DNA of 64,000 nt from Paractinoplanes abujensis (GTDB lineage: Bacteria > Actinomycetota > Actinomycetes > Mycobacteriales > Micromonosporaceae), in assembly GCF_014204895.1 (NCBI RefSeq), contig NZ_JACHMF010000001.1, positions 9,176,001-9,240,000 on the forward strand, written 5' to 3'. Shown here piece after piece: positions 1 to 64,000 of the stretch; the first letter of the stretch is position 1, and each line of letters starts with the position of its first letter. The notes beneath the pieces were generated by a model. It was not told where the DNA came from. It made no database searches and saw nothing but the letters and a program-made list of their open reading frames with translations. The translations under genes and the position numbers were made by a program.

Positions 1-2394
<2,394 letters not shown>

Positions 2395-2398
<4 letters not shown>

Positions 2399-3396
2399 CC
2401 TTGTTCGAGTCCGCCGTCCGCCCGGTCCTGTTCCGGGTGGGCGGCGGCGACGCCGAGACGGCGCACGAGTTCACGCTCAAGCGCCTGGCCGCGCTGCCCG
2501 CCCCCGTCCGGTCCGCGCTGCGCTCGCGCTACGCGACCGACAAACCGGTCGAGGTGTTCGGGGTGCGCTTCGCCAACTCGGTCGGGCTGGCCGCGGGCAT
2601 GGACAAGAACGGTGTCGCGCTGCCGGCCTGGCCCGCCCTCGGGTTCGGCTTCGTCGAGGTCGGCACGGTCACCGCGCGGGCGCAGCCCGGCAACGACAAG
2701 CCGCGCCTGTTCCGTCTGCGGGACAGCGCGGCGATCATCAACCGGATGGGCTTCAACAACGCCGGAGCGGCCGCGCTGGCCGAGCGGCTGAAGACCCTGG
2801 GCCCGATCGGTGTGCCGCTGGGTGTGTCGCTCGGCAAGTCCAAGGTCACCCCGCTGGGCGAGGCGGTGGAGGACTATCTGACCTCCTACCGGCTGCTGCA
2901 CCCGTACGCGGACTACATCGCCGTCAACGTCTCGTCGCCCAACACACCGGGGCTGCGGACACTGCAGGACAAGGACGCGGTCGCGGAACTGCTGGGCGCG
3001 CTGCGCGGCGAGACCCCCGTACTGGTGAAAATCGCCCCGGATCTCACCGAACCGGCCATCGCCGAACTGCTCGAGGTCTGCCTCAGTCACGGCGCGGCCG
3101 GGGTCATCGCGACCAACACGACCCTGGCCCGGGAGGGGCTCGCGGCCGCCGACCAGCCGCGCGCCACCGAGGCGGGCGGGCTGTCCGGGGCGCCGCTGAC
3201 CGAGAAGGCCCGCAAAGTGGTCCATTTCGTCCACACCGAGACCGGTGGACGACTGCCGATCATCGGGGTGGGCGGGGTTATGTGCGCCGACGACGCGGCG
3301 CGGTTGTTCGACGCGGGTGCGGCGCTGATCCAGCTCTACAGCGGTTTCATTTATCACGGTCCCGCGCTGGTGCGGGCGGCGGCGCGCTCGATATGA
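2395..3396 (+). CDS. pyrD: Dihydroorotate dehydrogenase (quinone), class 2
   Basis: Oxidises dihydroorotate to orotate, the fourth step of UMP synthesis. The class-2 enzyme is membrane-associated and passes electrons to quinone through FMN. The product is 333 residues, normal for the class. Visible motifs are the N-terminal quinone-tunnel helices ([20 protein letters not shown]), the FMN-barrel start [13 protein letters not shown], the catalytic-loop region [11 protein letters not shown] with its serine, VKIAPDLT, and the phosphate-binding end IIGVGGV plus [11 protein letters not shown]. The GTG start at 2395 overlaps the carB stop as GTGA. The TGA stop overlaps the next ATG as ATGA, so three genes are chained by stop-start overlaps. 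Confidence 0.96.
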
Positions 3397-4655
3397 CCGA
3401 CCTGCTGGCGCTCGACCGGGCGCACGTCTGGCACCCGTACGGGCCGATGCCCGGACGCAGCGAGCCCTATCTGGTCGAGAGCGCGCAGGGGGTGCGTCTG
3501 CGGCTGGCCGGCGGCCGCGAGGTGGTCGACGGGATGTCGTCCTGGTGGGCGGCCATCCACGGCTACCGGCACCCGGTGCTCGACGCGGCGTTGGTCGAGC
3601 AGTCCCAGCGGATGAGCCACGTGATGTTCGGCGGGCTCACCCACGAGCCCGCCGTCCGGCTCGCCACCACACTGGTCGACCTCGCGCCGGACGGTCTCGA
3701 ACACGTTTTCCTGTGCGACTCCGGTTCGGTCGGGGTCGAGGTGGCGATCAAGATGGCGTTGCAGGCCCAGCTCGCCCTCGGGCGGCCCGGCCGGCGCAAG
3801 CTCGCGACGTGGCGCGGCGGCTATCACGGCGACACGTTCCACCCGATGAGCGTGTGCGACCCGGTCGGCGGCATGCATTCGCTGTGGACCGGGGTGCTGC
3901 CGGCCCAGATCTTCGCCGGCCCGCCGCCCGCCGCTTACGACGACGCGTACGCCGCCTCGCTCGTCGACATGATCTCGCGCCACGCCGACGAGATCGCGGC
4001 TGTGATCGTCGAGCCGGTCGTGCAGGGCGCCGGGGGTATGCGGTTTCACGATCCGGCGTATTTGCGCGTCCTGCGCGACGTGACGGCCGAGCACGGCATC
4101 TTCCTGATCTTCGATGAGATCGCGACGGGCTTCGGGCGTACGGGATCCTTCTTCGCCGCCGAGCTGGCCGGGGTGACTCCCGACATCATGTGCGTCGGGA
4201 AAGCCCTGACCGGTGGCTACCTGACCTTGGCCGCGACGCTGTGCACTCCCCGGGTGGCCGCGGCGATCTCGGCGGGGGAGGGTGGCGGCCTCGCCCACGG
4301 CCCGACGTTCATGGGTAACCCGCTGGCCTGCGCGGTGGCCAACGCGTCGCTGGGCCTGCTGCGAGCCGGCGATTGGACCTCCCGCGTACGGATGATCGAA
4401 AGCGGTCTCCGTGACGGGCTGACGCCGCTGCGGGACGCGCCCGGTGTCGCCGACGTGCGGGTCCTCGGCGCGATCGGGGTCGTCCAGCTGGATCGCCCCG
4501 TCGACATGGCGGCCGCGACCGAGGCGGCCGTCGAGGCGGGCGTGTGGCTGCGCCCGTTCCGCGACCTGATCTACACGATGCCGCCGTTCGTGACATCGCC
4601 CGAGGACGTCGCCCTGATCGTCTCCGGGATCGCCGCCGCGGTGGCGGCAACCTGA
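3393..4655 (+). CDS. bioA: Adenosylmethionine-8-amino-7-oxononanoate aminotransferase
   Basis: PLP enzyme of biotin synthesis. It transfers the amino group of S-adenosylmethionine to KAPA to give DAPA. The product is 420 residues, the usual BioA length. Family signatures are the N-terminal [26 protein letters not shown], the cofactor-phosphate segment [17 protein letters not shown], the aspartate of [13 protein letters not shown], and the PLP lysine in [16 protein letters not shown]. It starts at an ATG overlapping the pyrD stop (ATGA). It sits between pyrD and pyrF, which is unusual because the rest of the chain is pyrimidine synthesis and no other biotin gene is nearby. A general class-III aminotransferase is the alternative, but the substrate-region motifs favour BioA. 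Confidence 0.93.
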
Positions 4656-4690
4656 CTGACTACTTGACCGCCCAATCTTGAGGAGTCCCT

Positions 4691-5521
4691 GTGGAGACCT
4701 TCGGCAAGCGCCTCGCAGAGGCCACGGAGAAGAGGGGCCGGCTCTGCGTCGGCATCGATCCGCACGCCGCCCTGCTGACCAGGTGGGGCCTCTCGGACGA
4801 CATCGCCGGCCTGGAACGCTTCGCCCGTACGGTGGTCGAAGCCCTGGCCGATCGGGTGGCCGTGCTCAAGCCGCAGTCCGCGTTTTTCGAGAGATTTGGG
4901 TCACGTGGCATCGGAATTCTTGAGTCAACTATCCGACAGTCCCGCGAGGCCGGTGCGCTGGTTCTTCTCGACGTGAAGCGCGGCGACATCGGCTCGACGA
5001 TGGCCGCGTACGCCGACGCCTACCTCGATCCGTCCAGTTCTCTCTGTGCTGACGCGATTACTGTCAGTCCCTATCTCGGAGTCGGCTCGTTGCAGCCGGC
5101 GTTCGACGTCGCGGCGCGCAACGGCGGTGGCGTGTTTGTCCTGGCCCTGACGTCCAATCCGGAGGGACCGTCCGTCCAGCATGCTGTCGCATCGGACAAA
5201 AGGACCGTGGGGCAGGCGGTGATCGACGAGATTTCCCAGCTCAACGCCGGTGCGGAGCCGCTCGGAAGCCTCGGGCTCGTAATCGGAGCGACGATCGGCG
5301 ATACGGGCCACGATCTGTCGCGAGTAAACGGTCCGCTGCTCGCTCCGGGGCTCGGCGCGCAGGGCGCGACCCCCTCCGACCTGCGATCCGTCTTCGGCGA
5401 AAGCCTGCGCAACGTGCTGCCGTCGTACTCACGGGAAGTCCTCGCGGCGGGACCCGGCGTGGTCGAGTTGCGGGCCGCCGCGGAGCGTGCGGTGGCCGAC
5501 TGTGAAACCGCTCTCGGGTGA
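4691..5521 (+). CDS. pyrF: Orotidine 5'-phosphate decarboxylase, actinobacterial long form
   Basis: Decarboxylates OMP to UMP, the last step of pyrimidine synthesis. At 276 residues it belongs to the longer subfamily found in actinobacteria rather than the 230-residue E. coli form. The substrate segment LCVGIDPHAALL is near the N-terminus, and the catalytic D-x-K-x-x-D motif is seen as LLDVKRGDIGSTMAAYAD. The phosphate-loop region ending LAPGLGAQGATPSDL is near the C-terminus. The start is a GTG at 4691 preceded by AGGAG at 4681-4685. The 35-base gap from bioA suggests the same operon. Confidence 0.96.
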   Translation: METFGKRLAEATEKRGRLCVGIDPHAALLTRWGLSDDIAGLERFARTVVEALADRVAVLKPQSAFFERFGSRGIGILESTIRQSREAGALVLLDVKRGDIGSTMAAYADAYLDPSSSLCADAITVSPYLGVGSLQPAFDVAARNGGGVFVLALTSNPEGPSVQHAVASDKRTVGQAVIDEISQLNAGAEPLGSLGLVIGATIGDTGHDLSRVNGPLLAPGLGAQGATPSDLRSVFGESLRNVLPSYSREVLAAGPGVVELRAAAERAVADCETALG

Positions 5522-5706
5522 AACGCGCCTGCTTATCAGGCCGTAGGACAGCCGGATCGGGGGTACCCCCACGTTGCCGAAAGCGCCATTGACCGCTAGT
5601 TTTCCCGGCGCCGGGAACCACATGCCCCTTTGGTTCCCTGGCACACCACGTTTCACAGAAGCGGCGGCTTTCTACCGCCGCCGCGATAGGGACCTGAGGA
5701 GAACTG
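5522..5706 (+). promoter_or_regulatory. pyrF-mihF spacer with palindromes, probable mihF leader
   Basis: No gene is seen in this spacer. It holds a 12-bp palindrome at 5559-5570 (GGGGGTACCCCC) and a perfect 16-bp palindrome at 5602-5617 (TTCCCGGCGCCGGGAA). Closer to mihF is a stem of seven pairs, 5661-5667 with 5675-5681. None is followed by a T-run, so operator sites or leader RNA structure are more likely than a terminator. I could not place a convincing -35/-10 pair. Confidence 0.35.
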
Positions 5707-6024
5707 GTGCCGCTCCCGTCACTGAGCCCCGAGCAGCGCGCTGCCGCGCTGGAAAAGGCTGCGGAAGTTCGCAAGGCTCGGGCTGAGCTGAAGGAACAGC
5801 TCAAGTCCGGCAAGACCACCCTCGCCGCTGTGCTTGACCGCGCGGAGGAGGACGAGGTCGTCGGCAAGCTGAAGGTCTCGGCCGTGCTTCAGGCGCTGCC
5901 GGGCATCGGCAAGATCCGCGCGACCCAGATCATGGAGAAGCTCAAGATCGCTGACAGCCGCCGGCTGCGCGGTCTCGGCGACCAGCAGCGCAAGGCCCTC
6001 CTGGGGGAGTTCGCTGCGAACTGA
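5707..6024 (+). CDS. mihF: Actinobacterial integration host factor mIHF
   Basis: Small basic nucleoid-associated protein of the actinobacterial mIHF family, unrelated to E. coli IHF. Known members bind and bend DNA without strong sequence preference and take part in nucleoid organisation and phage integration. The product is 105 residues. The N-terminal helix is charged ([18 protein letters not shown]). The C-terminal helix-two-turn-helix core is [18 protein letters not shown] followed by [15 protein letters not shown], the part known to grip DNA in the family. The start is GTG at 5707 with GAGGAG just upstream (5696-5701). The position between pyrF and gmk is its conserved place in actinobacteria. 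Confidence 0.96.
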
Positions 6025-6056
6025 CTCATGGGCTCGTGTTGAATGAGCCTGTGAGC

Positions 6057-6656
6057 ATGGATGACGACGCGCGCCCGGCAGCCCGCCTCACCGTCCTGTC
6101 CGGCCCCTCCGGGGTCGGCAAGGACAGCGTGATCGAGCTGATCCGGGCGCGCTCGCCTTGGATCAAGCTGTCCGTCTCCGTGACGACGCGGAAGATGCGC
6201 GACTACGAGACCGACGGCGAGCACTACCACTTCGTGAACCGGCAGGAATTCCAGCGACTGATCGACGGCGGTCAGCTGCTCGAATGGGCCGAGTTCGCCG
6301 GCAACCTCTACGGCACGCCACGGGCGCAGGTCGAAGGTTGGCTGGGTCAGGGCCGGCCGGTCCTGCTCAAGATCGATCTGCAGGGCGCCCGGCAGGTGCG
6401 GGCCACGATGCCCGACGCCCAACTGGTGTTCCTGGCCCCACCCAGCGTCGAAGAACTGCGGCGCCGGCTGATCGGCCGGGGCACCGACGACGAGGAGACC
6501 ATCCGCCGCCGGTTGGCCCACGCCGACGAGGAACTGGCCGCCGAGAAGGAATTCGACCGCACGGTGGTCAACGACTTCGTCGAGCGGGCCGCCGATGAGC
6601 TGGTAGGATTGCTCGGTTCGTCATATCTGACGCCAGCGCAAGCCCCAGAGCATTAA
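6057..6656 (+). CDS. gmk: Guanylate kinase
   Basis: Phosphorylates GMP to GDP with ATP in the cytoplasm. The Walker A loop is [14 protein letters not shown], with an aspartate where many homologues have serine or threonine after the lysine. The GMP-binding segment is [21 protein letters not shown], and the lid and core follow ([22 protein letters not shown]). I use the ATG at 6057, giving 199 residues. In-frame GTGs at 6051 and 6036 would add two or seven residues. None of these starts has a clear Shine-Dalgarno. The gene lies 32 bases after mihF and 13 before rpoZ, so these are probably cotranscribed. Confidence 0.94.
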
Positions 6657-6669
6657 GGACTTTGAAACT

Positions 6670-6933
6670 GTGGGAACCATCGCGAACCCCGAAGGCATCA
6701 CCAACCCGCCGATCGACGAGCTGCTCGACAAGACCTCGTCGAAGTACTCGCTGGTGATCTTCGCGGCTAAGCGCGCCCGCCAGGTCAACGCCTACTACAG
6801 CCAGCTCGGTGAGGGCCTCCTCGAATACGTGGGCCCGCTGGTCGAGACCACGCCGCAGGAGAAGCCGCTCTCGATCGCCATGCGTGAGATCAACGCTGGC
6901 CTGCTGACCGCCGAGGCCACCGACAACCCGTGA
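6670..6933 (+). CDS. rpoZ: RNA polymerase omega subunit
   Basis: Small subunit that wraps the beta-prime C-terminus and helps assemble RNA polymerase. The product is 87 residues. It has the actinobacterial N-terminus [19 protein letters not shown] and the conserved core [21 protein letters not shown], followed by [15 protein letters not shown]. The start is GTG at 6670, 13 bases after the gmk stop. It lies in the universal gmk-rpoZ-coaBC order, but is separated from coaBC by an unusually long (about 0.9 kb) repetitive spacer. Confidence 0.96.
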
Positions 6934-6995
6934 CCCGGGCTGCCTGACCGGGGCCTTCGTCACCGGTCCAACGCCGCGCACCGCGCGGTCCCATT

Positions 6996-7034
6996 GATCC
7001 CGCGTCCCCGGGTTGCCGGGCGCGGGATCTTTGC
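6996..7034 (+). terminator. Probable intrinsic terminator after rpoZ
   Basis: A perfect nine-pair stem GATCCCGCG/CGCGGGATC (6996-7004 with 7021-7029) closes over an inner CCGG/CCGG hairpin and is followed by a short ATCTTTG tail. It lies 60 bases past the rpoZ stop. The T-run is weak, as is usual in actinobacteria. Confidence 0.6.
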
Positions 7035-7160
7035 TGTCCGGCTCGCTGCCCCACCAGCCGCCGCTCGCCGCTTCGCGCTCTTGTGCTTCCTCGGTTTCCG
7101 CGGCGTCGCGGCCCGTGCCTGCGCTTCCCGCACCTGCTGCGCCCGCGCACTGCGCGCGCG

Positions 7161-7213
7161 TCCTGCGTGTCCGCGTCCTGCGTGTCCGCGTCCTGCGTGT
7201 CCGCGTCCTCGTG
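7161..7213. repeat. 15-bp tandem repeat, about 3.5 copies
   Basis: Unit TCCTGCGTGTCCGCG is present in perfect head-to-tail copies at 7161-7175, 7176-7190 and 7191-7205, then begins a fourth copy that diverges after four bases. It lies in the C-rich rpoZ-coaBC spacer. Confidence 0.9.
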
Positions 7214-7377
7214 CCCGGGTCCCGCGACCTCGTGCCCGCGTTCCGCGCGTCTGCGCTCTGCACGGCCGCCCCGCGCGAAGCGCCCCGCGCCCTGCGTGCC
7301 CGCCCTGCGCGAAGCGCTGCGCGCCCCGCTTATCGCGCGCGTCCTCCGCGCCGCGCCCTCTGCGCCTGCACCCCGCA

Positions 7378-7569
7378 CCCACGCCCTGCGCGCCTGCGCC
7401 TCCGCGCGTTCCGCCCCGCAATCGCGCCCTGCGCGCCTGCGCCTCCGCGCGTTCCGCCCCGCAATCGCGCCCTGCGCGCCTGCGCCTCCGCGCGTTCCGC
7501 CCCGCAATCGCGCCCTGCGCGCCTGCGCCTCCGCGCGTTCCGCCCCGCAAATCGCGCCCTGCGCGCCTC
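7378..7569. repeat. 43-bp tandem repeat, four copies plus a partial
   Basis: Copies start at 7378 (first bases diverged), 7421, 7464 and 7507. A partial copy starts at 7551 after a one-base insertion. The middle three are identical and begin ATCGCGCCCTGCGCGCC. The period is not a multiple of three, so each copy would be read in a different frame, which argues against a protein-coding role. The perfect identity suggests recent expansion. Confidence 0.9.
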
Positions 7570-7724
7570 CGCCCCCCGCCCCGCGCCCGCGTCCCGCCCC
7601 CGCGCCCGGCGCCCCGCCCCGCGCCTCGCCCCGCACTCCGCCTCTGCGCGGCTCTGGGGTCTTTGCTCTGTGTGCCGCTGTCCCGGTCCGCCCTTATACG
7701 CCTTTCTCGCATCCGCGCCGTCCC

Positions 7725-7753
7725 TGTGGATATCTCCGTGCTCCTTGTCCACA
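7725..7753. promoter_or_regulatory. Pair of DnaA-box-like sites upstream of coaBC
   Basis: A perfect actinobacterial DnaA box TTGTCCACA lies at 7745-7753. Twenty bases upstream, TGTGGATAT (7725-7733) is the inverted form of a one-mismatch box. Both are in non-coding DNA. Whether DnaA binds here is unknown. Confidence 0.4.
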
Positions 7754-7829
7754 GGCCTGGGGTCCGGACCGCGCGGGGGCTTTGAGCGGGCTAGCGTTGG
7801 CTCCGACAGCGCTCGGAAGGGGTCTCGCG

Positions 7830-9077
7830 GTGACTGAAGTGGTGCTCGGGGTGGGCGGTGGCATCGCCGCCTACAAGGCCTGTGAACTGCTTCGGTTGTT
7901 CACCGAGTCGGGCGACCGGGTGCGCGTGGTGCCGACGGCTTCGGCGCTGAAGTTCGTCGGGGCGCCGACGTGGGCCGCCCTGTCGGGGCAGCCCGTGGCG
8001 ACCGACGTGTGGGACGACGCGCACGAGGTGCCGCACGTGCGGATCGGGCGGGCGGCCGAGCTGGTCGTCGTCGCCCCGGCGACCGCCGACCTGCTGGCCA
8101 AGGCCGCGCACGGCATCGCCGACGACTTGCTGACCAACACGCTGCTCACGGCGACCTGCCCGATCGTGTACGCGCCGGCCATGCATACCGAGATGTGGGA
8201 GAACCCGGCCACTCAAGCCAATGTCGCGACCCTGCGGGCCCGCGGTGCGGTGGTGATCGAGCCGGCGGTGGGCCGGCTGACCGGCAAGGACACCGGTAAG
8301 GGTCGTCTCCCCGATCCTTCGGCGATTTGGGAGCTGGCTCGACGCGTACGGAAACGCGGTCTTGATCTTGATTTTGCCGGGCGGCACGTGGTGGTGACGG
8401 CGGGCGGCACGCGCGAGCCGCTCGACCCGGTGCGTTTTCTCGGCAACCGGTCGTCCGGCAAGCAGGGCTACGCGCTGGCCAAGGCGGCCGCGGCCCGGGG
8501 CGCACGGACGACGCTGATCGCGGCCAACGTGACGCTGCCCGATCCGGCGGGGGTCGACATCGTGCGCGTCGGCACGACCGAGGAGCTGCGGTTGGCGGTT
8601 GTGAAAGCCGCGGCCGACGCCGACGTCGTGGTGATGTCGGCCGCTCCGGCGGACTTCCGGCCCGTCACCGTGGCCGCGGAAAAGATCAAGAAGACGGAGG
8701 GCGGCACCCCGGCGCCGATCGAGCTGGCCACCAACCCGGACATCGCGGCCGAACTGGGCGCGAGCAAACGACCTGGGCAGATCCTGGTCGCGTTCGCAGC
8801 CGAAACGCACGACGCGATCGAACACGCGCGGGCGAAACTGGTCAAGAAACGTGCCGACCTGATCGTCGTTAACGAGGTTGGAGTGGACCGCGTGTTCGGG
8901 GCCGACCACAATGAGGTCACGCTGCTGGGAGCGGACGGAAGCACCGACAGTCATGCCGAACTCCCTAAAGACGATGTGGCCGATATGATTTACGACCGTG
9001 TCGCGACGCTCCTGGAACGCCAGGTCGCAGACGATGGGACGGCACAGCACCCACGCGAGTCCGGTCCGGCACGGTGA
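7830..9077 (+). CDS. coaBC: Bifunctional phosphopantothenoylcysteine decarboxylase / phosphopantothenate-cysteine ligase
   Basis: Catalyses two consecutive steps of coenzyme A synthesis: CTP-dependent joining of cysteine to phosphopantothenate (CoaB), then FMN-dependent decarboxylation (CoaC). The product is 415 residues. The N-terminal flavodoxin-like CoaC half has GVGGGIAAYKACELLR, the active-site histidine in AHEVPHVRIGRAAELVVVAPATADLL (split here for length), and MHTEMWENPATQANV. The C-terminal CoaB half starts around HVVVTAGGTREPLDPVRFL and has NRSSGKQGYALA and the CTP-site AAPADFRP and KIKK. The GTG start at 7830 follows GGAAGGGG at 7815-7822. No gene lies between it and metK. Confidence 0.96.
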   Translation: MTEVVLGVGGGIAAYKACELLRLFTESGDRVRVVPTASALKFVGAPTWAALSGQPVATDVWDDAHEVPHVRIGRAAELVVVAPATADLLAKAAHGIADDLLTNTLLTATCPIVYAPAMHTEMWENPATQANVATLRARGAVVIEPAVGRLTGKDTGKGRLPDPSAIWELARRVRKRGLDLDFAGRHVVVTAGGTREPLDPVRFLGNRSSGKQGYALAKAAAARGARTTLIAANVTLPDPAGVDIVRVGTTEELRLAVVKAAADADVVVMSAAPADFRPVTVAAEKIKKTEGGTPAPIELATNPDIAAELGASKRPGQILVAFAAETHDAIEHARAKLVKKRADLIVVNEVGVDRVFGADHNEVTLLGADGSTDSHAELPKDDVADMIYDRVATLLERQVADDGTAQHPRESGPAR

Positions 9078-9122
9078 CTACACTTCCGCGTTACGTTGTA
9101 TTCGACAAATCTGAGGAGCACC

Positions 9123-10313
9123 GTGGCACGCCGCCTGTTCACCTCCGAGTCGGTCACGGAAGGCCACCCGGACAAGATCGCTGACCAGATCAGCGACGGC
9201 ATTCTCGACGCCCTGCTGGCGCAGGACCCCCGCAGCCGGGTCGCGGTGGAAACCTTGATCACGACCGGCCAGGTGCACGTGGCGGGCGAGGTCACCACCC
9301 AGTCGTACGCCGACATTCCGAGCATCGTGCGCGACACGATCCTCAAGATCGGATACGACTCGTCCAAGAAGGGCTTCGACGGCGCGTCCTGCGGCGTCAG
9401 CGTCTCGATCGGCTCGCAGTCGCCCGACATCGCGCAGGGTGTCGACAGCGCGATCGAGCTGCGCGAGGGTGACAGCGAGCACGTGCTCGACGCCCAGGGC
9501 GCCGGCGACCAGGGCATGATGTTCGGTTTCGCCTGCTCGGAGACCCCCGAGCTGATGCCGCTGCCGATCGCCCTCGCGCACCGCCTGGCCCGCCGGCTGT
9601 CGGCCGCCCGCAAGGACGGCACGATTCCCTACCTGCGGCCCGACGGCAAGACCCAGGTCACGATCGAGTACGACGGTCTCAAGCCGGTCCGCCTCGACAC
9701 GGTGGTCGTCTCGTCGCAGCACGCGGCCGACATCTCGCTCGAGTCGCTGCTCACGCCCGACATCCGCGAGCACGTGATCGCGCCCGAGCTGGAGGGCCTG
9801 GGGCTCGACACCGAGGGTTACCGCCTGCTGGTCAACCCGACCGGCCGCTTCGAGATCGGCGGCCCGATGGGCGACGCCGGCCTCACCGGCCGCAAGATCA
9901 TCGTCGACACGTACGGCGGGTACGCCCGCCACGGCGGCGGCGCGTTCTCCGGCAAGGACCCGTCCAAGGTGGACCGTTCCGCGGCGTACGCGATGCGCTG
10001 GGTGGCCAAGAACGTGGTGGCGGCCGGTCTGGCCGAGCGTTGCGAGACCCAGGTGGCGTACGCGATCGGCAAGGCTCACCCGGTGTCGCTGTTCGTCGAG
10101 ACGTTCGGCACCGAGAACGTGCCGGTCGAGCGGATCGAGAAGGCCATCAACGCCGTCTTCGACCTGCGCCCGGCCGCCATCATCCGCGACCTCGACCTGC
10201 TGCGCCCGATCTACCAGCAGACGGCCGCCTACGGTCACTTCGGCCGGGACATCCCCGAGCTGCTCTGGGAGAGCACCGAGCGCGCGCAGGACCTGAAGAA
10301 CGCCGCCGCCTGA
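9123..10313 (+). CDS. metK: S-adenosylmethionine synthetase
   Basis: Makes S-adenosylmethionine from methionine and ATP. The product is 396 residues, the normal size. Signatures are [20 protein letters not shown] at the N-terminus, the ATP-binding hexapeptide [13 protein letters not shown], and the P-loop-like [19 protein letters not shown]. The GTG start at 9123 has GAGGAG at 9113-9118. Upstream of metK there are only 45 bases and no SAM riboswitch. The gene ends just before a strong hairpin that separates it from the convergent priA. Confidence 0.98.
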
Positions 10314-10327
10314 CCTTTCTCCACCTC

Positions 10328-10363
10328 GACGCCCCCGCGATCACCTTCGCGGGGGCGTTGTTG
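10328..10363 (+). terminator. Intrinsic terminator between metK and priA
   Basis: Perfect stem GCCCCCGCGA/TCGCGGGGGC (10331-10340 with 10347-10356), extended outward by two pairs, with a six-base loop and a TTGTTGTTT tail on the plus strand. It lies between convergent genes and may stop both transcripts. Confidence 0.85.
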
Positions 10364-10385
10364 TTTCCGGGTCAGCTCGTCGGGT

Positions 10386-12830
10386 CTAGAAGAGAGCGGA
10401 CGGGTCGATCTCGATGCGGACCGTGAGGGGGGCCTTCTTGGCGCTGCGGACCGCGGCCGCCTCGTGCAGCGCCTTGGCCAGCGGGGCCAGACCGGAGCGG
10501 GGGACCCGGAGCAGCATGCGTTCCTGTTCCTCGTCGGCAGGGACCGGGCCCAGCAGTTCCGTGTCGGACGGTAGCTTCGCGATGGCCAGGAAGTCGGCGA
10601 CCGCCTCGGCTTTGCCGGTGAGGCTGGCCATCCGGGAGGCCGGGGGGAACGCCAGCTCGCGGCGTTCGGCCAGCTCGCGCGAGGCGAACCAGGCCGGATC
10701 CCAGCGGATCAACGCCTGCACCGTGGCCAGCGAGCCGTCGGCCACCACGACGACACGCCCACCGGCCGCGGCCGGCTTGGCCAGGGCGGCGGCGTTCAGC
10801 CAGCGGCGCATGGTCTCCTCCGCGGCCCGCAGGTCGGCCCGGGTGAGCAGGGCCCACGCGTCCAGCAGCAGCACCGCGCCGTAGCCGCCCTCGGCGACCG
10901 GTTCGGCCCCCGGCGTCGCGACCACGACGGCGGGCTCACCCGGCACCGAGTCGAGGATCTCGTCCCGCCCCGACGTGCGCACCGGCGAACCGGGAAAAGC
11001 CCGGCCCAGCTCCTCCGCCGTCCGCTTGGCGCCGGTGATCGAGGCCCGCAACCGCCGCCCGCCGCAGGCCGGGCAGGCGTAGGCGGCCGCCGCGCGGCCA
11101 CACCAGTGGCAGACGGGAACTTCGCGCGCCCCGTGCAGACCCAGCGGCCCCGAACACTGTGGACAACGCGCCGGGGTCCGGCAGTCGTTGCAGGCGATCG
11201 ACGGCAGGTAGCCCCGCCGCGGCACCTGCACCAACACGGGCGCGCCCGTCTTCAACGCCTGCCGGGCCGTCTCCCAGACCAGGCTGGGCAGCCGGGCGGT
11301 GGCCGCGGCCGGGTCGCGGGCCATCTGCGGGTCGTCCCCGGTCGGCGCGATCGCCGGTGCGTGCCGGCGGAGCACGTCACGGGTGGCGCTGATCTCGCGG
11401 GCCCAGCCGGTCTCGAGCAGCAACTGCCCCTCGCCCGTACGAGCGAAGCCCCCCACCAACGCCGCACAACCGGCCAGCTGAGCCCTGGTCAACAGCACCT
11501 CGCGGGCGTGCGGATAGGGCGAGCGGGGCTCCGCGTGCAGGTCGTCGCCGTCGTCCCAGATCACGACCAGCCCCAGCTCAGCCACCGGCGCCCACATCGC
11601 GGCCCGGGTGCCGACCACGACGGGCACCTGATGCCGGCTGGCCGCCAGGAACCGCCGGTAGCGCTCGGCCGGCCCCAGCGCCGCGTTGAGCGCCACGTGC
11701 CGCCCCGGCCCGAGCACCGCCCCCAGGGCCCGATCAACCCGTTCCAGGTCCCGCGCGTCGGCCACCACGATCACCACACCACGCCCACCCCGCGCGGTCG
11801 CCTCGGCGGCCTCGGCGATCCGTGCCGCCCAGTCCTCACCGGGCAACGCACCCCACACCGCCCGGGCGTTCCGCCCGTCGGCGAGCGCCCGCAAGAACGC
11901 CGGCCCAGCGACGTACTGCCCCCACCGCCCGAAGCCGTCACCCCGCACCGAACCACCGCCACCACCCGAGCCCCCGGGGCCGGCACTGCCGCCCGAGGCG
12001 TCCGAGCTCACGCTGTCATCCGCGCCCTCCGGGCCGGCGCCCGGGCCGTCCGGGCCGACGCTGCCGCCCGAGGCGTCCGAGCTCACGCTGTCATCCGCGC
12101 CCTCCGGGCCGGCGCCCGGGCCGTCCGGGCCGACGCTGCCGCCCGAGGCGTCCGAGCTCACGCTGTCATCCGCGCCCTCCGGGCCGGCGCCCGGGCCGTC
12201 TGGGCCGACGCTGCCGCCCAGCTCGTTGCTCTCCGGCGCGACGGCGCCCGGCTCGCTGCCCTCCGGCGCTCTGACGCCCGGCTCGTCGTCCGCGTCGCCG
12301 CTCCCTTCCGCGGCAGCGCGGCTGCCCGCCGCCAATTCGTCTGCGTCGTCGACCACCTCGGTGTCCGCGTCGTGGCCGGCCACATCCGACTCATCGCTGC
12401 CGTCGGCCAACGAGGGGTGATCGTTGTTTTTGGGTGCTTTCGAGGGCTGGGCCTCGACGCGGGCGTGGCGAGGGGGGACGGCCAGGCGCAGCACGTCGTA
12501 CAGATTGCCCGCGTAGCGATCGGCCACCGCGCGGGCCGCCCGGGCGATCTCGGGGTCGAGGACCCGCTCGGGGGAGACCACCCTGTCGAGATAGGCCAGC
12601 TTGCCACCGTGGGGCGAGGACTCCGCCCGCTCGAGCAGGAAGCCGCTGACCAGCTGACCCGCGAACCGAACCCGCACCCGCACACCCGGCTGCGCCGCCT
12701 CGTCGTCGGCCGCCGCGACCAGATAGTCGAACGGGCGGTCGAGGTGGGCCAGCGGCACGTCCACGCACACGCGAGCCACAGGTAACCGTTCCGCCGGCAC
12801 CCGTTCGCTGCGTCCACCCTTTGTCGCCAT
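10386..12830 (-). CDS. priA: PriA-like primosomal protein with lost helicase motifs and a repeat-built linker
   Basis: PriA restarts collapsed replication forks, and actinobacterial PriA proteins are known to have lost helicase activity. The product is 814 residues. The N-terminus (VARVCVDVPLAHLDRPFDYL, then YAGNLYDVLRLAVPPRHAR) is the DNA-binding domain. Residues 543-590 keep eight zinc cysteines as CNDC, CPQC, CHWC and CPAC. No Walker A lysine loop is seen where it should be (ALPGEDWAARI, about residue 330). The DEEH box is replaced by IWDDGDDLH (about 420). Residues about 140-295 are a glycine/serine/acidic linker with three copies of a 25-residue repeat. The start ATG is at 12830. Confidence 0.92.
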   Translation of the reverse strand: MATKGGRSERVPAERLPVARVCVDVPLAHLDRPFDYLVAAADDEAAQPGVRVRVRFAGQLVSGFLLERAESSPHGGKLAYLDRVVSPERVLDPEIARAARAVADRYAGNLYDVLRLAVPPRHARVEAQPSKAPKNNDHPSLADGSDESDVAGHDADTEVVDDADELAAGSRAAAEGSGDADDEPGVRAPEGSEPGAVAPESNELGGSVGPDGPGAGPEGADDSVSSDASGGSVGPDGPGAGPEGADDSVSSDASGGSVGPDGPGAGPEGADDSVSSDASGGSAGPGGSGGGGGSVRGDGFGRWGQYVAGPAFLRALADGRNARAVWGALPGEDWAARIAEAAEATARGGRGVVIVVADARDLERVDRALGAVLGPGRHVALNAALGPAERYRRFLAASRHQVPVVVGTRAAMWAPVAELGLVVIWDDGDDLHAEPRSPYPHAREVLLTRAQLAGCAALVGGFARTGEGQLLLETGWAREISATRDVLRRHAPAIAPTGDDPQMARDPAAATARLPSLVWETARQALKTGAPVLVQVPRRGYLPSIACNDCRTPARCPQCSGPLGLHGAREVPVCHWCGRAAAAYACPACGGRRLRASITGAKRTAEELGRAFPGSPVRTSGRDEILDSVPGEPAVVVATPGAEPVAEGGYGAVLLLDAWALLTRADLRAAEETMRRWLNAAALAKPAAAGGRVVVVADGSLATVQALIRWDPAWFASRELAERRELAFPPASRMASLTGKAEAVADFLAIAKLPSDTELLGPVPADEEQERMLLRVPRSGLAPLAKALHEAAAVRSAKKAPLTVRIEIDPSALF
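11995..12219. repeat. 75-bp tandem repeat (three copies) inside priA
   Basis: Three copies at 11995-12069, 12070-12144 and 12145-12219, differing by a single base near 12201. The period is in frame and gives a 25-residue unit (GGSVGPDGPGAGPEG then ADDSVSSDAS) on the minus strand, residues about 204-278 of PriA. Near-identity at DNA level points to recent slippage or unequal exchange. Confidence 0.93.
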
Positions 12831-13016
12831 CGCTGAACATTCTGCCCGCCCCCTCCGACAATCCTGGTCGCTCCCAGATCCTTGCCGGATCGCGTTTTCG
12901 TGGCGTCAACCCACGGGTGGAACCCGAAGTCGAACCCCGGGTCGACGCAGCCCCGGCCCGCATTCCCTACGGTGGGAGGCGTCAGTTCCTCGATGGACCG
13001 TGGGAGGCAGAGCGCA
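12831..13016. other. Divergent spacer between priA and the P450 gene
   Basis: Holds the start regions of two divergent genes. The P450 Shine-Dalgarno GGGAGG is at 13002-13007. I see no clear promoter hexamers and no other feature. Confidence 0.5.
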
Positions 13017-14363
13017 GTGGTGACGATCACCCACGAGGGGCCCATGGATGCGGCCGCGGCGGTTGCGATGCTGTTGGACCCGCGCGCGAATCACGACCCT
13101 GTCCCGGCCTACGAGGCGCTGCACCACCACGGCCCCGTCGTGCGGGCGGGCCGAGGCTACTACTTCGTCTCGGGCTACGCGGAGGTCGACGCGGTGCTGC
13201 GCGACCCGGGCATGGAGGCCTACGACGCGCGCCGGCTCGACAGCCAGTGGTCCGACTGGCGTGACAACCGGGCGGTCGCGCTGTTCGCCGACTCGATGCT
13301 GAGGACCAACCCGCCGCAGCACACGCGGATGCGCCGCCTCGCCGCCGGGGTGTTCACCGCGCGCCGGGTGAGCGCCCTCCGCGAGGTGATCACGGCCCAG
13401 GTCGACGAGGCGATCGAGGCGCTGCCCGAGCGGGCCCAGGGCGGGGTCGTCGACCTGGTCGGCCAGCTGACCTATCCGCTGCCCATCGGGGTGATCACCG
13501 CCCTGCTCGGGGTGCCCGCGGCCGATCGGGGGCGGTTCCGGCGGCTGGCCGAGGCACTCACGGCCGTGCTCGAGGTCCGCTGGACCGAGGAGGATCGGCG
13601 ACTCGCCCACGAGGCCGCGCTCGAGCTGGAGGACTACTTCACCGATCTGGTCGCGTTGCGCCGCGAGCATCCGCAGGACGACCTGGTCACCGCCCTGGCC
13701 GCGGCCCACGACGCCGGTGGTGAGCAGCTGACCGGCGCCGAGTTGCTGGGCAACCTCACGCTGCTGCTGGTGGCGGGCTTCGAGACGACGACCAACCTGC
13801 TGGGCAACGGCATCGTGCTGCTGCTCGAGCACCCGGCCTACGCCGAGCGGCTGCGCGCCGACCCGGGGCTGGCCCCGGCGTATGTGGAGGAGGTGCTGCG
13901 GATCGAGTCGCCGGTGCAGCTGACCGAGCGTTACACGTCACGCCCGGCCGTGATCGGGGGGATCGAGGTGCCGGCCGACGCGGAACTGGTGCTGCTGCTC
14001 GGGGCGGCCAACCGGGATCCGGCCCGGTTCGGCGATCCCGGCGTCTTCGACCCGGACCGGCCAGGCAACGCGCCGTTGTCGTTCGGCGCGGGCGCTCACT
14101 ATTGCCTGGGCGCGCCGCTGGCCCGGCTGGAGGCCCAGATCACCCTGCCCGCTCTGCTGCGCCGTTTCCCCGAGCTGGCGCCGGCCGGGCCACCCACACG
14201 CCGCCCCCGCATGAATCTGCGCGGCTGGTCTTCCTTGCCGGTGACGCTGGGCCCGCCGGCGGGTGGTGGCACGGCGCCGGGCCCACCGGCCGGTGGTGGC
14301 ACGGCGCTGAGCCCGTCGGCCGGTGGTGGCGCGACGCCCGGCCCGCCGGGGGCCGGGGCGTGA
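13017..14363 (+). CDS. Cytochrome P450 with a repetitive C-terminal tail
   Basis: Heme monooxygenase, substrate unknown. The core is about 400 residues. It has the I-helix oxygen-activation motif VAGFETTTN, the K-helix ExxR in EEVLRIESP, and the heme loop LSFGAGAHYCLGAPLARLEA with the cysteine ligand. The start is GTG at 13017, nine bases after GGGAGG, giving 448 residues. A GTG at 13020 and an ATG at 13044 are alternatives. The last 35 residues are three degenerate PPAGGG-type repeats that do not belong to the P450 fold. No ferredoxin or ferredoxin reductase gene is near, so redox partners must come from elsewhere. It stands alone between priA and def. Confidence 0.93.
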   Translation: MVTITHEGPMDAAAAVAMLLDPRANHDPVPAYEALHHHGPVVRAGRGYYFVSGYAEVDAVLRDPGMEAYDARRLDSQWSDWRDNRAVALFADSMLRTNPPQHTRMRRLAAGVFTARRVSALREVITAQVDEAIEALPERAQGGVVDLVGQLTYPLPIGVITALLGVPAADRGRFRRLAEALTAVLEVRWTEEDRRLAHEAALELEDYFTDLVALRREHPQDDLVTALAAAHDAGGEQLTGAELLGNLTLLLVAGFETTTNLLGNGIVLLLEHPAYAERLRADPGLAPAYVEEVLRIESPVQLTERYTSRPAVIGGIEVPADAELVLLLGAANRDPARFGDPGVFDPDRPGNAPLSFGAGAHYCLGAPLARLEAQITLPALLRRFPELAPAGPPTRRPRMNLRGWSSLPVTLGPPAGGGTAPGPPAGGGTALSPSAGGGATPGPPGAGA

Positions 14364-14467
14364 CGCCGGGCACGTCGGAGGGTGCGAGCGTGACGCGAAC
14401 CGTGCCTGGTCCGAGGCACTCCGTAGACTAGTCGGGTGCCGAGCCGAGATGTCAGGAGTCTGCCCGC

Positions 14468-15025
14468 GTGACCGTCCAGTCCATCCGTCTGTTCGGCGAT
14501 CCGGTGCTCCGGACGCCGGCCGATCCCGTCGTCGACTTCGACAAGGAACTGCGCACCCTGGTCAAGGACCTGACCGACAGCATGCTGGAGGAGGGCGGGG
14601 CCGGCCTGGCCGCTCCGCAGATCGGTGTCGGACTGCGCGTTTTCTCGTTCGACGTGGATGACGTCGTGGGGCACATCATCAACCCCGAGCTGTCGTTCCC
14701 CGACGACGAGGAGCAGGACGGTCCCGAGGGCTGTCTGTCGATCCCGGGCATCTACATCGACACCAAGCGCCGGCAGAACGTCGTGGCCGCCGGGTTCAAC
14801 GAGCACGGCGACCCGATCCAGATCGTCGGCACCGGCCTGATGGCGCGTTGCGTGCAGCACGAGACCGATCACCTCGACGGCGTGCTGTTCCTCGACCGCC
14901 TCGATGCCGCCTCGCGCAAGGACGCGATGAAGCAGATCCGCGCCGCCGACTGGTACGACGCGGGCAAGCCGCCGACGATCAAGGAGAGCCCGCACGGCCG
15001 GGGCCTCTTCGGTCTGGGGCGGTGA
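14468..15025 (+). CDS. def: Peptide deformylase
   Basis: Metal enzyme that removes the N-formyl group from new proteins. The product is 185 residues. All three family motifs are visible: [18 protein letters not shown] with the metal-ligand cysteine, and QHETDHLDG with the HExxH metal ligands and catalytic glutamate. The GTG start at 14468 is preceded by AGGAG at 14453-14457. It is directly followed by fmt, which adds the formyl group that this enzyme removes. Confidence 0.97.
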
Positions 15026-15030
15026 GCGGG

Positions 15031-15957
15031 ATGCGTCTGATCTTCGCCGGCACGCCGGCCGTCGCCGTGCCCAGCCTCGACGCGATCGCGGCCTCGGGGC
15101 ACGAGTTGCTCGCCGTGGTCACCCGTCCCGACGCGCCCGCCGGGCGGGGCCGTCGTCTGGTGCGTTCGCCCGCCGCCGCGTGGGCCGACGAGCGGGGCAT
15201 CGAGGTGCTCACGCCGGAGAGGCCGCGCGAGCCCGAGTTCCAGGAGCGGCTGCGGTCGCTCGCGCCCGACTGCGTCCCCGTGGTGGCTTACGGCGCTCTG
15301 GTGCCGCCGAGTGCGCTCGAGATCCCCAAGCACGGCTGGGTCAACCTGCACTTCTCGCTGCTGCCCGCCTGGCGGGGCGCGGCCCCCGTGCAGCACGCCG
15401 TCCTGCACGGCGACGAGGTGACCGGGGCCAGCGTGTTCGAGCTGGAGGCGGGCCTCGACACCGGCCCGGTCTACGGCACGCTGACCGAGGACATCCGGCC
15501 CACCGACACGTCCGGCGACCTGCTCGAACGGCTCGCCACCGAGGGAGCGGGCCTGCTCGTCGCGGTGCTCGACGCGATCGAGTCCGGCTCGGCCCGGGCG
15601 CATCCGCAACCGGCCGACGGCGTCACTCTCGCGCCCAAGCTGACCGTGGAGGACGCGCGCATCCGCTGGGGTGACCCGGCGTTCGCGGTCGATCGGCGGA
15701 TCCGCGCGTGCACCCCGGCGCCGGGCGCGTGGACGACCCTGCGCGACGACCGGCTCAAGCTGGGTCCGGTTCGGCCGGTGGCCAACGGTCCCGAGCTGGC
15801 GCCGGGTGACCTGCTCGTCGAGCGGACGCAGGTGCTCGTGGGCACGGCGACCACGCCGGTGGTGCTGGGCGAGGTGCGCGCCGCGGGCAAGAAGCCGATG
15901 GCGGCCACCGACTGGGCCCGCGGCCTCCGCATCCAGCAGGGAGAGAAGCTTCAGTGA
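15031..15957 (+). CDS. fmt: Methionyl-tRNA formyltransferase
   Basis: Formylates initiator Met-tRNA using 10-formyl-tetrahydrofolate. The product is 308 residues from the ATG at 15031. A GTG at 15022, overlapping the def stop as GTGA, would add three residues and cannot be excluded. The N-terminal Rossmann domain has [16 protein letters not shown]. The folate and catalytic region has [20 protein letters not shown] and TGPVYG, and a C-terminal OB-like domain follows. The stop overlaps the rsmB start (GTGA), so def, fmt and rsmB form one translationally linked unit. Confidence 0.96.
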
Positions 15958-17426
15958 CCGAGCACAGGGCAGATCGGCCGCACGGTTCGGGGCGGCCCCG
16001 GCGCCCCGGCGGCCCCGGGTTCGACCGGGACGCACGTTCGGGGCGGGCTCCCCGCGGTGGGCGGCCGCCGTCGGATCCGGCGCGGCAAGCGGCGTACGAG
16101 GCCATTGCGGCCGTGCACCGCGACGACGCGTACGCGAACCTGGTTCTTCCCGAGATCCTGCGGGGCATGGCGCTGTCCGGGCGGGACGCCGCGTTCGCGA
16201 CCGAGCTGACCTACGGCACGCTGCGCATGCTGGGCACGCTCGACCTGATCGTGGCCGACGCGGCCGGGCGTGAGGTGTCCCGGATCGACCCGCCGGCGCG
16301 CGACGCGCTGCGGCTGGGCGCCTACCAGCTGCTGCACACCCGGGTGCCCGCGCACGCCGCCGTCAACCAGACCGTCGACCTGGTGCGTTCGGTCGCGCCG
16401 GGGGCGGCCGGATTCGCGAACGCCGTGATGCGCACGATCGCCGAGACGCCGCTGGAGAAGTGGCTCGAGCGGCTCGCGCCCGACTACGAGGCCAACCCGA
16501 TCGGCAATCTCGCGGTCCATCACAACCACCCCGAGTGGATCATCCGGGCGTTCTCGGAGGCGCTGGGCGGCGATCTGGCCGAGACCACCCGGCTGCTGAT
16601 CGAGGACAACCAGCCGCCGGTGGTGCACCTGTGCGCCCGCCCGGGCCGGGCCGACGCGGTCGAGCTGGCCGACGAGGTCGACGGGGTGCCGGGGGCGTTC
16701 TCGCCGTACGCGGTCTATCTCAACGGCGGCTCCCCGCGCGAGCTGTCCGCCATCCGGCAGGGTCGCGCGCACGTGCAGGACGAGGGCTCCCAGCTGGTGG
16801 CGGCCGCGCTGCTGGCCGCGCCGATCGAGGGGCAGGACACGCGCTGGCTCGACCTGTGCGCCGGGCCGGGCGGCAAGACCGGCCTGATCGGGGCGATCGC
16901 CGCGGGCCGGGGCGCCGAGGTGACCGCCGTCGAGGTGGCCGAGCACCGTGCCCGGCTGGTCGAGCAGGCCACCGAGGGCATGCCGGTGACCGTGCTGCCG
17001 ATGGACGGGCGTTCCGTGGGCCGCGACCCCGACCTGCCCGAGGAGGCGTTCGACCGGGTGCTGGTCGACGCGCCGTGCACCGGGCTCGGCTCGCTGCGGC
17101 GGCGGCCCGAGTCGCGCTGGCGCCGGCAGCCCGCCGACCTGCCGCCGCTGACCAAACTGCAGCGGGAACTGCTGGTGGCGGCCCTGCGGGCGGTGCGGGT
17201 GGGTGGCGTCGTGGCCTACGTGACGTGTTCACCGCACATGGTCGAGACCCAGGTGACCGTGACCGAGGGGTCGCGCCGCAGCGGGGTCGGGGTCGACTTC
17301 GTGGACGCGCGGCCGCTGCTGCCGCCGGGCATGCCGGGGCTGGGTTCGGGGCCGACGGTGCAGCTGTGGCCGCACCGCCACGGCACCGACGCGATGTTCC
17401 TCGCTGTCCTGAGGAGGACCAGCTGA
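15954..17426 (+). CDS. rsmB: 16S rRNA (cytosine-5)-methyltransferase, RsmB/Sun family
   Basis: SAM-dependent m5C methylation of small-subunit rRNA (C967 in E. coli numbering is the family's site). The product is 490 residues. A basic glycine/arginine-rich N-terminal tail of about 40 residues precedes a NusB-like RNA-binding domain ([14 protein letters not shown]). The SAM site is [14 protein letters not shown]. The two catalytic-region cysteines are in [16 protein letters not shown] and AYVTCSPH. The GTG start overlaps the fmt stop. The next plus-strand gene in the conserved order, rpe, is delayed here by an inserted minus-strand lipoprotein gene. Confidence 0.94.
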
Positions 17427-17439
17427 CGGGGGCGGCGGG

Positions 17440-18303
17440 CTAGCGGTAGATGTAGTGGATTTTGAGCTTGCGGGTGCCCGCGTTCCGGTAGGAGCCGGTC
17501 ATCCGCTCGCCGTTGAGCCACAGGAAGCAGCGGACCGCGCGGTCGCCCAGCTTCCACGACGCCGCGTCAGGCGGGAAACCGAGCCAGCCCACCCGGTTGC
17601 GCACGGTCCCGTCGTCCGGGATGCCGGCGAACTCGGCGATCGTCGTGTCGCAGCCTTTCTCCAGCTCGCCGGGGGTCAGGCCGGACACGGTGGCGCGCTT
17701 GCTCACGAACAGGCCCGCGAACTCCGACGTGTGCCCGGTTGAGCAGGCCACCGGGTGCATCGCGGTCACCCGTTCGTCCACGACCTCGGGGTTCGCGCAG
17801 GTCATCCGGAGCTTGCCCGCCCCGGCGAGCGCACCCTTGAGGCTGCCCGACCGGCGCACCAGCTCCCCGTTCACGGGTGAGGTCTCCATGAGGTCGCAGC
17901 GAAACCACCGGGCGCCGCCCCGCCAGGCCGCCTGGCCGGGCAGCACCGGTTGCAGCACCAGCCAGCCCGTACGCCAGTCGCCGCCGAGAAACGCGTTGAC
18001 CCGCTTCGAGCACTCCCGGAACGCCCGGCCCCGGTCGGCCGAGACACCGCCGTCCGTCACATCGGCGATCACCGCCGTCTCGGTCAGGTGCGGTCCGGTG
18101 CACGCGACCGGCGACCAGTTGTCGATCGTGCCCTCCGCGACGACGTCGGGGTGGCACGCGGCCGTCGGCCGGAACTGCTGGGCCGCGGGCACGGCGGGCC
18201 AGGCGTCGGTGAGGTCGCCGTCGACGCCTTCCGGCAGGTCGGCACACCCGGCCGGCAGGAGCGCGAGCGCGGCGGCGGCCAGTCCGGCAGCCCACCGTCG
18301 CAT
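17440..18303 (-). CDS. Septum-formation-family lipoprotein
   Basis: Predicted lipoprotein of the actinobacterial septum-formation (Septum_form) type. The molecular role is not established. From the ATG at 18303, preceded by a GGGGGGA stretch, it is 287 residues. It has a signal peptide MRRWAAGLAAAALALLPAGC with the lipobox cysteine at residue 20. The mature part holds two related halves, each with paired cysteines and a C-x-H context (SPVACTGPHLTETAV and HPVACSTGHTSEFAG), as is typical of the family. A TTG at 18327 would give a slightly longer start. It is convergent with rsmB, 13 bases apart. Confidence 0.75.
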   Translation of the reverse strand: MRRWAAGLAAAALALLPAGCADLPEGVDGDLTDAWPAVPAAQQFRPTAACHPDVVAEGTIDNWSPVACTGPHLTETAVIADVTDGGVSADRGRAFRECSKRVNAFLGGDWRTGWLVLQPVLPGQAAWRGGARWFRCDLMETSPVNGELVRRSGSLKGALAGAGKLRMTCANPEVVDERVTAMHPVACSTGHTSEFAGLFVSKRATVSGLTPGELEKGCDTTIAEFAGIPDDGTVRNRVGWLGFPPDAASWKLGDRAVRCFLWLNGERMTGSYRNAGTRKLKIHYIYR

Positions 18304-18642
18304 GCTGTCCCCCCGTCGAGCGGTCAAGGGCCGTCACTCTATCGGGAAGACAGCGAGACCGGTCCATCGCCGGCGAGGGCGGGCTGAGGCGTGGTTGAGG
18401 CGAGGCGGGGCCGGGGCGGTGGGTGTGGAGGGCGCGGCTGGAGGTGTGGCGAGCGGGGGTGTGGAGGGCGCGGCTGGAGGGCGAGGCGAGCGGGGTGGGA
18501 AGGGCGGGACGAGCGGGGGTGTGAGAGGAACCGATGGAGGGCGGGCGGGCCGGGGTGTGAGGGGCGCCGCTGGAGGGCGGAGCGGCCGGCGCGGGGTGCG
18601 GTTGGCCACGGGCGGCGACAGCGAGGCCATAGACTTCGTCCC
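18304..18642. repeat. G-rich imperfect repeats upstream of rpe
   Basis: Spacer of 339 bases. From about 18385 to 18600 the plus strand is almost all G with C and T. A 23-base word beginning GGTGTGGAGGGCGCGG occurs exactly at 18422-18444 and again at 18458-18480. Degenerate relatives (GGTGTGAGAGGAACCG, GGTGTGAGGGGCGCCG) follow. No gene is seen. The runs of G could form quadruplexes on the coding strand just ahead of rpe. Confidence 0.8.
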
Positions 18643-19311
18643 GTGGAACCGTCGCTGATCATTGCTCCCAGCATCCTGGCCGCCGATTTCGCCCGTCTGG
18701 CCGACGAGGTGCACGCCATCGAAGGTGCGGCCGACTGGGTGCATGTCGACGTCATGGACAACCACTTCGTGCCCAATCTGACAATCGGGCTCCCGGTTGT
18801 GCAGAGTCTGCGCAAGGCGACCAGCATCCCGTTCGACGTGCATCTGATGATCACTGATCCGGAGCGGTGGGCACCGGGCTACGCCGAGGCCGGGGCCTAC
18901 AACGTCACCTTCCATGCCGAGGCCACCGACGACCCTGTGGCACTGGCGAAGACCCTGCGTGCGGCGGGGGCCAAGGCCGGCCTTGCGATCGACCGCGACA
19001 CTCCTGTCGAGCCCTATCTCGACCTGCTGCCCCATGTGGACACGGTGCTGATCATGACGATCAAGGCCGGGTTCGGCGGCCAGAAGTTCCTGCCCGAAAC
19101 GCTCGGTAAGGTGCGCGAGGTGCGCCGCCGCATCGAGGCCGGTCATCTCGAAGTGCGCCTGGAGGTGGACGGCGGCATCGCGGCCGACACAATTGAACAG
19201 GCGGCGGAAGCGGGCGCCGACGCCTTCGTGGCCGGCACGGCGGTCTACGGGGCGCAGGATCCCGCCGCGGCCATTCGTAAGCTGCGAGAGCTGGCGGGAG
19301 GAGCCGGATGA
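18643..19311 (+). CDS. rpe: Ribulose-phosphate 3-epimerase
   Basis: Interconverts ribulose 5-phosphate and xylulose 5-phosphate in the pentose phosphate pathway. The product is 222 residues, a TIM barrel. Metal and catalytic residues are seen in [48 protein letters not shown] and LEVDGGI, and the phosphate loop is VAGTAVYGA. The start is GTG at 18643 with no good Shine-Dalgarno. The stop overlaps the next ATG (ATGA), coupling it to the GGDEF regulator. Confidence 0.97.
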
Positions 19312-20315
19312 GCACTGGGGTCGCCGATCCCAAGCCGGAGGAGCTGGGTCCCGAGCCCGAGGACCGCCCCGATCTGATCCTGGTCGTCGACGACGATCAG
19401 GACATCGCCAGCTTCGTCGAGTTCAACCTCAAGGTCCACGGGTACGAGGTGATCCGCGCCCCCGACGGCCAGGCTGCGCTCGACCTGATGCAGAACAACC
19501 GGCCCGACCTGGCCGTGGTCGACTGGATGATGCCGCGCATGGACGGCGTCGAGCTGACCCGCCGGCTGCGCGCCGAGCCGCTCACCTCGGCCCTCCCAGT
19601 GATCATGCTGACCGCCAAGAGCATGACCGTCGACAAGGTCGTGGGGCTGACCGCCGGGGTCGACGACTACCTGGTCAAGCCGTTCGACACGGCCGAGCTG
19701 ATCGCGCGGGTGGCCTCCACGCTGCGCCGCAACAAGGAGTTCCGCGAGGTCTCGCCGCTGACCGGTCTGCCCGGCAACGCGCGGGTGCGGCGCGAGATCG
19801 CCGACCGGATGAAGCTGGGCGGCGAGTATTCGGTGGGCTACATCGACGTCGACCGGTTCAAGAGCGTCAACGACGTCTACGGCTTCGACCGGGGCGACGA
19901 ATTCATCACCGCGCTCGCCCGCAGCCTGCACCGGGCGGTCACCACTGTCGGCCCGCCCTCGATCTTCCTGGGCCACATCGGCGGCGACGACTTCGTTTTC
20001 ATCTGTACGCCTGACCAGGTGCTGCCGTTGACGAAACGCACGGTCACGGACTTCGAGCAGGCGGCCGACCAGTTGTACGACGCCCGCGACGCCGAGCGTG
20101 GCTACATCGAGGTGCCCGACCGCCGCGGCAACAAGAACCGGGCCGCCCTGGTGACCCTGTCGATCGGCGTCGCCCAGGCCACAGTCGACGGGCGCCGCTT
20201 CACCGACCCGCGCGTGGTGATCGCTGTGGCGTCCGAGATGAAGAAGGTGGCCAAGTCGCAGCCCGGGTCGTATGTGGCGATCGACCGTCGGCGTGCGGAC
20301 GGCGAAGAAGGATAA
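19308..20315 (+). CDS. Response regulator with REC and GGDEF-like domains
   Basis: Single-component output of a two-component system, with a diguanylate-cyclase-type effector. The product is 335 residues. The REC domain has the acidic pocket D28-D30, the phospho-acceptor D72 in [12 protein letters not shown]102 and K124 (LVKPF). The GGDEF-like domain follows at about 148-320. Its metal-site segment is [20 protein letters not shown] and its signature is GGDDF (225-229) instead of GGDEF/GGEEF. No RxxD inhibitory site is seen five residues upstream. Whether it makes c-di-GMP is open. No histidine kinase is adjacent, and it is translationally coupled to rpe. Confidence 0.9.
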
Positions 20316-20321
20316 GCGCTG

Positions 20322-20396
20322 GTCAAACCCCATCTAACCGGTCAAGATGTGAGATGCCTCGCCCGAGGGGTGTCAAAAGTTTGTTGTCGTGTCAAA
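20322..20396. promoter_or_regulatory. Two pairs of GTCAAA-type direct repeats upstream of the FMN riboswitch
   Basis: GTCAAA/GTCAAG words occur at 20322, 20341, 20372 and 20391. The members of each pair are exactly 19 bases apart, and the downstream pair extends to GTGTCAAA. An inverted repeat AGTTTG/CAAACT (20378-20383 with 20393-20398) overlaps the second pair. The spacing suits a dimeric regulator on one face of the helix, or promoter elements of the rib operon. Confidence 0.35.
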
Positions 20397-20422
20397 CTCG
20401 GGATTGACCCACCACGCGCTGG

Positions 20423-20588
20423 CGGGACTCGGTGAAATTCCGAACCGGCGGTGATCCGATCGTTGATCGGTAAGCCCGCGACCCGGACGTCGTTACCCGA
20501 CGACGGACGGTGGACCTGGTGAAAACCCAGGGCCGACGGTTGATCAGGCAGCAGCCCGATCAGACAGTCCGGATGGGAGACAGCGCGC
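20423..20588 (+). ncRNA. FMN riboswitch (RFN element)
   Basis: Senses FMN and lowers expression of the riboflavin genes downstream. Conserved blocks occur in order: GGTGAAATTCCGAACCGGCGG (split, 20431 on), TAAGCCCGCGA (near 20471), CTGGTGAAAACCCAGGG plus CCGACGGTTGATCAGG (about 20516-20550), and the 3' end AGTCCGGATGGGAGA (20566-20580). The element lies about 130 bases before the ribD start. No U-tract terminator follows, so control is probably at translation, as is usual in actinobacteria. Confidence 0.95.
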
Positions 20589-20668
20589 GGAATCGGATCA
20601 TGGCCAGTCCATGTCCGGGGTGCGCGAAGCGTACCCTCGTGTCCGATTCTCGGCGTTTCCTCCCCGTG

Positions 20669-20703
20669 CACAGCGCGTGTTTTGTCCGCGCTGTGAGAGG
20701 AAG
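20669..20703 (+). promoter_or_regulatory. Hairpin abutting the ribD ribosome-binding site
   Basis: Perfect nine-pair stem CACAGCGCG/CGCGCTGTG (20669-20677 with 20687-20695) with loop TGTTTTGTC. Its 3' arm touches the Shine-Dalgarno GAGAGGAAG (20695-20703) of ribD. It is a candidate expression platform for the FMN riboswitch. Confidence 0.5.
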
Positions 20704-20709
20704 ACGACG

Positions 20710-21765
20710 ATGGTGACCGAGGACGAGGCGATGCGCCGCGCGATCGCGCTGGCCGCCCGGGGCCTCGGCACGACCAGCCCCAACCCGGTGGTCGGCTGCA
20801 TCCTGCTCGACAGCGACGGTGAGATCGTCGGCGAGGGCTTCCACGCGTACGCCGGCGGGCCGCACGCCGAGATCGTCGCGCTCGCGCAGGCCGGTGAGCG
20901 GGCTCAGGGCGGCACGGCCGTCGTCACGCTGGAGCCCTGCAACCACACCGGCCGTACGGGGCCCTGCAGCCGGGCCCTGATCAACGCGGGCATCCGGCGG
21001 GTCGTGATCGCCGTCGACGACCCCACGCCCGTCGCGGCGGGTGGCGCGGTCACCATGCGCGCCGCCGGGCTTCAGGTCGAGACCGGTGTGCGCCGCCTGG
21101 AGGCGAGCGAGGGCAACGTGGCCTGGCTGACCGCCGTGCGCCGCGGCCGGCCGTACGTGACCTGGAAGTTCGCCGCCACGCTGGACGGCCGGTCGGCCGC
21201 CGCGGACGGCACCAGCCAGTGGATCACGTCGGCGCCCGCCCGCTCGGACGTGCACGTGCTGCGCAGCACGGTCGACGCGATCGTGGCCGGCGTCGGCACC
21301 GTCATCGCCGACGACCCCCAGCTCACCGTGCGCGACCTCAAGGACGGCACGCTCGCCATCAAGCAGCCGCTCCGGGTGGTCGTCGACTCCGAGGGGCGTA
21401 CGCCGGAGAAAGCGCGAGTGAGGGACGCCGCCGCACCGACCTGGATCGCCACGAAGCACGAGCTCGGCGCGGGGACGGACGGCCGCGTCGACCTGCACGC
21501 GCTGCTGGCCGCCATGTTCGGCCGGGGCATCCGCTCGGTGCTGCTGGAGGGCGGCCCCACGCTGGCCGGCGCGTTCCTGGAGGCGGGGCTGGTCGACCAG
21601 GTGATCGGCTATGTGGCGCCCAAGCTGCTCGGCGCGGGCAAGACGGCCCTGGTCGACGCGGGCGTCGCCACGATCGGCGACGCCATCGAGCTCGACCTCA
21701 AGGACATCGCGCAGATCGGCCCCGACCTGCGCTTCACCGCCGCCCTCCGGCAGAAGGAGAGCTGA
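20710..21765 (+). CDS. ribD: Bifunctional riboflavin deaminase/reductase
   Basis: Carries out steps two and three of riboflavin synthesis: deamination of the pyrimidine, then NADPH reduction of its ribose. The product is 351 residues. The N-terminal deaminase has the zinc motif HAEIVAL and PCNHTGRTGPC, and the start TSPNPVVGCI. The C-terminal reductase has YVTWKFAATLDGRSAA, SQWITS, the dinucleotide region LLEGGPTLAGAFL and the tail. The ATG at 20710 has a GAGAGGA Shine-Dalgarno. A GTG at 20713 is next in frame. First gene of the rib operon. Confidence 0.97.
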   Translation: MVTEDEAMRRAIALAARGLGTTSPNPVVGCILLDSDGEIVGEGFHAYAGGPHAEIVALAQAGERAQGGTAVVTLEPCNHTGRTGPCSRALINAGIRRVVIAVDDPTPVAAGGAVTMRAAGLQVETGVRRLEASEGNVAWLTAVRRGRPYVTWKFAATLDGRSAAADGTSQWITSAPARSDVHVLRSTVDAIVAGVGTVIADDPQLTVRDLKDGTLAIKQPLRVVVDSEGRTPEKARVRDAAAPTWIATKHELGAGTDGRVDLHALLAAMFGRGIRSVLLEGGPTLAGAFLEAGLVDQVIGYVAPKLLGAGKTALVDAGVATIGDAIELDLKDIAQIGPDLRFTAALRQKES

Positions 21766-21802
21766 TGCAGGCATCCTCGCCAAAGGGATAAATCGGGCAG
21801 TG

Positions 21803-21950
21803 CAAGGCGGGGCGTAGGGCAAGGCGGCAGGCAAGGCGGCAGGGCAGGGCAGGGCAAGGCGGCAGGGCAAGGCGGCCGGGCAGGGCAAGGCGGCCGGGCA
21901 AGGCAAGGCGGCAGGGCAAGGCGGCAGGGGCAAGGCGGCAGGGCAGGTAA
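21803..21950. repeat. CAAGGCGG repeat array between ribD and ribE
   Basis: Nine copies of CAAGGCGG within about 140 bases (starting at 21803, 21820, 21832, 21855, 21868, 21886, 21904, 21917 and 21931), mostly as CAAGGCGGCAGGG or CAAGGCGGCCGGG. The plus strand of the array is G-rich and nearly free of T. It fills the 233-base ribD-ribE spacer, and no gene is seen. There are no spacers of constant length, so it is not a CRISPR. Confidence 0.9.
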
Positions 21951-21998
21951 GGCAAGGGCCGTGAGGCACAAGGGCGAGGCGCCCAAGAAGGAGATCGG

Positions 21999-22590
21999 AT
22001 GTTCACGGGCATCATCGAGGAGCTGGGCGAGATCGTCCGCCTCGAGCACACCACCGACGACTCCGCCGTGCTGGCCGTACGGGGGCCGGTGGTCACGTCG
22101 GACGCGAAGCACGGCGACTCGATCTCGGTCAACGGCGTCTGTCTCACCGTGATCGACAACGTCGGCGGCGTCTTCACCGCCGACGTCATGGGTGAGACGT
22201 TGCGCCGCTCCTCGCTGGGCGCGCTCGAGGTGGGCAGTCAGGTCAACCTGGAGCGGGCCGCCGCGCTGGGCAGCCGCCTCGGCGGTCACCTGGTGCAGGG
22301 CCACGTCGACGGGGTGGCCCGGGTGATCGCCCGCGAGCCCGCCGCCGACTGGGAGGTCGTGCGTTTCTCGCTCCCCGCCGACCTGGCGAAATACGTGGTC
22401 GAGAAGGGTTCGATCACTGTCGACGGCGTCTCGCTGACCGTCATGGCCGTCGACGACGAGACGTTCAGCATCGGGATGATCCCGACCACTTCCAAGCTGA
22501 CCGTCCTGGGCAGCAAGCAGCCGTGCGAGCCGGTGAACCTCGAGGTCGACGTGATCGCCAAGTACGTGGAGAAGATGCTGGGGGGCCGCA

Positions 22591-22598
<8 letters not shown>
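21999..22598 (+). CDS. ribE: Riboflavin synthase alpha chain
   Basis: Dismutates two lumazines to riboflavin plus the pyrimidine that RibH reuses. The product is 199 residues with the two internal lumazine-binding repeats: [12 protein letters not shown] with [10 protein letters not shown], then [14 protein letters not shown] with [13 protein letters not shown]. The ATG start is preceded by AAGGAG at 21987-21992. It overlaps ribBA by eight bases. The order ribD, ribE, ribBA, ribH is the standard operon. Confidence 0.97.
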
Positions 22599-24739
<2,141 letters not shown>

Positions 24740-24749
24740 AGCAGCCTCC

Positions 24750-25166
24750 TCAGCTGATCCGGATGGTCTCGTCGAACGAGATGGTCTCGCAGCTCGTGTC
24801 GTCGCATACCGTGCGCACCGTCCGCGCGGTGGCCGCGCCGACGATGAAGACGGCGCCCGCGAGGTCACGGTCGACCCGCAGCTCGGTGGCCGTCCAGTCG
24901 CCCGTGCAGTCGACCCGCTTCTGCCGGGTGCCCTGCGCGATGCGGGTGCCGTTGGCCGCGGTGACGGTCACCACGAGCTGGATCCGCGCCCCGGCGGGGC
25001 AGTTGTAGCTGAGGTTGACCAGAACCCGGTCGCCCTGCTGGCGACGGTCGACGGAGTCGATGCGGGTCGACGACGGGCCGGTGGCGGCGTTGGCGGCCGG
25101 CGCGACGAGCAGGGACCCGGTGACGACAGCGGCCAGGAAGCCGGAGAATGCCAGAATTCGGCGCAT
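24750..25166 (-). CDS. Small secreted four-cysteine protein A, function unknown
   Basis: 138 residues from the ATG at 25166, with GGAGAGG six bases upstream. The signal peptide is MRRILAFSGFLAAVVTGSLL with cleavage near ANA-A. The mature domain has four cysteines (YNCPAGARIQL, VDCTGDW, TVCDDTSCET) in the same order and spacing type as the next gene. It is the first gene of a two-gene unit. The pattern of two disulfides in a small beta domain resembles other actinobacterial secreted proteins of unknown role, but I cannot name a family. Confidence 0.75.
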   Translation of the reverse strand: MRRILAFSGFLAAVVTGSLLVAPAANAATGPSSTRIDSVDRRQQGDRVLVNLSYNCPAGARIQLVVTVTAANGTRIAQGTRQKRVDCTGDWTATELRVDRDLAGAVFIVGAATARTVRTVCDDTSCETISFDETIRIS

Positions 25167-25268
25167 TACGGTCCTCTCCAGGGCAGAGGGCCGCCTCCCC
25201 GTATTCGGCGGTTCACCCCCGTGCCCGCGATAGCACCATGCCATGCACCGGCTTCAATGCGCCAGGCC

Positions 25269-26009
25269 TTAAAGCCGGCCCGCCTCGAAGATCCGGGCCA
25301 GGAACTGCCGCGTCCGTGCCTCGACCGGGTCGCCCAGCACCTGGGAGGGCGGTCCCTGTTCGAGCACGCGTCCCTTGTCGAGGAAGGCCACCCGGTCGGC
25401 CACCTGCCGGGCGAAGCCCATCTCGTGCGTGGCCAGCACCATCGTCATGCCCTCGTCCTTGAGCTCGCGGATCATCGTGAGCACCTCACCCACCAGTTCC
25501 GGGTCGAGCGCCGACGTGACCTCGTCCAGCAGGAGCAGGCGGGGACTGTTGACCAGCGCCCGCACGATCGCGACGCGCTGCTGCTGCCCACCCGACAAGC
25601 GATCGGGATAGCTGCCTGATTTGTCCGACAAGCCGACCCGGCCCAGCCACTCCATCGCCTGGTCGCGCGCGTCCTTCGAAGTGCGCTTGTGCACCCGTAC
25701 GGGGGCCAGGGTGATGTTGTCGAGCACGGTCATGTGCGGGAACAGGTTGTACGACTGGAAGACCAGGCCGATCTTCTGCCGTACGAGGTCGGGGTCGACC
25801 CGCGGATCGGTGATGTCCTCGCCGTCGAGCCGCACCACCCCGTCGTCGATCTCGGTGAGCAGGTTGACGCAGCGCAGCAGGGTCGACTTGCCCGAACCGG
25901 AGGCCCCGATCAGCGCGACCACCTCGTGCTCGTCCACGTCGAGCGAGAGGTTGTCGAGCACCACGTTGGGGCCGAACGTCTTCCGGACGTCGGTGCAGGA
26001 GAGCAGCAT
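25269..26009 (-). CDS. Amino-acid ABC transporter ATP-binding protein
   Basis: Cytoplasmic ATPase of a polar amino-acid importer (GlnQ/HisP type). The product is 246 residues. Walker A is IGASGSGKSTLLRCVN, the Q-loop is VFQSYNLFPHMTVL, the signature is RLSGGQQQRVAIVRAL, Walker B is LLLLDEVTSALDP, and the switch is ATHEMGFARQVADRV. The start ATG overlaps the permease stop (ATGA). It is the last gene of the three-gene minus-strand operon of binding protein, permease and ATPase. It is most like glutamate/glutamine systems. The substrate cannot be read from the sequence. Confidence 0.94.
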   Translation of the reverse strand: MLLSCTDVRKTFGPNVVLDNLSLDVDEHEVVALIGASGSGKSTLLRCVNLLTEIDDGVVRLDGEDITDPRVDPDLVRQKIGLVFQSYNLFPHMTVLDNITLAPVRVHKRTSKDARDQAMEWLGRVGLSDKSGSYPDRLSGGQQQRVAIVRALVNSPRLLLLDEVTSALDPELVGEVLTMIRELKDEGMTMVLATHEMGFARQVADRVAFLDKGRVLEQGPPSQVLGDPVEARTRQFLARIFEAGRL

Positions 26010-26872
26010 CAGTTACCCGCGTTCTGCCGGCGCGCGGCGCGTAACGTCACCCAGTCGGTGACCCCGATCAGCGGCAGGGCCAGCAGCACGAAGAGCACGC
26101 CGGCCACCACGTACGGGGTGAAGTTGGCCGTGCCGGCCTGATTGATCTGCGCGGCCCGGATCGCGTCGATCGGCCCCGCCAGTGAGATCAACCCGACGTC
26201 CTTCTGCAGGGCCACGGTGTCGTTGAGCAGTGGCGGCGTGACCCGTCGGATGGCCTGCGGCAGCACCACGTGGCGCATGGTGCGGCGATAGCTCAGCCCG
26301 AGCGAGCGGGCCGCCGCCACCTGGCTCGGGTGCACCGACTCGATGCCGGCCCGGAACACCTCGGCCAGGTAGGCCCCGTAGGTCACCACGATGGCCGCCG
26401 CGCCGAGCACCGTCACGCTCGGCGTGCCCTGCAACCGCAGACCCGGGATGCCGAACGCGAACAGGTAGATCACGATGATCAGCGGCAGGCCGCGGAACGA
26501 GTACGTATACGTGGTGGCCAGGGCCCGTACGGGGAAAGTGACCGGACCCCGCAGGGTGCGCAGGATCGCGATGAGCAGGCCGAGCGCGAGCGCGCAGGCC
26601 GTGCAGATCACCATCAGCCGGATGTTGAGCCACAGCCCCGACAGGATCGAGGGGTAGTTGTCCCGGCCGGTCAGCGCCTTGACCGCGATGTCCCAGTCGA
26701 GGAACGACGCCTTGACCCGCTCCCAGCCCGGCGAGCCGGTGACCCCGAGATAGAGCAGCACGCCCACGACGGCCGTCGACAGGGCGGCGAGCAGCGTGGA
26801 ACGGATCGCCCGCTTACGGCGATAGGCGACCCGTTCCAGCTGGATGTCGCTCGGCTTGTGAGAACCGGTCAC
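26009..26872 (-). CDS. Amino-acid ABC transporter permease
   Basis: Membrane channel subunit of the importer. From the GTG at 26872 (GTGA overlap with the binding-protein stop) it has 287 residues. It carries an unusually long cytoplasmic N-terminus, one early membrane helix (LLAALSTAVVGVLLYLGV), and then the His/Glu/Gln-type permease domain with about five helices. The EAA loop that docks on the ATPase is YLAEVFRAGIESV followed by QVAAARSLGLSYRRTM and VVLPQAIRR. In many such systems two permeases are present; here only one is encoded, so it may work as a homodimer. Confidence 0.93.
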   Translation of the reverse strand: MTGSHKPSDIQLERVAYRRKRAIRSTLLAALSTAVVGVLLYLGVTGSPGWERVKASFLDWDIAVKALTGRDNYPSILSGLWLNIRLMVICTACALALGLLIAILRTLRGPVTFPVRALATTYTYSFRGLPLIIVIYLFAFGIPGLRLQGTPSVTVLGAAAIVVTYGAYLAEVFRAGIESVHPSQVAAARSLGLSYRRTMRHVVLPQAIRRVTPPLLNDTVALQKDVGLISLAGPIDAIRAAQINQAGTANFTPYVVAGVLFVLLALPLIGVTDWVTLRAARRQNAGN

Positions 26873-27741
26873 TGGAGTTCGGGGGCCCCGCCCGAGCCGG
26901 CCAGCCAGGTCTTCTCCAGCACGGCCAGGGTGCCGTCCTGGCGCAACTGGTCCACCGCGGTGCTGACGCAGCTGGTCAGTGTGGAGCCCTTGTCGAGCAC
27001 CAGGCCGAACTGCTCGGGCACGCCCACCTGGGGCAGCTGGCCGACGATGATGCCGTCCTTGAGCTCGGCCGCGGTCATGTAGAACGCGGTCGGCAGGTCC
27101 ACCACGATGCCGTCGACGGTGCCGTTGACCAGCGCGGCCTTGGCGTCGTCGTTGTTGTTGAACACCGACGGCTGGTTGCTCGGCTTGATCAGGTCGGTCA
27201 CGGCCTGATAGCTGGTCGTGCCGACCTGCGCGCCGAGCTTGGCCTCCTTGAGGTCGGCCAGCGTCTTGGCGTTGGCGATCTTCGAGCCCTTGGTGGAGAT
27301 GACCGTCTGCCGTACGAGGTAGTACGGCGACGAGAAGTCCACCGCGTTGCGCCGTTCGGGGGTGATCGAGAACTGGTTGACGTCGAAGTCGAACGCCTTC
27401 GGACCCGGCGCGATGGCGTTGTTGAACGTCACAGAGGTCCAGATCACGTTGTCCGGCGAATAGCCCAGACGCTGGGCGACCTGGTACGCGACGGCCGATT
27501 CGAACCCCTTGCCGTTCTTGGGGTCGTTGTCGGAGAACCACGGCTCGTAGGCCGGGTTGTCGGTGCCGATCGTCAACTTGCCGGCGGTCTTCGTCGGAAG
27601 GGCGCCAGCAGGGCAAACGTCCGCGGAGGCGCTGGCCGACGCGGTGGGGGCGGCGTTGTCCTCGACGGGCGAGCAGCCCGCGAGGGCGGCGAGCGCAAGG
27701 ACGGCGCCGCCGGTGGTGAGAAGGGTGAATCGGCTGACCAT
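26869..27741 (-). CDS. Amino-acid ABC transporter substrate-binding lipoprotein
   Basis: Extracellular solute-binding protein, family 3. The product is 290 residues. The signal peptide ends in a lipobox ALAALAGC (cysteine 23), so it is membrane-anchored. A serine/alanine-rich linker follows, then the two-lobe domain (KLTIGTDNPAYEPWF, FDVNQFSITPERRNAVDFS with the conserved SITPER segment, KLGAQVGTTSY). The aspartate and arginine used for amino-acid alpha-groups in this family are present in those blocks. First gene of the importer operon; divergent from hisE with only 68 bases between starts. Confidence 0.94.
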   Translation of the reverse strand: MVSRFTLLTTGGAVLALAALAGCSPVEDNAAPTASASASADVCPAGALPTKTAGKLTIGTDNPAYEPWFSDNDPKNGKGFESAVAYQVAQRLGYSPDNVIWTSVTFNNAIAPGPKAFDFDVNQFSITPERRNAVDFSSPYYLVRQTVISTKGSKIANAKTLADLKEAKLGAQVGTTSYQAVTDLIKPSNQPSVFNNNDDAKAALVNGTVDGIVVDLPTAFYMTAAELKDGIIVGQLPQVGVPEQFGLVLDKGSTLTSCVSTAVDQLRQDGTLAVLEKTWLAGSGGAPELQ

Positions 27742-27809
27742 GTCCGGGAGCCTAGGGCACGTCTCACCTGCTGGGGCCGTTCGTCGCCATCCCGTGACGA
27801 GTTGGCAAA

Positions 27810-28082
27810 ATGGCCGCCGTGAAGACGTTCGAAGAGCTGTTCGCCGAGCTGCAGGCGAAAGCGGCGGAGGGGACCCCGGGTTCCGGCACCGTCGCCGCCC
27901 TGGAGCGCGGAGTCCACTTCATCGGGAAGAAGGTCGTCGAGGAGGCGGCCGAATCCTGGATGGCCGCCGAGCACGAGGGCCCCGAGCGGGCCGCCGAGGA
28001 GATCTCCCAGCTGCTCTACCAGGCTCAGGTCCTGATGATCGCGACCGGCCTCGACCTCAAGGACGTGTATCGACATCTGTGA
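27810..28082 (+). CDS. hisE: Phosphoribosyl-ATP pyrophosphatase
   Basis: Hydrolyses phosphoribosyl-ATP to phosphoribosyl-AMP, the second step of histidine synthesis. The product is 90 residues, all-alpha MazG-like. Metal-binding acids are in [16 protein letters not shown] and [18 protein letters not shown] use the ATG at 27810; a GTG at 27819 ([11 protein letters not shown]) is equally possible. Neither has a Shine-Dalgarno, so a leaderless or very short leader transcript is likely. hisG follows after 48 bases. Confidence 0.95.
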
Positions 28083-28130
28083 CGTGCCACCTCGTCTCTC
28101 ATCAGCAGAAACAGAAGGAGCACGTCCGTA

Positions 28131-28976
28131 ATGCTGCGCATCGCCGTCCCCAACAAGGGGACCCTGTCCCAGCCCGCCTCCCAGATGCTGCGTGACGCCG
28201 GCTACCGCCAGCGCACCGACCCCAAAGACCTGATCTGCCGCGACGAGGCCAACCACGTCGAGTTCTTCTACCTGCGTCCGCGCGACATCGCGACGTACGT
28301 GGGCTCGGGCGACCTCGACCTCGGCATCACCGGGCGTGACCTGCTCGTCGACTCCGGCGTGCCCGCCACCGAGGTGCTCGACCTCAACTTCGGCGGCGCC
28401 ACGTTCCGCTGGGCCGCCCCGTCCGGCGCGCTGGCCTCGGCCGACGAGATCGGAGGCAAGCGCATCGCCACCGCCTACCCCGGGGTGGTCGAGCGCTACC
28501 TGGCCGAGCACGAGCTCAAGGCCGACGTCGTGCGGCTCGACGGTGCCGTCGAGAACGCGGTGCGGCTCGGCGTGGCCGACCTGATCGCCGACGTCGTCGA
28601 GACCGGCGCCACGCTGCGTCAGGCCGGCCTGGTCACGCTGGGCGAGCCGCTGCTGCGCTCGTCCGCCATCATGATCGGCCGGGCCGAGGGGGAGCCGGCG
28701 GCCGGTGTCTCCCAGCTGATCCGCCGGCTGCAGGGCGTGCTGGTCGCCCGGTCGTACGTGATGCTGGCCTACGACGTACGGGCCGATCTCCTCGAGGACG
28801 CCGGTGCGCTCACCCCCGGCATCGAGTCGCCGACCGTCTCGCCGCTGCACCGCGAGGGCTGGGTGGCCGTGCAGGCGATGGTGCCCCGCAAGGACGTGCA
28901 CCGCGTGATGGACGAGCTCTACGAGCTGGGCGCGCGCGCTATCCTCGTGACCGATATCGCGAATTGCAGGTTGTGA
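28131..28976 (+). CDS. hisG: ATP phosphoribosyltransferase, long form
   Basis: First and feedback-controlled enzyme of histidine synthesis, joining ATP and PRPP. At 281 residues it is the long, HisZ-independent form with a C-terminal regulatory domain that binds histidine. Motifs are MLRIAVPNKGTLSQPASQML, DLDLGITGRDLL, the PRPP loop region DLIADVVETGATLRQAGL, and the C-terminal SPTVSPLHREGWVAVQAMV. The ATG at 28131 has GAAGGAG upstream. The stop overlaps the next start by one base. Confidence 0.97.
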   Translation: MLRIAVPNKGTLSQPASQMLRDAGYRQRTDPKDLICRDEANHVEFFYLRPRDIATYVGSGDLDLGITGRDLLVDSGVPATEVLDLNFGGATFRWAAPSGALASADEIGGKRIATAYPGVVERYLAEHELKADVVRLDGAVENAVRLGVADLIADVVETGATLRQAGLVTLGEPLLRSSAIMIGRAEGEPAAGVSQLIRRLQGVLVARSYVMLAYDVRADLLEDAGALTPGIESPTVSPLHREGWVAVQAMVPRKDVHRVMDELYELGARAILVTDIANCRL

Positions 28977-29413
28977 TGGTCACTTATCGCCCCAAGAAGA
29001 TCCGCCTGGTCGCCGTCCCGATCGCCGTGGCGGTCATGATCCTGTTCACCGTGCTCAGCTTCGGTCTTAAGGGCTCGGCAGGCTTCGACAACTCGGGCTC
29101 GTTCCAGCGCGGCGACCAGGCCGCCATGATCGGCCTGGGCATCCTGATCGGCCTGGGCGTGCTGGCCTTCCTGCGCCCACGCGTGATCGCCGACGAGGAG
29201 AAGATCCGCATTCGCAACGTCGTCGGCGGTTACGAGCTGCCGTGGTCGGTGGTGCGGGCGGTGCGCTTCGACCGCAACTCCCCGTGGGCCCAGCTCGAGC
29301 TGCACGACGAGGAGCAGGTGTCGATCCACGCGCTGCAGGCGGCCGACAAGGACTACGCCGTGGAGGGTGTGCGCACCCTGCGAAAGCTGCACTCGGCCGC
29401 GGTGGACGCGTGA
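28976..29413 (+). CDS. Small membrane protein with PH-like domain
   Basis: 145 residues of unknown function. There are two membrane helices near the N-terminus (LVAVPIAVAVMILFTVLSF and MIGLGILIGLGVLAFL). A short cytoplasmic bPH2-like domain of the actinobacterial PH-domain membrane family follows (DEEKIRIRNVVGGYELPWS, VRAVRFDRNSPWAQLELHD). The start is ATG 28976, or GTG 28973 with a GTGA overlap to hisG. A similar gene after the rib/his block is known in other actinobacteria, but its job is not. Confidence 0.85.
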   Translation: MVTYRPKKIRLVAVPIAVAVMILFTVLSFGLKGSAGFDNSGSFQRGDQAAMIGLGILIGLGVLAFLRPRVIADEEKIRIRNVVGGYELPWSVVRAVRFDRNSPWAQLELHDEEQVSIHALQAADKDYAVEGVRTLRKLHSAAVDA

Positions 29414-29698
29414 CCAGCGGCACCTGGTAAGCTTGACGCCGTCGACCACGCATGCTCGTGAGAGTGTGCGCGAAAGAGGAGCCCGCTGGTTCCCACCCGC
29501 CGCCCTTTCCTTGAGGGCCGGGTCCGGTCACCCGAGCGCTGGGGAATATCCAGCGCTCGGGGAGCGTCCTCATGGGCGCCGATGACCGGTCGAGCGGGCC
29601 TCAGCCATGTGCTGAGGTCTTCTGCTTTCCCGGCCCTGCAACAAAGGGGCGACGGGGCCGACCGACATTGGCATGTGTAACCGTTCTGAGGAGGCCCC
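29414..29698 (+). promoter_or_regulatory. infC 5' leader with a strong hairpin
   Basis: No gene is seen in these 285 bases. A perfect 12-pair stem lies at 29531-29542 with 29550-29561 (CCCGAGCGCTGG / CCAGCGCTCGGG, loop GGAATAT), without a T-run. The infC Shine-Dalgarno GAGGAGG is at 29688-29694. Such long leaders ahead of infC-rpmI-rplT are often regulatory, through L20 or attenuation. That role here is inferred. Confidence 0.55.
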
Positions 29699-30325
29699 AT
29701 CAGCGTCGAACCACGCGTTAACGAACAGATCCGGGCACGTGAGGTCCGACTGGTCGGCCCCGAGGGTGAGCAGGTGGGCATCGTCCCGCTCGAGCGCGCT
29801 CTCCAGCTGGCCGCGGACGTCGATCTGGACCTGGTCGAGGTTGCTCCCATGGCGCGGCCGCCGGTGTGCAAGCTCATGGACTTCGGCAAGTTCAAGTACG
29901 AGAGCGCACTGAAGGCACGCGAAGCACGGCGCAACCAGCAGCAGACCGTCATCAAGGAAATGAAGCTCCGGCCGAAGATCGACCCGCACGACTACGAGAC
30001 CAAAAAGGGTCACGTGGTGCGGTTCCTCAAGGCGGGCGACAAGGTCAAGGTGACGATCATGTTCCGCGGTCGCGAGCAGAGCCGCCCCGAGCTGGGATTC
30101 CGGCTCCTGCGCAGGCTCAGCGAGGAGATCTCGGAGCTCGGTTTCGTGGAAGCCAGTCCGAAGCAGGACGGCCGAAACATGATCATGGTGCTCGCACCGC
30201 ACCGCGCGACCAAGGCCGCGGCCGTGGCCGCCGTGGCGACCAAGCCCGGCCGGGAGCCGCGCGAGGGCGAAGCACCGGCCGAAGAACCGGTAGCTGCCGC
30301 GGAAACCACCGCAACCGCAGAGTAG
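29699..30325 (+). CDS. infC: Translation initiation factor IF-3, AUC start codon
   Basis: Binds the 30S subunit and checks start-codon and initiator-tRNA pairing. I place the start at ATC 29699, four bases after GAGGAGG. An in-frame TGA at 29687-29689 rules out any start further up, and a GTG at 29774 would remove the conserved N-terminus [20 protein letters not shown]. The product is 208 residues. The N-domain has [20 protein letters not shown] and [19 protein letters not shown]. The C-domain has [20 protein letters not shown] and [14 protein letters not shown] disordered alanine/glutamate tail of about 35 residues ends the protein. Rare start codons on infC are a known means of self-control by IF3. 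Confidence 0.93.
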
Positions 30326-30331
30326 ACAGCT

Positions 30332-30376
30332 TTTCCGCACGGAGGGGGCCGCAACGGGCCCCCTGTCGTGCGGAAA
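30332..30376 (+). promoter_or_regulatory. Long hairpin between infC and rpmI
   Basis: A two-part stem: TTTCCGCAC/GTGCGGAAA (30332-30340 with 30368-30376) around an inner AGGGGGCC/GGCCCCCT (30343-30350 with 30357-30364, loop GCAACG). It fills most of the 70-base gap. The tail GATCAGAAAG is not T-rich, so it looks like a regulatory or processing element (L20 acts in this region in E. coli) rather than a terminator. Confidence 0.6.
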
Positions 30377-30395
30377 GATCAGAAAGAGGCTCCAA

Positions 30396-30590
30396 GTGCC
30401 TAAGTTCAAGCCCCACACCGGCACCGGCAAGCGGGTGAAGGTCACGGGTTCGGGCAAGATCGTCCGACAGAAGGCCGGCAAGCGCCACCTGCTCGAGGGC
30501 AAGTCGTCGCACGTCACCCGCCGCATGACCGGCACCACGGTCGTCGACGAGTCGAACCTCAAGCAAGTTAAGAAGCTGCTGGGCCGCTGA
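30396..30590 (+). CDS. rpmI: Ribosomal protein L35 (bL35)
   Basis: Small basic protein of the large ribosomal subunit. The product is 64 residues, with PKFKPHTGTGKRVKVTGSGK at the N-terminus and RHLLEGKSSHVTRRMTG in the middle, both family marks. The GTG start at 30396 follows GAAAGAGG. It sits between infC and rplT as in almost all bacteria. Confidence 0.97.
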   Translation: MPKFKPHTGTGKRVKVTGSGKIVRQKAGKRHLLEGKSSHVTRRMTGTTVVDESNLKQVKKLLGR

Positions 30591-30629
30591 CGCGCGCGCC
30601 ACATACGTTCCCCTGTTAGGAGTACTGAA

Positions 30630-31022
30630 ATGGCACGCGTCAAGCGGGCAGTCAACGCCCAGAAGAAGCGTCGCACGTTGCTGGAGACCGCCAGCGGATA
30701 CCGCGGTCAGCGCTCGCGCCTGTACCGCAAGGCCAAGGAGCAGGTGCTGCACTCGATGCAGTACTCGTACCGCGACCGCCGTGACCGCAAGGGCGACTTC
30801 CGCCAGCTGTGGATCACGCGCATCAACGCGGGCGCCCGGGCCAACGGCCTGACCTACAACCGCCTCATCCAGGGGCTGCGGCTGGCCGAGATCGAGGTCG
30901 ACCGCAAGATCCTGGCTGACCTCGCGGTGAACGACGCTGCGGCTTTCGCGGCGATCGTCGAAGTTGCCAAGGCTGCGGTTGCGGCCGAGGGCACGGGTGG
31001 CGCTGCCGCCCAGACCGCGTAA
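30630..31022 (+). CDS. rplT: Ribosomal protein L20 (bL20)
   Basis: Binds 23S rRNA early in assembly and represses its own operon in some bacteria. The product is 130 residues. The basic N-terminal extension is [19 protein letters not shown] and the globular C-domain includes [19 protein letters not shown]. The C-terminal 25 residues are alanine-rich and longer than in E. coli. ATG at 30630. A terminator hairpin follows. Confidence 0.97.
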
Positions 31023-31033
31023 GTAAGGCTTTT

Positions 31034-31075
31034 CCGCAGGCGTCTCCCGGGTTCGGGGGGCGCCTGCGGCGTTTC
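31034..31075 (+). terminator. Intrinsic terminator after rplT
   Basis: Stem CCGCAGGCG/CGCCTGCGG (31034-31042 with 31061-31069) with an inner CCCG/CGGG part and tail CGTTTCTTG. It ends the infC-rpmI-rplT operon, 12 bases past the rplT stop. Confidence 0.8.
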
Positions 31076-31266
31076 TTGAGGATCACCTTCAAGATGTCCC
31101 GGCGGGGTGGGGTACGGACCGTCGCTCCCGCGGGGACCCGGGCGGCTTTCGCTGGCCGCTGGCGCGTCCAGAACGCGAAATCCACCCGGGCGACGTGAGT
31201 GAGTGGTTGCGCCCAAAAGCGAACCCCGGCTCAGCCCGCCGCAAGATCGAGAACCTGGATCGGTTG

Positions 31267-32034
31267 ATGACGTTTACGTCCCGTACGCCGCGTGTCGTCG
31301 CGGCCCGCAAATTGCAGCGCCGGCGCGATCGGGAGCAGAGCGGGCGGTTCTTGGCCGAGGGGCCGCAGGCCGTGCGGGAAGCGTTGGCGGCCGGGGTGGT
31401 GCTGGAGTTGTTCGCGACGGCCGACGCCATGAGCCGGCACTCGAATCTGGATGTGCACTTCACCGAGGTGGACGACGAGGCGCTGGCCTCGCTCGCGGAG
31501 ACCGTGCAGCCGCAGGGGCTGGTGGCCGTGTGCGAGCAGGTCGACGTGCCGCTCGCGGAGGCGCTGGCCAAGAAGCCGCGGCTGGTGGCGGTCGTGGCCG
31601 AGATCCGCGACCCCGGTAACGCGGGCACGGTCCTGCGTACGGCGGACGCCGCCGGGGCCGGGACGGTCATCTTCGCGGGGGACGCGGTGGACCCGTACAA
31701 CGGCAAATGCGTCCGCGCGTCGGCCGGCTCGTTGTTTCATGTAGATGTGGTGCGTACCCCGATCGACGTCGTGACCCCGCTGCGCGAAGCCGGCCTGCAG
31801 GTGCTCGCCACCAGCGGCTACGGCGCGGACGACCTGGACACTCTGGCCGACGACGACGTGCTCGCGCGGCCGACGGCGTGGCTGTTCGGCTCCGAGGCGC
31901 ACGGCCTGCCCGGTGAGCTGCTCGAGGCGGCCGACCGGCAGGTGCGCGTCCCGATCTACGGTGGGGCCGAGAGCCTCAACCTGGCCGCGGCCGCCGCCGT
32001 CTGCCTCTACGCCTCGGCAAGGGCCCAGCGCTGA
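31267..32034 (+). CDS. SpoU/TrmH-family rRNA 2'-O-methyltransferase
   Basis: Methylates a ribose 2'-OH in rRNA or tRNA using SAM, with the family's knotted fold. From the ATG at 31267 it has 255 residues; an upstream GTG at 31195 is possible but adds a segment without family features. Substrate-binding N-domain: RTPRVVAARKLQRRRDREQ and FLAEGPQAVREAL. SpoU motifs are AEIRDPGNAGTVLRTADAAG, WLFGSEAHGLP and VPIYGGAESLNLAAAAAVCL. Its place after rplT is the conserved tsnR-like position in actinobacteria. The exact nucleotide target is unknown. TGATG overlap with the next gene. Confidence 0.93.
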   Translation: MTFTSRTPRVVAARKLQRRRDREQSGRFLAEGPQAVREALAAGVVLELFATADAMSRHSNLDVHFTEVDDEALASLAETVQPQGLVAVCEQVDVPLAEALAKKPRLVAVVAEIRDPGNAGTVLRTADAAGAGTVIFAGDAVDPYNGKCVRASAGSLFHVDVVRTPIDVVTPLREAGLQVLATSGYGADDLDTLADDDVLARPTAWLFGSEAHGLPGELLEAADRQVRVPIYGGAESLNLAAAAAVCLYASARAQR

Positions 32035-33038
32035 TGCGGGCGATCGTCTACGACGCCGTCGGCGCCGCGCCCCGCGTGGCCGAGGTCGCCGAGCCCATCT
32101 GCCCGCCCGACGGGGCCGTGATCGAGGTGCGGGCCACCGGCATCTGCCGCTCCGACTGGCACGCCTGGCGCGGCCACGACCCGGTGCCGCTGCCGCACGT
32201 CCCCGGGCACGAGTTCGCCGGTGTGGTCGTGGCCACCGGCCCCACGGTCAAGGGCTTCGACATCGGCGACCGGGTCACCGCGCCCTTCGTCAACGGCTGT
32301 GGCGCCTGCGAGTTCTGCGCCGCGGGCCGGGCCCAGATCTGCCCCGACCAGACCCAGCCCGGCTTCACCCACGCCGGCTCGTTCGCGGAGCGGGTCGTGG
32401 TGCGCGCGGCCGACACCAACCTCGTGCGCCTGCCCGACAGCGTGGGCTTCGTGCAGGCGGCCTCGCTGGGGTGCCGTTTCGCGACCGCGTTCCGCGCCCT
32501 GACCGGCCATGGTCCCGTACGGGACGACGCTGTCATCGCCGTTTACGGCTGCGGCGGCGTCGGCTTGTCGGCCATCCTGATCGCAACCGCGCTCAACTTC
32601 CGGGTCCTCGCCGTCGACCCGTCCCCGGCCGCCAACTCGCTGGCCGCCTCGCTCGGCGCCGTGATCGTCCACGAGATCACCGAGGAGGCCGACATCGCGA
32701 TCGACGCCTACGGGTCGGCCGCCACCGCCGAGGCCTCGGTGCGCGCCCTGCGCCGCGGGGGCCGGCACGTGCAGGTCGGCCTGATGCTCGGAGCGGACGC
32801 CCGCGCCCCGCTGCCCTGGGATCTGGTGGTGGCCCGCGAGTTGCAGGTGGTCGGCTCGCACGGCATGGCCGCGGCCGACTACCCGCCCATGCTCGACCTG
32901 GTGGCGCGGGGCCGGCTCGACCCGGGCCTGCTCGTCGGCTCGGAGATCCCCCTGGAGGCGGCGGGGATCGCGCTGACCGCCATGGATTCGCCGATCCCGG
33001 CCCACGCCGGAATGGTCGTCGCCGTCCGGCCCGGCTGA
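32034..33038 (+). CDS. Zinc-dependent alcohol dehydrogenase-like oxidoreductase
   Basis: Medium-chain dehydrogenase, substrate unknown. The product is 334 residues. Catalytic-zinc ligands are seen in GICRSDWHAW and GHEFAGVV, and the structural-zinc cysteines are CGACEFCAAGRAQIC. The GroES-like domain is followed by a Rossmann domain with YGCGGVGLSAILIA. The start shares one base with the methyltransferase stop (TGATG), so both are probably translated from one message. There is no metabolic neighbour to suggest a pathway. Confidence 0.92.
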   Translation: MRAIVYDAVGAAPRVAEVAEPICPPDGAVIEVRATGICRSDWHAWRGHDPVPLPHVPGHEFAGVVVATGPTVKGFDIGDRVTAPFVNGCGACEFCAAGRAQICPDQTQPGFTHAGSFAERVVVRAADTNLVRLPDSVGFVQAASLGCRFATAFRALTGHGPVRDDAVIAVYGCGGVGLSAILIATALNFRVLAVDPSPAANSLAASLGAVIVHEITEEADIAIDAYGSAATAEASVRALRRGGRHVQVGLMLGADARAPLPWDLVVARELQVVGSHGMAAADYPPMLDLVARGRLDPGLLVGSEIPLEAAGIALTAMDSPIPAHAGMVVAVRPG

Positions 33039-33044
33039 CGCGAT

Positions 33045-34260
<1,216 letters not shown>

Positions 34261-34264
34261 GCAC

Positions 34265-36742
34265 ATGAAAACCTCGCTTTCCTGGCTTCGGGAATTCGTC
34301 GAGCTGCCCGCCGGCCTCACCGCCGAACAGCTCGACGACGCGCTGACCAACCTCGGCATGGAGGTCGAGTCGATCGTCGACCAGGCCGCCACCGTCCGGG
34401 GCGACCTGGTGGTGGGTCGCGTGCTCACGATCGAGGAACTGACCGGGTTCAAGAAGCCGATCCGTTTCACCACCGTCGACGTGGGCCGCGCGGAACCGCA
34501 GGAGATCGTCTGCGGCGCCCGCAACTTCGCCGAGGGCGACCTGGTGGCGGTCATCCTGCCCGGCGGCGAGCTCCCCGGCGGCTTCAAGATCGGCGCCCGC
34601 AAGACGTACGGGCGGAACTCGAACGGCATGATCTGCTCGGCCGCCGAGCTGGGCCTGAGCGGCGATCATGACGGCATCATCGTGCTCGCGCCCGACGCCG
34701 CGCGGCCCGGCGACGACGCACGGCCCGTGGTGGGGCTGGCCGACGTGCTGGTCGAGGTCGAGATCACGCCCGACCGGGGCTACGAGATGAGCCTGCGGGG
34801 CCTGGCCCGCGAGCTGTCGTACGTGTTCTCCGCCGCCTACACCGACCCCGCCGCTGTGCCCGCGGCGGGCGCCACCGGCGAGACGCCGTACGAGGTCAAG
34901 ATCGACGACACGCTCGGCTGCGATCGCTTCTCGGCGCGTGTGGTGCGTGGCATCGACCCGAACGCGCCCTCGCCCGAGTGGATGCAGCGGCGCCTGGTCG
35001 CGGCGGGCATCCGCACGATCTCGCTGCCCGTCGACATCACCAACTACCTGATGCTCGAACTCGGCCAGCCGATGCACGTGTTCGACCTCAACCGGCTCGA
35101 CGGCGGCCTGGTCGTGCGCCGGGCCAAGCCGGGCGAGAAGCTGACTACTCTCGACGGCGTGGCCCGCGTGCTCGACGCCGAAGACATGGTGATCTGCGAC
35201 GACACCGGCCCGATCTCACTGGCCGCGGTCATGGGCGGCGAGACCAGCGAGTGGCAGCCCGACACGGTCGACGTGCTGCTCGAGGCCGCCCACTGGGACC
35301 CGGTGATGGTCGGCCGCACGGCCCGCCGCCACAAGCTGTTCAGCGAGGCCGCCAAGCGCTGGGAACGGGGCGTCGACCCGCAGCTCACGCTGGTCGCGCT
35401 GGAGCGCGCGGTACAGATCCTGACCGAGCACGCCGGCGGCACGCCCGACGAGCGCGTGCTCGACATCAACCACGTGGCCGCGCCCGCGACGATCACGCTC
35501 GACCCGGCGTTGCCGTCGCGGCGGATCGGCCTGGCCTACGACACCGACCAGGTGGCCGCGCTGCTGTCGCAGGTCGGCTGTCACGTCACCGGGGCCGGCC
35601 CGCTCGAGGTCACCCCGCCGTCCTGGCGGCCCGACCTGCTGGCCCCGATCGACCTGGTCGAAGAGGTGGCCCGGCTGGGCGGCTACAACGACATCCCGTC
35701 GCTCCTGCCGCCCGCGCGCGGCGGCAGCGGCTTCACGGCGGTGCAGCACCGCCGGCGCACGGTGGGCCGCGCGCTGGCCGAGAACGGCTACGTCGAGGTC
35801 CTGTCGTACCCGTTCGTGGCGCCGGCCGCGGCCGACCAGCTCGGCTACCCGGCCGACGACCCGCGGCGCAGCGCCGTGCGGCTGACCAACCCGCTCAGCG
35901 AGCAGGAGCCGCTGCTGCGCACGTCGCTGCTGCCCACCCTGCTCGGCACGCTCCGGCGCAACCTGGGCCGGGGCCAGCGGGACGTGGCGCTGTTCGAGAT
36001 GGGCACGGTCTTCCTGCCCCGCCTGGCCTCGACCGCCCCGCCCGCGATGGGCGTCGACCGCCGGCCCACGCCTGACGAGTGGGCCGCGGCCAACGAGATC
36101 GTGCCCGTGCAGCCGTGGCACCTCGCGGTCGCGCTGACCGGCCAGATCGAGCCGGCCGGCTGGTGGGGCGAGGGTCGCGCGGCCACCTGGGCCGACGCGG
36201 TCGAGGCGGCCCGGATCGCGATCGCGGCGGCCGGGGTCACTGCCGACCGTGTGTCGGTGGCCGCCGCCGAGCTCGCGCCGTGGCACCCGGGCCGCTGCGC
36301 GGCGATCTCGGTCGACGGCACGGTCGTGGGCCACGCGGGCGAGCTGCACCCGGCCGTGGTGTCCGCGTTCGAGCTGCCCAAGCGCACCTGCGTGACAGAG
36401 CTCGACCTGGACGCGCTGCCGCTGCCGCCGGTCACCCAGGCCCCGGTGATCTCGTCGTTCCCGCCCGCCCTGATCGACGTGGCGCTGGTGCTCGACGCCG
36501 CGGTGCCGGCCGCCGACGTCTCCGCGGTGCTGGCCTCGGGCGCGGGCCCGCTGCTGGAGTCGGTGTCCCTGTTCGACCTGTACGAGTCGGAGCAGCTGGG
36601 CGAGAACAAGAAGTCGCTCGCCTACAAGCTCACCTTCCGGGCCCCCGACCGCACGCTCACCACCGAGGAGACCCTGGCCGCCCGCGACGCCGCCGTGGCC
36701 GCGGTCACCTCCCGCTTCGGCGCCGTCCTGCGCGGCGCCTGA
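34265..36742 (+). CDS. pheT: Phenylalanine-tRNA ligase beta subunit
   Basis: Structural and editing subunit of PheRS. The product is 825 residues. Domains in order: N-terminal MKTSLSWLREFVELPAGL, the EMAP-type tRNA-binding OB fold (VVGRVLTIEELTGFKKPIRF, GMICSAAELGL), the B3/B4 editing domain, the B5 domain, a catalytic-like core and the C-terminal ferredoxin-fold anticodon-binding domain (FPPALIDVALVLDAAVPAAD, YESEQLGENKKSLAYKL). The ATG at 34265 follows GGAGG inside the pheS end. The stop lies in a 34-bp tandem duplication. Confidence 0.96.
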   Translation: MKTSLSWLREFVELPAGLTAEQLDDALTNLGMEVESIVDQAATVRGDLVVGRVLTIEELTGFKKPIRFTTVDVGRAEPQEIVCGARNFAEGDLVAVILPGGELPGGFKIGARKTYGRNSNGMICSAAELGLSGDHDGIIVLAPDAARPGDDARPVVGLADVLVEVEITPDRGYEMSLRGLARELSYVFSAAYTDPAAVPAAGATGETPYEVKIDDTLGCDRFSARVVRGIDPNAPSPEWMQRRLVAAGIRTISLPVDITNYLMLELGQPMHVFDLNRLDGGLVVRRAKPGEKLTTLDGVARVLDAEDMVICDDTGPISLAAVMGGETSEWQPDTVDVLLEAAHWDPVMVGRTARRHKLFSEAAKRWERGVDPQLTLVALERAVQILTEHAGGTPDERVLDINHVAAPATITLDPALPSRRIGLAYDTDQVAALLSQVGCHVTGAGPLEVTPPSWRPDLLAPIDLVEEVARLGGYNDIPSLLPPARGGSGFTAVQHRRRTVGRALAENGYVEVLSYPFVAPAAADQLGYPADDPRRSAVRLTNPLSEQEPLLRTSLLPTLLGTLRRNLGRGQRDVALFEMGTVFLPRLASTAPPAMGVDRRPTPDEWAAANEIVPVQPWHLAVALTGQIEPAGWWGEGRAATWADAVEAARIAIAAAGVTADRVSVAAAELAPWHPGRCAAISVDGTVVGHAGELHPAVVSAFELPKRTCVTELDLDALPLPPVTQAPVISSFPPALIDVALVLDAAVPAADVSAVLASGAGPLLESVSLFDLYESEQLGENKKSLAYKLTFRAPDRTLTTEETLAARDAAVAAVTSRFGAVLRGA

Positions 36743-36786
36743 TCTTCCCGGCGGCGCCGTCCTGCGCGGCGCCTGACCTTCCCGGC
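36719..36786. repeat. 34-bp tandem duplication across the pheT stop
   Basis: 36719-36752 and 36753-36786 are identical except one base (GATC versus GACC). Each begins GGCGCCGTCCTGCGCGGC and contains a TGA. The first copy encodes the last pheT codons, and the second is a non-coding echo just before the terminator. Confidence 0.9.
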
Positions 36787-36825
36787 AGCGCCGGGCCCGC
36801 TCACCGCGGGCCCGGCGCTGTCCCC
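36786..36825 (+). terminator. Strong hairpin ending pheST, overlapping a convergent gene
   Basis: A perfect 15-pair stem (36786-36800 with 36806-36820, CAGCGCCGGGCCCGC) with a five-base loop and tail TCCCCGTTCC. Its 3' half codes for the last residues of the convergent small membrane protein. Confidence 0.75.
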
Positions 36826-37103
36826 GTTCCGCCGCAGGACGGGCACGTCGTGGCCGGGGAGTGCCGGTCCTCAAAGCCGTCGCCGGTGAAGTTCAGCGTG
36901 CGTTCCGGCTCCCGGCCCAGCCATCCCGTGCCGTGGCACGGCAGGCAATGGATACGCGGAGACGCCGCCATCTGACGCCGGCGACCAGCCCGATGACCGA
37001 GGAAAGCCTGCGCGGCCCATCGCGTCTCGCTGAACTGCCATTTGAGAACGATGGCGGCCCCGACGATCAGCAGCAGGCCGAATGTCACCAGTAGCCACGT
37101 CAT
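36801..37103 (-). CDS. Small membrane protein with two CxxCxGxG zinc motifs
   Basis: 100 residues, function unknown. One N-terminal membrane helix (MTWLLVTFGLLLIVGAAIVL) is followed by a basic stretch and two DnaJ-type zinc half-motifs, CLPCHGTGW and CPSCGGTGT. They lie 31 residues apart and could together bind one zinc. The ATG at 37103 is only eight bases after a GATAAT -10-like hexamer, so the transcript may be nearly leaderless. The last codons lie in the pheST terminator hairpin. DnaJ-like CxxCxGxG pairs act in protein or thiol handling elsewhere; that role here is only a guess. Confidence 0.7.
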   Translation of the reverse strand: MTWLLVTFGLLLIVGAAIVLKWQFSETRWAAQAFLGHRAGRRRQMAASPRIHCLPCHGTGWLGREPERTLNFTGDGFEDRHSPATTCPSCGGTGTAPGPR

Positions 37104-37111
37104 GAGTACGC

Positions 37112-37117
37112 ATTATC
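37112..37117 (-). promoter_or_regulatory. -10-like hexamer of the small zinc-motif gene
   Basis: GATAAT on the minus strand, eight bases before the ATG at 37103. The surrounding DNA is otherwise very GC-rich, which makes it stand out. No clear -35. Confidence 0.4.
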
Positions 37118-37247
37118 CGCGCGAGCAGGCCGGTAATCGGCAGCCGATCGGGCGTACCCGGGCGAGTTACTCACCTTTCCGACGGCGAGGCCGGGTTGTT
37201 TGACTGTCGGTCGTCACCCTCGTCCCAGGAAAGCGAAAACCGCTCCG

Positions 37248-39119
37248 ATGACTGTCGCGCCGCACGACATCCCGTTTGTTCTTCTCGCCACCACCGGGGA
37301 GCGGCTCGGTTGGATCTACGCCGACCGTGACCACGCCCCGCAGCCGTTCGGAGAACCGGGGCCGGAGCCCACGCCGGTGTCGCCCGGACTGCAGGAATTC
37401 CTCCGCCGCGCGGTGCGCAGCAAAGCCCGGTGGCGGCGAAGCTCGATCCGGATCGGAATTGCATTGGGATTCGCCTGTTTCGGTTACGGCATTTGGCGAA
37501 TTCACCTGGACGGTGGTTTCAATCCGCTATTCGGCACCCTTGCCAAGATCTCTTTCTGCGGCGGACTCGGCGGCGCGATTCTGACCACCATCGGACCGTG
37601 GCTGATCCGGCGAGCCATAACCGTCACCGAGGCCGGCCATGCGGCGCGCCACCGGGCGGCCGTCGCCCAGTGGGAGGCGCGCCGCGATGACCACGAGGAA
37701 CAGCAACGGATCGCCGCCGGCGGCCGGCACGAATGGGTCGCGGCGGCACCCTCACCCGGCCACCGGCGTGTCGACATCATCGGCGGCACCATGTTCGGTT
37801 GGGAGGCCGTAGTCACCGTCTACGGTGCATCGCTGCTCGCCACCCGCGGGGCCATGACCCTGGTCGACTTCACCGGTGACGGGGTCTGCGCCGAGTTGAT
37901 GCGACTCGCCACCGCGACCGAACGATCCGTGCGACGGCTGCACCTGCCGGCCGATCTGGCCGAGTTCGACCTCCTGGCCGGTCTGAGCCCTGGCGAACTG
38001 GTCGACTGCCTGGTCGAAGCGATGCACGGCGACGGCCGGGGTGGGCGGGCCGACCGCTCCGAGGACTGGCTGTTGCTGACCGAGATCTGCGAGGTGCTCG
38101 GCGAACGGCCCAGCCTGGCCCGGCTGCTGGCCGCGCTGCGAACACTCACGGACCGCAGGAGTCAGGATGTGCTGTCATCCGACGAGATCGAGCGGTTGCT
38201 CGACCAGCATCCGGACGAGAACCGCCGCCAGCTCTACCCGCAACTGCGACGGATCGAGGCGTTCCTGCATCCGCTGGCGGCGATGGGCAGCGCCGCCCAG
38301 GCCGTGGAGCCTGCCTCGCTGACCTGCCTGATCACCGGTTCCGACGGCGGCGACGCGCAGAATGACCTGTTGCGGGATCTGATCCTGCATTGGCTGACCC
38401 GGCTCGTGCGGCGCCGGTTGCGGCCGATGGGCTCCCTCGTCGTGCTGGGCGCCGACGAGGTGGATCACCGGGCGATCGAGAAACTCAGCACGCTGTGCGA
38501 GCGGAACGGCGTGCGGCTGGTGCTGTTCTTCGCCCACCTGCGGGCCGAGGCGCTGCACACCATCGGTGGGGGTGAGGTCGCCCTGATGCGGCTCGGCAAC
38601 CATCACGAGGCGAGCCAGGCCGCTGACTACATCGGCAAGGGGCACAAGTTCGTTCTCAGCCAGCTCACCCGCACGCTCGGCGGCAGCGACACGCACACGC
38701 TCTCGGACACCAGCGGGCAATCCAGTACGGACGGCGGGTCGGGCACCATGTCGTTCGGAAACCGGCGGACGCGCGGTCGGGCGTACGGGAAAACCTGGAA
38801 CCTGACCCGTAACTGGTCCCAGACGGTGGCGACAGCCCGCGGCCAGAACTGGAGTGACGCCTCGTCGGTGCAGCGAACCTACGAGTACACGGTGGAGCCG
38901 CGGGCGCTGCAGGACCTTCCCGAGTACGCGATGGTGCACGTCCGGTCCGAAGGCCGCGAGACGACGATCCAGGCCGTCGAGGTCGACCCGGCCATCGTCA
39001 TGCTGCCGCACGTCTCGATGTACCCGCGGCCAGATGCTGCGGTGCGGACGAAACAGCAGGTCACCGAGGGTGCACATTCGGCTGAGCCCTCCCGGGGTCC
39101 TTGGGGTGGCCGGTCGTGA
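37248..39119 (+). CDS. Membrane-anchored degenerate HerA/VirD4-type ATPase
   Basis: 623 residues, no named family. A cytoplasmic N-terminus is followed by two membrane helices (about 67-84, IRIGIALGFACFGYGIWRI, and 99-120), a charged helix, then an ATPase-like domain. The place of the P-loop reads IIGGTMFGWEAVVTVYGASL (residues 177-196), where GxGKS would be expected but no lysine is present. The following LVDFTGDGVCAELMRLA fits the strand after a P-loop in VirD4/HerA proteins. A Walker-B-like LVVLGADEV is near 397. Near 515-540 is a Trp/Ser/Gln-rich stretch. I use the ATG at 37248; a TTG lies at 37200. GTGA overlap with the ATPase gene. Confidence 0.7.
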   Translation: MTVAPHDIPFVLLATTGERLGWIYADRDHAPQPFGEPGPEPTPVSPGLQEFLRRAVRSKARWRRSSIRIGIALGFACFGYGIWRIHLDGGFNPLFGTLAKISFCGGLGGAILTTIGPWLIRRAITVTEAGHAARHRAAVAQWEARRDDHEEQQRIAAGGRHEWVAAAPSPGHRRVDIIGGTMFGWEAVVTVYGASLLATRGAMTLVDFTGDGVCAELMRLATATERSVRRLHLPADLAEFDLLAGLSPGELVDCLVEAMHGDGRGGRADRSEDWLLLTEICEVLGERPSLARLLAALRTLTDRRSQDVLSSDEIERLLDQHPDENRRQLYPQLRRIEAFLHPLAAMGSAAQAVEPASLTCLITGSDGGDAQNDLLRDLILHWLTRLVRRRLRPMGSLVVLGADEVDHRAIEKLSTLCERNGVRLVLFFAHLRAEALHTIGGGEVALMRLGNHHEASQAADYIGKGHKFVLSQLTRTLGGSDTHTLSDTSGQSSTDGGSGTMSFGNRRTRGRAYGKTWNLTRNWSQTVATARGQNWSDASSVQRTYEYTVEPRALQDLPEYAMVHVRSEGRETTIQAVEVDPAIVMLPHVSMYPRPDAAVRTKQQVTEGAHSAEPSRGPWGGRS

Positions 39120-41941
39120 GGATCGCCGGGGACCTGATCGAAGGGTTACCGGTCAGCCGGATCCTCGAGCTGCCACGCCGGTCGACGCCGACCCGCGACG
39201 AGCAGGTCGCTGATGCCGGCCGCAGCCGGCGCCTCGCCGGCATCGTGTCGGCCTACCACAGCGGCGCCGGGATGCTTCTGGGCTGGAGCCGCCGGGCCGC
39301 CGGCGCGCCGGTCGAGGTGTTCGCGGCCGGCGGCATCGCGGGCGCCCCCGGGAACGGCCTCACACCGCTCTCCCTGCCGCCGGGCGCGCTGGGCCGGCCG
39401 TACGCGCCCGGTGAACTCATGAACAATCTGCGCCGGGTACCTCATTGGACCCGCCTGGCCGGACTTACCGACGGCCTGCTGGTCGACGACCCGGCTCAGC
39501 GTGACGACGACCTGCGTCCGACTCTCGACGAGTGCCTGCTGCATGTCTGGCACGGCGGGTTCGCCTGGTTCGTGCTGGCGGAGCCGGTGCCACCGGGCGA
39601 GATCGTAAGCATGGCCAAGGCAGTCGCGCAGGAAGAGCGGCAGGCGCAAACCAAAGCCCAGTCGCCCGAGCAGGCGATCGCGGCGACCCGCCTCCAGCGC
39701 CGGCACCGCGAGCTGCAGCAGGGACGGTCCACCGGCATGTGGCGGGTGCACGTGCTCGTCGGCGGGGACTCGTCGTCGGCCGCGTCTGCCGTGAGCGGCC
39801 TGCTGTGTGCCTCGGCCGACCTGGGCCGGCAGCCGTACGCGTTGGCCCCGACCGGCGTTGTCGGCGAGCTGGACAAGGTGCTGGCCGCGGAGGACGTGCC
39901 CGGCTCGCCTGTGCTGGCCGGCTCGCCGCTGCTCGCTTCGCTGGCCGTGGCACCGCTCGAGGAGGTGCCGGGTCTGCGTTTCGCGATGCGCTCCGAGTTC
40001 GACGTGACACCCGAGACCGAGAGCGGTCCGGACTCGGTCCCGGTAGGCGTCGTGCTCGACCGGGGCGGGCAGCCGGCGGGCGCGCTCGAGGTGCCGCGCC
40101 GCAGCCTCAACCGGCACACCTTCGTCTGCGGGGCGACGGGCGCGGGCAAGTCCCAGACCGTCCGCAACCTGCTTGAGAACGCGGCCGACCAGGGCCTGCC
40201 GTGGCTGGTGGTGGAACCGGCGAAGGCCGAGTACCGCCAAATGGCCGACCGTGTCGGGGGCGAACGGGTAATCACGGTGCGTCCTGGTGACCCGCTCGCG
40301 CCGCCGGCCGGGTTCAACCCGTTGCGGCCGGCCGAAGGGTTCCCGCTGCAGACCCATCTCGACCTCACCCAGTCGCTGTTCCTGGCCGCGTTCGACGCCG
40401 AGGAGCCGTTTCCCCAGGTGCTGAGCGCGGCGCTGACCCGTTGCTACGAGGAGTTGGGCTGGGACCTCGCGCTGAGCGAGCCGCGCGTCGCCGGTCACCA
40501 GCCCCGCTATCCGACGCTGGACGACTTGCAACGCTGTGCCGAACTCGTGGTCGACCGGATCGGCTACGGGCAGGAGATCACCGACAACGTCCGCGGCTTC
40601 ATCCGGGTGCGGCTGTCCAGTCTGCGTACGGGCACCACCGGCCGGTTCTTCGAAGGCGGGCACCCGCTCGACCTGGCCGAGCTGATGCGGCGCAACGTCG
40701 TCTTCGAGATCGAGGACGTGGGTGACGACCGGGACAAGGCCTTCCTGATGGGCGGGCTGCTCATTCAGCTCACCGAGCACCTGCGTGTCGAGACCCGGCG
40801 CGACCCGGCCGTGGCTCGGGCCGGGCTCCGGCATCTCAGCGTATTCGAGGAGGCGCATCGGCTCTTACGTCGTACCGAACCGGGCGGGCCGGCCGCGCAC
40901 GCAGTGGAACTGTTCGCCGCGCTGCTGGCGGAGATCCGGGCGTACGGAGAAGGCCTTGTCATCGCCGAACAGATCCCCGGAAAGCTGATGCCGGACGTCA
41001 TCAAGAACACCGCTGTCAAGATCATGCACCGGCTGCCCGCCGCGGACGACCGGCAGGCGGTCGGCGCTACCGCCAACCTCACCGCTCGTCAGTCGGAGTA
41101 CCTGGTCACGCTGCCGCCCGGCACGGCCGCGGTGTTCGCCGACGGCATGGACCAGCCCGTCCTCGTCCGCATGCCCGACGGCACCCCGCGCGAGCAGGGA
41201 GGTCACACGCCGACGGCCGCGGTCGACCCGATCATCGGACGACGCAGCCCGACGTGCGGTCTCGAATGTTCCGGCCGCGCCTGCACACTGCGCGAAATTC
41301 GCACGGCGCAGCGGTTACTCGAGGAACAACCGTGGATCACCTTATGGGCCGAGATCGGGGTGGTCGCCCACCTGACCGGCAAACCGCGACCGGAACTGTG
41401 GGCGGAGAAGACTGCCGTTCTGGCCGCGATGCCCGCCCGCCTGCGGGAATGTGCACTGTCACAGGCCGTGGACGCGGGGGTGGCCTCGCGGTCGGCCGGA
41501 ATGGGCCGGGCGACCGACCCGTTCGCCCTGTCCGCGCATGTACTGACCGGGTCCTGCACGCCCGACGAGCCCGCCTATGTGGCCCCGGCTTACCGCCACG
41601 GCTCGATCCTCAGCGCGTTGTCCGCGCAGGACGGCGACGGGCCGGCCGACTCGCGCGCCGCCGTCTGGTCGGAGGCGATCGGACGGGAGATCGTGGGCGC
41701 CACGATCGCCGAACAGGCCGACTGGGTGCGGTTCTGGATGGGAATCGATCAGCCCGCCCACGCGCTCCGGGCGGTCGTGGCGTTCGGGCGGTCCGAGCCG
41801 TCGGCCATCGAGAACGCGGTCGGTGCCGCCCCGGGCTCGTACGAGTGGGCCAACCGTCTGGCTATCGCGTTGACCGACACCTTCCGCGATGGCGAGTGGA
41901 TTCCCGATCTGCTCAACGCCGCCGTCCGGCCGCCCGACTGA
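39116..41941 (+). CDS. HerA/VirB4-like ATPase with a C-terminal cysteine-rich domain
   Basis: 941 residues. Residues 1-330 are an N-terminal region of unknown fold. The ATPase core starts at LNRHTFVCGATGAGKSQTV with an intact Walker A (339-346), then WLVVEPAKAEYRQMA, as in HerA/DUF87 and VirB4 proteins. Walker B is LSVFEEAHRLL near 575. The end of the core, NTAVKIMHRLPAADDRQAVG, is also HerA-like. About 250 C-terminal residues begin with CGLECSGRACT and match nothing I know. Such ATPases pump DNA or protein. The GTG start overlaps the previous stop, and the stop lies in the next gene's GAGGAG. Confidence 0.75.
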   Translation: MRIAGDLIEGLPVSRILELPRRSTPTRDEQVADAGRSRRLAGIVSAYHSGAGMLLGWSRRAAGAPVEVFAAGGIAGAPGNGLTPLSLPPGALGRPYAPGELMNNLRRVPHWTRLAGLTDGLLVDDPAQRDDDLRPTLDECLLHVWHGGFAWFVLAEPVPPGEIVSMAKAVAQEERQAQTKAQSPEQAIAATRLQRRHRELQQGRSTGMWRVHVLVGGDSSSAASAVSGLLCASADLGRQPYALAPTGVVGELDKVLAAEDVPGSPVLAGSPLLASLAVAPLEEVPGLRFAMRSEFDVTPETESGPDSVPVGVVLDRGGQPAGALEVPRRSLNRHTFVCGATGAGKSQTVRNLLENAADQGLPWLVVEPAKAEYRQMADRVGGERVITVRPGDPLAPPAGFNPLRPAEGFPLQTHLDLTQSLFLAAFDAEEPFPQVLSAALTRCYEELGWDLALSEPRVAGHQPRYPTLDDLQRCAELVVDRIGYGQEITDNVRGFIRVRLSSLRTGTTGRFFEGGHPLDLAELMRRNVVFEIEDVGDDRDKAFLMGGLLIQLTEHLRVETRRDPAVARAGLRHLSVFEEAHRLLRRTEPGGPAAHAVELFAALLAEIRAYGEGLVIAEQIPGKLMPDVIKNTAVKIMHRLPAADDRQAVGATANLTARQSEYLVTLPPGTAAVFADGMDQPVLVRMPDGTPREQGGHTPTAAVDPIIGRRSPTCGLECSGRACTLREIRTAQRLLEEQPWITLWAEIGVVAHLTGKPRPELWAEKTAVLAAMPARLRECALSQAVDAGVASRSAGMGRATDPFALSAHVLTGSCTPDEPAYVAPAYRHGSILSALSAQDGDGPADSRAAVWSEAIGREIVGATIAEQADWVRFWMGIDQPAHALRAVVAFGRSEPSAIENAVGAAPGSYEWANRLAIALTDTFRDGEWIPDLLNAAVRPPD

Positions 41942-41953
41942 GGAGCTTGCGCC

Positions 41954-43429
41954 ATGGCCGACAGCCCGACCACCCGGACCGACACCCCGCCGCCGCCTCC
42001 GCCGAAGCCTCCGGAGCAGGGGCCCGCGCCGGACGTCCAGCAGAAGATGGACACCCTGCGGGCGCAGCGGGAGGGCAACACGACGCCCCACGACCAGGGC
42101 GGGGTCAAGCCATCCGACCGGACACCCTCCCGTGGCCTCGAGCCGACCCCAGACTTCCAGCAGAAGCTGGACGCGTTCCGCGCCCACAAGGAGGCCAAGC
42201 AGGACGCCGGCCAGTACGTCGACCACCGCGCGGAGAAGGCGCAGAACACCGCGGCCCGCCACGCCGACCGGCCCACGGCCGGTCATCAGCGCGCCGCCGA
42301 GGGTCACGTCGCCCCCAGGACCGCGGAAGCATCGAAGGCCACGCCGGCCCGGGAGGCGGTGGCGGGAGAACGGCCGGGCGCGCCCAACATCGAGCGGTTC
42401 CAGCCGCCGCCACGGGGCCCCGGAGGCGAAGCCGGAGACCGGCGCCTTCATCAGGCCCAGCACCTGAAGCCTGAAGCCGATCTGCGGGGCCAGGCTCCGC
42501 AAATCCGGGCGGCGGAGAAGAACCCAGGCGAAAGGCCGCAAGGCGCGCACTACCGGGATCCCGGCCAGGATCAGCCTCGGGCTGACCGGAGCGAGGTGCA
42601 GCGGCAGGGCCTTCGTGACGCGGTTGCCGACGCCAAGAGCCGCAGGCTGGAGAACGCGGTCGGATTCGACCAAGCGACGGGCAGACCGGGCGAGCAAACT
42701 GGTGGGCGGCCTGAGCCGATCGTTGTGATCGGCGGCGACCAGCTCTTCAAGTCCGACTACCTCGACGCGGTGCGGCGGAGGGCGGAGAATCACGAGAAAG
42801 CTGAATACCGGATGGATCCGGCCGACGTCGTGGACGCCGACAGTCTGACCGTGGAGCAGATCGATGCGATGAAGGCCCAGGGCGCCCGCATCGTTGATCT
42901 CGGAGACGGCGACCCCGACGTGGTCGACCCGTGGGTGAAGAGCCGCACGGACGAGCAGCGGGACCGAGCGTCCGCGCCGCTGACGCCGGACTCGGGGGAC
43001 GGTGGCTCGGGACGGTATGAGCACTACCAGCCGCTCTTCGAGAAATACCCTGAGCCAGGCAGTCGCATCATGACCGGTGACATGCAAGAAGCCCGGGTAA
43101 TACCGGCCGCGGCGGAAATGGGCCCGGATGTGCACACCTTTGACGCTTTCCCCGACGAGGACCACAAGCCGAACCAGTTGGCGCAGAACATCGGGTGGAC
43201 CGGCAAAATCGCCCTGGACAACGCGGGTCACCCAGGTCCGGACGGCGTCTGGCGGCCGGACACGTACACCATCGGCTATTCGGAAGAGGCGCGGAACGGT
43301 AACGGGCCGGGCGACTTCTCGACCATGGAGGACGAGGTGCACCGGGATCTCGGCGCCTGGCGTCAGGGCGTCGACCGGGGTGACAACGCAGTCTTCCCCG
43401 ACCCGTACCTGCCGCCGGACGGCAGGTGA
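41954..43429 (+). CDS. Proline-rich protein with unknown C-terminal domain, candidate substrate of the ATPase
   Basis: 491 residues. The first 250 are disordered in composition (PPPPPPKPPEQ, many Glu, Arg, Gln, Ala). They carry a 16-residue module twice, 40 residues apart: PDVQQKMDTLRAQRE (26-40) and PDFQQKLDAFRAHKE (66-80). A compact C-terminal part starts at about 255 (PIVVIGGDQLFKSDYL) and ends with WTGKIALDNAGHPGPDG and DNAVFPDPYLP. No signal peptide and no known toxin motif are visible. GAGGAG at 41940-41945, eight bases ahead of the ATG, contains the ATPase stop. Long flexible head, repeated short module and variable tail recall secreted effectors, which is an inference. Confidence 0.65.
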   Translation: MADSPTTRTDTPPPPPPKPPEQGPAPDVQQKMDTLRAQREGNTTPHDQGGVKPSDRTPSRGLEPTPDFQQKLDAFRAHKEAKQDAGQYVDHRAEKAQNTAARHADRPTAGHQRAAEGHVAPRTAEASKATPAREAVAGERPGAPNIERFQPPPRGPGGEAGDRRLHQAQHLKPEADLRGQAPQIRAAEKNPGERPQGAHYRDPGQDQPRADRSEVQRQGLRDAVADAKSRRLENAVGFDQATGRPGEQTGGRPEPIVVIGGDQLFKSDYLDAVRRRAENHEKAEYRMDPADVVDADSLTVEQIDAMKAQGARIVDLGDGDPDVVDPWVKSRTDEQRDRASAPLTPDSGDGGSGRYEHYQPLFEKYPEPGSRIMTGDMQEARVIPAAAEMGPDVHTFDAFPDEDHKPNQLAQNIGWTGKIALDNAGHPGPDGVWRPDTYTIGYSEEARNGNGPGDFSTMEDEVHRDLGAWRQGVDRGDNAVFPDPYLPPDGR

Positions 43430-43448
43430 GATCTCCGAGGCCGATCGG

Positions 43449-44192
43449 CTAGCCGGAGGTGTAGCCGCCGTTGACGGTGATGCGTTCGCCCGTGATGAAG
43501 CGGGAGGCGTCGGAGGCCAGGAAAGCCACCACGTCGGCGATGTCCTGCGGGGTGCCGATGCGGCCCAGCGGGATGCCGGCGACGTAGTCGCGGGTGTCGT
43601 CGTCGGTGAGGGGGCCGTGGCGTTCGACCGGGATCCAGCCCGGGGCGACCACGTTGACCGTCACGTTGTCGCCGCCGAGTTCGCGCGCCCACGTGCGGGC
43701 CAGGATGAGCTGGGCGCCCTTGGCGGCGTTGTAGGCCGAGAAACCGGGCAGCGCCCGTTCCGTCATCTCGGAGCCGATGTGGATGAAGCGGCCGCCACCC
43801 AGGCGCCGCATGTGCGGGAGCGTGGCCTGCAGCAGCAAAGTCGGGCTTTTCACAAAGAACGTGAGCTGGTCGAGGTGGTCCTGCCACGTCACGTCCTCGG
43901 CCCGTGCCTCCGGTTGCGGGCCGGTGGCGTTGGCGACCACCACCCGTACGGGGGCCAGGGTCTCCTTCACCTCGGCCGCGAGCCGCCGCACCTCCTGCTC
44001 GTCGGTCACGTCGGCCCGGAAGGCGGCCGCCGTCCCACCCGCGGCCACGATGCCGGCTACCACGCGGGCCGCCCCGTCCGCGTCGGAACGGTAGTTGACC
44101 GCGACCGGCCACCCGTCCGCGGCGAGGCGCCGGCAGAGGTGCGCGCCGAGGCCGCGCGAGGCCCCACTGACCAGGACACTTCCCACGTTCAT
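43449..44192 (-). CDS. Short-chain dehydrogenase/reductase
   Basis: 247 residues, classical SDR. The cofactor loop is VLVSGASRGLGAHLCRRLA, probably NADP(H)-preferring from the arginines. The NNAG-like motif is ANATG, the catalytic serine is in FIHIGSEM, and YNAAKG is the active-site YxxxK. The C-terminal part (PLGRIGTPQDIADVVAFLAS, ITVNGGYTSG) is FabG-like. Start ATG 44192, with a GTG at 44195. The substrate is unknown; it may act as a 3-oxoacyl reductase. Convergent with the proline-rich gene, 19 bases apart. Confidence 0.93.
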   Translation of the reverse strand: MNVGSVLVSGASRGLGAHLCRRLAADGWPVAVNYRSDADGAARVVAGIVAAGGTAAAFRADVTDEQEVRRLAAEVKETLAPVRVVVANATGPQPEARAEDVTWQDHLDQLTFFVKSPTLLLQATLPHMRRLGGGRFIHIGSEMTERALPGFSAYNAAKGAQLILARTWARELGGDNVTVNVVAPGWIPVERHGPLTDDDTRDYVAGIPLGRIGTPQDIADVVAFLASDASRFITGERITVNGGYTSG

Positions 44193-44301
44193 CACGGCAC
44201 GAGGCTAGCCCTGCGGGCACGCTGGGTGGCTCCGGCGGTGGGTTCCGGGGCCGTTGGTGCCGGTGGGCGCGTCGGCCGGTCAGGTGATGCGAGGCGGGAG
44301 G

Positions 44302-44721
44302 TCACTCGCGACCGGCGAGCGCCAAGGCGACGTCCAGCTCGTGCAGTTTGGCCGGGGACAGGCGGCCGGCTCGCTCCAGCAGCGACTCCGCGTCGACGGT
44401 CGTGTCCCAGGTGCAGAAGATTGTGCCGTCCTGGGGCAGCGCCAGCCGGACCACGCCGCTGTGCGCCAGGCCCTCGTCGGCCCCGAAGAACACCTCGATG
44501 CCGATGGCCCGCGTGTCCGGGCCGGCCGTCGCGAGGATCCGGCGACGCTCGCCGACGTCGACCGCCTGTTCCCCGGTCATCAGGACGAACCCCAGCTTCT
44601 GCGCCGGGGTGGCCGGTTCGACGATCTGGATGGCCGCGAACTCCGGCCCCGCCCCGCCCGAGAGCAACACGACGGGCCGCTTCTCGTCGATCTGCGCCCA
44701 CCACACCTCGCCGCGTTCCAC
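44302..44721 (-). CDS. MazF/PemK-like protein without an obvious antitoxin
   Basis: 139 residues. The start MERGEVWWAQIDEKRPVVLL matches the first strand-loop of MazF/PemK endoribonucleases, in which the arginine of the RPVV-type segment is conserved. The middle and C-terminal part (GFVLMTGEQAVDVGERRRIL, VRLALPQDGTIFCTWDT) is longer than usual, and the classic threonine/serine motif is not evident. GTG start at 44721 after GGGGGG. No antitoxin-like frame is adjacent on either side, so it may be a solitary or domesticated member. Confidence 0.6.
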   Translation of the reverse strand: MERGEVWWAQIDEKRPVVLLSGGAGPEFAAIQIVEPATPAQKLGFVLMTGEQAVDVGERRRILATAGPDTRAIGIEVFFGADEGLAHSGVVRLALPQDGTIFCTWDTTVDAESLLERAGRLSPAKLHELDVALALAGRE

Positions 44722-44822
44722 ACGCCCCCCAGGGTTCCGGTCGTCTCAGCGTTGCCGACTGACACGCTATACCGGCCGCAGAGATCGATGACTGTAGACA
44801 TCTGCCCATCTGGTGGGACAGA

Positions 44823-46193
44823 GTGAGGGGCATGGCCAAGTCGAGTCGGCGTGCGTTCTTGTCGGTCAGCGCGGCTGCGGCGGCCGCGCCGCTGGTGGCG
44901 GGGGAGGCCCGGGCCGGTGGGGCCGCTCCGAGCCGGGAGTTGCGCGCGATCCTGCGGGAGATCGACCCCGCGCGGATCGAGGCGATCGTGCGCAAGCTAG
45001 TGTCGTTCGGCACCCGGCACACGCTGTCCAGCCAAGATGATCCCGTACGGGGGATCGGGGCTGCTCGGGACTGGATTTTTGCCGAGCTGCAGCGTTGTGC
45101 CGCGACCTCCGGGGGCCGGATGACCGTGGAGCTGCAGTCGTTCGTGCAGCCGGTGTCGCCGCGGGTGCCCGTGCCGACCACCATCACCAACGTGATCGCG
45201 ACCCTGCGGGGCAGTGTCACCCCCGACCGGACGTACGTCGTGACGGGGCACTACGACTCGCGGGTGACCGACGTGATGGACGCGGTCAAGGACGCCCCGG
45301 GCGCCGACGACGACGCCTCCGGGGTGGCCGTGGCGATGGAGCTGGCCCGCGTGCTGGCGACCCGGCGGCCCGAGGCCACTATCGTCTTCGCCGCGGTGGC
45401 CGGTGAGGAGCAGGGGCTTTACGGCTCCGACCACATGGCGCAGGTCTACCGTGACCGCAACACCGACGTCCAGGCCATGTTCAGCAACGACATCGTGGGC
45501 ACGGGCGACGCGCACGACGGCACCCGGCCCGCCAACCGGACCGTGCGGCTCTTCGTCGAGGGCGTGCCCACTTCGGAGACGGCGGCCGAGGCGACCGTCC
45601 GCAAGAGCGTGGGCGGCGAGAACGACGGGCCGTCGCGGCAGCTGGGCCGGTTCGTCAAGGACGTCGAACCGGAGGGCACCGACGTGCGGGTGATCTGGCG
45701 CCGGGACCGTTACCTGCGGGGCAGCGACCACATCTCGTTCCTGCTCCGGGGCTATCCGGCGGCCCGGTTCACCGAGCCGCGCGAGAACTTCGCCCACGAG
45801 CACCAGGACGTACGGGTGGAGAACGGCGTCCAGTACGGCGACCTGATCGAGTTCTGCGACTTCGGCTACATCGCGCGGGTGGCCCGGATCAACGCGGCGG
45901 TGCTGTGGTCGCTGGCGCAGGCGCCCGGCACGCCGCGGGGCGTGGTCATCGACACGACGCAGCTGACCAACGAGACGACCCTGCGCTGGGAGCTGGGCAC
46001 CGAGCCGGACCTGGCAGGCTACGAAGTGGTGTGGCGCGAGACGACCGCTTCCGACTGGGAGCACTCGCGAGCCGTCGGAAAGGTGACGACGGTGACGATC
46101 GACCTGTCGAAGGACAACGTGTTCTTCGGCGTACGGGCGGTGGACACCGAGGGACACCGCAGCCCGGTCGCGGCACCCAAGCCGTCCAGCTGA
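44823..46193 (+). CDS. Tat-exported M28-family metallopeptidase
   Basis: 456 residues from GTG 44823 (GGTGGG five bases upstream); ATG 44832 is the alternative. A twin-arginine signal SSRRAFLSVSAAAAAAPLVA sends a folded enzyme out of the cell. The M28 di-zinc site is seen as VTGHYDSR, APGADDDASGVAVAMELARV, AGEEQGLYGSDHMA (catalytic glutamate pair), FSNDIVGTG and SDHISF. The last 90 residues (TTQLTNETTLRWELGTEPDL, GYEVVWRETT) look like a fibronectin-III-type domain. Probably an aminopeptidase acting outside the membrane. Stand-alone gene. Confidence 0.9.
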   Translation: MRGMAKSSRRAFLSVSAAAAAAPLVAGEARAGGAAPSRELRAILREIDPARIEAIVRKLVSFGTRHTLSSQDDPVRGIGAARDWIFAELQRCAATSGGRMTVELQSFVQPVSPRVPVPTTITNVIATLRGSVTPDRTYVVTGHYDSRVTDVMDAVKDAPGADDDASGVAVAMELARVLATRRPEATIVFAAVAGEEQGLYGSDHMAQVYRDRNTDVQAMFSNDIVGTGDAHDGTRPANRTVRLFVEGVPTSETAAEATVRKSVGGENDGPSRQLGRFVKDVEPEGTDVRVIWRRDRYLRGSDHISFLLRGYPAARFTEPRENFAHEHQDVRVENGVQYGDLIEFCDFGYIARVARINAAVLWSLAQAPGTPRGVVIDTTQLTNETTLRWELGTEPDLAGYEVVWRETTASDWEHSRAVGKVTTVTIDLSKDNVFFGVRAVDTEGHRSPVAAPKPSS

Positions 46194-46228
46194 GTCCCTG
46201 AGTGGTCTTGCGATGACACGATCGGACC

Positions 46229-47293
46229 ATGACGCTCGATCACACGGTCCGGCTGCGCTTCGGGGACAAGTCGCGCGCCGCGGCAACCCATACCAACCTT
46301 TCCGCCGTACGGCTCGACGGGCCCGTGCTGTGGATCGCGGGCGACGAGACCGCGACGGTGGAGCGGCTGGTCGCCGACAACCCGGAGGCCCCCACCGAGT
46401 TCGGGGCCGAGACCACGTACCGCCTCGGGGACTTCATCAGCCTGCCCGGCACCGACATCGAGGAGGAGGCTGACGTCGAGGGGCTGGCCCGCACCGGCCA
46501 CTTCCTGTGGGCGATCGGCTCGCACAGCCTGCGGCGCAAGCAGATCAAGGACCGGCACGTGGGTGAGAAGGCGCTGCGCCGGCTGGCCCGCATCGAGGGC
46601 CAGGAGAACCGCCAGATTCTCGTACGGCTCCCGATCGCCGACGTCGACGGGCTGCCCACGCCCGTACGGGAAATCGACATCGACGGCGAGAAGCACTACG
46701 CGGCGGCCCTGGGCGGTAAGGACGACCTGCGGCACCTGCTGCGCAAGGACGACCACCTGGCGCCGTTCCTGCCCATCCCCGGCAAGGACAACGGGCTCGA
46801 CATCGAGGGCATCGCGGTCAGCGGCGACCGGGTTTATCTGGGCCTGCGCGGGCCGGTGCTGCGGGGCTGGGCGTTCGTGCTCGAACTGCGCCCCTACATC
46901 GACCCCCACGAGCCCGACCGGTTGCGTCTGCACGAGTTCCCCGACGGCTTCACCTATCGCAAGCACGTGCTGCGGCTGGACGGCCTGGGCGTGCGTGACC
47001 TCTGCCCCGACGGCGACGACCTGCTGATCCTGGCCGGCCCGACGATGGACCTGGACGGGCCGGTGCGCGTCTACCGCTGGCACGGCGCCTGCCGCTCCGA
47101 GCAGCCGACGATCGTGCGGGGCGACCTGATCAGCCGGGTGCTCGAGCTGACGTTCGGCGAGGGCGACGACCACGCCGAGGGCCTGAGCAACTACGGCGAC
47201 GGCCGCCTGCTCATCGTTTACGACAGCCCGGCCGCCGTCCGCCTGACCGAGGACGACGCCGTCATCGCCGACGTGGTCCGCATGCCGTCCTAG
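46229..47293 (+). CDS. DUF3616-type protein, function unknown
   Basis: 354 residues, no signal peptide. Built of repeated beta-strands ending in blocks such as DIEGIAVSGDRVYLGLRGPV and HAEGLSNYGDGRLLIVYDSP, which fits a beta-propeller of the DUF3616 type. An aspartate-rich style is seen throughout. It follows the M28 peptidase by 35 bases on the same strand and may be cotranscribed. No enzymatic motif is seen. Confidence 0.75.
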   Translation: MTLDHTVRLRFGDKSRAAATHTNLSAVRLDGPVLWIAGDETATVERLVADNPEAPTEFGAETTYRLGDFISLPGTDIEEEADVEGLARTGHFLWAIGSHSLRRKQIKDRHVGEKALRRLARIEGQENRQILVRLPIADVDGLPTPVREIDIDGEKHYAAALGGKDDLRHLLRKDDHLAPFLPIPGKDNGLDIEGIAVSGDRVYLGLRGPVLRGWAFVLELRPYIDPHEPDRLRLHEFPDGFTYRKHVLRLDGLGVRDLCPDGDDLLILAGPTMDLDGPVRVYRWHGACRSEQPTIVRGDLISRVLELTFGEGDDHAEGLSNYGDGRLLIVYDSPAAVRLTEDDAVIADVVRMPS

Positions 47294-47297
47294 CTGC

Positions 47298-49178
47298 TCA
47301 CTCGCGGGCGGCCAGCAGCGTCACGGGGGCCTGGCGGGTGGCCGACCACGACGTGATCAGGCTGGTCAGGCCGGTGACGGTCAGGGCCACCAGCGCGACG
47401 CCGCCCACCAGGGGCCAGGGCAGGGTGAGGGTCGCCGTGCCGGTCACGGCCGACGTGGTGGCCAGCACGGCGATGAGGGCGCCGCCCGCCGCGAGGGCTC
47501 CCAGCACCAGGCCGGCGCCGGTGACCGCGTACGCCTCCAGCAGCGCCGCCCGGACCACCTGCCCGCGGGTCAGGCCGGTCACCCGCGCCTCGGCGAACTC
47601 GCGCCGCCGGGTGGCCGCGCCGATCACGATCGAGTTGATCACGCCGATCAGCGCGTACAGCCCGCCCAGGCCGAGCACGATCAGCATGACCTTGCGGTTG
47701 GTGTCGTCGCGGCCGGCGGCGTCGGCCCGCAGCCAGTCGTCCAGGTCGGACACCGGTCCCGTGCGGGCCAGCGCGGCCCGCACGGCGGCGCGGTCGGCGC
47801 CCGGCTCGAGCGCCACGAACGACAACGCGGACGCCTCGGCCAGCTGCAGCGCGGGCACCAGACCGGGCGGCAGCAGCAGGTTGGCCCCGCCGCTCATGGT
47901 GGTCGGCACCGCACCCGTCACCGGCAGTTCGCCCAGGTCACCGCCGGGCAGGCGCAGCCGCACCGTCCCGCTTGCGGGCACGTCACCACCCGGCCCGGCC
48001 ACCACGGCCCGCCCGCCGAGCGTCACCGGGGTGCCGTGGACCGCCGCATACGCCGCCGGGTCGACCACCAGCACCGAGACGCCCTCCGACTCCTCGTCCT
48101 CACCCTGGCCGTACGTCAGCTCGCCGGGCAGGGACAGCTCGGTCGACGCCGTGGCCACGCCGGGCACTGAGCCGAGCGGGCCGCGGCCCTCCACCACGAA
48201 GTCGGCGTGGGTGGTCCGCTTCAGTTCGTCGACGCCCGCGGCCGTGAACGACGCCCCGGCCGCGGTGTTGCCCACCACCAGCGCGACCAGCACGATCAGC
48301 GGGGCCGCGACCGAGGCCGAGCGGCGGCGCGCGTCGCGCACGTTGGCCCGGGCCAGCGAGCCCAGCACCCCGCCCCCGAACGGCATCACCCGGGCGATCA
48401 CGGGCACCAGCAGCGGCGCGAACGCGACCACGGCCACCGAGGCCGGCATCGCGACGTTCATCGCCATCGCCACGCCACCGGCCGGGCCGCCGTGCGGGGC
48501 CACAATGATCAGCGCCAGCGCGCCCCCGAAGAACAGCAGGCCCGCGATCCAGCGCCCGGCGGTCATCACGCGGGCCGCCGCGCCGGTCTCGCGCAGCGCC
48601 TCGAGCGGCCGCACCCGGGCCGCCCGCCGCGCGGCCACCAGCACCCCGGCCACCGCGAGCAGCACCCCCGTGCCGAACGAGACGCCCAGGATCCACATGC
48701 GCCACTGACCGGTGAAGCCCTCGGGCACGAACGCGAACCGCCGCATCAGCCACGCCTGCAGGGCCATCACCTGCAGACCGGCCGGGATGCCGAGGCTCGC
48801 CCCGGCCAGGCCGAGCAGCAGCGCCTCACCCAGCAGCAGCCGGCGGACCTGGCCGCGGCTGCCCCCGACCAGGCGCAGCAGGGCCAGGTCGCGGCGGCGC
48901 TGGTCGACGGTGAACGCGAAGGTCGAGCTGATCACGAAGCCGGCCAGGAAGACCGCTCCGCCGAGCACCACGCCCAGCATCGCCACCGCGGCCGTCGTGC
49001 CGTCGGAGATCTGCATCCGCTGGGCCTCGCTCAGGCCGGGCGGCGGGTCGTAGGTGGCCGCCGAGATCAGCAGCAGCAACGACGACTGCACCAGCGCCAC
49101 CCCGAGGGCGACCGACAGCAGCGCGCCGACGAACAGCGTCCAGCGCTGGGCCAAGCCGGCCCGGCTCATCCCCAGCAT
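47298..49178 (-). CDS. FtsX/MacB-type ABC transporter permease
   Basis: 626 residues with two FtsX-like halves. The N-terminal half has helices at about 15-40 and 65-95 (AVAMLGVVLGGAVFLAGFVI) with the coupling segment LLRLVGGSRGQVRRLLLGEA. The C-terminal half repeats this (KVMLIVLGLGGLYALIGVIN, FAEARVTGLTRGQVVRAALL). A large extracytoplasmic domain lies between. Such proteins do mechanotransmission or lipid/peptide export rather than import. It starts two bases before the ATPase stop and forms an operon with it. Confidence 0.92.
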   Translation of the reverse strand: MLGMSRAGLAQRWTLFVGALLSVALGVALVQSSLLLLISAATYDPPPGLSEAQRMQISDGTTAAVAMLGVVLGGAVFLAGFVISSTFAFTVDQRRRDLALLRLVGGSRGQVRRLLLGEALLLGLAGASLGIPAGLQVMALQAWLMRRFAFVPEGFTGQWRMWILGVSFGTGVLLAVAGVLVAARRAARVRPLEALRETGAAARVMTAGRWIAGLLFFGGALALIIVAPHGGPAGGVAMAMNVAMPASVAVVAFAPLLVPVIARVMPFGGGVLGSLARANVRDARRRSASVAAPLIVLVALVVGNTAAGASFTAAGVDELKRTTHADFVVEGRGPLGSVPGVATASTELSLPGELTYGQGEDEESEGVSVLVVDPAAYAAVHGTPVTLGGRAVVAGPGGDVPASGTVRLRLPGGDLGELPVTGAVPTTMSGGANLLLPPGLVPALQLAEASALSFVALEPGADRAAVRAALARTGPVSDLDDWLRADAAGRDDTNRKVMLIVLGLGGLYALIGVINSIVIGAATRRREFAEARVTGLTRGQVVRAALLEAYAVTGAGLVLGALAAGGALIAVLATTSAVTGTATLTLPWPLVGGVALVALTVTGLTSLITSWSATRQAPVTLLAARE

Positions 49179-49179
49179 C

Positions 49180-49923
49180 TCAGCGCTCCCATGCCGCGAG
49201 GCGGTCGGCGACCTGGTGGGCGGTGGCCCCGGCGAGCATGTCGACCACCCGGCCGTCGCGCAGGAAGACCACCGAGTCGGCGCGGGCCGCGGCGCCCGGG
49301 TCGTGCGTGACCATCACGATGCTCTGCCCCGCGTCGGCCATGGCCCGCAACAGGTCCAGTACCGTCCGGGCGGCGGTGGAGTCGAGGGCGCCGGTGGGCT
49401 CGTCGGCGAAGAGCACCTCGGGCCGGGTCACCATGGCCCGCGCGATCGCCACCCGCTGCTGCTGCCCGCCGGAGAGCTCGCGCGGCCGGTGCCGGGCCCG
49501 GTCGGCCAGGCCCACCGCGTCGAGGGTGGCGCGCACCTCGGATCGGCGCGGACGCTGCCCGGCCAGCCGCAGGGGGAGCGCCACGTTCTGCTCGGCGGTG
49601 AGCGCGCCGATCAGGTTGAAGCTCTGGAACACGAACCCGATCCGGGTGCGGCGCAGCGCGGTCAGCTCGGTGTCGCCGGCCGCGGTGAGGTCGGTGTCGC
49701 CCAGCAGCACCCGCCCGGAGTCCACCTTCTCCAACCCGGCCGCGCAATGCAGCAGGGTGGACTTGCCCGAGCCGGACGGGCCCATCACCGCCGTCCAGCC
49801 GCCCCGCGGGAACTCGAGTGTCACGTTGTCGACCGCGTGGACGGCCGCGGCGCCACGGCCGTAGACCCGGCTCACGCCGTACAGGGAAATGGCGGTGTTC
49901 TTGGTGGTCAGCGTCGTCGTCAT
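49180..49923 (-). CDS. MacB/LolD-type ABC transporter ATP-binding protein
   Basis: 247 residues. Walker A is MGPSGSGKSTLLHCAAGLEK, the Q-loop is VFQSFNLIGALTAEQN, the signature is RELSGGQQQRVAIARAM, Walker B is VLFADEPTGALDS and the switch is MVTHDPGAAARADSVVFLRD. The EPTGALD wording is typical of the MacB/LolD/FtsE group that pairs with FtsX-like permeases. First gene of the two-gene exporter operon. The substrate is unknown. Confidence 0.94.
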   Translation of the reverse strand: MTTTLTTKNTAISLYGVSRVYGRGAAAVHAVDNVTLEFPRGGWTAVMGPSGSGKSTLLHCAAGLEKVDSGRVLLGDTDLTAAGDTELTALRRTRIGFVFQSFNLIGALTAEQNVALPLRLAGQRPRRSEVRATLDAVGLADRARHRPRELSGGQQQRVAIARAMVTRPEVLFADEPTGALDSTAARTVLDLLRAMADAGQSIVMVTHDPGAAARADSVVFLRDGRVVDMLAGATAHQVADRLAAWER

Positions 49924-50063
49924 GGAAGAAAACGCTATTGCCGGACGGCCGCGAAGTCGCTACGGCCAGCATCCCGGCCCGGGTGGTGCTAGGCCCACCA
50001 CCGGGGTGGGGTTGAGTGCCGCTACTCAGGTTCGGGCGCGCGCCGATTCATAGGTTCTTACCC

Positions 50064-50510
50064 ATGACGAAGCGACGGAAGTTGGTCTGGACGGCGGCAA
50101 TCCTGACGGCGGCGGTGGCCGGGGCGGGGGTGGGCACCGCGGTGTGGGCCGACCCGCTCAAACTGCCGGGCAGCCACACGGTCGAGGTGTACGCCCAGGA
50201 CGACGAGCTCACGGGGGAGACGCAGAGGGACCCCGGGCTGTTCCGGATGTGCGACGCCGACACCTACTACGCCGAGGAGGGCGACCGGAAGCTGTGCATC
50301 GTGCTCAGCGGCCCGCTCGGCGAGGTCGAGGCGCAGCGCAAGGACGGCAAGGTCACCGTGGCCGCGGGCGACGTGGCCGGGCTCGAGCGGATCGCCGCCG
50401 CCAACCCCGGCGCCACCACCCTGGTGCTGATGGGCAGCGGCCCGTCGGCGCGGATCCCGGTCACGAGCCTCGTCGAGGGGCAGCCGGTGACCGTGCCCGC
50501 CCTCAGGTAG
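50064..50510 (+). CDS. Secreted or membrane-anchored small protein, function unknown
   Basis: 148 residues from the ATG at 50064. One N-terminal hydrophobic segment (LVWTAAILTAAVAGAGVGTA) may be a signal or anchor. The rest is hydrophilic, with two cysteines (FRMCDADTYY, RKLCIVLSG) that may pair. No family recognised. Its 3' end overlaps the convergent LLM gene by eight bases. Confidence 0.65.
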   Translation: MTKRRKLVWTAAILTAAVAGAGVGTAVWADPLKLPGSHTVEVYAQDDELTGETQRDPGLFRMCDADTYYAEEGDRKLCIVLSGPLGEVEAQRKDGKVTVAAGDVAGLERIAAANPGATTLVLMGSGPSARIPVTSLVEGQPVTVPALR

Positions 50511-51531
50511 CGGGCCGCCACCCCAGCGCGGGCCCCAGATGGGTGGCGATGTCGGTGAGGATCTGCACGTAGTCGGCGTGCTCGAAGCTGAACGGCAGCG
50601 CGAACGCCACCTCGTCGATCTCGCGATAGGCCGCGTGCGCCTGCAGGCGGTCGGCGATCTCGGCGGAGGACCCGAGCAGGTCGGGCGAGAAGAGCATCCG
50701 GGCCGGGCCCTGCGGTTCCCTGGTACGGGGGGTGCGCTTCTCGACGTACGCGGAATATTTGGCTTTCTGCCCGGCGGACGCCGAATCGGTGGGGATGACG
50801 ACCAGGCCCTGGGAGACCCGGGCCTGCTCACCCGCCGGGTGGTGCTTACGGAACGTCCGCACGTGCGACAGCTGGATCTCGGCGAAGTCCTCCGCCTCTT
50901 CGGCCTTGACCACGCTGCTGGTCAGGAAGTTCATGCCGTGCTCGCCGGCCCATTGCGCCGAGCGCAAGCTGGCCCCGCCGTACCACATGCGGGCGCCCAG
51001 ACCCGGCGAGTGCGGCTCGACCCGGCTCGAGAACACCTCGACCACACCCTGGGCGCCGCTGAGATCGGTGACCTGCTCGCCCCGGACGAAACTGAGCAGC
51101 CGCTCGACCCGCCGATAGCTGAAGTCCTCGGCGTCGGCGGTGTCCGGATACAACGGCTCCTTGACGCTGTCCCAGTTCATCGGCGGGCCGACGCTGACGC
51201 CGGGGTTGATGCGACCGCCCGAGAGGACGTCGACGGTGGCCAGATCCTCGGCCAGGCGCAGCGGATTCTCCCAGCCGAGCGGGATCACGGCCGTGCCCAG
51301 CTCGATGCGCGACGTGCGCTGCGAGGCCGCGGCCAGCACGGCGATCGGCGACGAGATGCCGTACTGAAGGTGGCGGTGACGCAGCCAGGCACTGTCGAAA
51401 CCCAGCTCCTCGCCCAGCTTGATCACCTCGAGCGTGGACTCGTGACCGGGCCGCGGGTCGTCGCCGTCGAACAGGCCGATGGTCAGGAACCCGAGCTTGC
51501 GCAGTGGTCGCGACGTCACGACGCCCAGCAT
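50503..51531 (-). CDS. LLM-class flavin-dependent oxidoreductase
   Basis: 342 residues from the ATG at 51531. Luciferase-like TIM barrel: LGFLTIGLFDGDD, LGEELGFDSAWLRHRHLQ, the flavin-proximal RIELGTAVIPLGWENPLRLA, TVDVLSGGRINPGVSVGP, and MWYGGASLRSAQWAGEHGMN. Uses reduced FMN or F420; which one cannot be told. It directly follows (one base) the minus-strand glycosyltransferase operon and may be its last gene, although no link to glycan synthesis is known. Confidence 0.9.
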   Translation of the reverse strand: MLGVVTSRPLRKLGFLTIGLFDGDDPRPGHESTLEVIKLGEELGFDSAWLRHRHLQYGISSPIAVLAAASQRTSRIELGTAVIPLGWENPLRLAEDLATVDVLSGGRINPGVSVGPPMNWDSVKEPLYPDTADAEDFSYRRVERLLSFVRGEQVTDLSGAQGVVEVFSSRVEPHSPGLGARMWYGGASLRSAQWAGEHGMNFLTSSVVKAEEAEDFAEIQLSHVRTFRKHHPAGEQARVSQGLVVIPTDSASAGQKAKYSAYVEKRTPRTREPQGPARMLFSPDLLGSSAEIADRLQAHAAYREIDEVAFALPFSFEHADYVQILTDIATHLGPALGWRPAT

Positions 51532-51532
51532 G

Positions 51533-52321
51533 TCACGACCGCTGCCAACCGGTCGGTGTGTGCTCGATGACACCGGCCTCGGCGAACGCGTCGAGCCAGC
51601 CCTGCATCGGCCAGAAGCCCCACCGGCCGGCGAAGCGGCGACCGTTGCGCAGGATGTCGTCGAGGTGCTGCCACGGCGGGGACGAGGTCGGGTGGTACTG
51701 GTGATAAGCGTGGGCGCCCCCGGTCCAGACCAGCGGCACGCCGGCCTGCCGCGCGGTCCAGGCCAGGTCGGTGTCCTCGCCGCCGTAGCCCTCGTAGGCC
51801 TCGTCGAAGCCGCCGAGCACGCTCCAGGTCTTCGCGGTGACGGCGAACGAGAGCGACCAGAACAGCCGGTAGTCGTCCGGGCCGGCCACCACGTTCTCCC
51901 CGTCGGGCGGGGACGGCCGGGCCGCGTGCGGTGCGGTCAGCGCGGGCAGCGCGTCCGCGTGCTCCGGCCGCACCCCCTCCGGCAGATAGGTGACCGGTCC
52001 GCACAGCAGGGCGTCCGGGTGGGCGTCGGCCGCCGCCCGGTAGCGGGCGAACAGGCCGGGGCCGGGCAGGCAGTCGGCGTCGAGGAAGACGAGCAGGTCG
52101 GCGTCGCCGGCGGCGAGGGCCCCGCGGTTGCGGCCGGCCGCGAGCCGCATGCCGTACGGGCCGGGCGGGACGTGCAGCACCTCGGCGCCTCCGAAGGCCG
52201 GGGGCGGGTCGGCGTCGAGCCAGACCACGATCCGCCGTACGGGCTCGGCGGCCAGCAGCCGCTGCTGCCGGCGCACGTGGTCGAGCCGGGCCGTGGAACA
52301 GAGCGTGATGACGGCGGTCAT
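51533..52321 (-). CDS. GT-A fold glycosyltransferase (family 2-like)
   Basis: 262 residues. N-terminal nucleotide-sugar domain with DADLLVFLDADCLPGPGLF (the DxD metal motif is in LDADC). The C-terminal part is of the galactosyltransferase type: LGGFDEAYEGYGGEDTDLAW, then WTGGAHAYHQYHP. The start ATG overlaps the upstream stop (ATGA). Fourth gene of the minus-strand sugar operon. Donor and acceptor unknown. Confidence 0.88.
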   Translation of the reverse strand: MTAVITLCSTARLDHVRRQQRLLAAEPVRRIVVWLDADPPPAFGGAEVLHVPPGPYGMRLAAGRNRGALAAGDADLLVFLDADCLPGPGLFARYRAAADAHPDALLCGPVTYLPEGVRPEHADALPALTAPHAARPSPPDGENVVAGPDDYRLFWSLSFAVTAKTWSVLGGFDEAYEGYGGEDTDLAWTARQAGVPLVWTGGAHAYHQYHPTSSPPWQHLDDILRNGRRFAGRWGFWPMQGWLDAFAEAGVIEHTPTGWQRS

Positions 52322-53283
52322 GCGCCCACCTGCGCGATCGCCTCGGCGGCCCGGCGCGCGGCACCGGTGACACCCCACTGCGACCAGTCGGGCCGCAGGC
52401 TGCGGGCCTGGTCGAGCAGCGCGGGCCACTCGTCGGGGCCGGGCCAGGCCGGGCGCACCACGGCGAGGCCGCGGCCGGTCAGGATGCGGCCGGTGGCGAC
52501 CTGCTCGTCGAACGGGCGGGGCTGCGGCACGACAACGGCACGGGCGCCCGCCGCGGCGATGTCGGCCACGCTGTTCTGCCCGGCGGCGGCCACGACGACC
52601 TCGGCGCTCTGCAACGCGTCCCAGGGGTCCTCGATCCAGGTCCGCGCCGAGCTGCCGGCCAGCTGCCAGCGGGCGTCGGGGGTGGCCGCGGCGGCGGCGG
52701 CGAGGTCGCGTTCGGTCACGCCCCCGCCCAGCACCAGCACCGTGCCGGGAGTCGCGCCGACCTCCCGCGTACGGCCGTCGAAGCGGGAGATGCCGCCCAC
52801 CTCGACCAGGGCCGGCTGCGCGGGGAGACCGTGCACGCCCGCGGGCCAGGGCGCCAGCACCCGGCTCGCCGACGCGTAGGCGAGCCGGTGCGGGGTGTCG
52901 CTGCGGTCGCCGGGCTGGGTGACCACGACGGTTGCGACCCCCAGGAGCCGTACGAGCAGAGCCACCTCGACGGAGACGTCCACCACGAACCGGTCGAAGC
53001 GCCGCTCGGCCAGGGCGCCCGTGATGGCCGCGAACCGGCGCGCGTGCCCGGCGTGCCCGAGCGGCGCCCAGTGCAGCAGCCCGCCCACTGTCGGATCCGC
53101 GCCGGCCGGGTCGCCGTCGTCGTCGCGGTCGAGGCGCACCCAGGTCGTCCCGGCCGGGAGCGTGCCGGGCCGCGGCAGCGAGCTGAACACGACGACCTCG
53201 CCCGGCAGGTGCGGCCGGACCGCGCGGAACCGGGTCAGGTGCCCCGCGCCGTGGTGGTGGATGTACCAGCCGGTCAGACCCAT
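52318..53283 (-). CDS. GT-B fold glycosyltransferase (family 28/MurG-like)
   Basis: 321 residues. The N-terminus GWYIHHHGAGHLTRFRAV is the glycine/histidine entry of this group. The C-terminal nucleotide-sugar domain has TVLVLGGGVTERDL and AAAGQNSVADIAAAGARAVV followed by VPQPRPFDEQ, the MurG/UGT-type donor loop. It overlaps the upstream gene by ten bases and the downstream one by four. Cytoplasmic, possibly peripheral on the membrane. Confidence 0.85.
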   Translation of the reverse strand: MGLTGWYIHHHGAGHLTRFRAVRPHLPGEVVVFSSLPRPGTLPAGTTWVRLDRDDDGDPAGADPTVGGLLHWAPLGHAGHARRFAAITGALAERRFDRFVVDVSVEVALLVRLLGVATVVVTQPGDRSDTPHRLAYASASRVLAPWPAGVHGLPAQPALVEVGGISRFDGRTREVGATPGTVLVLGGGVTERDLAAAAAATPDARWQLAGSSARTWIEDPWDALQSAEVVVAAAGQNSVADIAAAGARAVVVPQPRPFDEQVATGRILTGRGLAVVRPAWPGPDEWPALLDQARSLRPDWSQWGVTGAARRAAEAIAQVGA

Positions 53284-54371
53284 GCGTCGGCTCCTGCCTG
53301 GTCGAAGATGGTTTCCAGCTCGGCCGCCCGGCGGTCGAGGGAGAAACGGGCCAGCGCCTCGGCCCTGGTCCGCCGGCGGTCGCGGTGACACCCGCTCGCG
53401 AGTTGTCCGGCCGCCCGGGCCAGGGCCTCGGCGTCGCCCATGGGCACGAGCCGGACCGCCGGGGCGGTGCCCGCGACCTCGCCGACGCCCCCGGTGTCGA
53501 ACGCGGCAACCGGGGTGCCCGTGGCCAGCGCCTCGGCGATGACGAGCCCGAACGGCTCCGGCCAGAGCGGCGTGACCAGGGCGCAGGCGCTGCTGCCGAC
53601 GAGGTCCGCCAGTTCGGGCTGGCCCAGCGGCCCGAGGTAGTCCACGCCGCGGCCGAGGAACGGGCGGATGTGCTCCTGGAAGTACGCGACGTCGCCCACC
53701 CGGCCCGCGATGCGCAGCCTCCGGCCGGTCAGCCGGGCCGCCTGCACGGCGACGTGCACACCCTTCTCCGGCACGATCCGCCCGAACCACACCAGGTCGC
53801 GTCCGCCCGGGCCGAGACGCCAGCGGTCGGCGTCGACGGCGTTGGGCATGACCCGCGCCTCCACGCCGTGCTCACGCCACTCGGCGGCCGTGTGCGCGCT
53901 GACGGCGAGCAGCTTGCCGTGATGCTGGGCCGAGCGGGCCGCCGCCACCAGCCGGGGCAGCGGCGGGGTGTGCAGGGTGGTCACCACGGGCACGCCGAGC
54001 CGACCGGCCCAGGTCAGGGGCTGCGGGTGCAGGCTGTGGTTGTCGACCAGGTCGATGGTGTCCCGATGGCGGCGGATGAAGTCGAGCGCCGCCTCCAGGG
54101 CCGGGAGCGCCCGTTCGAGATGCCCCGGCGGGAACGTGGAGTCGGTGGCGTCGCGCTCGTCGGGCCAGACGACGGCGGGCAGCCGGAACTCGGCCGGGCC
54201 GTCCTCGAGGAACTGCGAACCCTCCACGGCGCAGAGCAGGACGCGATGCCCGCGGGCGCGCAGCATCCGCACCCGGTCCCACACCATCGCCTCCAGCCCG
54301 CCGGCGTGCGGTTCCCGGATGGGGTGCCGCAGCGGCGCGATCACGGCGATGGTGCGTCGGCGGCGGCTCAC
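53274..54371 (-). CDS. Glycosyltransferase family 4
   Basis: 365 residues, GT-B fold. Acceptor-side start IAVIAPLRHPIREPHAGGLE, then LVDNHSLHPQPLTWAG and MPNAVDADRWRL. The donor-side DLVWFGRIVPEKGVHVAVQA and the retaining-enzyme EX7E motif in PEPFGLVIAEALATGTPVAA are clear. It overlaps both neighbours by 4 to 10 bases. Confidence 0.92.
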   Translation of the reverse strand: MSRRRRTIAVIAPLRHPIREPHAGGLEAMVWDRVRMLRARGHRVLLCAVEGSQFLEDGPAEFRLPAVVWPDERDATDSTFPPGHLERALPALEAALDFIRRHRDTIDLVDNHSLHPQPLTWAGRLGVPVVTTLHTPPLPRLVAAARSAQHHGKLLAVSAHTAAEWREHGVEARVMPNAVDADRWRLGPGGRDLVWFGRIVPEKGVHVAVQAARLTGRRLRIAGRVGDVAYFQEHIRPFLGRGVDYLGPLGQPELADLVGSSACALVTPLWPEPFGLVIAEALATGTPVAAFDTGGVGEVAGTAPAVRLVPMGDAEALARAAGQLASGCHRDRRRTRAEALARFSLDRRAAELETIFDQAGADAWV

Positions 54372-55471
54372 GCGACCTTCCCCGTACGGCTCAGGGCCCG
54401 CTCGTAGAGGGCGGTGTGGGCGGCGGTGATCGCGGCCGCCGCGGCCACGCGCTGCCGGCGCCGGTCGGCCTGACGCACCGCGCGCGCGGCCGAACCCGGA
54501 CGGGGCGTTCCGGTCAGGAGCCGCCGTACGGCCTCGGCCAGCGCGGCGCCGTCACCCGCGTCGAAGAGCGCGAAGTCGTCCGGATGCTGTTCGCTCGCGA
54601 ACCCGACGGGCGGGCCGGCTACGGGCACGCCGAGATCCCAGCAGAGCTCGGCCCAACCCGAGTGGGTGCCCGCGCGGTAGGGCAGGATCGCGACGTCGAG
54701 GTCGGCGATGGAGCGGGCCAGAGCGTCGTCGCCGAGCCGTTCGGTCCGGCGCAGCTCGGTGGTGTCGCGATGCCGGGCGATCAGTGCGCCGACCTGGTCG
54801 CGGGCGGCCTCGTCGCGGACGCGTTCGTTCACGTGCACCCGGCCGATCGCCACGACGCCCCGGGCGCGCAGCCGGTCGACGGCATCGAGCAGGGTCGCGA
54901 CCGTACGGACGGCGTCGGTGCCGGGGCGGATGTCGCGCAGGTGCACGCCCAGCACGTACGGGTCGGAACCGGTCCCCGCCGGGGCCTGCGCGTCGAGCGG
55001 CAGCACGTGCGGGTGCGGGATGACTTCGGCCGTGCGGCCCCAGCGCCGCTCGATGGCGGCGGCCGCGCCCGGCGTCAGCGTGACCAGCTCGTCGGCGGCC
55101 GGCACGAGGACGTCGAGGTGCTCGCGATGCGGGGCCTGGTCGGTCAGCTGCGGGTTCTCCAGGTCGTGCAGCGTGTAGACGAGCGGGCGACCGGCGGCGC
55201 GCAGCGCGTGGACGAGCGAGCGGAGGTGGCTGGTGGGGTACGACTCGGTCCCGAAGTGCACGTGCATGACGTCGAAGCGGTCCGCGTGGGCGGCGACCCA
55301 CGCGGCGTCGCACATCACCGGCGGCCACCAGCGGCCGTCCCGCGCGCCCGGCGGCGTCGGATCGGGCAACACGCCTATACCGGTTCCGGAGAGCACGTTC
55401 CGCACGTACGGGTGACCGGCCGGCACGGAAGCGACCTGGATCGCGGATACGGCTGGAGCGGTGAGCGTCAT
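54368..55471 (-). CDS. Glycosyltransferase family 4-like
   Basis: 367 residues, GT-B fold. HVHFGTESYPTSHLRSLV and VYTLHDLENPQL mark the acceptor side, and VLGVHLRDIRPGTDAVRTV with IADLDVAILPYRAGTHSGWA marks the donor side. The usual glutamate pair is weak here (GWAELCWDLGVPVAGPPVG). First gene of the minus-strand operon, ATG at 55471 with GAGGAC upstream. Divergent from the WcbI-like gene. Confidence 0.85.
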   Translation of the reverse strand: MTLTAPAVSAIQVASVPAGHPYVRNVLSGTGIGVLPDPTPPGARDGRWWPPVMCDAAWVAAHADRFDVMHVHFGTESYPTSHLRSLVHALRAAGRPLVYTLHDLENPQLTDQAPHREHLDVLVPAADELVTLTPGAAAAIERRWGRTAEVIPHPHVLPLDAQAPAGTGSDPYVLGVHLRDIRPGTDAVRTVATLLDAVDRLRARGVVAIGRVHVNERVRDEAARDQVGALIARHRDTTELRRTERLGDDALARSIADLDVAILPYRAGTHSGWAELCWDLGVPVAGPPVGFASEQHPDDFALFDAGDGAALAEAVRRLLTGTPRPGSAARAVRQADRRRQRVAAAAAITAAHTALYERALSRTGKVA

Positions 55472-55633
55472 CGGGCGTCCTCGCAGGTCGGTCGGGCAGA
55501 TACGACCAACGCGAGACCGGGAGCCGTGTCGAGAGGGTCGGCTCGCCTATTCCCTTGCCGTACGGAAAATAATGCTGTTCGACGACAAGATCACTAAGAC
55601 GTGGCAGATGCTGGTGCCGGGCCGCCCCGCGGG

Positions 55634-55645
55634 TATAGCAGGCCC
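55634..55645 (+). promoter_or_regulatory. -10 element implying a leaderless WcbI-like transcript
   Basis: TATAGC at 55634-55639 stands six bases before the ATG at 55646, and no Shine-Dalgarno precedes that ATG. This is the usual geometry of leaderless actinobacterial genes. No clear -35. Confidence 0.45.
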
Positions 55646-56557
55646 ATGGCACCATCGTCACCCGATCCGCGGACCAGGCATTTCGGGGCTTTCTACGGCA
55701 TAGAGGAACCGGCCGGTGACGGCCCCGTGCTCCTCGTCATCGGCAACTGCCAGGCCGAGTCGCTGCGCCTCATGCTCGACGACGGCGAACTGCGCACCGT
55801 ACGGGTGCCGCCGGTGCACGAGCTCGGCCCGGCCGACCTGCCGCACCTCGCGCGCTGGCTGGCCCGTACGCGAGTGCTGATCACGCAGCCCATCCGCGAC
55901 GGCTACCGCGGCCTGCCGCTCGGGTCGGCCGAACTGGCCGCGGGACTCGACCGGGACGCCCGCACGCTGCGGGTGCCGGTGATCCGGTTCGCCGGCCTCT
56001 ACCCGGCCCACGCCATCGTCCGGCCACCCTCCGACCCCGGCCTGACCCCGCCCGTCGTCGCCTACCACGACCTGCGCGTGCTGGCCGAGGCGGCCGGGCT
56101 GCGGCTGCGCGCGGCGCTCGACGTGCCGGCCGTCCGGGCGATCGCCGAGGAATCGCTGCACCAGCTGCGGGCCCGGGAGGCCGGACACGGCACGGTGGTC
56201 GTGTCCGACCTGTTCGCGGCGCCGTTGTTCAACCAGATGCGCACCCTCAACCACCCCGGCAACCCGATCTGGGCGGCGCTGGCCGCACGCGTCCGCTCGG
56301 CCCTCGGCCTGCCCGGGCACGCCGTCGACCCGGGGCGGCCGCTGCTCGACTCCGTGCACGCGCCGCGCGAATCCGTGGTGATCGAGGCCTGGGAACTCGA
56401 CGACCCCGTACGGCCGCACTGGGTCGTGGGCGGGCAGACCGTCGAGACCGAGGCCGTACGGGAGGCCCACCTGGACTGGTATGCGCGGCACCCCGACGCG
56501 GTGCAGGCCGGTCTGGCCCGGCACGCGGACGCGTTGCGCCTGGTGGGTGTCGCGTGA
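55646..56557 (+). CDS. WcbI-like polysaccharide biosynthesis protein
   Basis: 303 residues. The motif VLLVIGNCQAESLRLML near the N-terminus, then PPVHELGPADL and LITQPIRDGYRGLPLGS with VIRFAGLYPAHAIV, match the WcbI family known from capsule synthesis, which binds CoA and is thought to modify sugars. Start ATG 55646 (leaderless by position). The stop overlaps the next start (GTGA). It leads the plus-strand arm of the sugar cluster. Confidence 0.85.
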   Translation: MAPSSPDPRTRHFGAFYGIEEPAGDGPVLLVIGNCQAESLRLMLDDGELRTVRVPPVHELGPADLPHLARWLARTRVLITQPIRDGYRGLPLGSAELAAGLDRDARTLRVPVIRFAGLYPAHAIVRPPSDPGLTPPVVAYHDLRVLAEAAGLRLRAALDVPAVRAIAEESLHQLRAREAGHGTVVVSDLFAAPLFNQMRTLNHPGNPIWAALAARVRSALGLPGHAVDPGRPLLDSVHAPRESVVIEAWELDDPVRPHWVVGGQTVETEAVREAHLDWYARHPDAVQAGLARHADALRLVGVA

Positions 56558-57525
56558 GCGGACAGCTGCCGGCGCTGGCCGTCACCCCCGATGCCCGGCA
56601 CGGAGTCACCGTCGCGGCCCGCGACCTCGCCACGGCGGCGGAGGCGGCAACCGGCCGACGCCTCACCGTCGCGTCCGGCACCCTCCTCGGGGAGCACCCG
56701 CCGGAACGCGCGCATCTGCACTTCACCGACCGGCTCTGGGCCGGCTCGCCGGAAGAGGCGGCCGCCCTCGTGGAACGCATCGCCGCCCGTACGGCGCTGA
56801 CCGTCACCCTGCACGACGTGCCGCAGGCCTCCGACGGGCCGCGCAACCTGCCGCGCCGCACCGACTGCTACGCCCGCGTGGCCGCCGTCGCACGCGGAGT
56901 GGTCGTCAACAGCCGGCACGAGGCGGCGCACCTGGCCGAGGTGGGCATCGTGCCCCGGGCGCTCGGTGTGGTGCCCCTGCCCGTCACACCGGCGCCCGCC
57001 GGGGTCGTCCCTGCCAACGATCACCGCGATGTCGCCGTCCTCGGCTTCTTCTATCCGGGCAAAGGCCACGCGGAAGTGGTCGACGCGATGGCCGCGGGGA
57101 CACGCTTCACCGTCCTCGGCGGCCCGTCCGCCGGTCACGAAGCCGACCTGCGGGCCTTCACCGAACGGGCCGAGGCGCGGGGAGTCACGGTCGAAGTGAC
57201 CGGATACGTGCCCGAGGACGACCTGATCGCCCGCTGCCGCGCGGTCACCGTGCCCGTCGTGGCCCACCGGCACTTCTCGGCCTCCGGCTCCCTCGCCACC
57301 TGGATCGCCGCCGGTCGCCGCCCGCTCGTCGTAGAGAGCCGCTACACCCGCGAGATGGCGTCGCTGCGGCCGGGAACCGTCCACCTGGTCCCCGCCGGCG
57401 AGCTCGCCGCCGCCCTGGCCGACCCCGGCCCGACCTGGCTGGCGGAGGACGCGGTCACCCGGCCGCACCTCGACGACACCGCCGCCGCCTACCTCCGCTG
57501 GTGGACAGGAGACGTCACATGGTGA
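56554..57525 (+). CDS. Glycosyltransferase family 4-like, short
   Basis: 323 residues, GT-B fold with a reduced N-terminal half. LTVTLHDVPQASDGPRNLPR, GVVVNSRHEAAHLAEVG and LGVVPLPVTPAPAG lead into the donor part DVAVLGFFYPGKGHAEVVDA and VTGYVPEDDLIARCRAVTVP. The HRHFSASGSLATWIAAGRRP segment stands in place of the usual glutamate pair. GTG start overlapping the WcbI-like stop. Confidence 0.82.
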   Translation: MSGQLPALAVTPDARHGVTVAARDLATAAEAATGRRLTVASGTLLGEHPPERAHLHFTDRLWAGSPEEAAALVERIAARTALTVTLHDVPQASDGPRNLPRRTDCYARVAAVARGVVVNSRHEAAHLAEVGIVPRALGVVPLPVTPAPAGVVPANDHRDVAVLGFFYPGKGHAEVVDAMAAGTRFTVLGGPSAGHEADLRAFTERAEARGVTVEVTGYVPEDDLIARCRAVTVPVVAHRHFSASGSLATWIAAGRRPLVVESRYTREMASLRPGTVHLVPAGELAAALADPGPTWLAEDAVTRPHLDDTAAAYLRWWTGDVTW

Positions 57526-58796
57526 ACGGCCGATCCGTGCCCGGCAACCGCTGGGACCTGCTCGACGGCATCGAACCCGAACGGCCGCCCACCGTGTCGG
57601 TCGTCGTCGTGCACTACCAGCAGCAGGCCGAGCTCGACCGGACGCTCGCGGCCCTGCGGCGGCAGACCCATCCGGCGGACCGTACGGAAGTCGTCGTGGT
57701 CGACGACGGGTCCCCCGAACCGCCCCGGGTCCCGGCCGGGGTGCGGCTGCTGCGCCAGGCCGACGAGGGTTTCCGCGCGGCGGCGGCCCGCAACCTCGGC
57801 GCGTCCGCCGCGACCGGGGACGTGCTCTGCTTCCTCGACGCCGACACCGTGCCCGAACCCGGCTACCTCACGCGGATGGCCCGGCTGCCGGCCCTCGCCC
57901 CCGAGGCGGTCGTCGTGGGCCGGCGCCGGCACGCCGACCTGGCCGGGCTGCCCGTCGACGCCCCCGTCGAGGAGGCCGGCCCCGCGGGCGAACTGCCCGA
58001 GCCGCAGTGGCTGCGCGACGGCTACCGGCTCTCCCACGACCTGCTCGACGCCGACGACCGGTCCTACCGGTACGTGATCAGCGCCGCGCTCGGCTGCTCG
58101 CGCTGGTTCTTCGAGCGGGTCGGCGGGTTCGACGAGACCTTCACCGTGTACGGCGGCGAGGACTGGGAGTGGGCGTACCGGGCCTGGCTCGGCGGTGCCG
58201 TGCTGGCCCACGTGCCCGACGCGGTGGCCTGGCACGACGGGCCCGACTGGGCGGGGCGCGACCTCGACGACCCGGCCCGGCGGGCCCGCAAGGACGACGA
58301 GACGCTGCTGCTGACCGACCGCATCCCGGTCGCCGGTTCCCGCGGGCACGGGCTGCGCAGCGCCGGCGTGGACGTCGCGATCCGGCTCGGCTCGGCGCCC
58401 TCCCCGGCGGCGGCGTTCGTCTGCGTCGACTCGCTGCTCGCGGTGCTGCCCTCGGCGGTGGTGAGCGTGCCGCCGGAGTTCGCCGCACTGTTCGTCGCGG
58501 ACCAGCGGGTGACCAGCGGTGGTGCGGAGCCCGCGGCGCGGGTCCTCGTCGACGTGCCGCAGGCGGTGCGGGTCGACCGTGCTGCCAAGGAACTGCGCGA
58601 GGCGGTGGACTCGGTCGGTGTCGGCACCCTCGGGACCGTTCTGCTCGGCCCCGTGCGCATCGACTCCGCGCGGGCCCGGGCCCGCCGCACGGTGTGGGGG
58701 AAGGAGCTCTTCGAGACGCGCGCTGTGTCCTCGGCGTTGGCGGCCCCGCTCGGCGCCGACCCCGGCCTGGCCGGCTACCTCGGTGGGTGGGACTGA
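57519..58796 (+). CDS. Glycosyltransferase family 2 with extra C-terminal domain
   Basis: 425 residues. The GT-A core has VSVVVVHYQQQAELDRTLAA, VVVVDDGSPEPPRV, DVLCFLDADTVPEPGYL (DxD) and VGGFDETFTVYGGEDWEWAY, related to the minus-strand gene at 51533. About 135 further C-terminal residues (VDSLLAVLPSAVVSVPPEFA) have no recognised family. ATG 57519, or GTG 57522 with a GTGA overlap. Last gene of the plus-strand arm. Confidence 0.88.
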   Translation: MVNGRSVPGNRWDLLDGIEPERPPTVSVVVVHYQQQAELDRTLAALRRQTHPADRTEVVVVDDGSPEPPRVPAGVRLLRQADEGFRAAAARNLGASAATGDVLCFLDADTVPEPGYLTRMARLPALAPEAVVVGRRRHADLAGLPVDAPVEEAGPAGELPEPQWLRDGYRLSHDLLDADDRSYRYVISAALGCSRWFFERVGGFDETFTVYGGEDWEWAYRAWLGGAVLAHVPDAVAWHDGPDWAGRDLDDPARRARKDDETLLLTDRIPVAGSRGHGLRSAGVDVAIRLGSAPSPAAAFVCVDSLLAVLPSAVVSVPPEFAALFVADQRVTSGGAEPAARVLVDVPQAVRVDRAAKELREAVDSVGVGTLGTVLLGPVRIDSARARARRTVWGKELFETRAVSSALAAPLGADPGLAGYLGGWD

Positions 58797-58828
58797 CCTT
58801 TCCGGCCGTCGCTTGCCGGCCTCGCTTC

Positions 58829-59494
58829 TCAGCCGGCCAGCGCCTCCTGGACCGTCGTCTCCTGACGGCCCAGGAAGACCGGGTCGCGCCGGGTGACGAC
58901 GTCGGCCACGGCTTTGAGCACCGCACCCCGCTCCCGTACGACCGAGTTGCGCCACGGCTCCGAGTAGACGCGCACCGAGTCGTCGCCCACCCCGGTGGCC
59001 TCGATGCCCAGCGTGCGGCAGAGCGCCACCGCGCGGTCGATGTGGTAGGTCTGCGTGACGACGATCGCCTCACCCACCCCGAAGATGCGCTTGGCCCGCG
59101 CACACGAGTCGTACGTGTCGAAACCCGCATAGTCCAGGGCGATCCGCGAAGCGGGCACACCCCGGGCCACCAGGTAGACCTCCGAGGAACCAGGCTCGTC
59201 GTACTCCCAGCGCGAGTGGTCGCCCGACACCAGAATGGCCCGCACCTTGCCCGCATCGAGCAGCCGCTTGGCGATGTCGAGCCGCGCCGCCAGGAACGGC
59301 GAGGGCGACCCGTCGTCGTAGACCTGGGCGCCCAGCACGATCGCGACCGGTGCCGCGGGCACGCCGGCCTCGCTGTAGACGTGACCCCGCGCCGAGCCCC
59401 GGGTCCACAACTCGCCGCCCGCCGAGGCCAGCACCCCGAGCGCCACCACGAGCGCCCCGGCCGTCAGCCCCCGCCGCACCCACCGCCCCCGCAT
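58829..59494 (-). CDS. SanA/YdcF-type (DUF218) membrane protein
   Basis: 221 residues from the ATG at 59494 (GTG 59503 possible). One N-terminal membrane helix (LTAGALVVALGVLASAGGEL) is followed by a DUF218 domain outside the membrane: PVAIVLGAQVYDDGSPSPFL, ILVSGDHSRWEYDEP, VYLVARGVPASRI and IVVTQTYHIDRAVALCRTLG. SanA of E. coli affects envelope permeability to vancomycin; the activity is unknown. It lies beside the sugar cluster and is convergent with it. Confidence 0.88.
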   Translation of the reverse strand: MRGRWVRRGLTAGALVVALGVLASAGGELWTRGSARGHVYSEAGVPAAPVAIVLGAQVYDDGSPSPFLAARLDIAKRLLDAGKVRAILVSGDHSRWEYDEPGSSEVYLVARGVPASRIALDYAGFDTYDSCARAKRIFGVGEAIVVTQTYHIDRAVALCRTLGIEATGVGDDSVRVYSEPWRNSVVRERGAVLKAVADVVTRRDPVFLGRQETTVQEALAG

Positions 59495-59852
59495 GATCCT
59501 CACCCGCGAAACGATGCCAGCCCGTGTCAACAACCCGTCGCTTGCCCGCACACGGTAGGCCCTTCGGCGGCCGGCCCCGGACTTGTCCACAATTCCGGGC
59601 CGTCCACGTTGAGATGCTGGATGGGCCTCGGCGGGCCTTGACTCGTTGTCCACATGGCGTCCGCGGTAGAACTGGTGGATCTTCGGTGATGGTCTGACCC
59701 GTGTTCCCCAGGCGTCCGTACGGCTGCCTTCCGGCTGAGCTGTCGGCCGTCGCCGAGGCCATAACCAGGCAGGGAATGTGACGTAACAGGAGCTTGGCTA
59801 GAAGTGTCCACCCCTGCCCGGCGGTGTGCCACCCGGTTCACTCGCTCCATGC
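59495..59852. promoter_or_regulatory. Spacer with two perfect DnaA boxes
   Basis: 358 bases without a gene and richer in A/T than its surroundings. Perfect DnaA boxes TTGTCCACA lie at 59583-59591 and 59646-59654, same orientation, 63 bases apart (six helical turns). The rest up to the IS110 remnant shows nothing I can name. Confidence 0.45.
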
Positions 59853-60148
59853 ATGGTCGATCAGCCCGGAGTCGGTCCGGTCAGCGCCGCGCAACTACTG
59901 ATCACCGCCGCAGACAGCCCACAACGGTTGCGCTCGGAAACCAGCACCACGCAGCCACCCGCGCCTACATCGAACGCAGAACCACCCAAGGCCTGAGCCC
60001 ACGCGACATCAAACGCTGCCTCAAGCGCTACATAGCCCGCGACATGTTCTCCCACGTCCAACAAGCCCTGCGCCACCACGCCCTGCAAAAAACAACACTC
60101 CCGCAGGGTCGGCAGGGCCTGATCCACTCGGACGGGCAGCTCCCGTAG
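59853..60148 (+). pseudogene. Remnant of an IS110-family transposase
   Basis: Two pieces of the C-terminal IS110 transposase domain in different frames. Piece one (from 59853) reads MVDQPGVGPVSAAQLLITAA then DSPQRLRSE, the family's helix-hairpin-helix-like block. Piece two (from about 59942) reads HHAATRAYIERRTTQGLSP and RDIKRCLKRYIARDMF, the conserved end of the protein. In intact members about 45 residues separate these blocks, so an internal deletion and a frame change have occurred. The N-terminal DEDD catalytic domain is gone. No inverted repeats are expected in this family. Confidence 0.72.
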
Positions 60149-60443
60149 CGACGGTCTGCCCGGCCAGGCAGTGTCCTGCCGATCGTCAAAGCGGGATTGA
60201 AGCGACGAGCGGTAGAGGGCCGCTTCCGGAATTGCGGGTGACCCGGATTCACCGTTGTCCGAGTCAGCGTTCCCCACGTTTCGCTGCCGCGTGGTCAGGG
60301 GGCACCACTGGCGGCGGCCTGCCCGACCCGGCGGACGCTCCGCAGCGACGGCCGGTCGGCTGGGACGCCGCCACCTGTGGCGAAGGCTCGACTGGTGGGG
60401 TACGCGGCAGCGGTGCGGAAGGTGGGCGGGGCAGGATGGGCCG
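60149..60443. other. Spacer between IS110 remnant and GNAT gene
   Basis: 295 bases. The GNAT frame stays open upstream of its chosen start, but that extension is arginine-rich simple sequence and not credible as protein. I see no other gene, repeat or promoter. Confidence 0.4.
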
Positions 60444-61166
60444 GTGCCCACAACTGCCGAGCTTGCCGATGTGACCGGGGCCGACCCGTTGACGATGTGG
60501 GCCGCCGAGCGGCCGGGGGCCTCGATCTGGGCTGTTCCGGGCGCTGCGGTGGTGGCCGCGCCGGGGTTGTCGCGCCGGGATCGGCTGGTGGTTCACGGTG
60601 AGCCGGGTGCGGTGGCGGCGTTGCTGGGGAAGGTGCTGCCGGAGGTGGGGCCGTCGTTCCGGCCGCTGGGTGCCGAGGAGCTCGTGGTGGCGGTAGCCGA
60701 GCGCGTGCCCGGTTTGTCGGTGGCGGGCCGGTTCGCGTGGATGGAGACGAGCACGCCGCCGGGCGAGCCGAACGAAGCGGGGGAGCCGCGCTGGCTCCGG
60801 GAGGGTGAGCTGGGCGAGGCGGCCGCGTTGCTGGCGGAGGCGTTTCCGGCGTCCTACGCCCAGGTCGGCGCGGCCGGGGTGGCCCGGTGGGCCGGTCTGC
60901 GGGACGAGGGCGGGCGCCTCGTGGCGATAGCGGCTGACGCCTGGTCGAGCCCGCGTACGGGTTTCCTGGCGGGCGTCACCACCCGGCCCGGCCATCGGGG
61001 GAGGGGCCGGGCGGCGACGCTGTGCTCGTTCGTCGTCAGGGAGTTGCTGCGCGGCCGGGAGCGGGTGGCTCTGTTCGCCGATTACGACAATGTGGCGGCG
61101 GTGGCCACGTACCGGAAGCTCGGTTTTGCCCTCGGTCCGCTGGCCGCCGCCCACCAGGTCAGCTGA
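60444..61166 (+). CDS. GNAT-family N-acetyltransferase
   Basis: 240 residues from the GTG at 60444 (VPTTAELADVTGADPLTMW). The C-terminal half is the GNAT domain. The acetyl-CoA pyrophosphate loop is in GVTTRPGHRGRGRAATLCSF (R-x-x-G-x-G/A type), followed by VALFADYDNVAAVATYRKLG. The N-terminal half is a degenerate partner domain, as in tandem-GNAT proteins. Substrate unknown. It overlaps the convergent beta-glucosidase gene by eight bases at the stops. Confidence 0.85.
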   Translation: MPTTAELADVTGADPLTMWAAERPGASIWAVPGAAVVAAPGLSRRDRLVVHGEPGAVAALLGKVLPEVGPSFRPLGAEELVVAVAERVPGLSVAGRFAWMETSTPPGEPNEAGEPRWLREGELGEAAALLAEAFPASYAQVGAAGVARWAGLRDEGGRLVAIAADAWSSPRTGFLAGVTTRPGHRGRGRAATLCSFVVRELLRGRERVALFADYDNVAAVATYRKLGFALGPLAAAHQVS

Positions 61167-63405
61167 TCGTGAACGTGGCCCGGAGCAGGTCGCGTTCGCG
61201 GGAGCTGGGGCCGACCAGCAGTTCGAAGTCGCCGGCCTCGACGACGCGGCGGCCGTCCGCGGTGACCAGGGAGCAGGCCGCCGCGGGCAGTTCGAGGTCG
61301 ACCGTGACCTGCGACTGCGGGGGCACCGGGACCTGCCGGTACGCCTTCAGCTCGCGGCCCGCCCAGGTGACCGATGTGACCAGGTCGCTGATGTAGACCT
61401 GCACGGTCTCCAGGGCGGGGCGGGTGCCGCTGTTGGTCAGGGTGACCGTCGCGCGCACGGTGTCCGACGCGCCGACCGCCGGGGTGGTGACGGTCAGGTC
61501 CCCGTACGAGATGGTGGTGTAGGACAGTCCCTCGCCGAACGCGAACAGCGGGTCCTGCGTGAGGTCGGCGTAGCGGCTGCCGTGCTGCCCGCGGATCGTG
61601 TTGTAGTAGACCGGCTGCTGTCCGACGTGCCTGGCGACCGACAGGGGCAGGCGGCCGCTCGGTTCGATCAGGCCCAGCACCAGTTCGGCGATGGCCCGGC
61701 CGCCGCGCATGCCGGGGTTGAAGGCCTGGATGATCGCGGCCGCGTTGAGGGCCGAGGGCGGGAGCACGGTCGGCTTCGAGTTGACCAGCACGACGATCAT
61801 CGGGGTCTTGGTGGCCGCGATCGCGTCGAGCAGGGCGATCTGGCCGCCCAGCAGTTCCAGCGTCGCGGTCGACTTGTGCTCGCCGGTCAGGTTGACCGTG
61901 TCGCCCACCACCACGACCGCGTAGTCGGAGCGCAGCGCCTTGTCGCGGGCCACGTCGATCATGTGGTGGTCGATCGGGGCGCCCTGCGAGATCGGGGGCC
62001 GGGGCTGCCCGTCGGGGTACGTGTCACCCTCGGGGTCGGCCACCAGGCGCTCGATCTCGGCGCCGCGCGCGTATTCGATCACCCAGTTGGCCGGGGCGAC
62101 CGTCTTGAAGCCGTCGAGCACCGTCTCGGTCAGTTCGCGCGGGTGGCCGTCGGGCAGCCAGTCGACCTGACCGGAGTCGCCGGCCCAGTCGCCCAGCTGC
62201 GCCGACACGTCGTCGGCGTTGGGGCCGAGGACCGCGATCCGGCGGAACTTGGCCGACGGGTCGACGGGCAGCACGCCGTCGTTCTTCAGCAGCACCAGCG
62301 AACGCCGGGCCACCTCGAGGTTGAGCTCGGCGTGCTCGGCAGAGCCGATCACCGTGCCGATCAGCTCGGGCGAGGGCGCGCGGGGGTTCTCGAACAGGCC
62401 CAGCTCGAACTTGAGACGCAGGATCCGCCGGACGGCGTCGTCGATCTCCTCCTCGGCCAGCAGCCCGCGCTCGACCGCCTCCTGCGCGCCCTCGAAGAAG
62501 CCCGGAGTGACCATGACCAGGTCGTTCCCGGCTTTCACGGCGACCGCGGCGGCCTCCGCGTAGTCGGCGCACACCCTCTGTTCCCAGACCATGCGCCCGA
62601 CGTTGTCCCAGTCGGTGACGAGCGTGCCGGTGAAGCCCCACTCGCCCTTGAGCACGTCGTTGAGCAGCCACTTGTTGGCCGTGATGGGCACGCCGTCCAT
62701 CGACTGGTAGCCGAGCATGAAGACCCGGCAGCCCTCCTTGGCGACGCGCTCGAACGGCGGCAGGAACCACGAGCGCAGCTTGCGCGGGCTGATGTCGGCC
62801 TCGCTGGCGTCGCGGCCGCCCTGTGTCTCGGAGTAGCCCGCGAAGTGTTTGGCCGTGGCCAGGATCGCGGTCGGGTCGCCGAGGCCGCCGCCCTGATAGC
62901 CCCGGATCATCGCCGAGCCCAGTTCGCCGATCAGGAACGGGTCCTCGCCGAACGTCTCGTCGACCCGGCCCCAGCGCAGGTCGCGGGTGATGCACAGGAC
63001 GGGGGAGAAGGTCCAGTGAATGCCCGTGGCCGCCACCTCGACGGCGGTGACCCGGGCGACCCGCTCGAGCAGCTCCGCGTCCCAGCTGGCGGCCATCCCG
63101 AGCTGGGTCGGGAAGATCGTCGCGCCCGGCCAGAACGAGTGGCCGTGGATGCAGTCCTCCGCGGTGAGCAGCGGAATCTGCAGCCGGGTCTTGGCGACCA
63201 GATCGATCGCCTCGAGCATTTTCGCCGGGGAGGTGTGCAGGATCGAGCCCGCCAGCTTCTCGCTGACGATCTCCTTCACATCACCCCGGGCGTCCAGCTG
63301 GAGCATCTGCCCCACCTTCTCGGGCAGGGACATCCGGCCCAGAAGATCGTCGACACGCTGGTCGACGGGGAGCGATGCATCCCGGTACGGGACGTCAGCA
63401 GGCAC
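61159..63405 (-). CDS. bglX: Glycoside hydrolase family 3 beta-glucosidase
   Basis: 748 residues, no signal peptide, so probably intracellular. The GH3 barrel has AEDCIHGHSFWPGATIFPTQ, WTFSPVLCITRDLRWGRVDE, ATAKHFAGYSETQGGRD (K186-H187) and the nucleophile D265 in TLVTDWDNVG. The alpha/beta sandwich has RRSLVLLKNDGVLPV and IVVLVNSKPTVLPPSALNAA. A C-terminal FnIII-like domain contains LFAFGEGLSYTTISYGDL. Likely cleaves short beta-glucosides or xylosides. Single gene with a LacI-type palindrome 72 bases upstream of its start. The bglX symbol is by family resemblance. Confidence 0.93.
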   Translation of the reverse strand: MPADVPYRDASLPVDQRVDDLLGRMSLPEKVGQMLQLDARGDVKEIVSEKLAGSILHTSPAKMLEAIDLVAKTRLQIPLLTAEDCIHGHSFWPGATIFPTQLGMAASWDAELLERVARVTAVEVAATGIHWTFSPVLCITRDLRWGRVDETFGEDPFLIGELGSAMIRGYQGGGLGDPTAILATAKHFAGYSETQGGRDASEADISPRKLRSWFLPPFERVAKEGCRVFMLGYQSMDGVPITANKWLLNDVLKGEWGFTGTLVTDWDNVGRMVWEQRVCADYAEAAAVAVKAGNDLVMVTPGFFEGAQEAVERGLLAEEEIDDAVRRILRLKFELGLFENPRAPSPELIGTVIGSAEHAELNLEVARRSLVLLKNDGVLPVDPSAKFRRIAVLGPNADDVSAQLGDWAGDSGQVDWLPDGHPRELTETVLDGFKTVAPANWVIEYARGAEIERLVADPEGDTYPDGQPRPPISQGAPIDHHMIDVARDKALRSDYAVVVVGDTVNLTGEHKSTATLELLGGQIALLDAIAATKTPMIVVLVNSKPTVLPPSALNAAAIIQAFNPGMRGGRAIAELVLGLIEPSGRLPLSVARHVGQQPVYYNTIRGQHGSRYADLTQDPLFAFGEGLSYTTISYGDLTVTTPAVGASDTVRATVTLTNSGTRPALETVQVYISDLVTSVTWAGRELKAYRQVPVPPQSQVTVDLELPAAACSLVTADGRRVVEAGDFELLVGPSSRERDLLRATFTIS

Positions 63406-63476
63406 GTGCGCCTCCGGTCGTCATGACCGCGGTGGCACGGTCTGCGAAACACGAACAACCGGGAGTCTTCCAGCCC

Positions 63477-63507
63477 GGAACCGGTTACGGGAGACCAGGC
63501 CGGTTCC
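63477..63507. promoter_or_regulatory. Inverted repeat with a LacI-type AACCGGTT core upstream of bglX
   Basis: GGAACCGG (63477-63484) and CCGGTTCC (63500-63507) form an eight-pair inverted repeat. The first arm contains the palindrome AACCGGTT (63479-63486) within GGAACCGGTTAC, like operators of LacI-family sugar repressors. It could also act as a weak terminator for the small gene at 63520. No LacI gene is in the window. Confidence 0.4.
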
Positions 63508-63519
63508 GGAACTTTTCAC

Positions 63520-63753
63520 TTAGTTGTCAGTATCGGTCTCCTCGATGCTCGGCACCTCGATGCCGGCGGCCTCCAGAGCGTCGCGCCGGGCCTCGGCCGC
63601 CTCCTTCTCGCGCTCGACGAGGGTGGCGTATTCGACCAGCACGGACGGGTCGTCGGTGTCTTCCACGCGGTCGAAGAACCGCTGCGTGGTGCGAACCGCT
63701 TCCGCGTACGCCGCCGCGGCTTCCCGGAGGGCAATGATCGTCTTGTCAGCCAT
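63520..63753 (-). CDS. Small acidic helical protein, function unknown
   Basis: 77 residues from the ATG at 63753 (MADKTIIALREAAAAYAEAV); an ATG at 63765 would add four. Rich in Ala, Glu, Asp and Arg with heptad-like spacing (EYATLVEREKEAAEARRDAL), so probably a coiled-coil. No cysteine, no membrane segment and no family recognised. Its codon bias looks normal. Divergent from argC with about 155 bases between starts. Confidence 0.65.
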   Translation of the reverse strand: MADKTIIALREAAAAYAEAVRTTQRFFDRVEDTDDPSVLVEYATLVEREKEAAEARRDALEAAGIEVPSIEETDTDN

Positions 63754-63865
63754 GGATGAAGTCATATCACCAGGGGACGACACCGGCCCGGTCGAGAACC
63801 CTCCGGTGGGCCCGTCGGGGCCGGCCGGGAACAACTCGGACGGGGAATGGTGTTGCCGGGCCCTA

Positions 63866-64000
<135 letters not shown>

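Follow-up and report, generated by a model that had tools for sequence, protein, structure and literature searches.

Dead-plus-live ATPase chains have been reported for type VII ATPases, as set out in PMC3482391. In S. albireticuli, the available part of a 2025 study (PMC12691689) describes an alarmone synthetase without a signal peptide that adjoins TrwB-, TrwK- and TrwI-like genes, a setting read there as a type IV system; it may be the first sighting of a locus related to the one described here. The exported Streptomyces alarmone synthetases that the study groups as cluster A find a likeness in two of our loci (L162 and L176), which have a RelA-like tail near the pair of ATPase-type genes, P1 and P2, described below. 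The parts of the study to hand do not describe this pair, its dead P-loop or swapped tails.

The window, meaning the whole stretch of 64,000 nucleotides analysed (C1:9176001-9240000), lies on a 9.33-Mb chromosome of a soil actinomycete and contains the cassette laid out in Table 1; the nearest named relatives of its gene 1 product, P1, belong to Actinoplanes/Paractinoplanes. An initial annotation had described three tightly coupled genes, encoding a dead membrane ATPase (P1), a live HerA-like ATPase (P2) and a proline-rich passenger (P3). All three are as described, with a GTGA overlap of genes 1 and 2 at 39116-39119 and the stop of gene 2 merging into the next Shine-Dalgarno sequence, TGA(GGAG), at 41939-41945. 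The count of three nevertheless overlooked a fourth, divergent gene, Z.

Table 1. Positions of the cassette genes and their principal features in the window
Feature	Position	Strand	Description
Z, fourth gene, divergent from P1	36801..37103	-	100-aa membrane zinc-ribbon-like protein
Gene 1 (P1), membrane protein with dead TrwB/VirB4/HerA-type ATPase fold	37248..39119	+	623 aa
P1, two predicted membrane helices, residues ~65-83 and ~94-112	37440..37583	+	hydropathy
P1, P-loop position GGTMFGWE, Lys to Trp	37782..37805	+	96 aligned rows
P1, Ser/Thr/Gly-rich segment, residues 482-530	38691..38837	+	long beta-hairpin modelled, pLDDT about 40-50
Gene 2 (P2), intact HerA-like ATPase	39116..41941	+	GTG start, 941 aa
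P2, Walker A GATGAGKS	40130..40153	+	GxTGxGK[ST] kept in 68/68 rows
P2, Walker B VFEEAHRL	40841..40864	+	EE[AS]H kept in 68/68 rows
Gene 3 (P3), effector candidate of polymorphic family	41954..43429	+	491 aa
Gene 3, head module copy 1, APDVQQKMDTLRAQRE, residues 25-40	42026..42073	+	
Gene 3, head module copy 2, TPDFQQKLDAFRAHKE, residues 65-80	42146..42193	+	
Gene 3, C-terminal tail, residues 253-491	42710..43426	+	mixed alpha/beta in poor model, no recognised fold

The two N-terminal membrane helices and the dead P-loop (GGTMFGWE, residues 179-186) first noted in P1 are both borne out. The AlphaFold model has long helices at residues 46-86 and 93-159, and a simple hydropathy scan of 96 P1 rows gives two membrane segments in 51, one in 39 and three in six, the window's copy being only modestly hydrophobic itself. 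These rows, like the 68 aligned for P2, include duplicate genome records (L034-L047 repeat genomes under L048-L067). The dead P-loop is conserved, since the Walker A lysine is missing from 96 of 96 aligned rows, with tryptophan in 92 and arginine in four, one of the latter poorly aligned; the P-loop glycines are kept (G180 in 96 of 96, G179 in 93). GxxxxGK[ST] occurs somewhere in three of the 96 rows, in none of them with its lysine at the P-loop position, so that a functional Walker A lysine was found in 0 of 96. Naming P1 by sequence alone failed, its profile reaching TrwB at E 0.55, ranked under unrelated rows (best E 0.013). Comparison of the model with known structures places the fold nearest VirB4 and the conjugative coupling protein TrwB, and by this model P1 is a RecA-like ATPase fold of the type IV coupling protein/VirB4/HerA superfamily.

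Profile searches, proposed with the initial annotation, were informative for P2, which matches DUF87 and HerA_C above the Pfam cut-off, but left P1, four divergent P1 proteins and P3 without a family at cut-off in Pfam, NCBIfam or PADLOC. P2 also keeps the motifs ascribed to it, GATGAGKS at residues 339-346 and FEEAH at 577-581; judged by its sequence, with the DUF87/HerA_C match and intact Walker A and B, it is a HerA-like ATPase. PF27615 is the precomputed domain label of P2 and its relatives, which number 2219 proteins at E 1e-3 among 7994 candidates scored, and the P2 search found two partial matches in phages at 28-29% identity. The Ser/Thr/Gly-rich segment of P1 is weakly similar to NF033849 (E 0.15). 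We rejected this 'serine-rich protein' as a fused P1-P2, and no fused form was found, because none of ten P2-only proteins matches the P1 profile. The P2-like ATPase of L124 (5569-8994) carries a long insert rich in serine and resembles the NF033849 description; its genome is of low GC3, and no P1 lies nearby.

The doubled 16-residue module reported in gene 3 is real in the sense that its copies are identical at 9 of 16 positions, a level that none of 300 shuffles of the N-terminal 120 residues reached. It recurs in relatives, giving six distinct loci (the window, L048, L049, L051, L053 and L064); an apparent chance match in L072 was left out. The window's tail is common to three other proteins among 7992 scored candidates, yielded no profile match, and has a model of pLDDT 46 whose best Foldseek hit (E 0.09) is not meaningful. 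By eye, no signal peptide or membrane segment was seen in P3. No immunity gene was found adjacent to the window's gene 3, and its head matches the family weakly.

By our own reading, a gene-3-like gene with a disordered, often proline-rich head follows P2 in 29 of 60 paired loci; murT-gatD-like genes take this slot in 13, and the remainder are other or not assignable. A domain scan covered 29 gene-3-like proteins, a set that differs from the 29 of the locus count, and found toxin-type tails in nine, six above the Pfam cut-off and three below. The former comprise ADP-ribosyltransferase (L122, L163), calpain-like (L121, L173), EndoU (L160) and YwqJ deaminase (L144) tails, the latter RelA_SpoT-like (L162, L176) and ribonuclease-like (L146) ones. 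The other 20, the window's included, gave no toxin family, and L161 has a weak lipase-like match in NCBIfam. Gene calls in the relatives are our own ORF picks, with some starts uncertain; the gene 3 of L132 is possibly not a true one, no P1 lies near L123, P1 is present only as fragments in L176 and L177, and the L160 sequence contains undetermined bases. In L132 (6447-8249), L134 and L154, a protein of about 600 aa that ends in SGxQIAVGG or similar follows P2; the one scanned, that of L132, has no Pfam family.

The relatives allow a comparison that the initial annotation had proposed, and genes 1 and 2 do co-occur while the gene 3 tails differ between genomes and the heads are kept. In three genomes of one genus, closely similar heads carry unrelated tails. 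Of 55 pairs of downstream genes compared, 3 are related, each of them joining loci whose tails are of one type, so that relatedness was seen for three tail types; the window has no such gene adjacent. Since tail and downstream gene types agree in these three cases, we rejected the idea that gene 3 is a chance neighbour. As in polymorphic toxins, the N-terminal part stays constant across relatives and the C-terminal domains vary, and C-terminal domains of known toxin families are present in relatives, though not in the window's own tail.

P1 is present in 44 of 300 genomes of the family, and P2 in 6 of 396 of the phylum (E 1e-30). Once 14 duplicates had been removed, 87 loci could be classed, with both P1 and P2 in 60, P1 only in 21 and P2 only in six. 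Within this set, P1 lies in the fetched stretch of 39 of the 45 loci fetched through P2, and P2 in 21 of the remaining 42 (the window and 41 fetched through P1). Twenty further loci comprised 13 found via P2, ten of them with P1 or a piece of it, and seven found via P1, four of them with P2. The P1 and P2 distance matrices correlate with r 0.953 (n=69; reached by 0 of 2000 permutations), a value to which shared ancestry contributes. The finding of genes 1 and 2 apart had been named beforehand as evidence against a joint system, and here the outcome is divided: co-occurrence and co-variation hold, yet 21 P1 loci have no P2 nearby.

In a midpoint-rooted P1 tree (71 paired and 24 solo rows), the paired forms are spread over the whole tree and the solo forms make up a small number of groups nested among them, because of which the pair looks ancestral and solo P1 derived. 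Three of the genomes with the 21 solo loci carry a P1-P2 pair elsewhere, and 16 of the other 18 lack P2 (E 1e-30); the two exceptions are G110, with a separate pair (L085), and G212, with a weaker P2-like gene. Thirteen of the 21 represent a single syntenic Actinoplanes paralogue of P1. The window's own genome has such a paralogue (L003:7316-9154), at the syntenic Actinoplanes locus without P2, and its P-loop, GGTTYGWE, is also dead. At L071:10258-12011, P1 is intact and the adjoining P2 appears broken or incomplete, which suggests, as far as the sequence goes, that loss of the motor is ongoing in this lineage.

The overlooked gene Z, which has a DnaJ_CXXCXGXG match below cut-off, has relatives in 11 of 18 genomes searched, in ten of them about 20-410 bp from P1. 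All seven genomes of this set with both P1 and P2 have Z near P1, and Z is also linked to P1 in three solo loci (L052, L055, L066); in G212 (L196) it stands alone, 3' of pheT. The four genes Z, P1, P2 and P3 have GC3 values of 0.81-0.87, lower than the 0.92-0.97 of pheS, pheT and the next five genes. The contrast is not absolute, since the value for a gene of a ribosomal protein that lies further upstream (30630) is 0.885. Among the surroundings of pheT in 12 genomes, G244 and G200 have an empty site, with a flanking gene within 60-90 bp of pheT that we take from its sequence to be SDR- or SAM-hydrolase-like; in the other nine (G212 keeps Z) the flanking gene lies further off or was not found within 1.5 kb. 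Given the linkage of Z to P1, the lower GC3 and the empty sites, Z-P1-P2-P3 behaves as one accessory unit.

Z is not the only neighbour of the pair. In four Streptomyces-type loci (L122, 13278-14747, and L172-L174), a membrane protein with a HELGHH motif and a proline-rich N-terminus adjoins P1 instead of Z. That of L122, the one tested, is a peptidase M48 by Pfam, and the protein is a possible processing enzyme of the P1-P2 system. In L127, L129-L131, L148, L149 and L159, the order is P2, then P1, then a conserved gene that we presume to encode an AbiEi-type regulator.

We consider it rather probable that the cassette is a minimal coupling-protein-like exporter of polymorphic toxins. P1 would serve as membrane anchor and receptor, P2 as the motor that drives it, and the gene 3 product as the swappable toxic substrate of the machine. 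By analogy, the dead domain of P1 might be the substrate receptor, a role made plausible by the dead-plus-live chains of the type VII ATPases (PMC3482391). The suggestion of an 'export or conflict system' therefore named the right class, because genes 1 and 2 co-vary, gene 3 tails are swapped on kept heads and several relatives' tails are toxin domains. The more specific picture of a pump with its own substrate stands for the anchor-plus-motor pair with a variable passenger and is weakened by the partial separation of genes 1 and 2. Also counting against the exporter reading are the pairs without gene 3 at murT-gatD-like genes and, in the window's own gene 3, the lack of a known tail fold, the weak match of the head and the missing neighbour for immunity.

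The same genes might instead serve an intracellular conflict, anti-phage or abortive-infection, in which P1-P2 would sense DNA or phage at the membrane and release or activate the gene 3 toxin in the same cell, the small downstream genes being antitoxins. The best PADLOC matches of P2, the mad8 and HerA defence models, fit such a role, as do the DndH-C and TdpAB structures that also match the P1 model, and a toxin with its antidote is compatible with an internal system too. On a linear Streptomyces plasmid (L162:15007-18835), an ABC-three-component system and a DUF6615 gene lie downstream of the RelA-tailed locus, and the former likewise suits defence. The effectors of known HerA defence are, to our knowledge, fixed partners with no swapped series, unlike the slot seen here. 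Moreover, P1 is membrane-anchored, and constant heads, variable tails and tail-matched downstream genes are the hallmark of delivered polymorphic toxins (PMC3482391, in the part available), so we regard this explanation as unlikely.

Less likely still is that P1-P2, as a complex in the membrane, serves the envelope or the hyphae in some general way, gene 3 being an adjacent fast-evolving partner and not cargo. This would account for the 13 loci (L133, L135-L138, L140, L150, L151, L153, L155, L156, L158 and L164, the last a named Nonomuraea record) in which the pair lies directly 5' of genes that we take from their sequences to be a murT-gatD-like pair, with gene 3 absent, and for the synteny of most solo P1 copies. 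The murT-gatD-like setting may possibly reflect a second role of the pair. P2 is, however, patchy, present in 12 of 295 genomes in the genus of G492 (E 1e-80) and 44 of 394 of the class (E 1e-40), the island is missing from two sister genomes, and toxin domains make up several of the gene 3 tails. We hold it to be very improbable that the cassette is a degenerate module for conjugation or DNA translocation, to which the VirB4- and TrwB-like fold of P1, the HerA-like P2 and the plasmid-borne location of some copies might point. One would not expect such a module to bring toxins and immunity-like genes with it, and the annotation of three plasmid loci, in which many genes are hypothetical, shows neither a relaxase nor a mating-pair gene within about 8 kb.

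Returning to the exporter, a broader proposal is that it represents an unnamed actinobacterial protein-secretion system, in which a HerA-type motor, separate from the membrane ring, drives that dead, coupling-protein-like ring to deliver polymorphic toxins with proline-rich PEFQ-repeat heads, and lacking the usual type IV/VII channel set; this we hold tentatively, as somewhat short of probable. By annotation, no VirB6, VirB8 or VirB10 or Gram-positive equivalent is named in the three annotated loci, and no such cluster was noticed among the neighbours. We found no description of the P1-P2 pair in the open-licence literature searched. Actinomycetes are major antibiotic producers, and we know of few delivered protein weapons in them; the cassette suggests a little-described way of delivering toxins. 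If this is true, a fixed dead/live ATPase pair would provide a compact export route, and the contribution of a pseudo-ATPase to translocases of the HerA/T4CP type would become a testable question. Reading the gene after P2 also offers a way to uncover toxins and immunity proteins not yet recognised.

Among known systems, type IV coupling proteins (TrwB/VirD4, Cag-beta) and VirB4 share with P1 the fold and the N-terminal membrane hairpin, but the ATPase site of P1 is dead in every row examined, its partner is a separate live HerA-like P2, and no T4SS channel genes were recognised alongside. The EccC/EssC ATPases of type VII (ESX) systems differ in that two separate proteins are found here, and no Pfam family, WXG/LXG included, was recognised in gene 3. 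Polymorphic toxin systems (Zhang et al. 2012, PMC3482391) have in common with the cassette a constant head, swapped C-terminal toxin domains and, in some loci, a tail-matched downstream gene, whereas the P1-P2 delivery genes match none of the routes named in the part of that work consulted (T2, T5, T6, T7, PVC, TcdB/TcaC, PrsW and MuF). HerA-based defence (HerA-SIR2, HerA-DUF4297, MADS) likewise employs a HerA-type ATPase, and P2 scores with such models; the cassette is set apart from it by a membrane coupling-protein-like pseudo-ATPase as partner and by a polymorphic effector slot.
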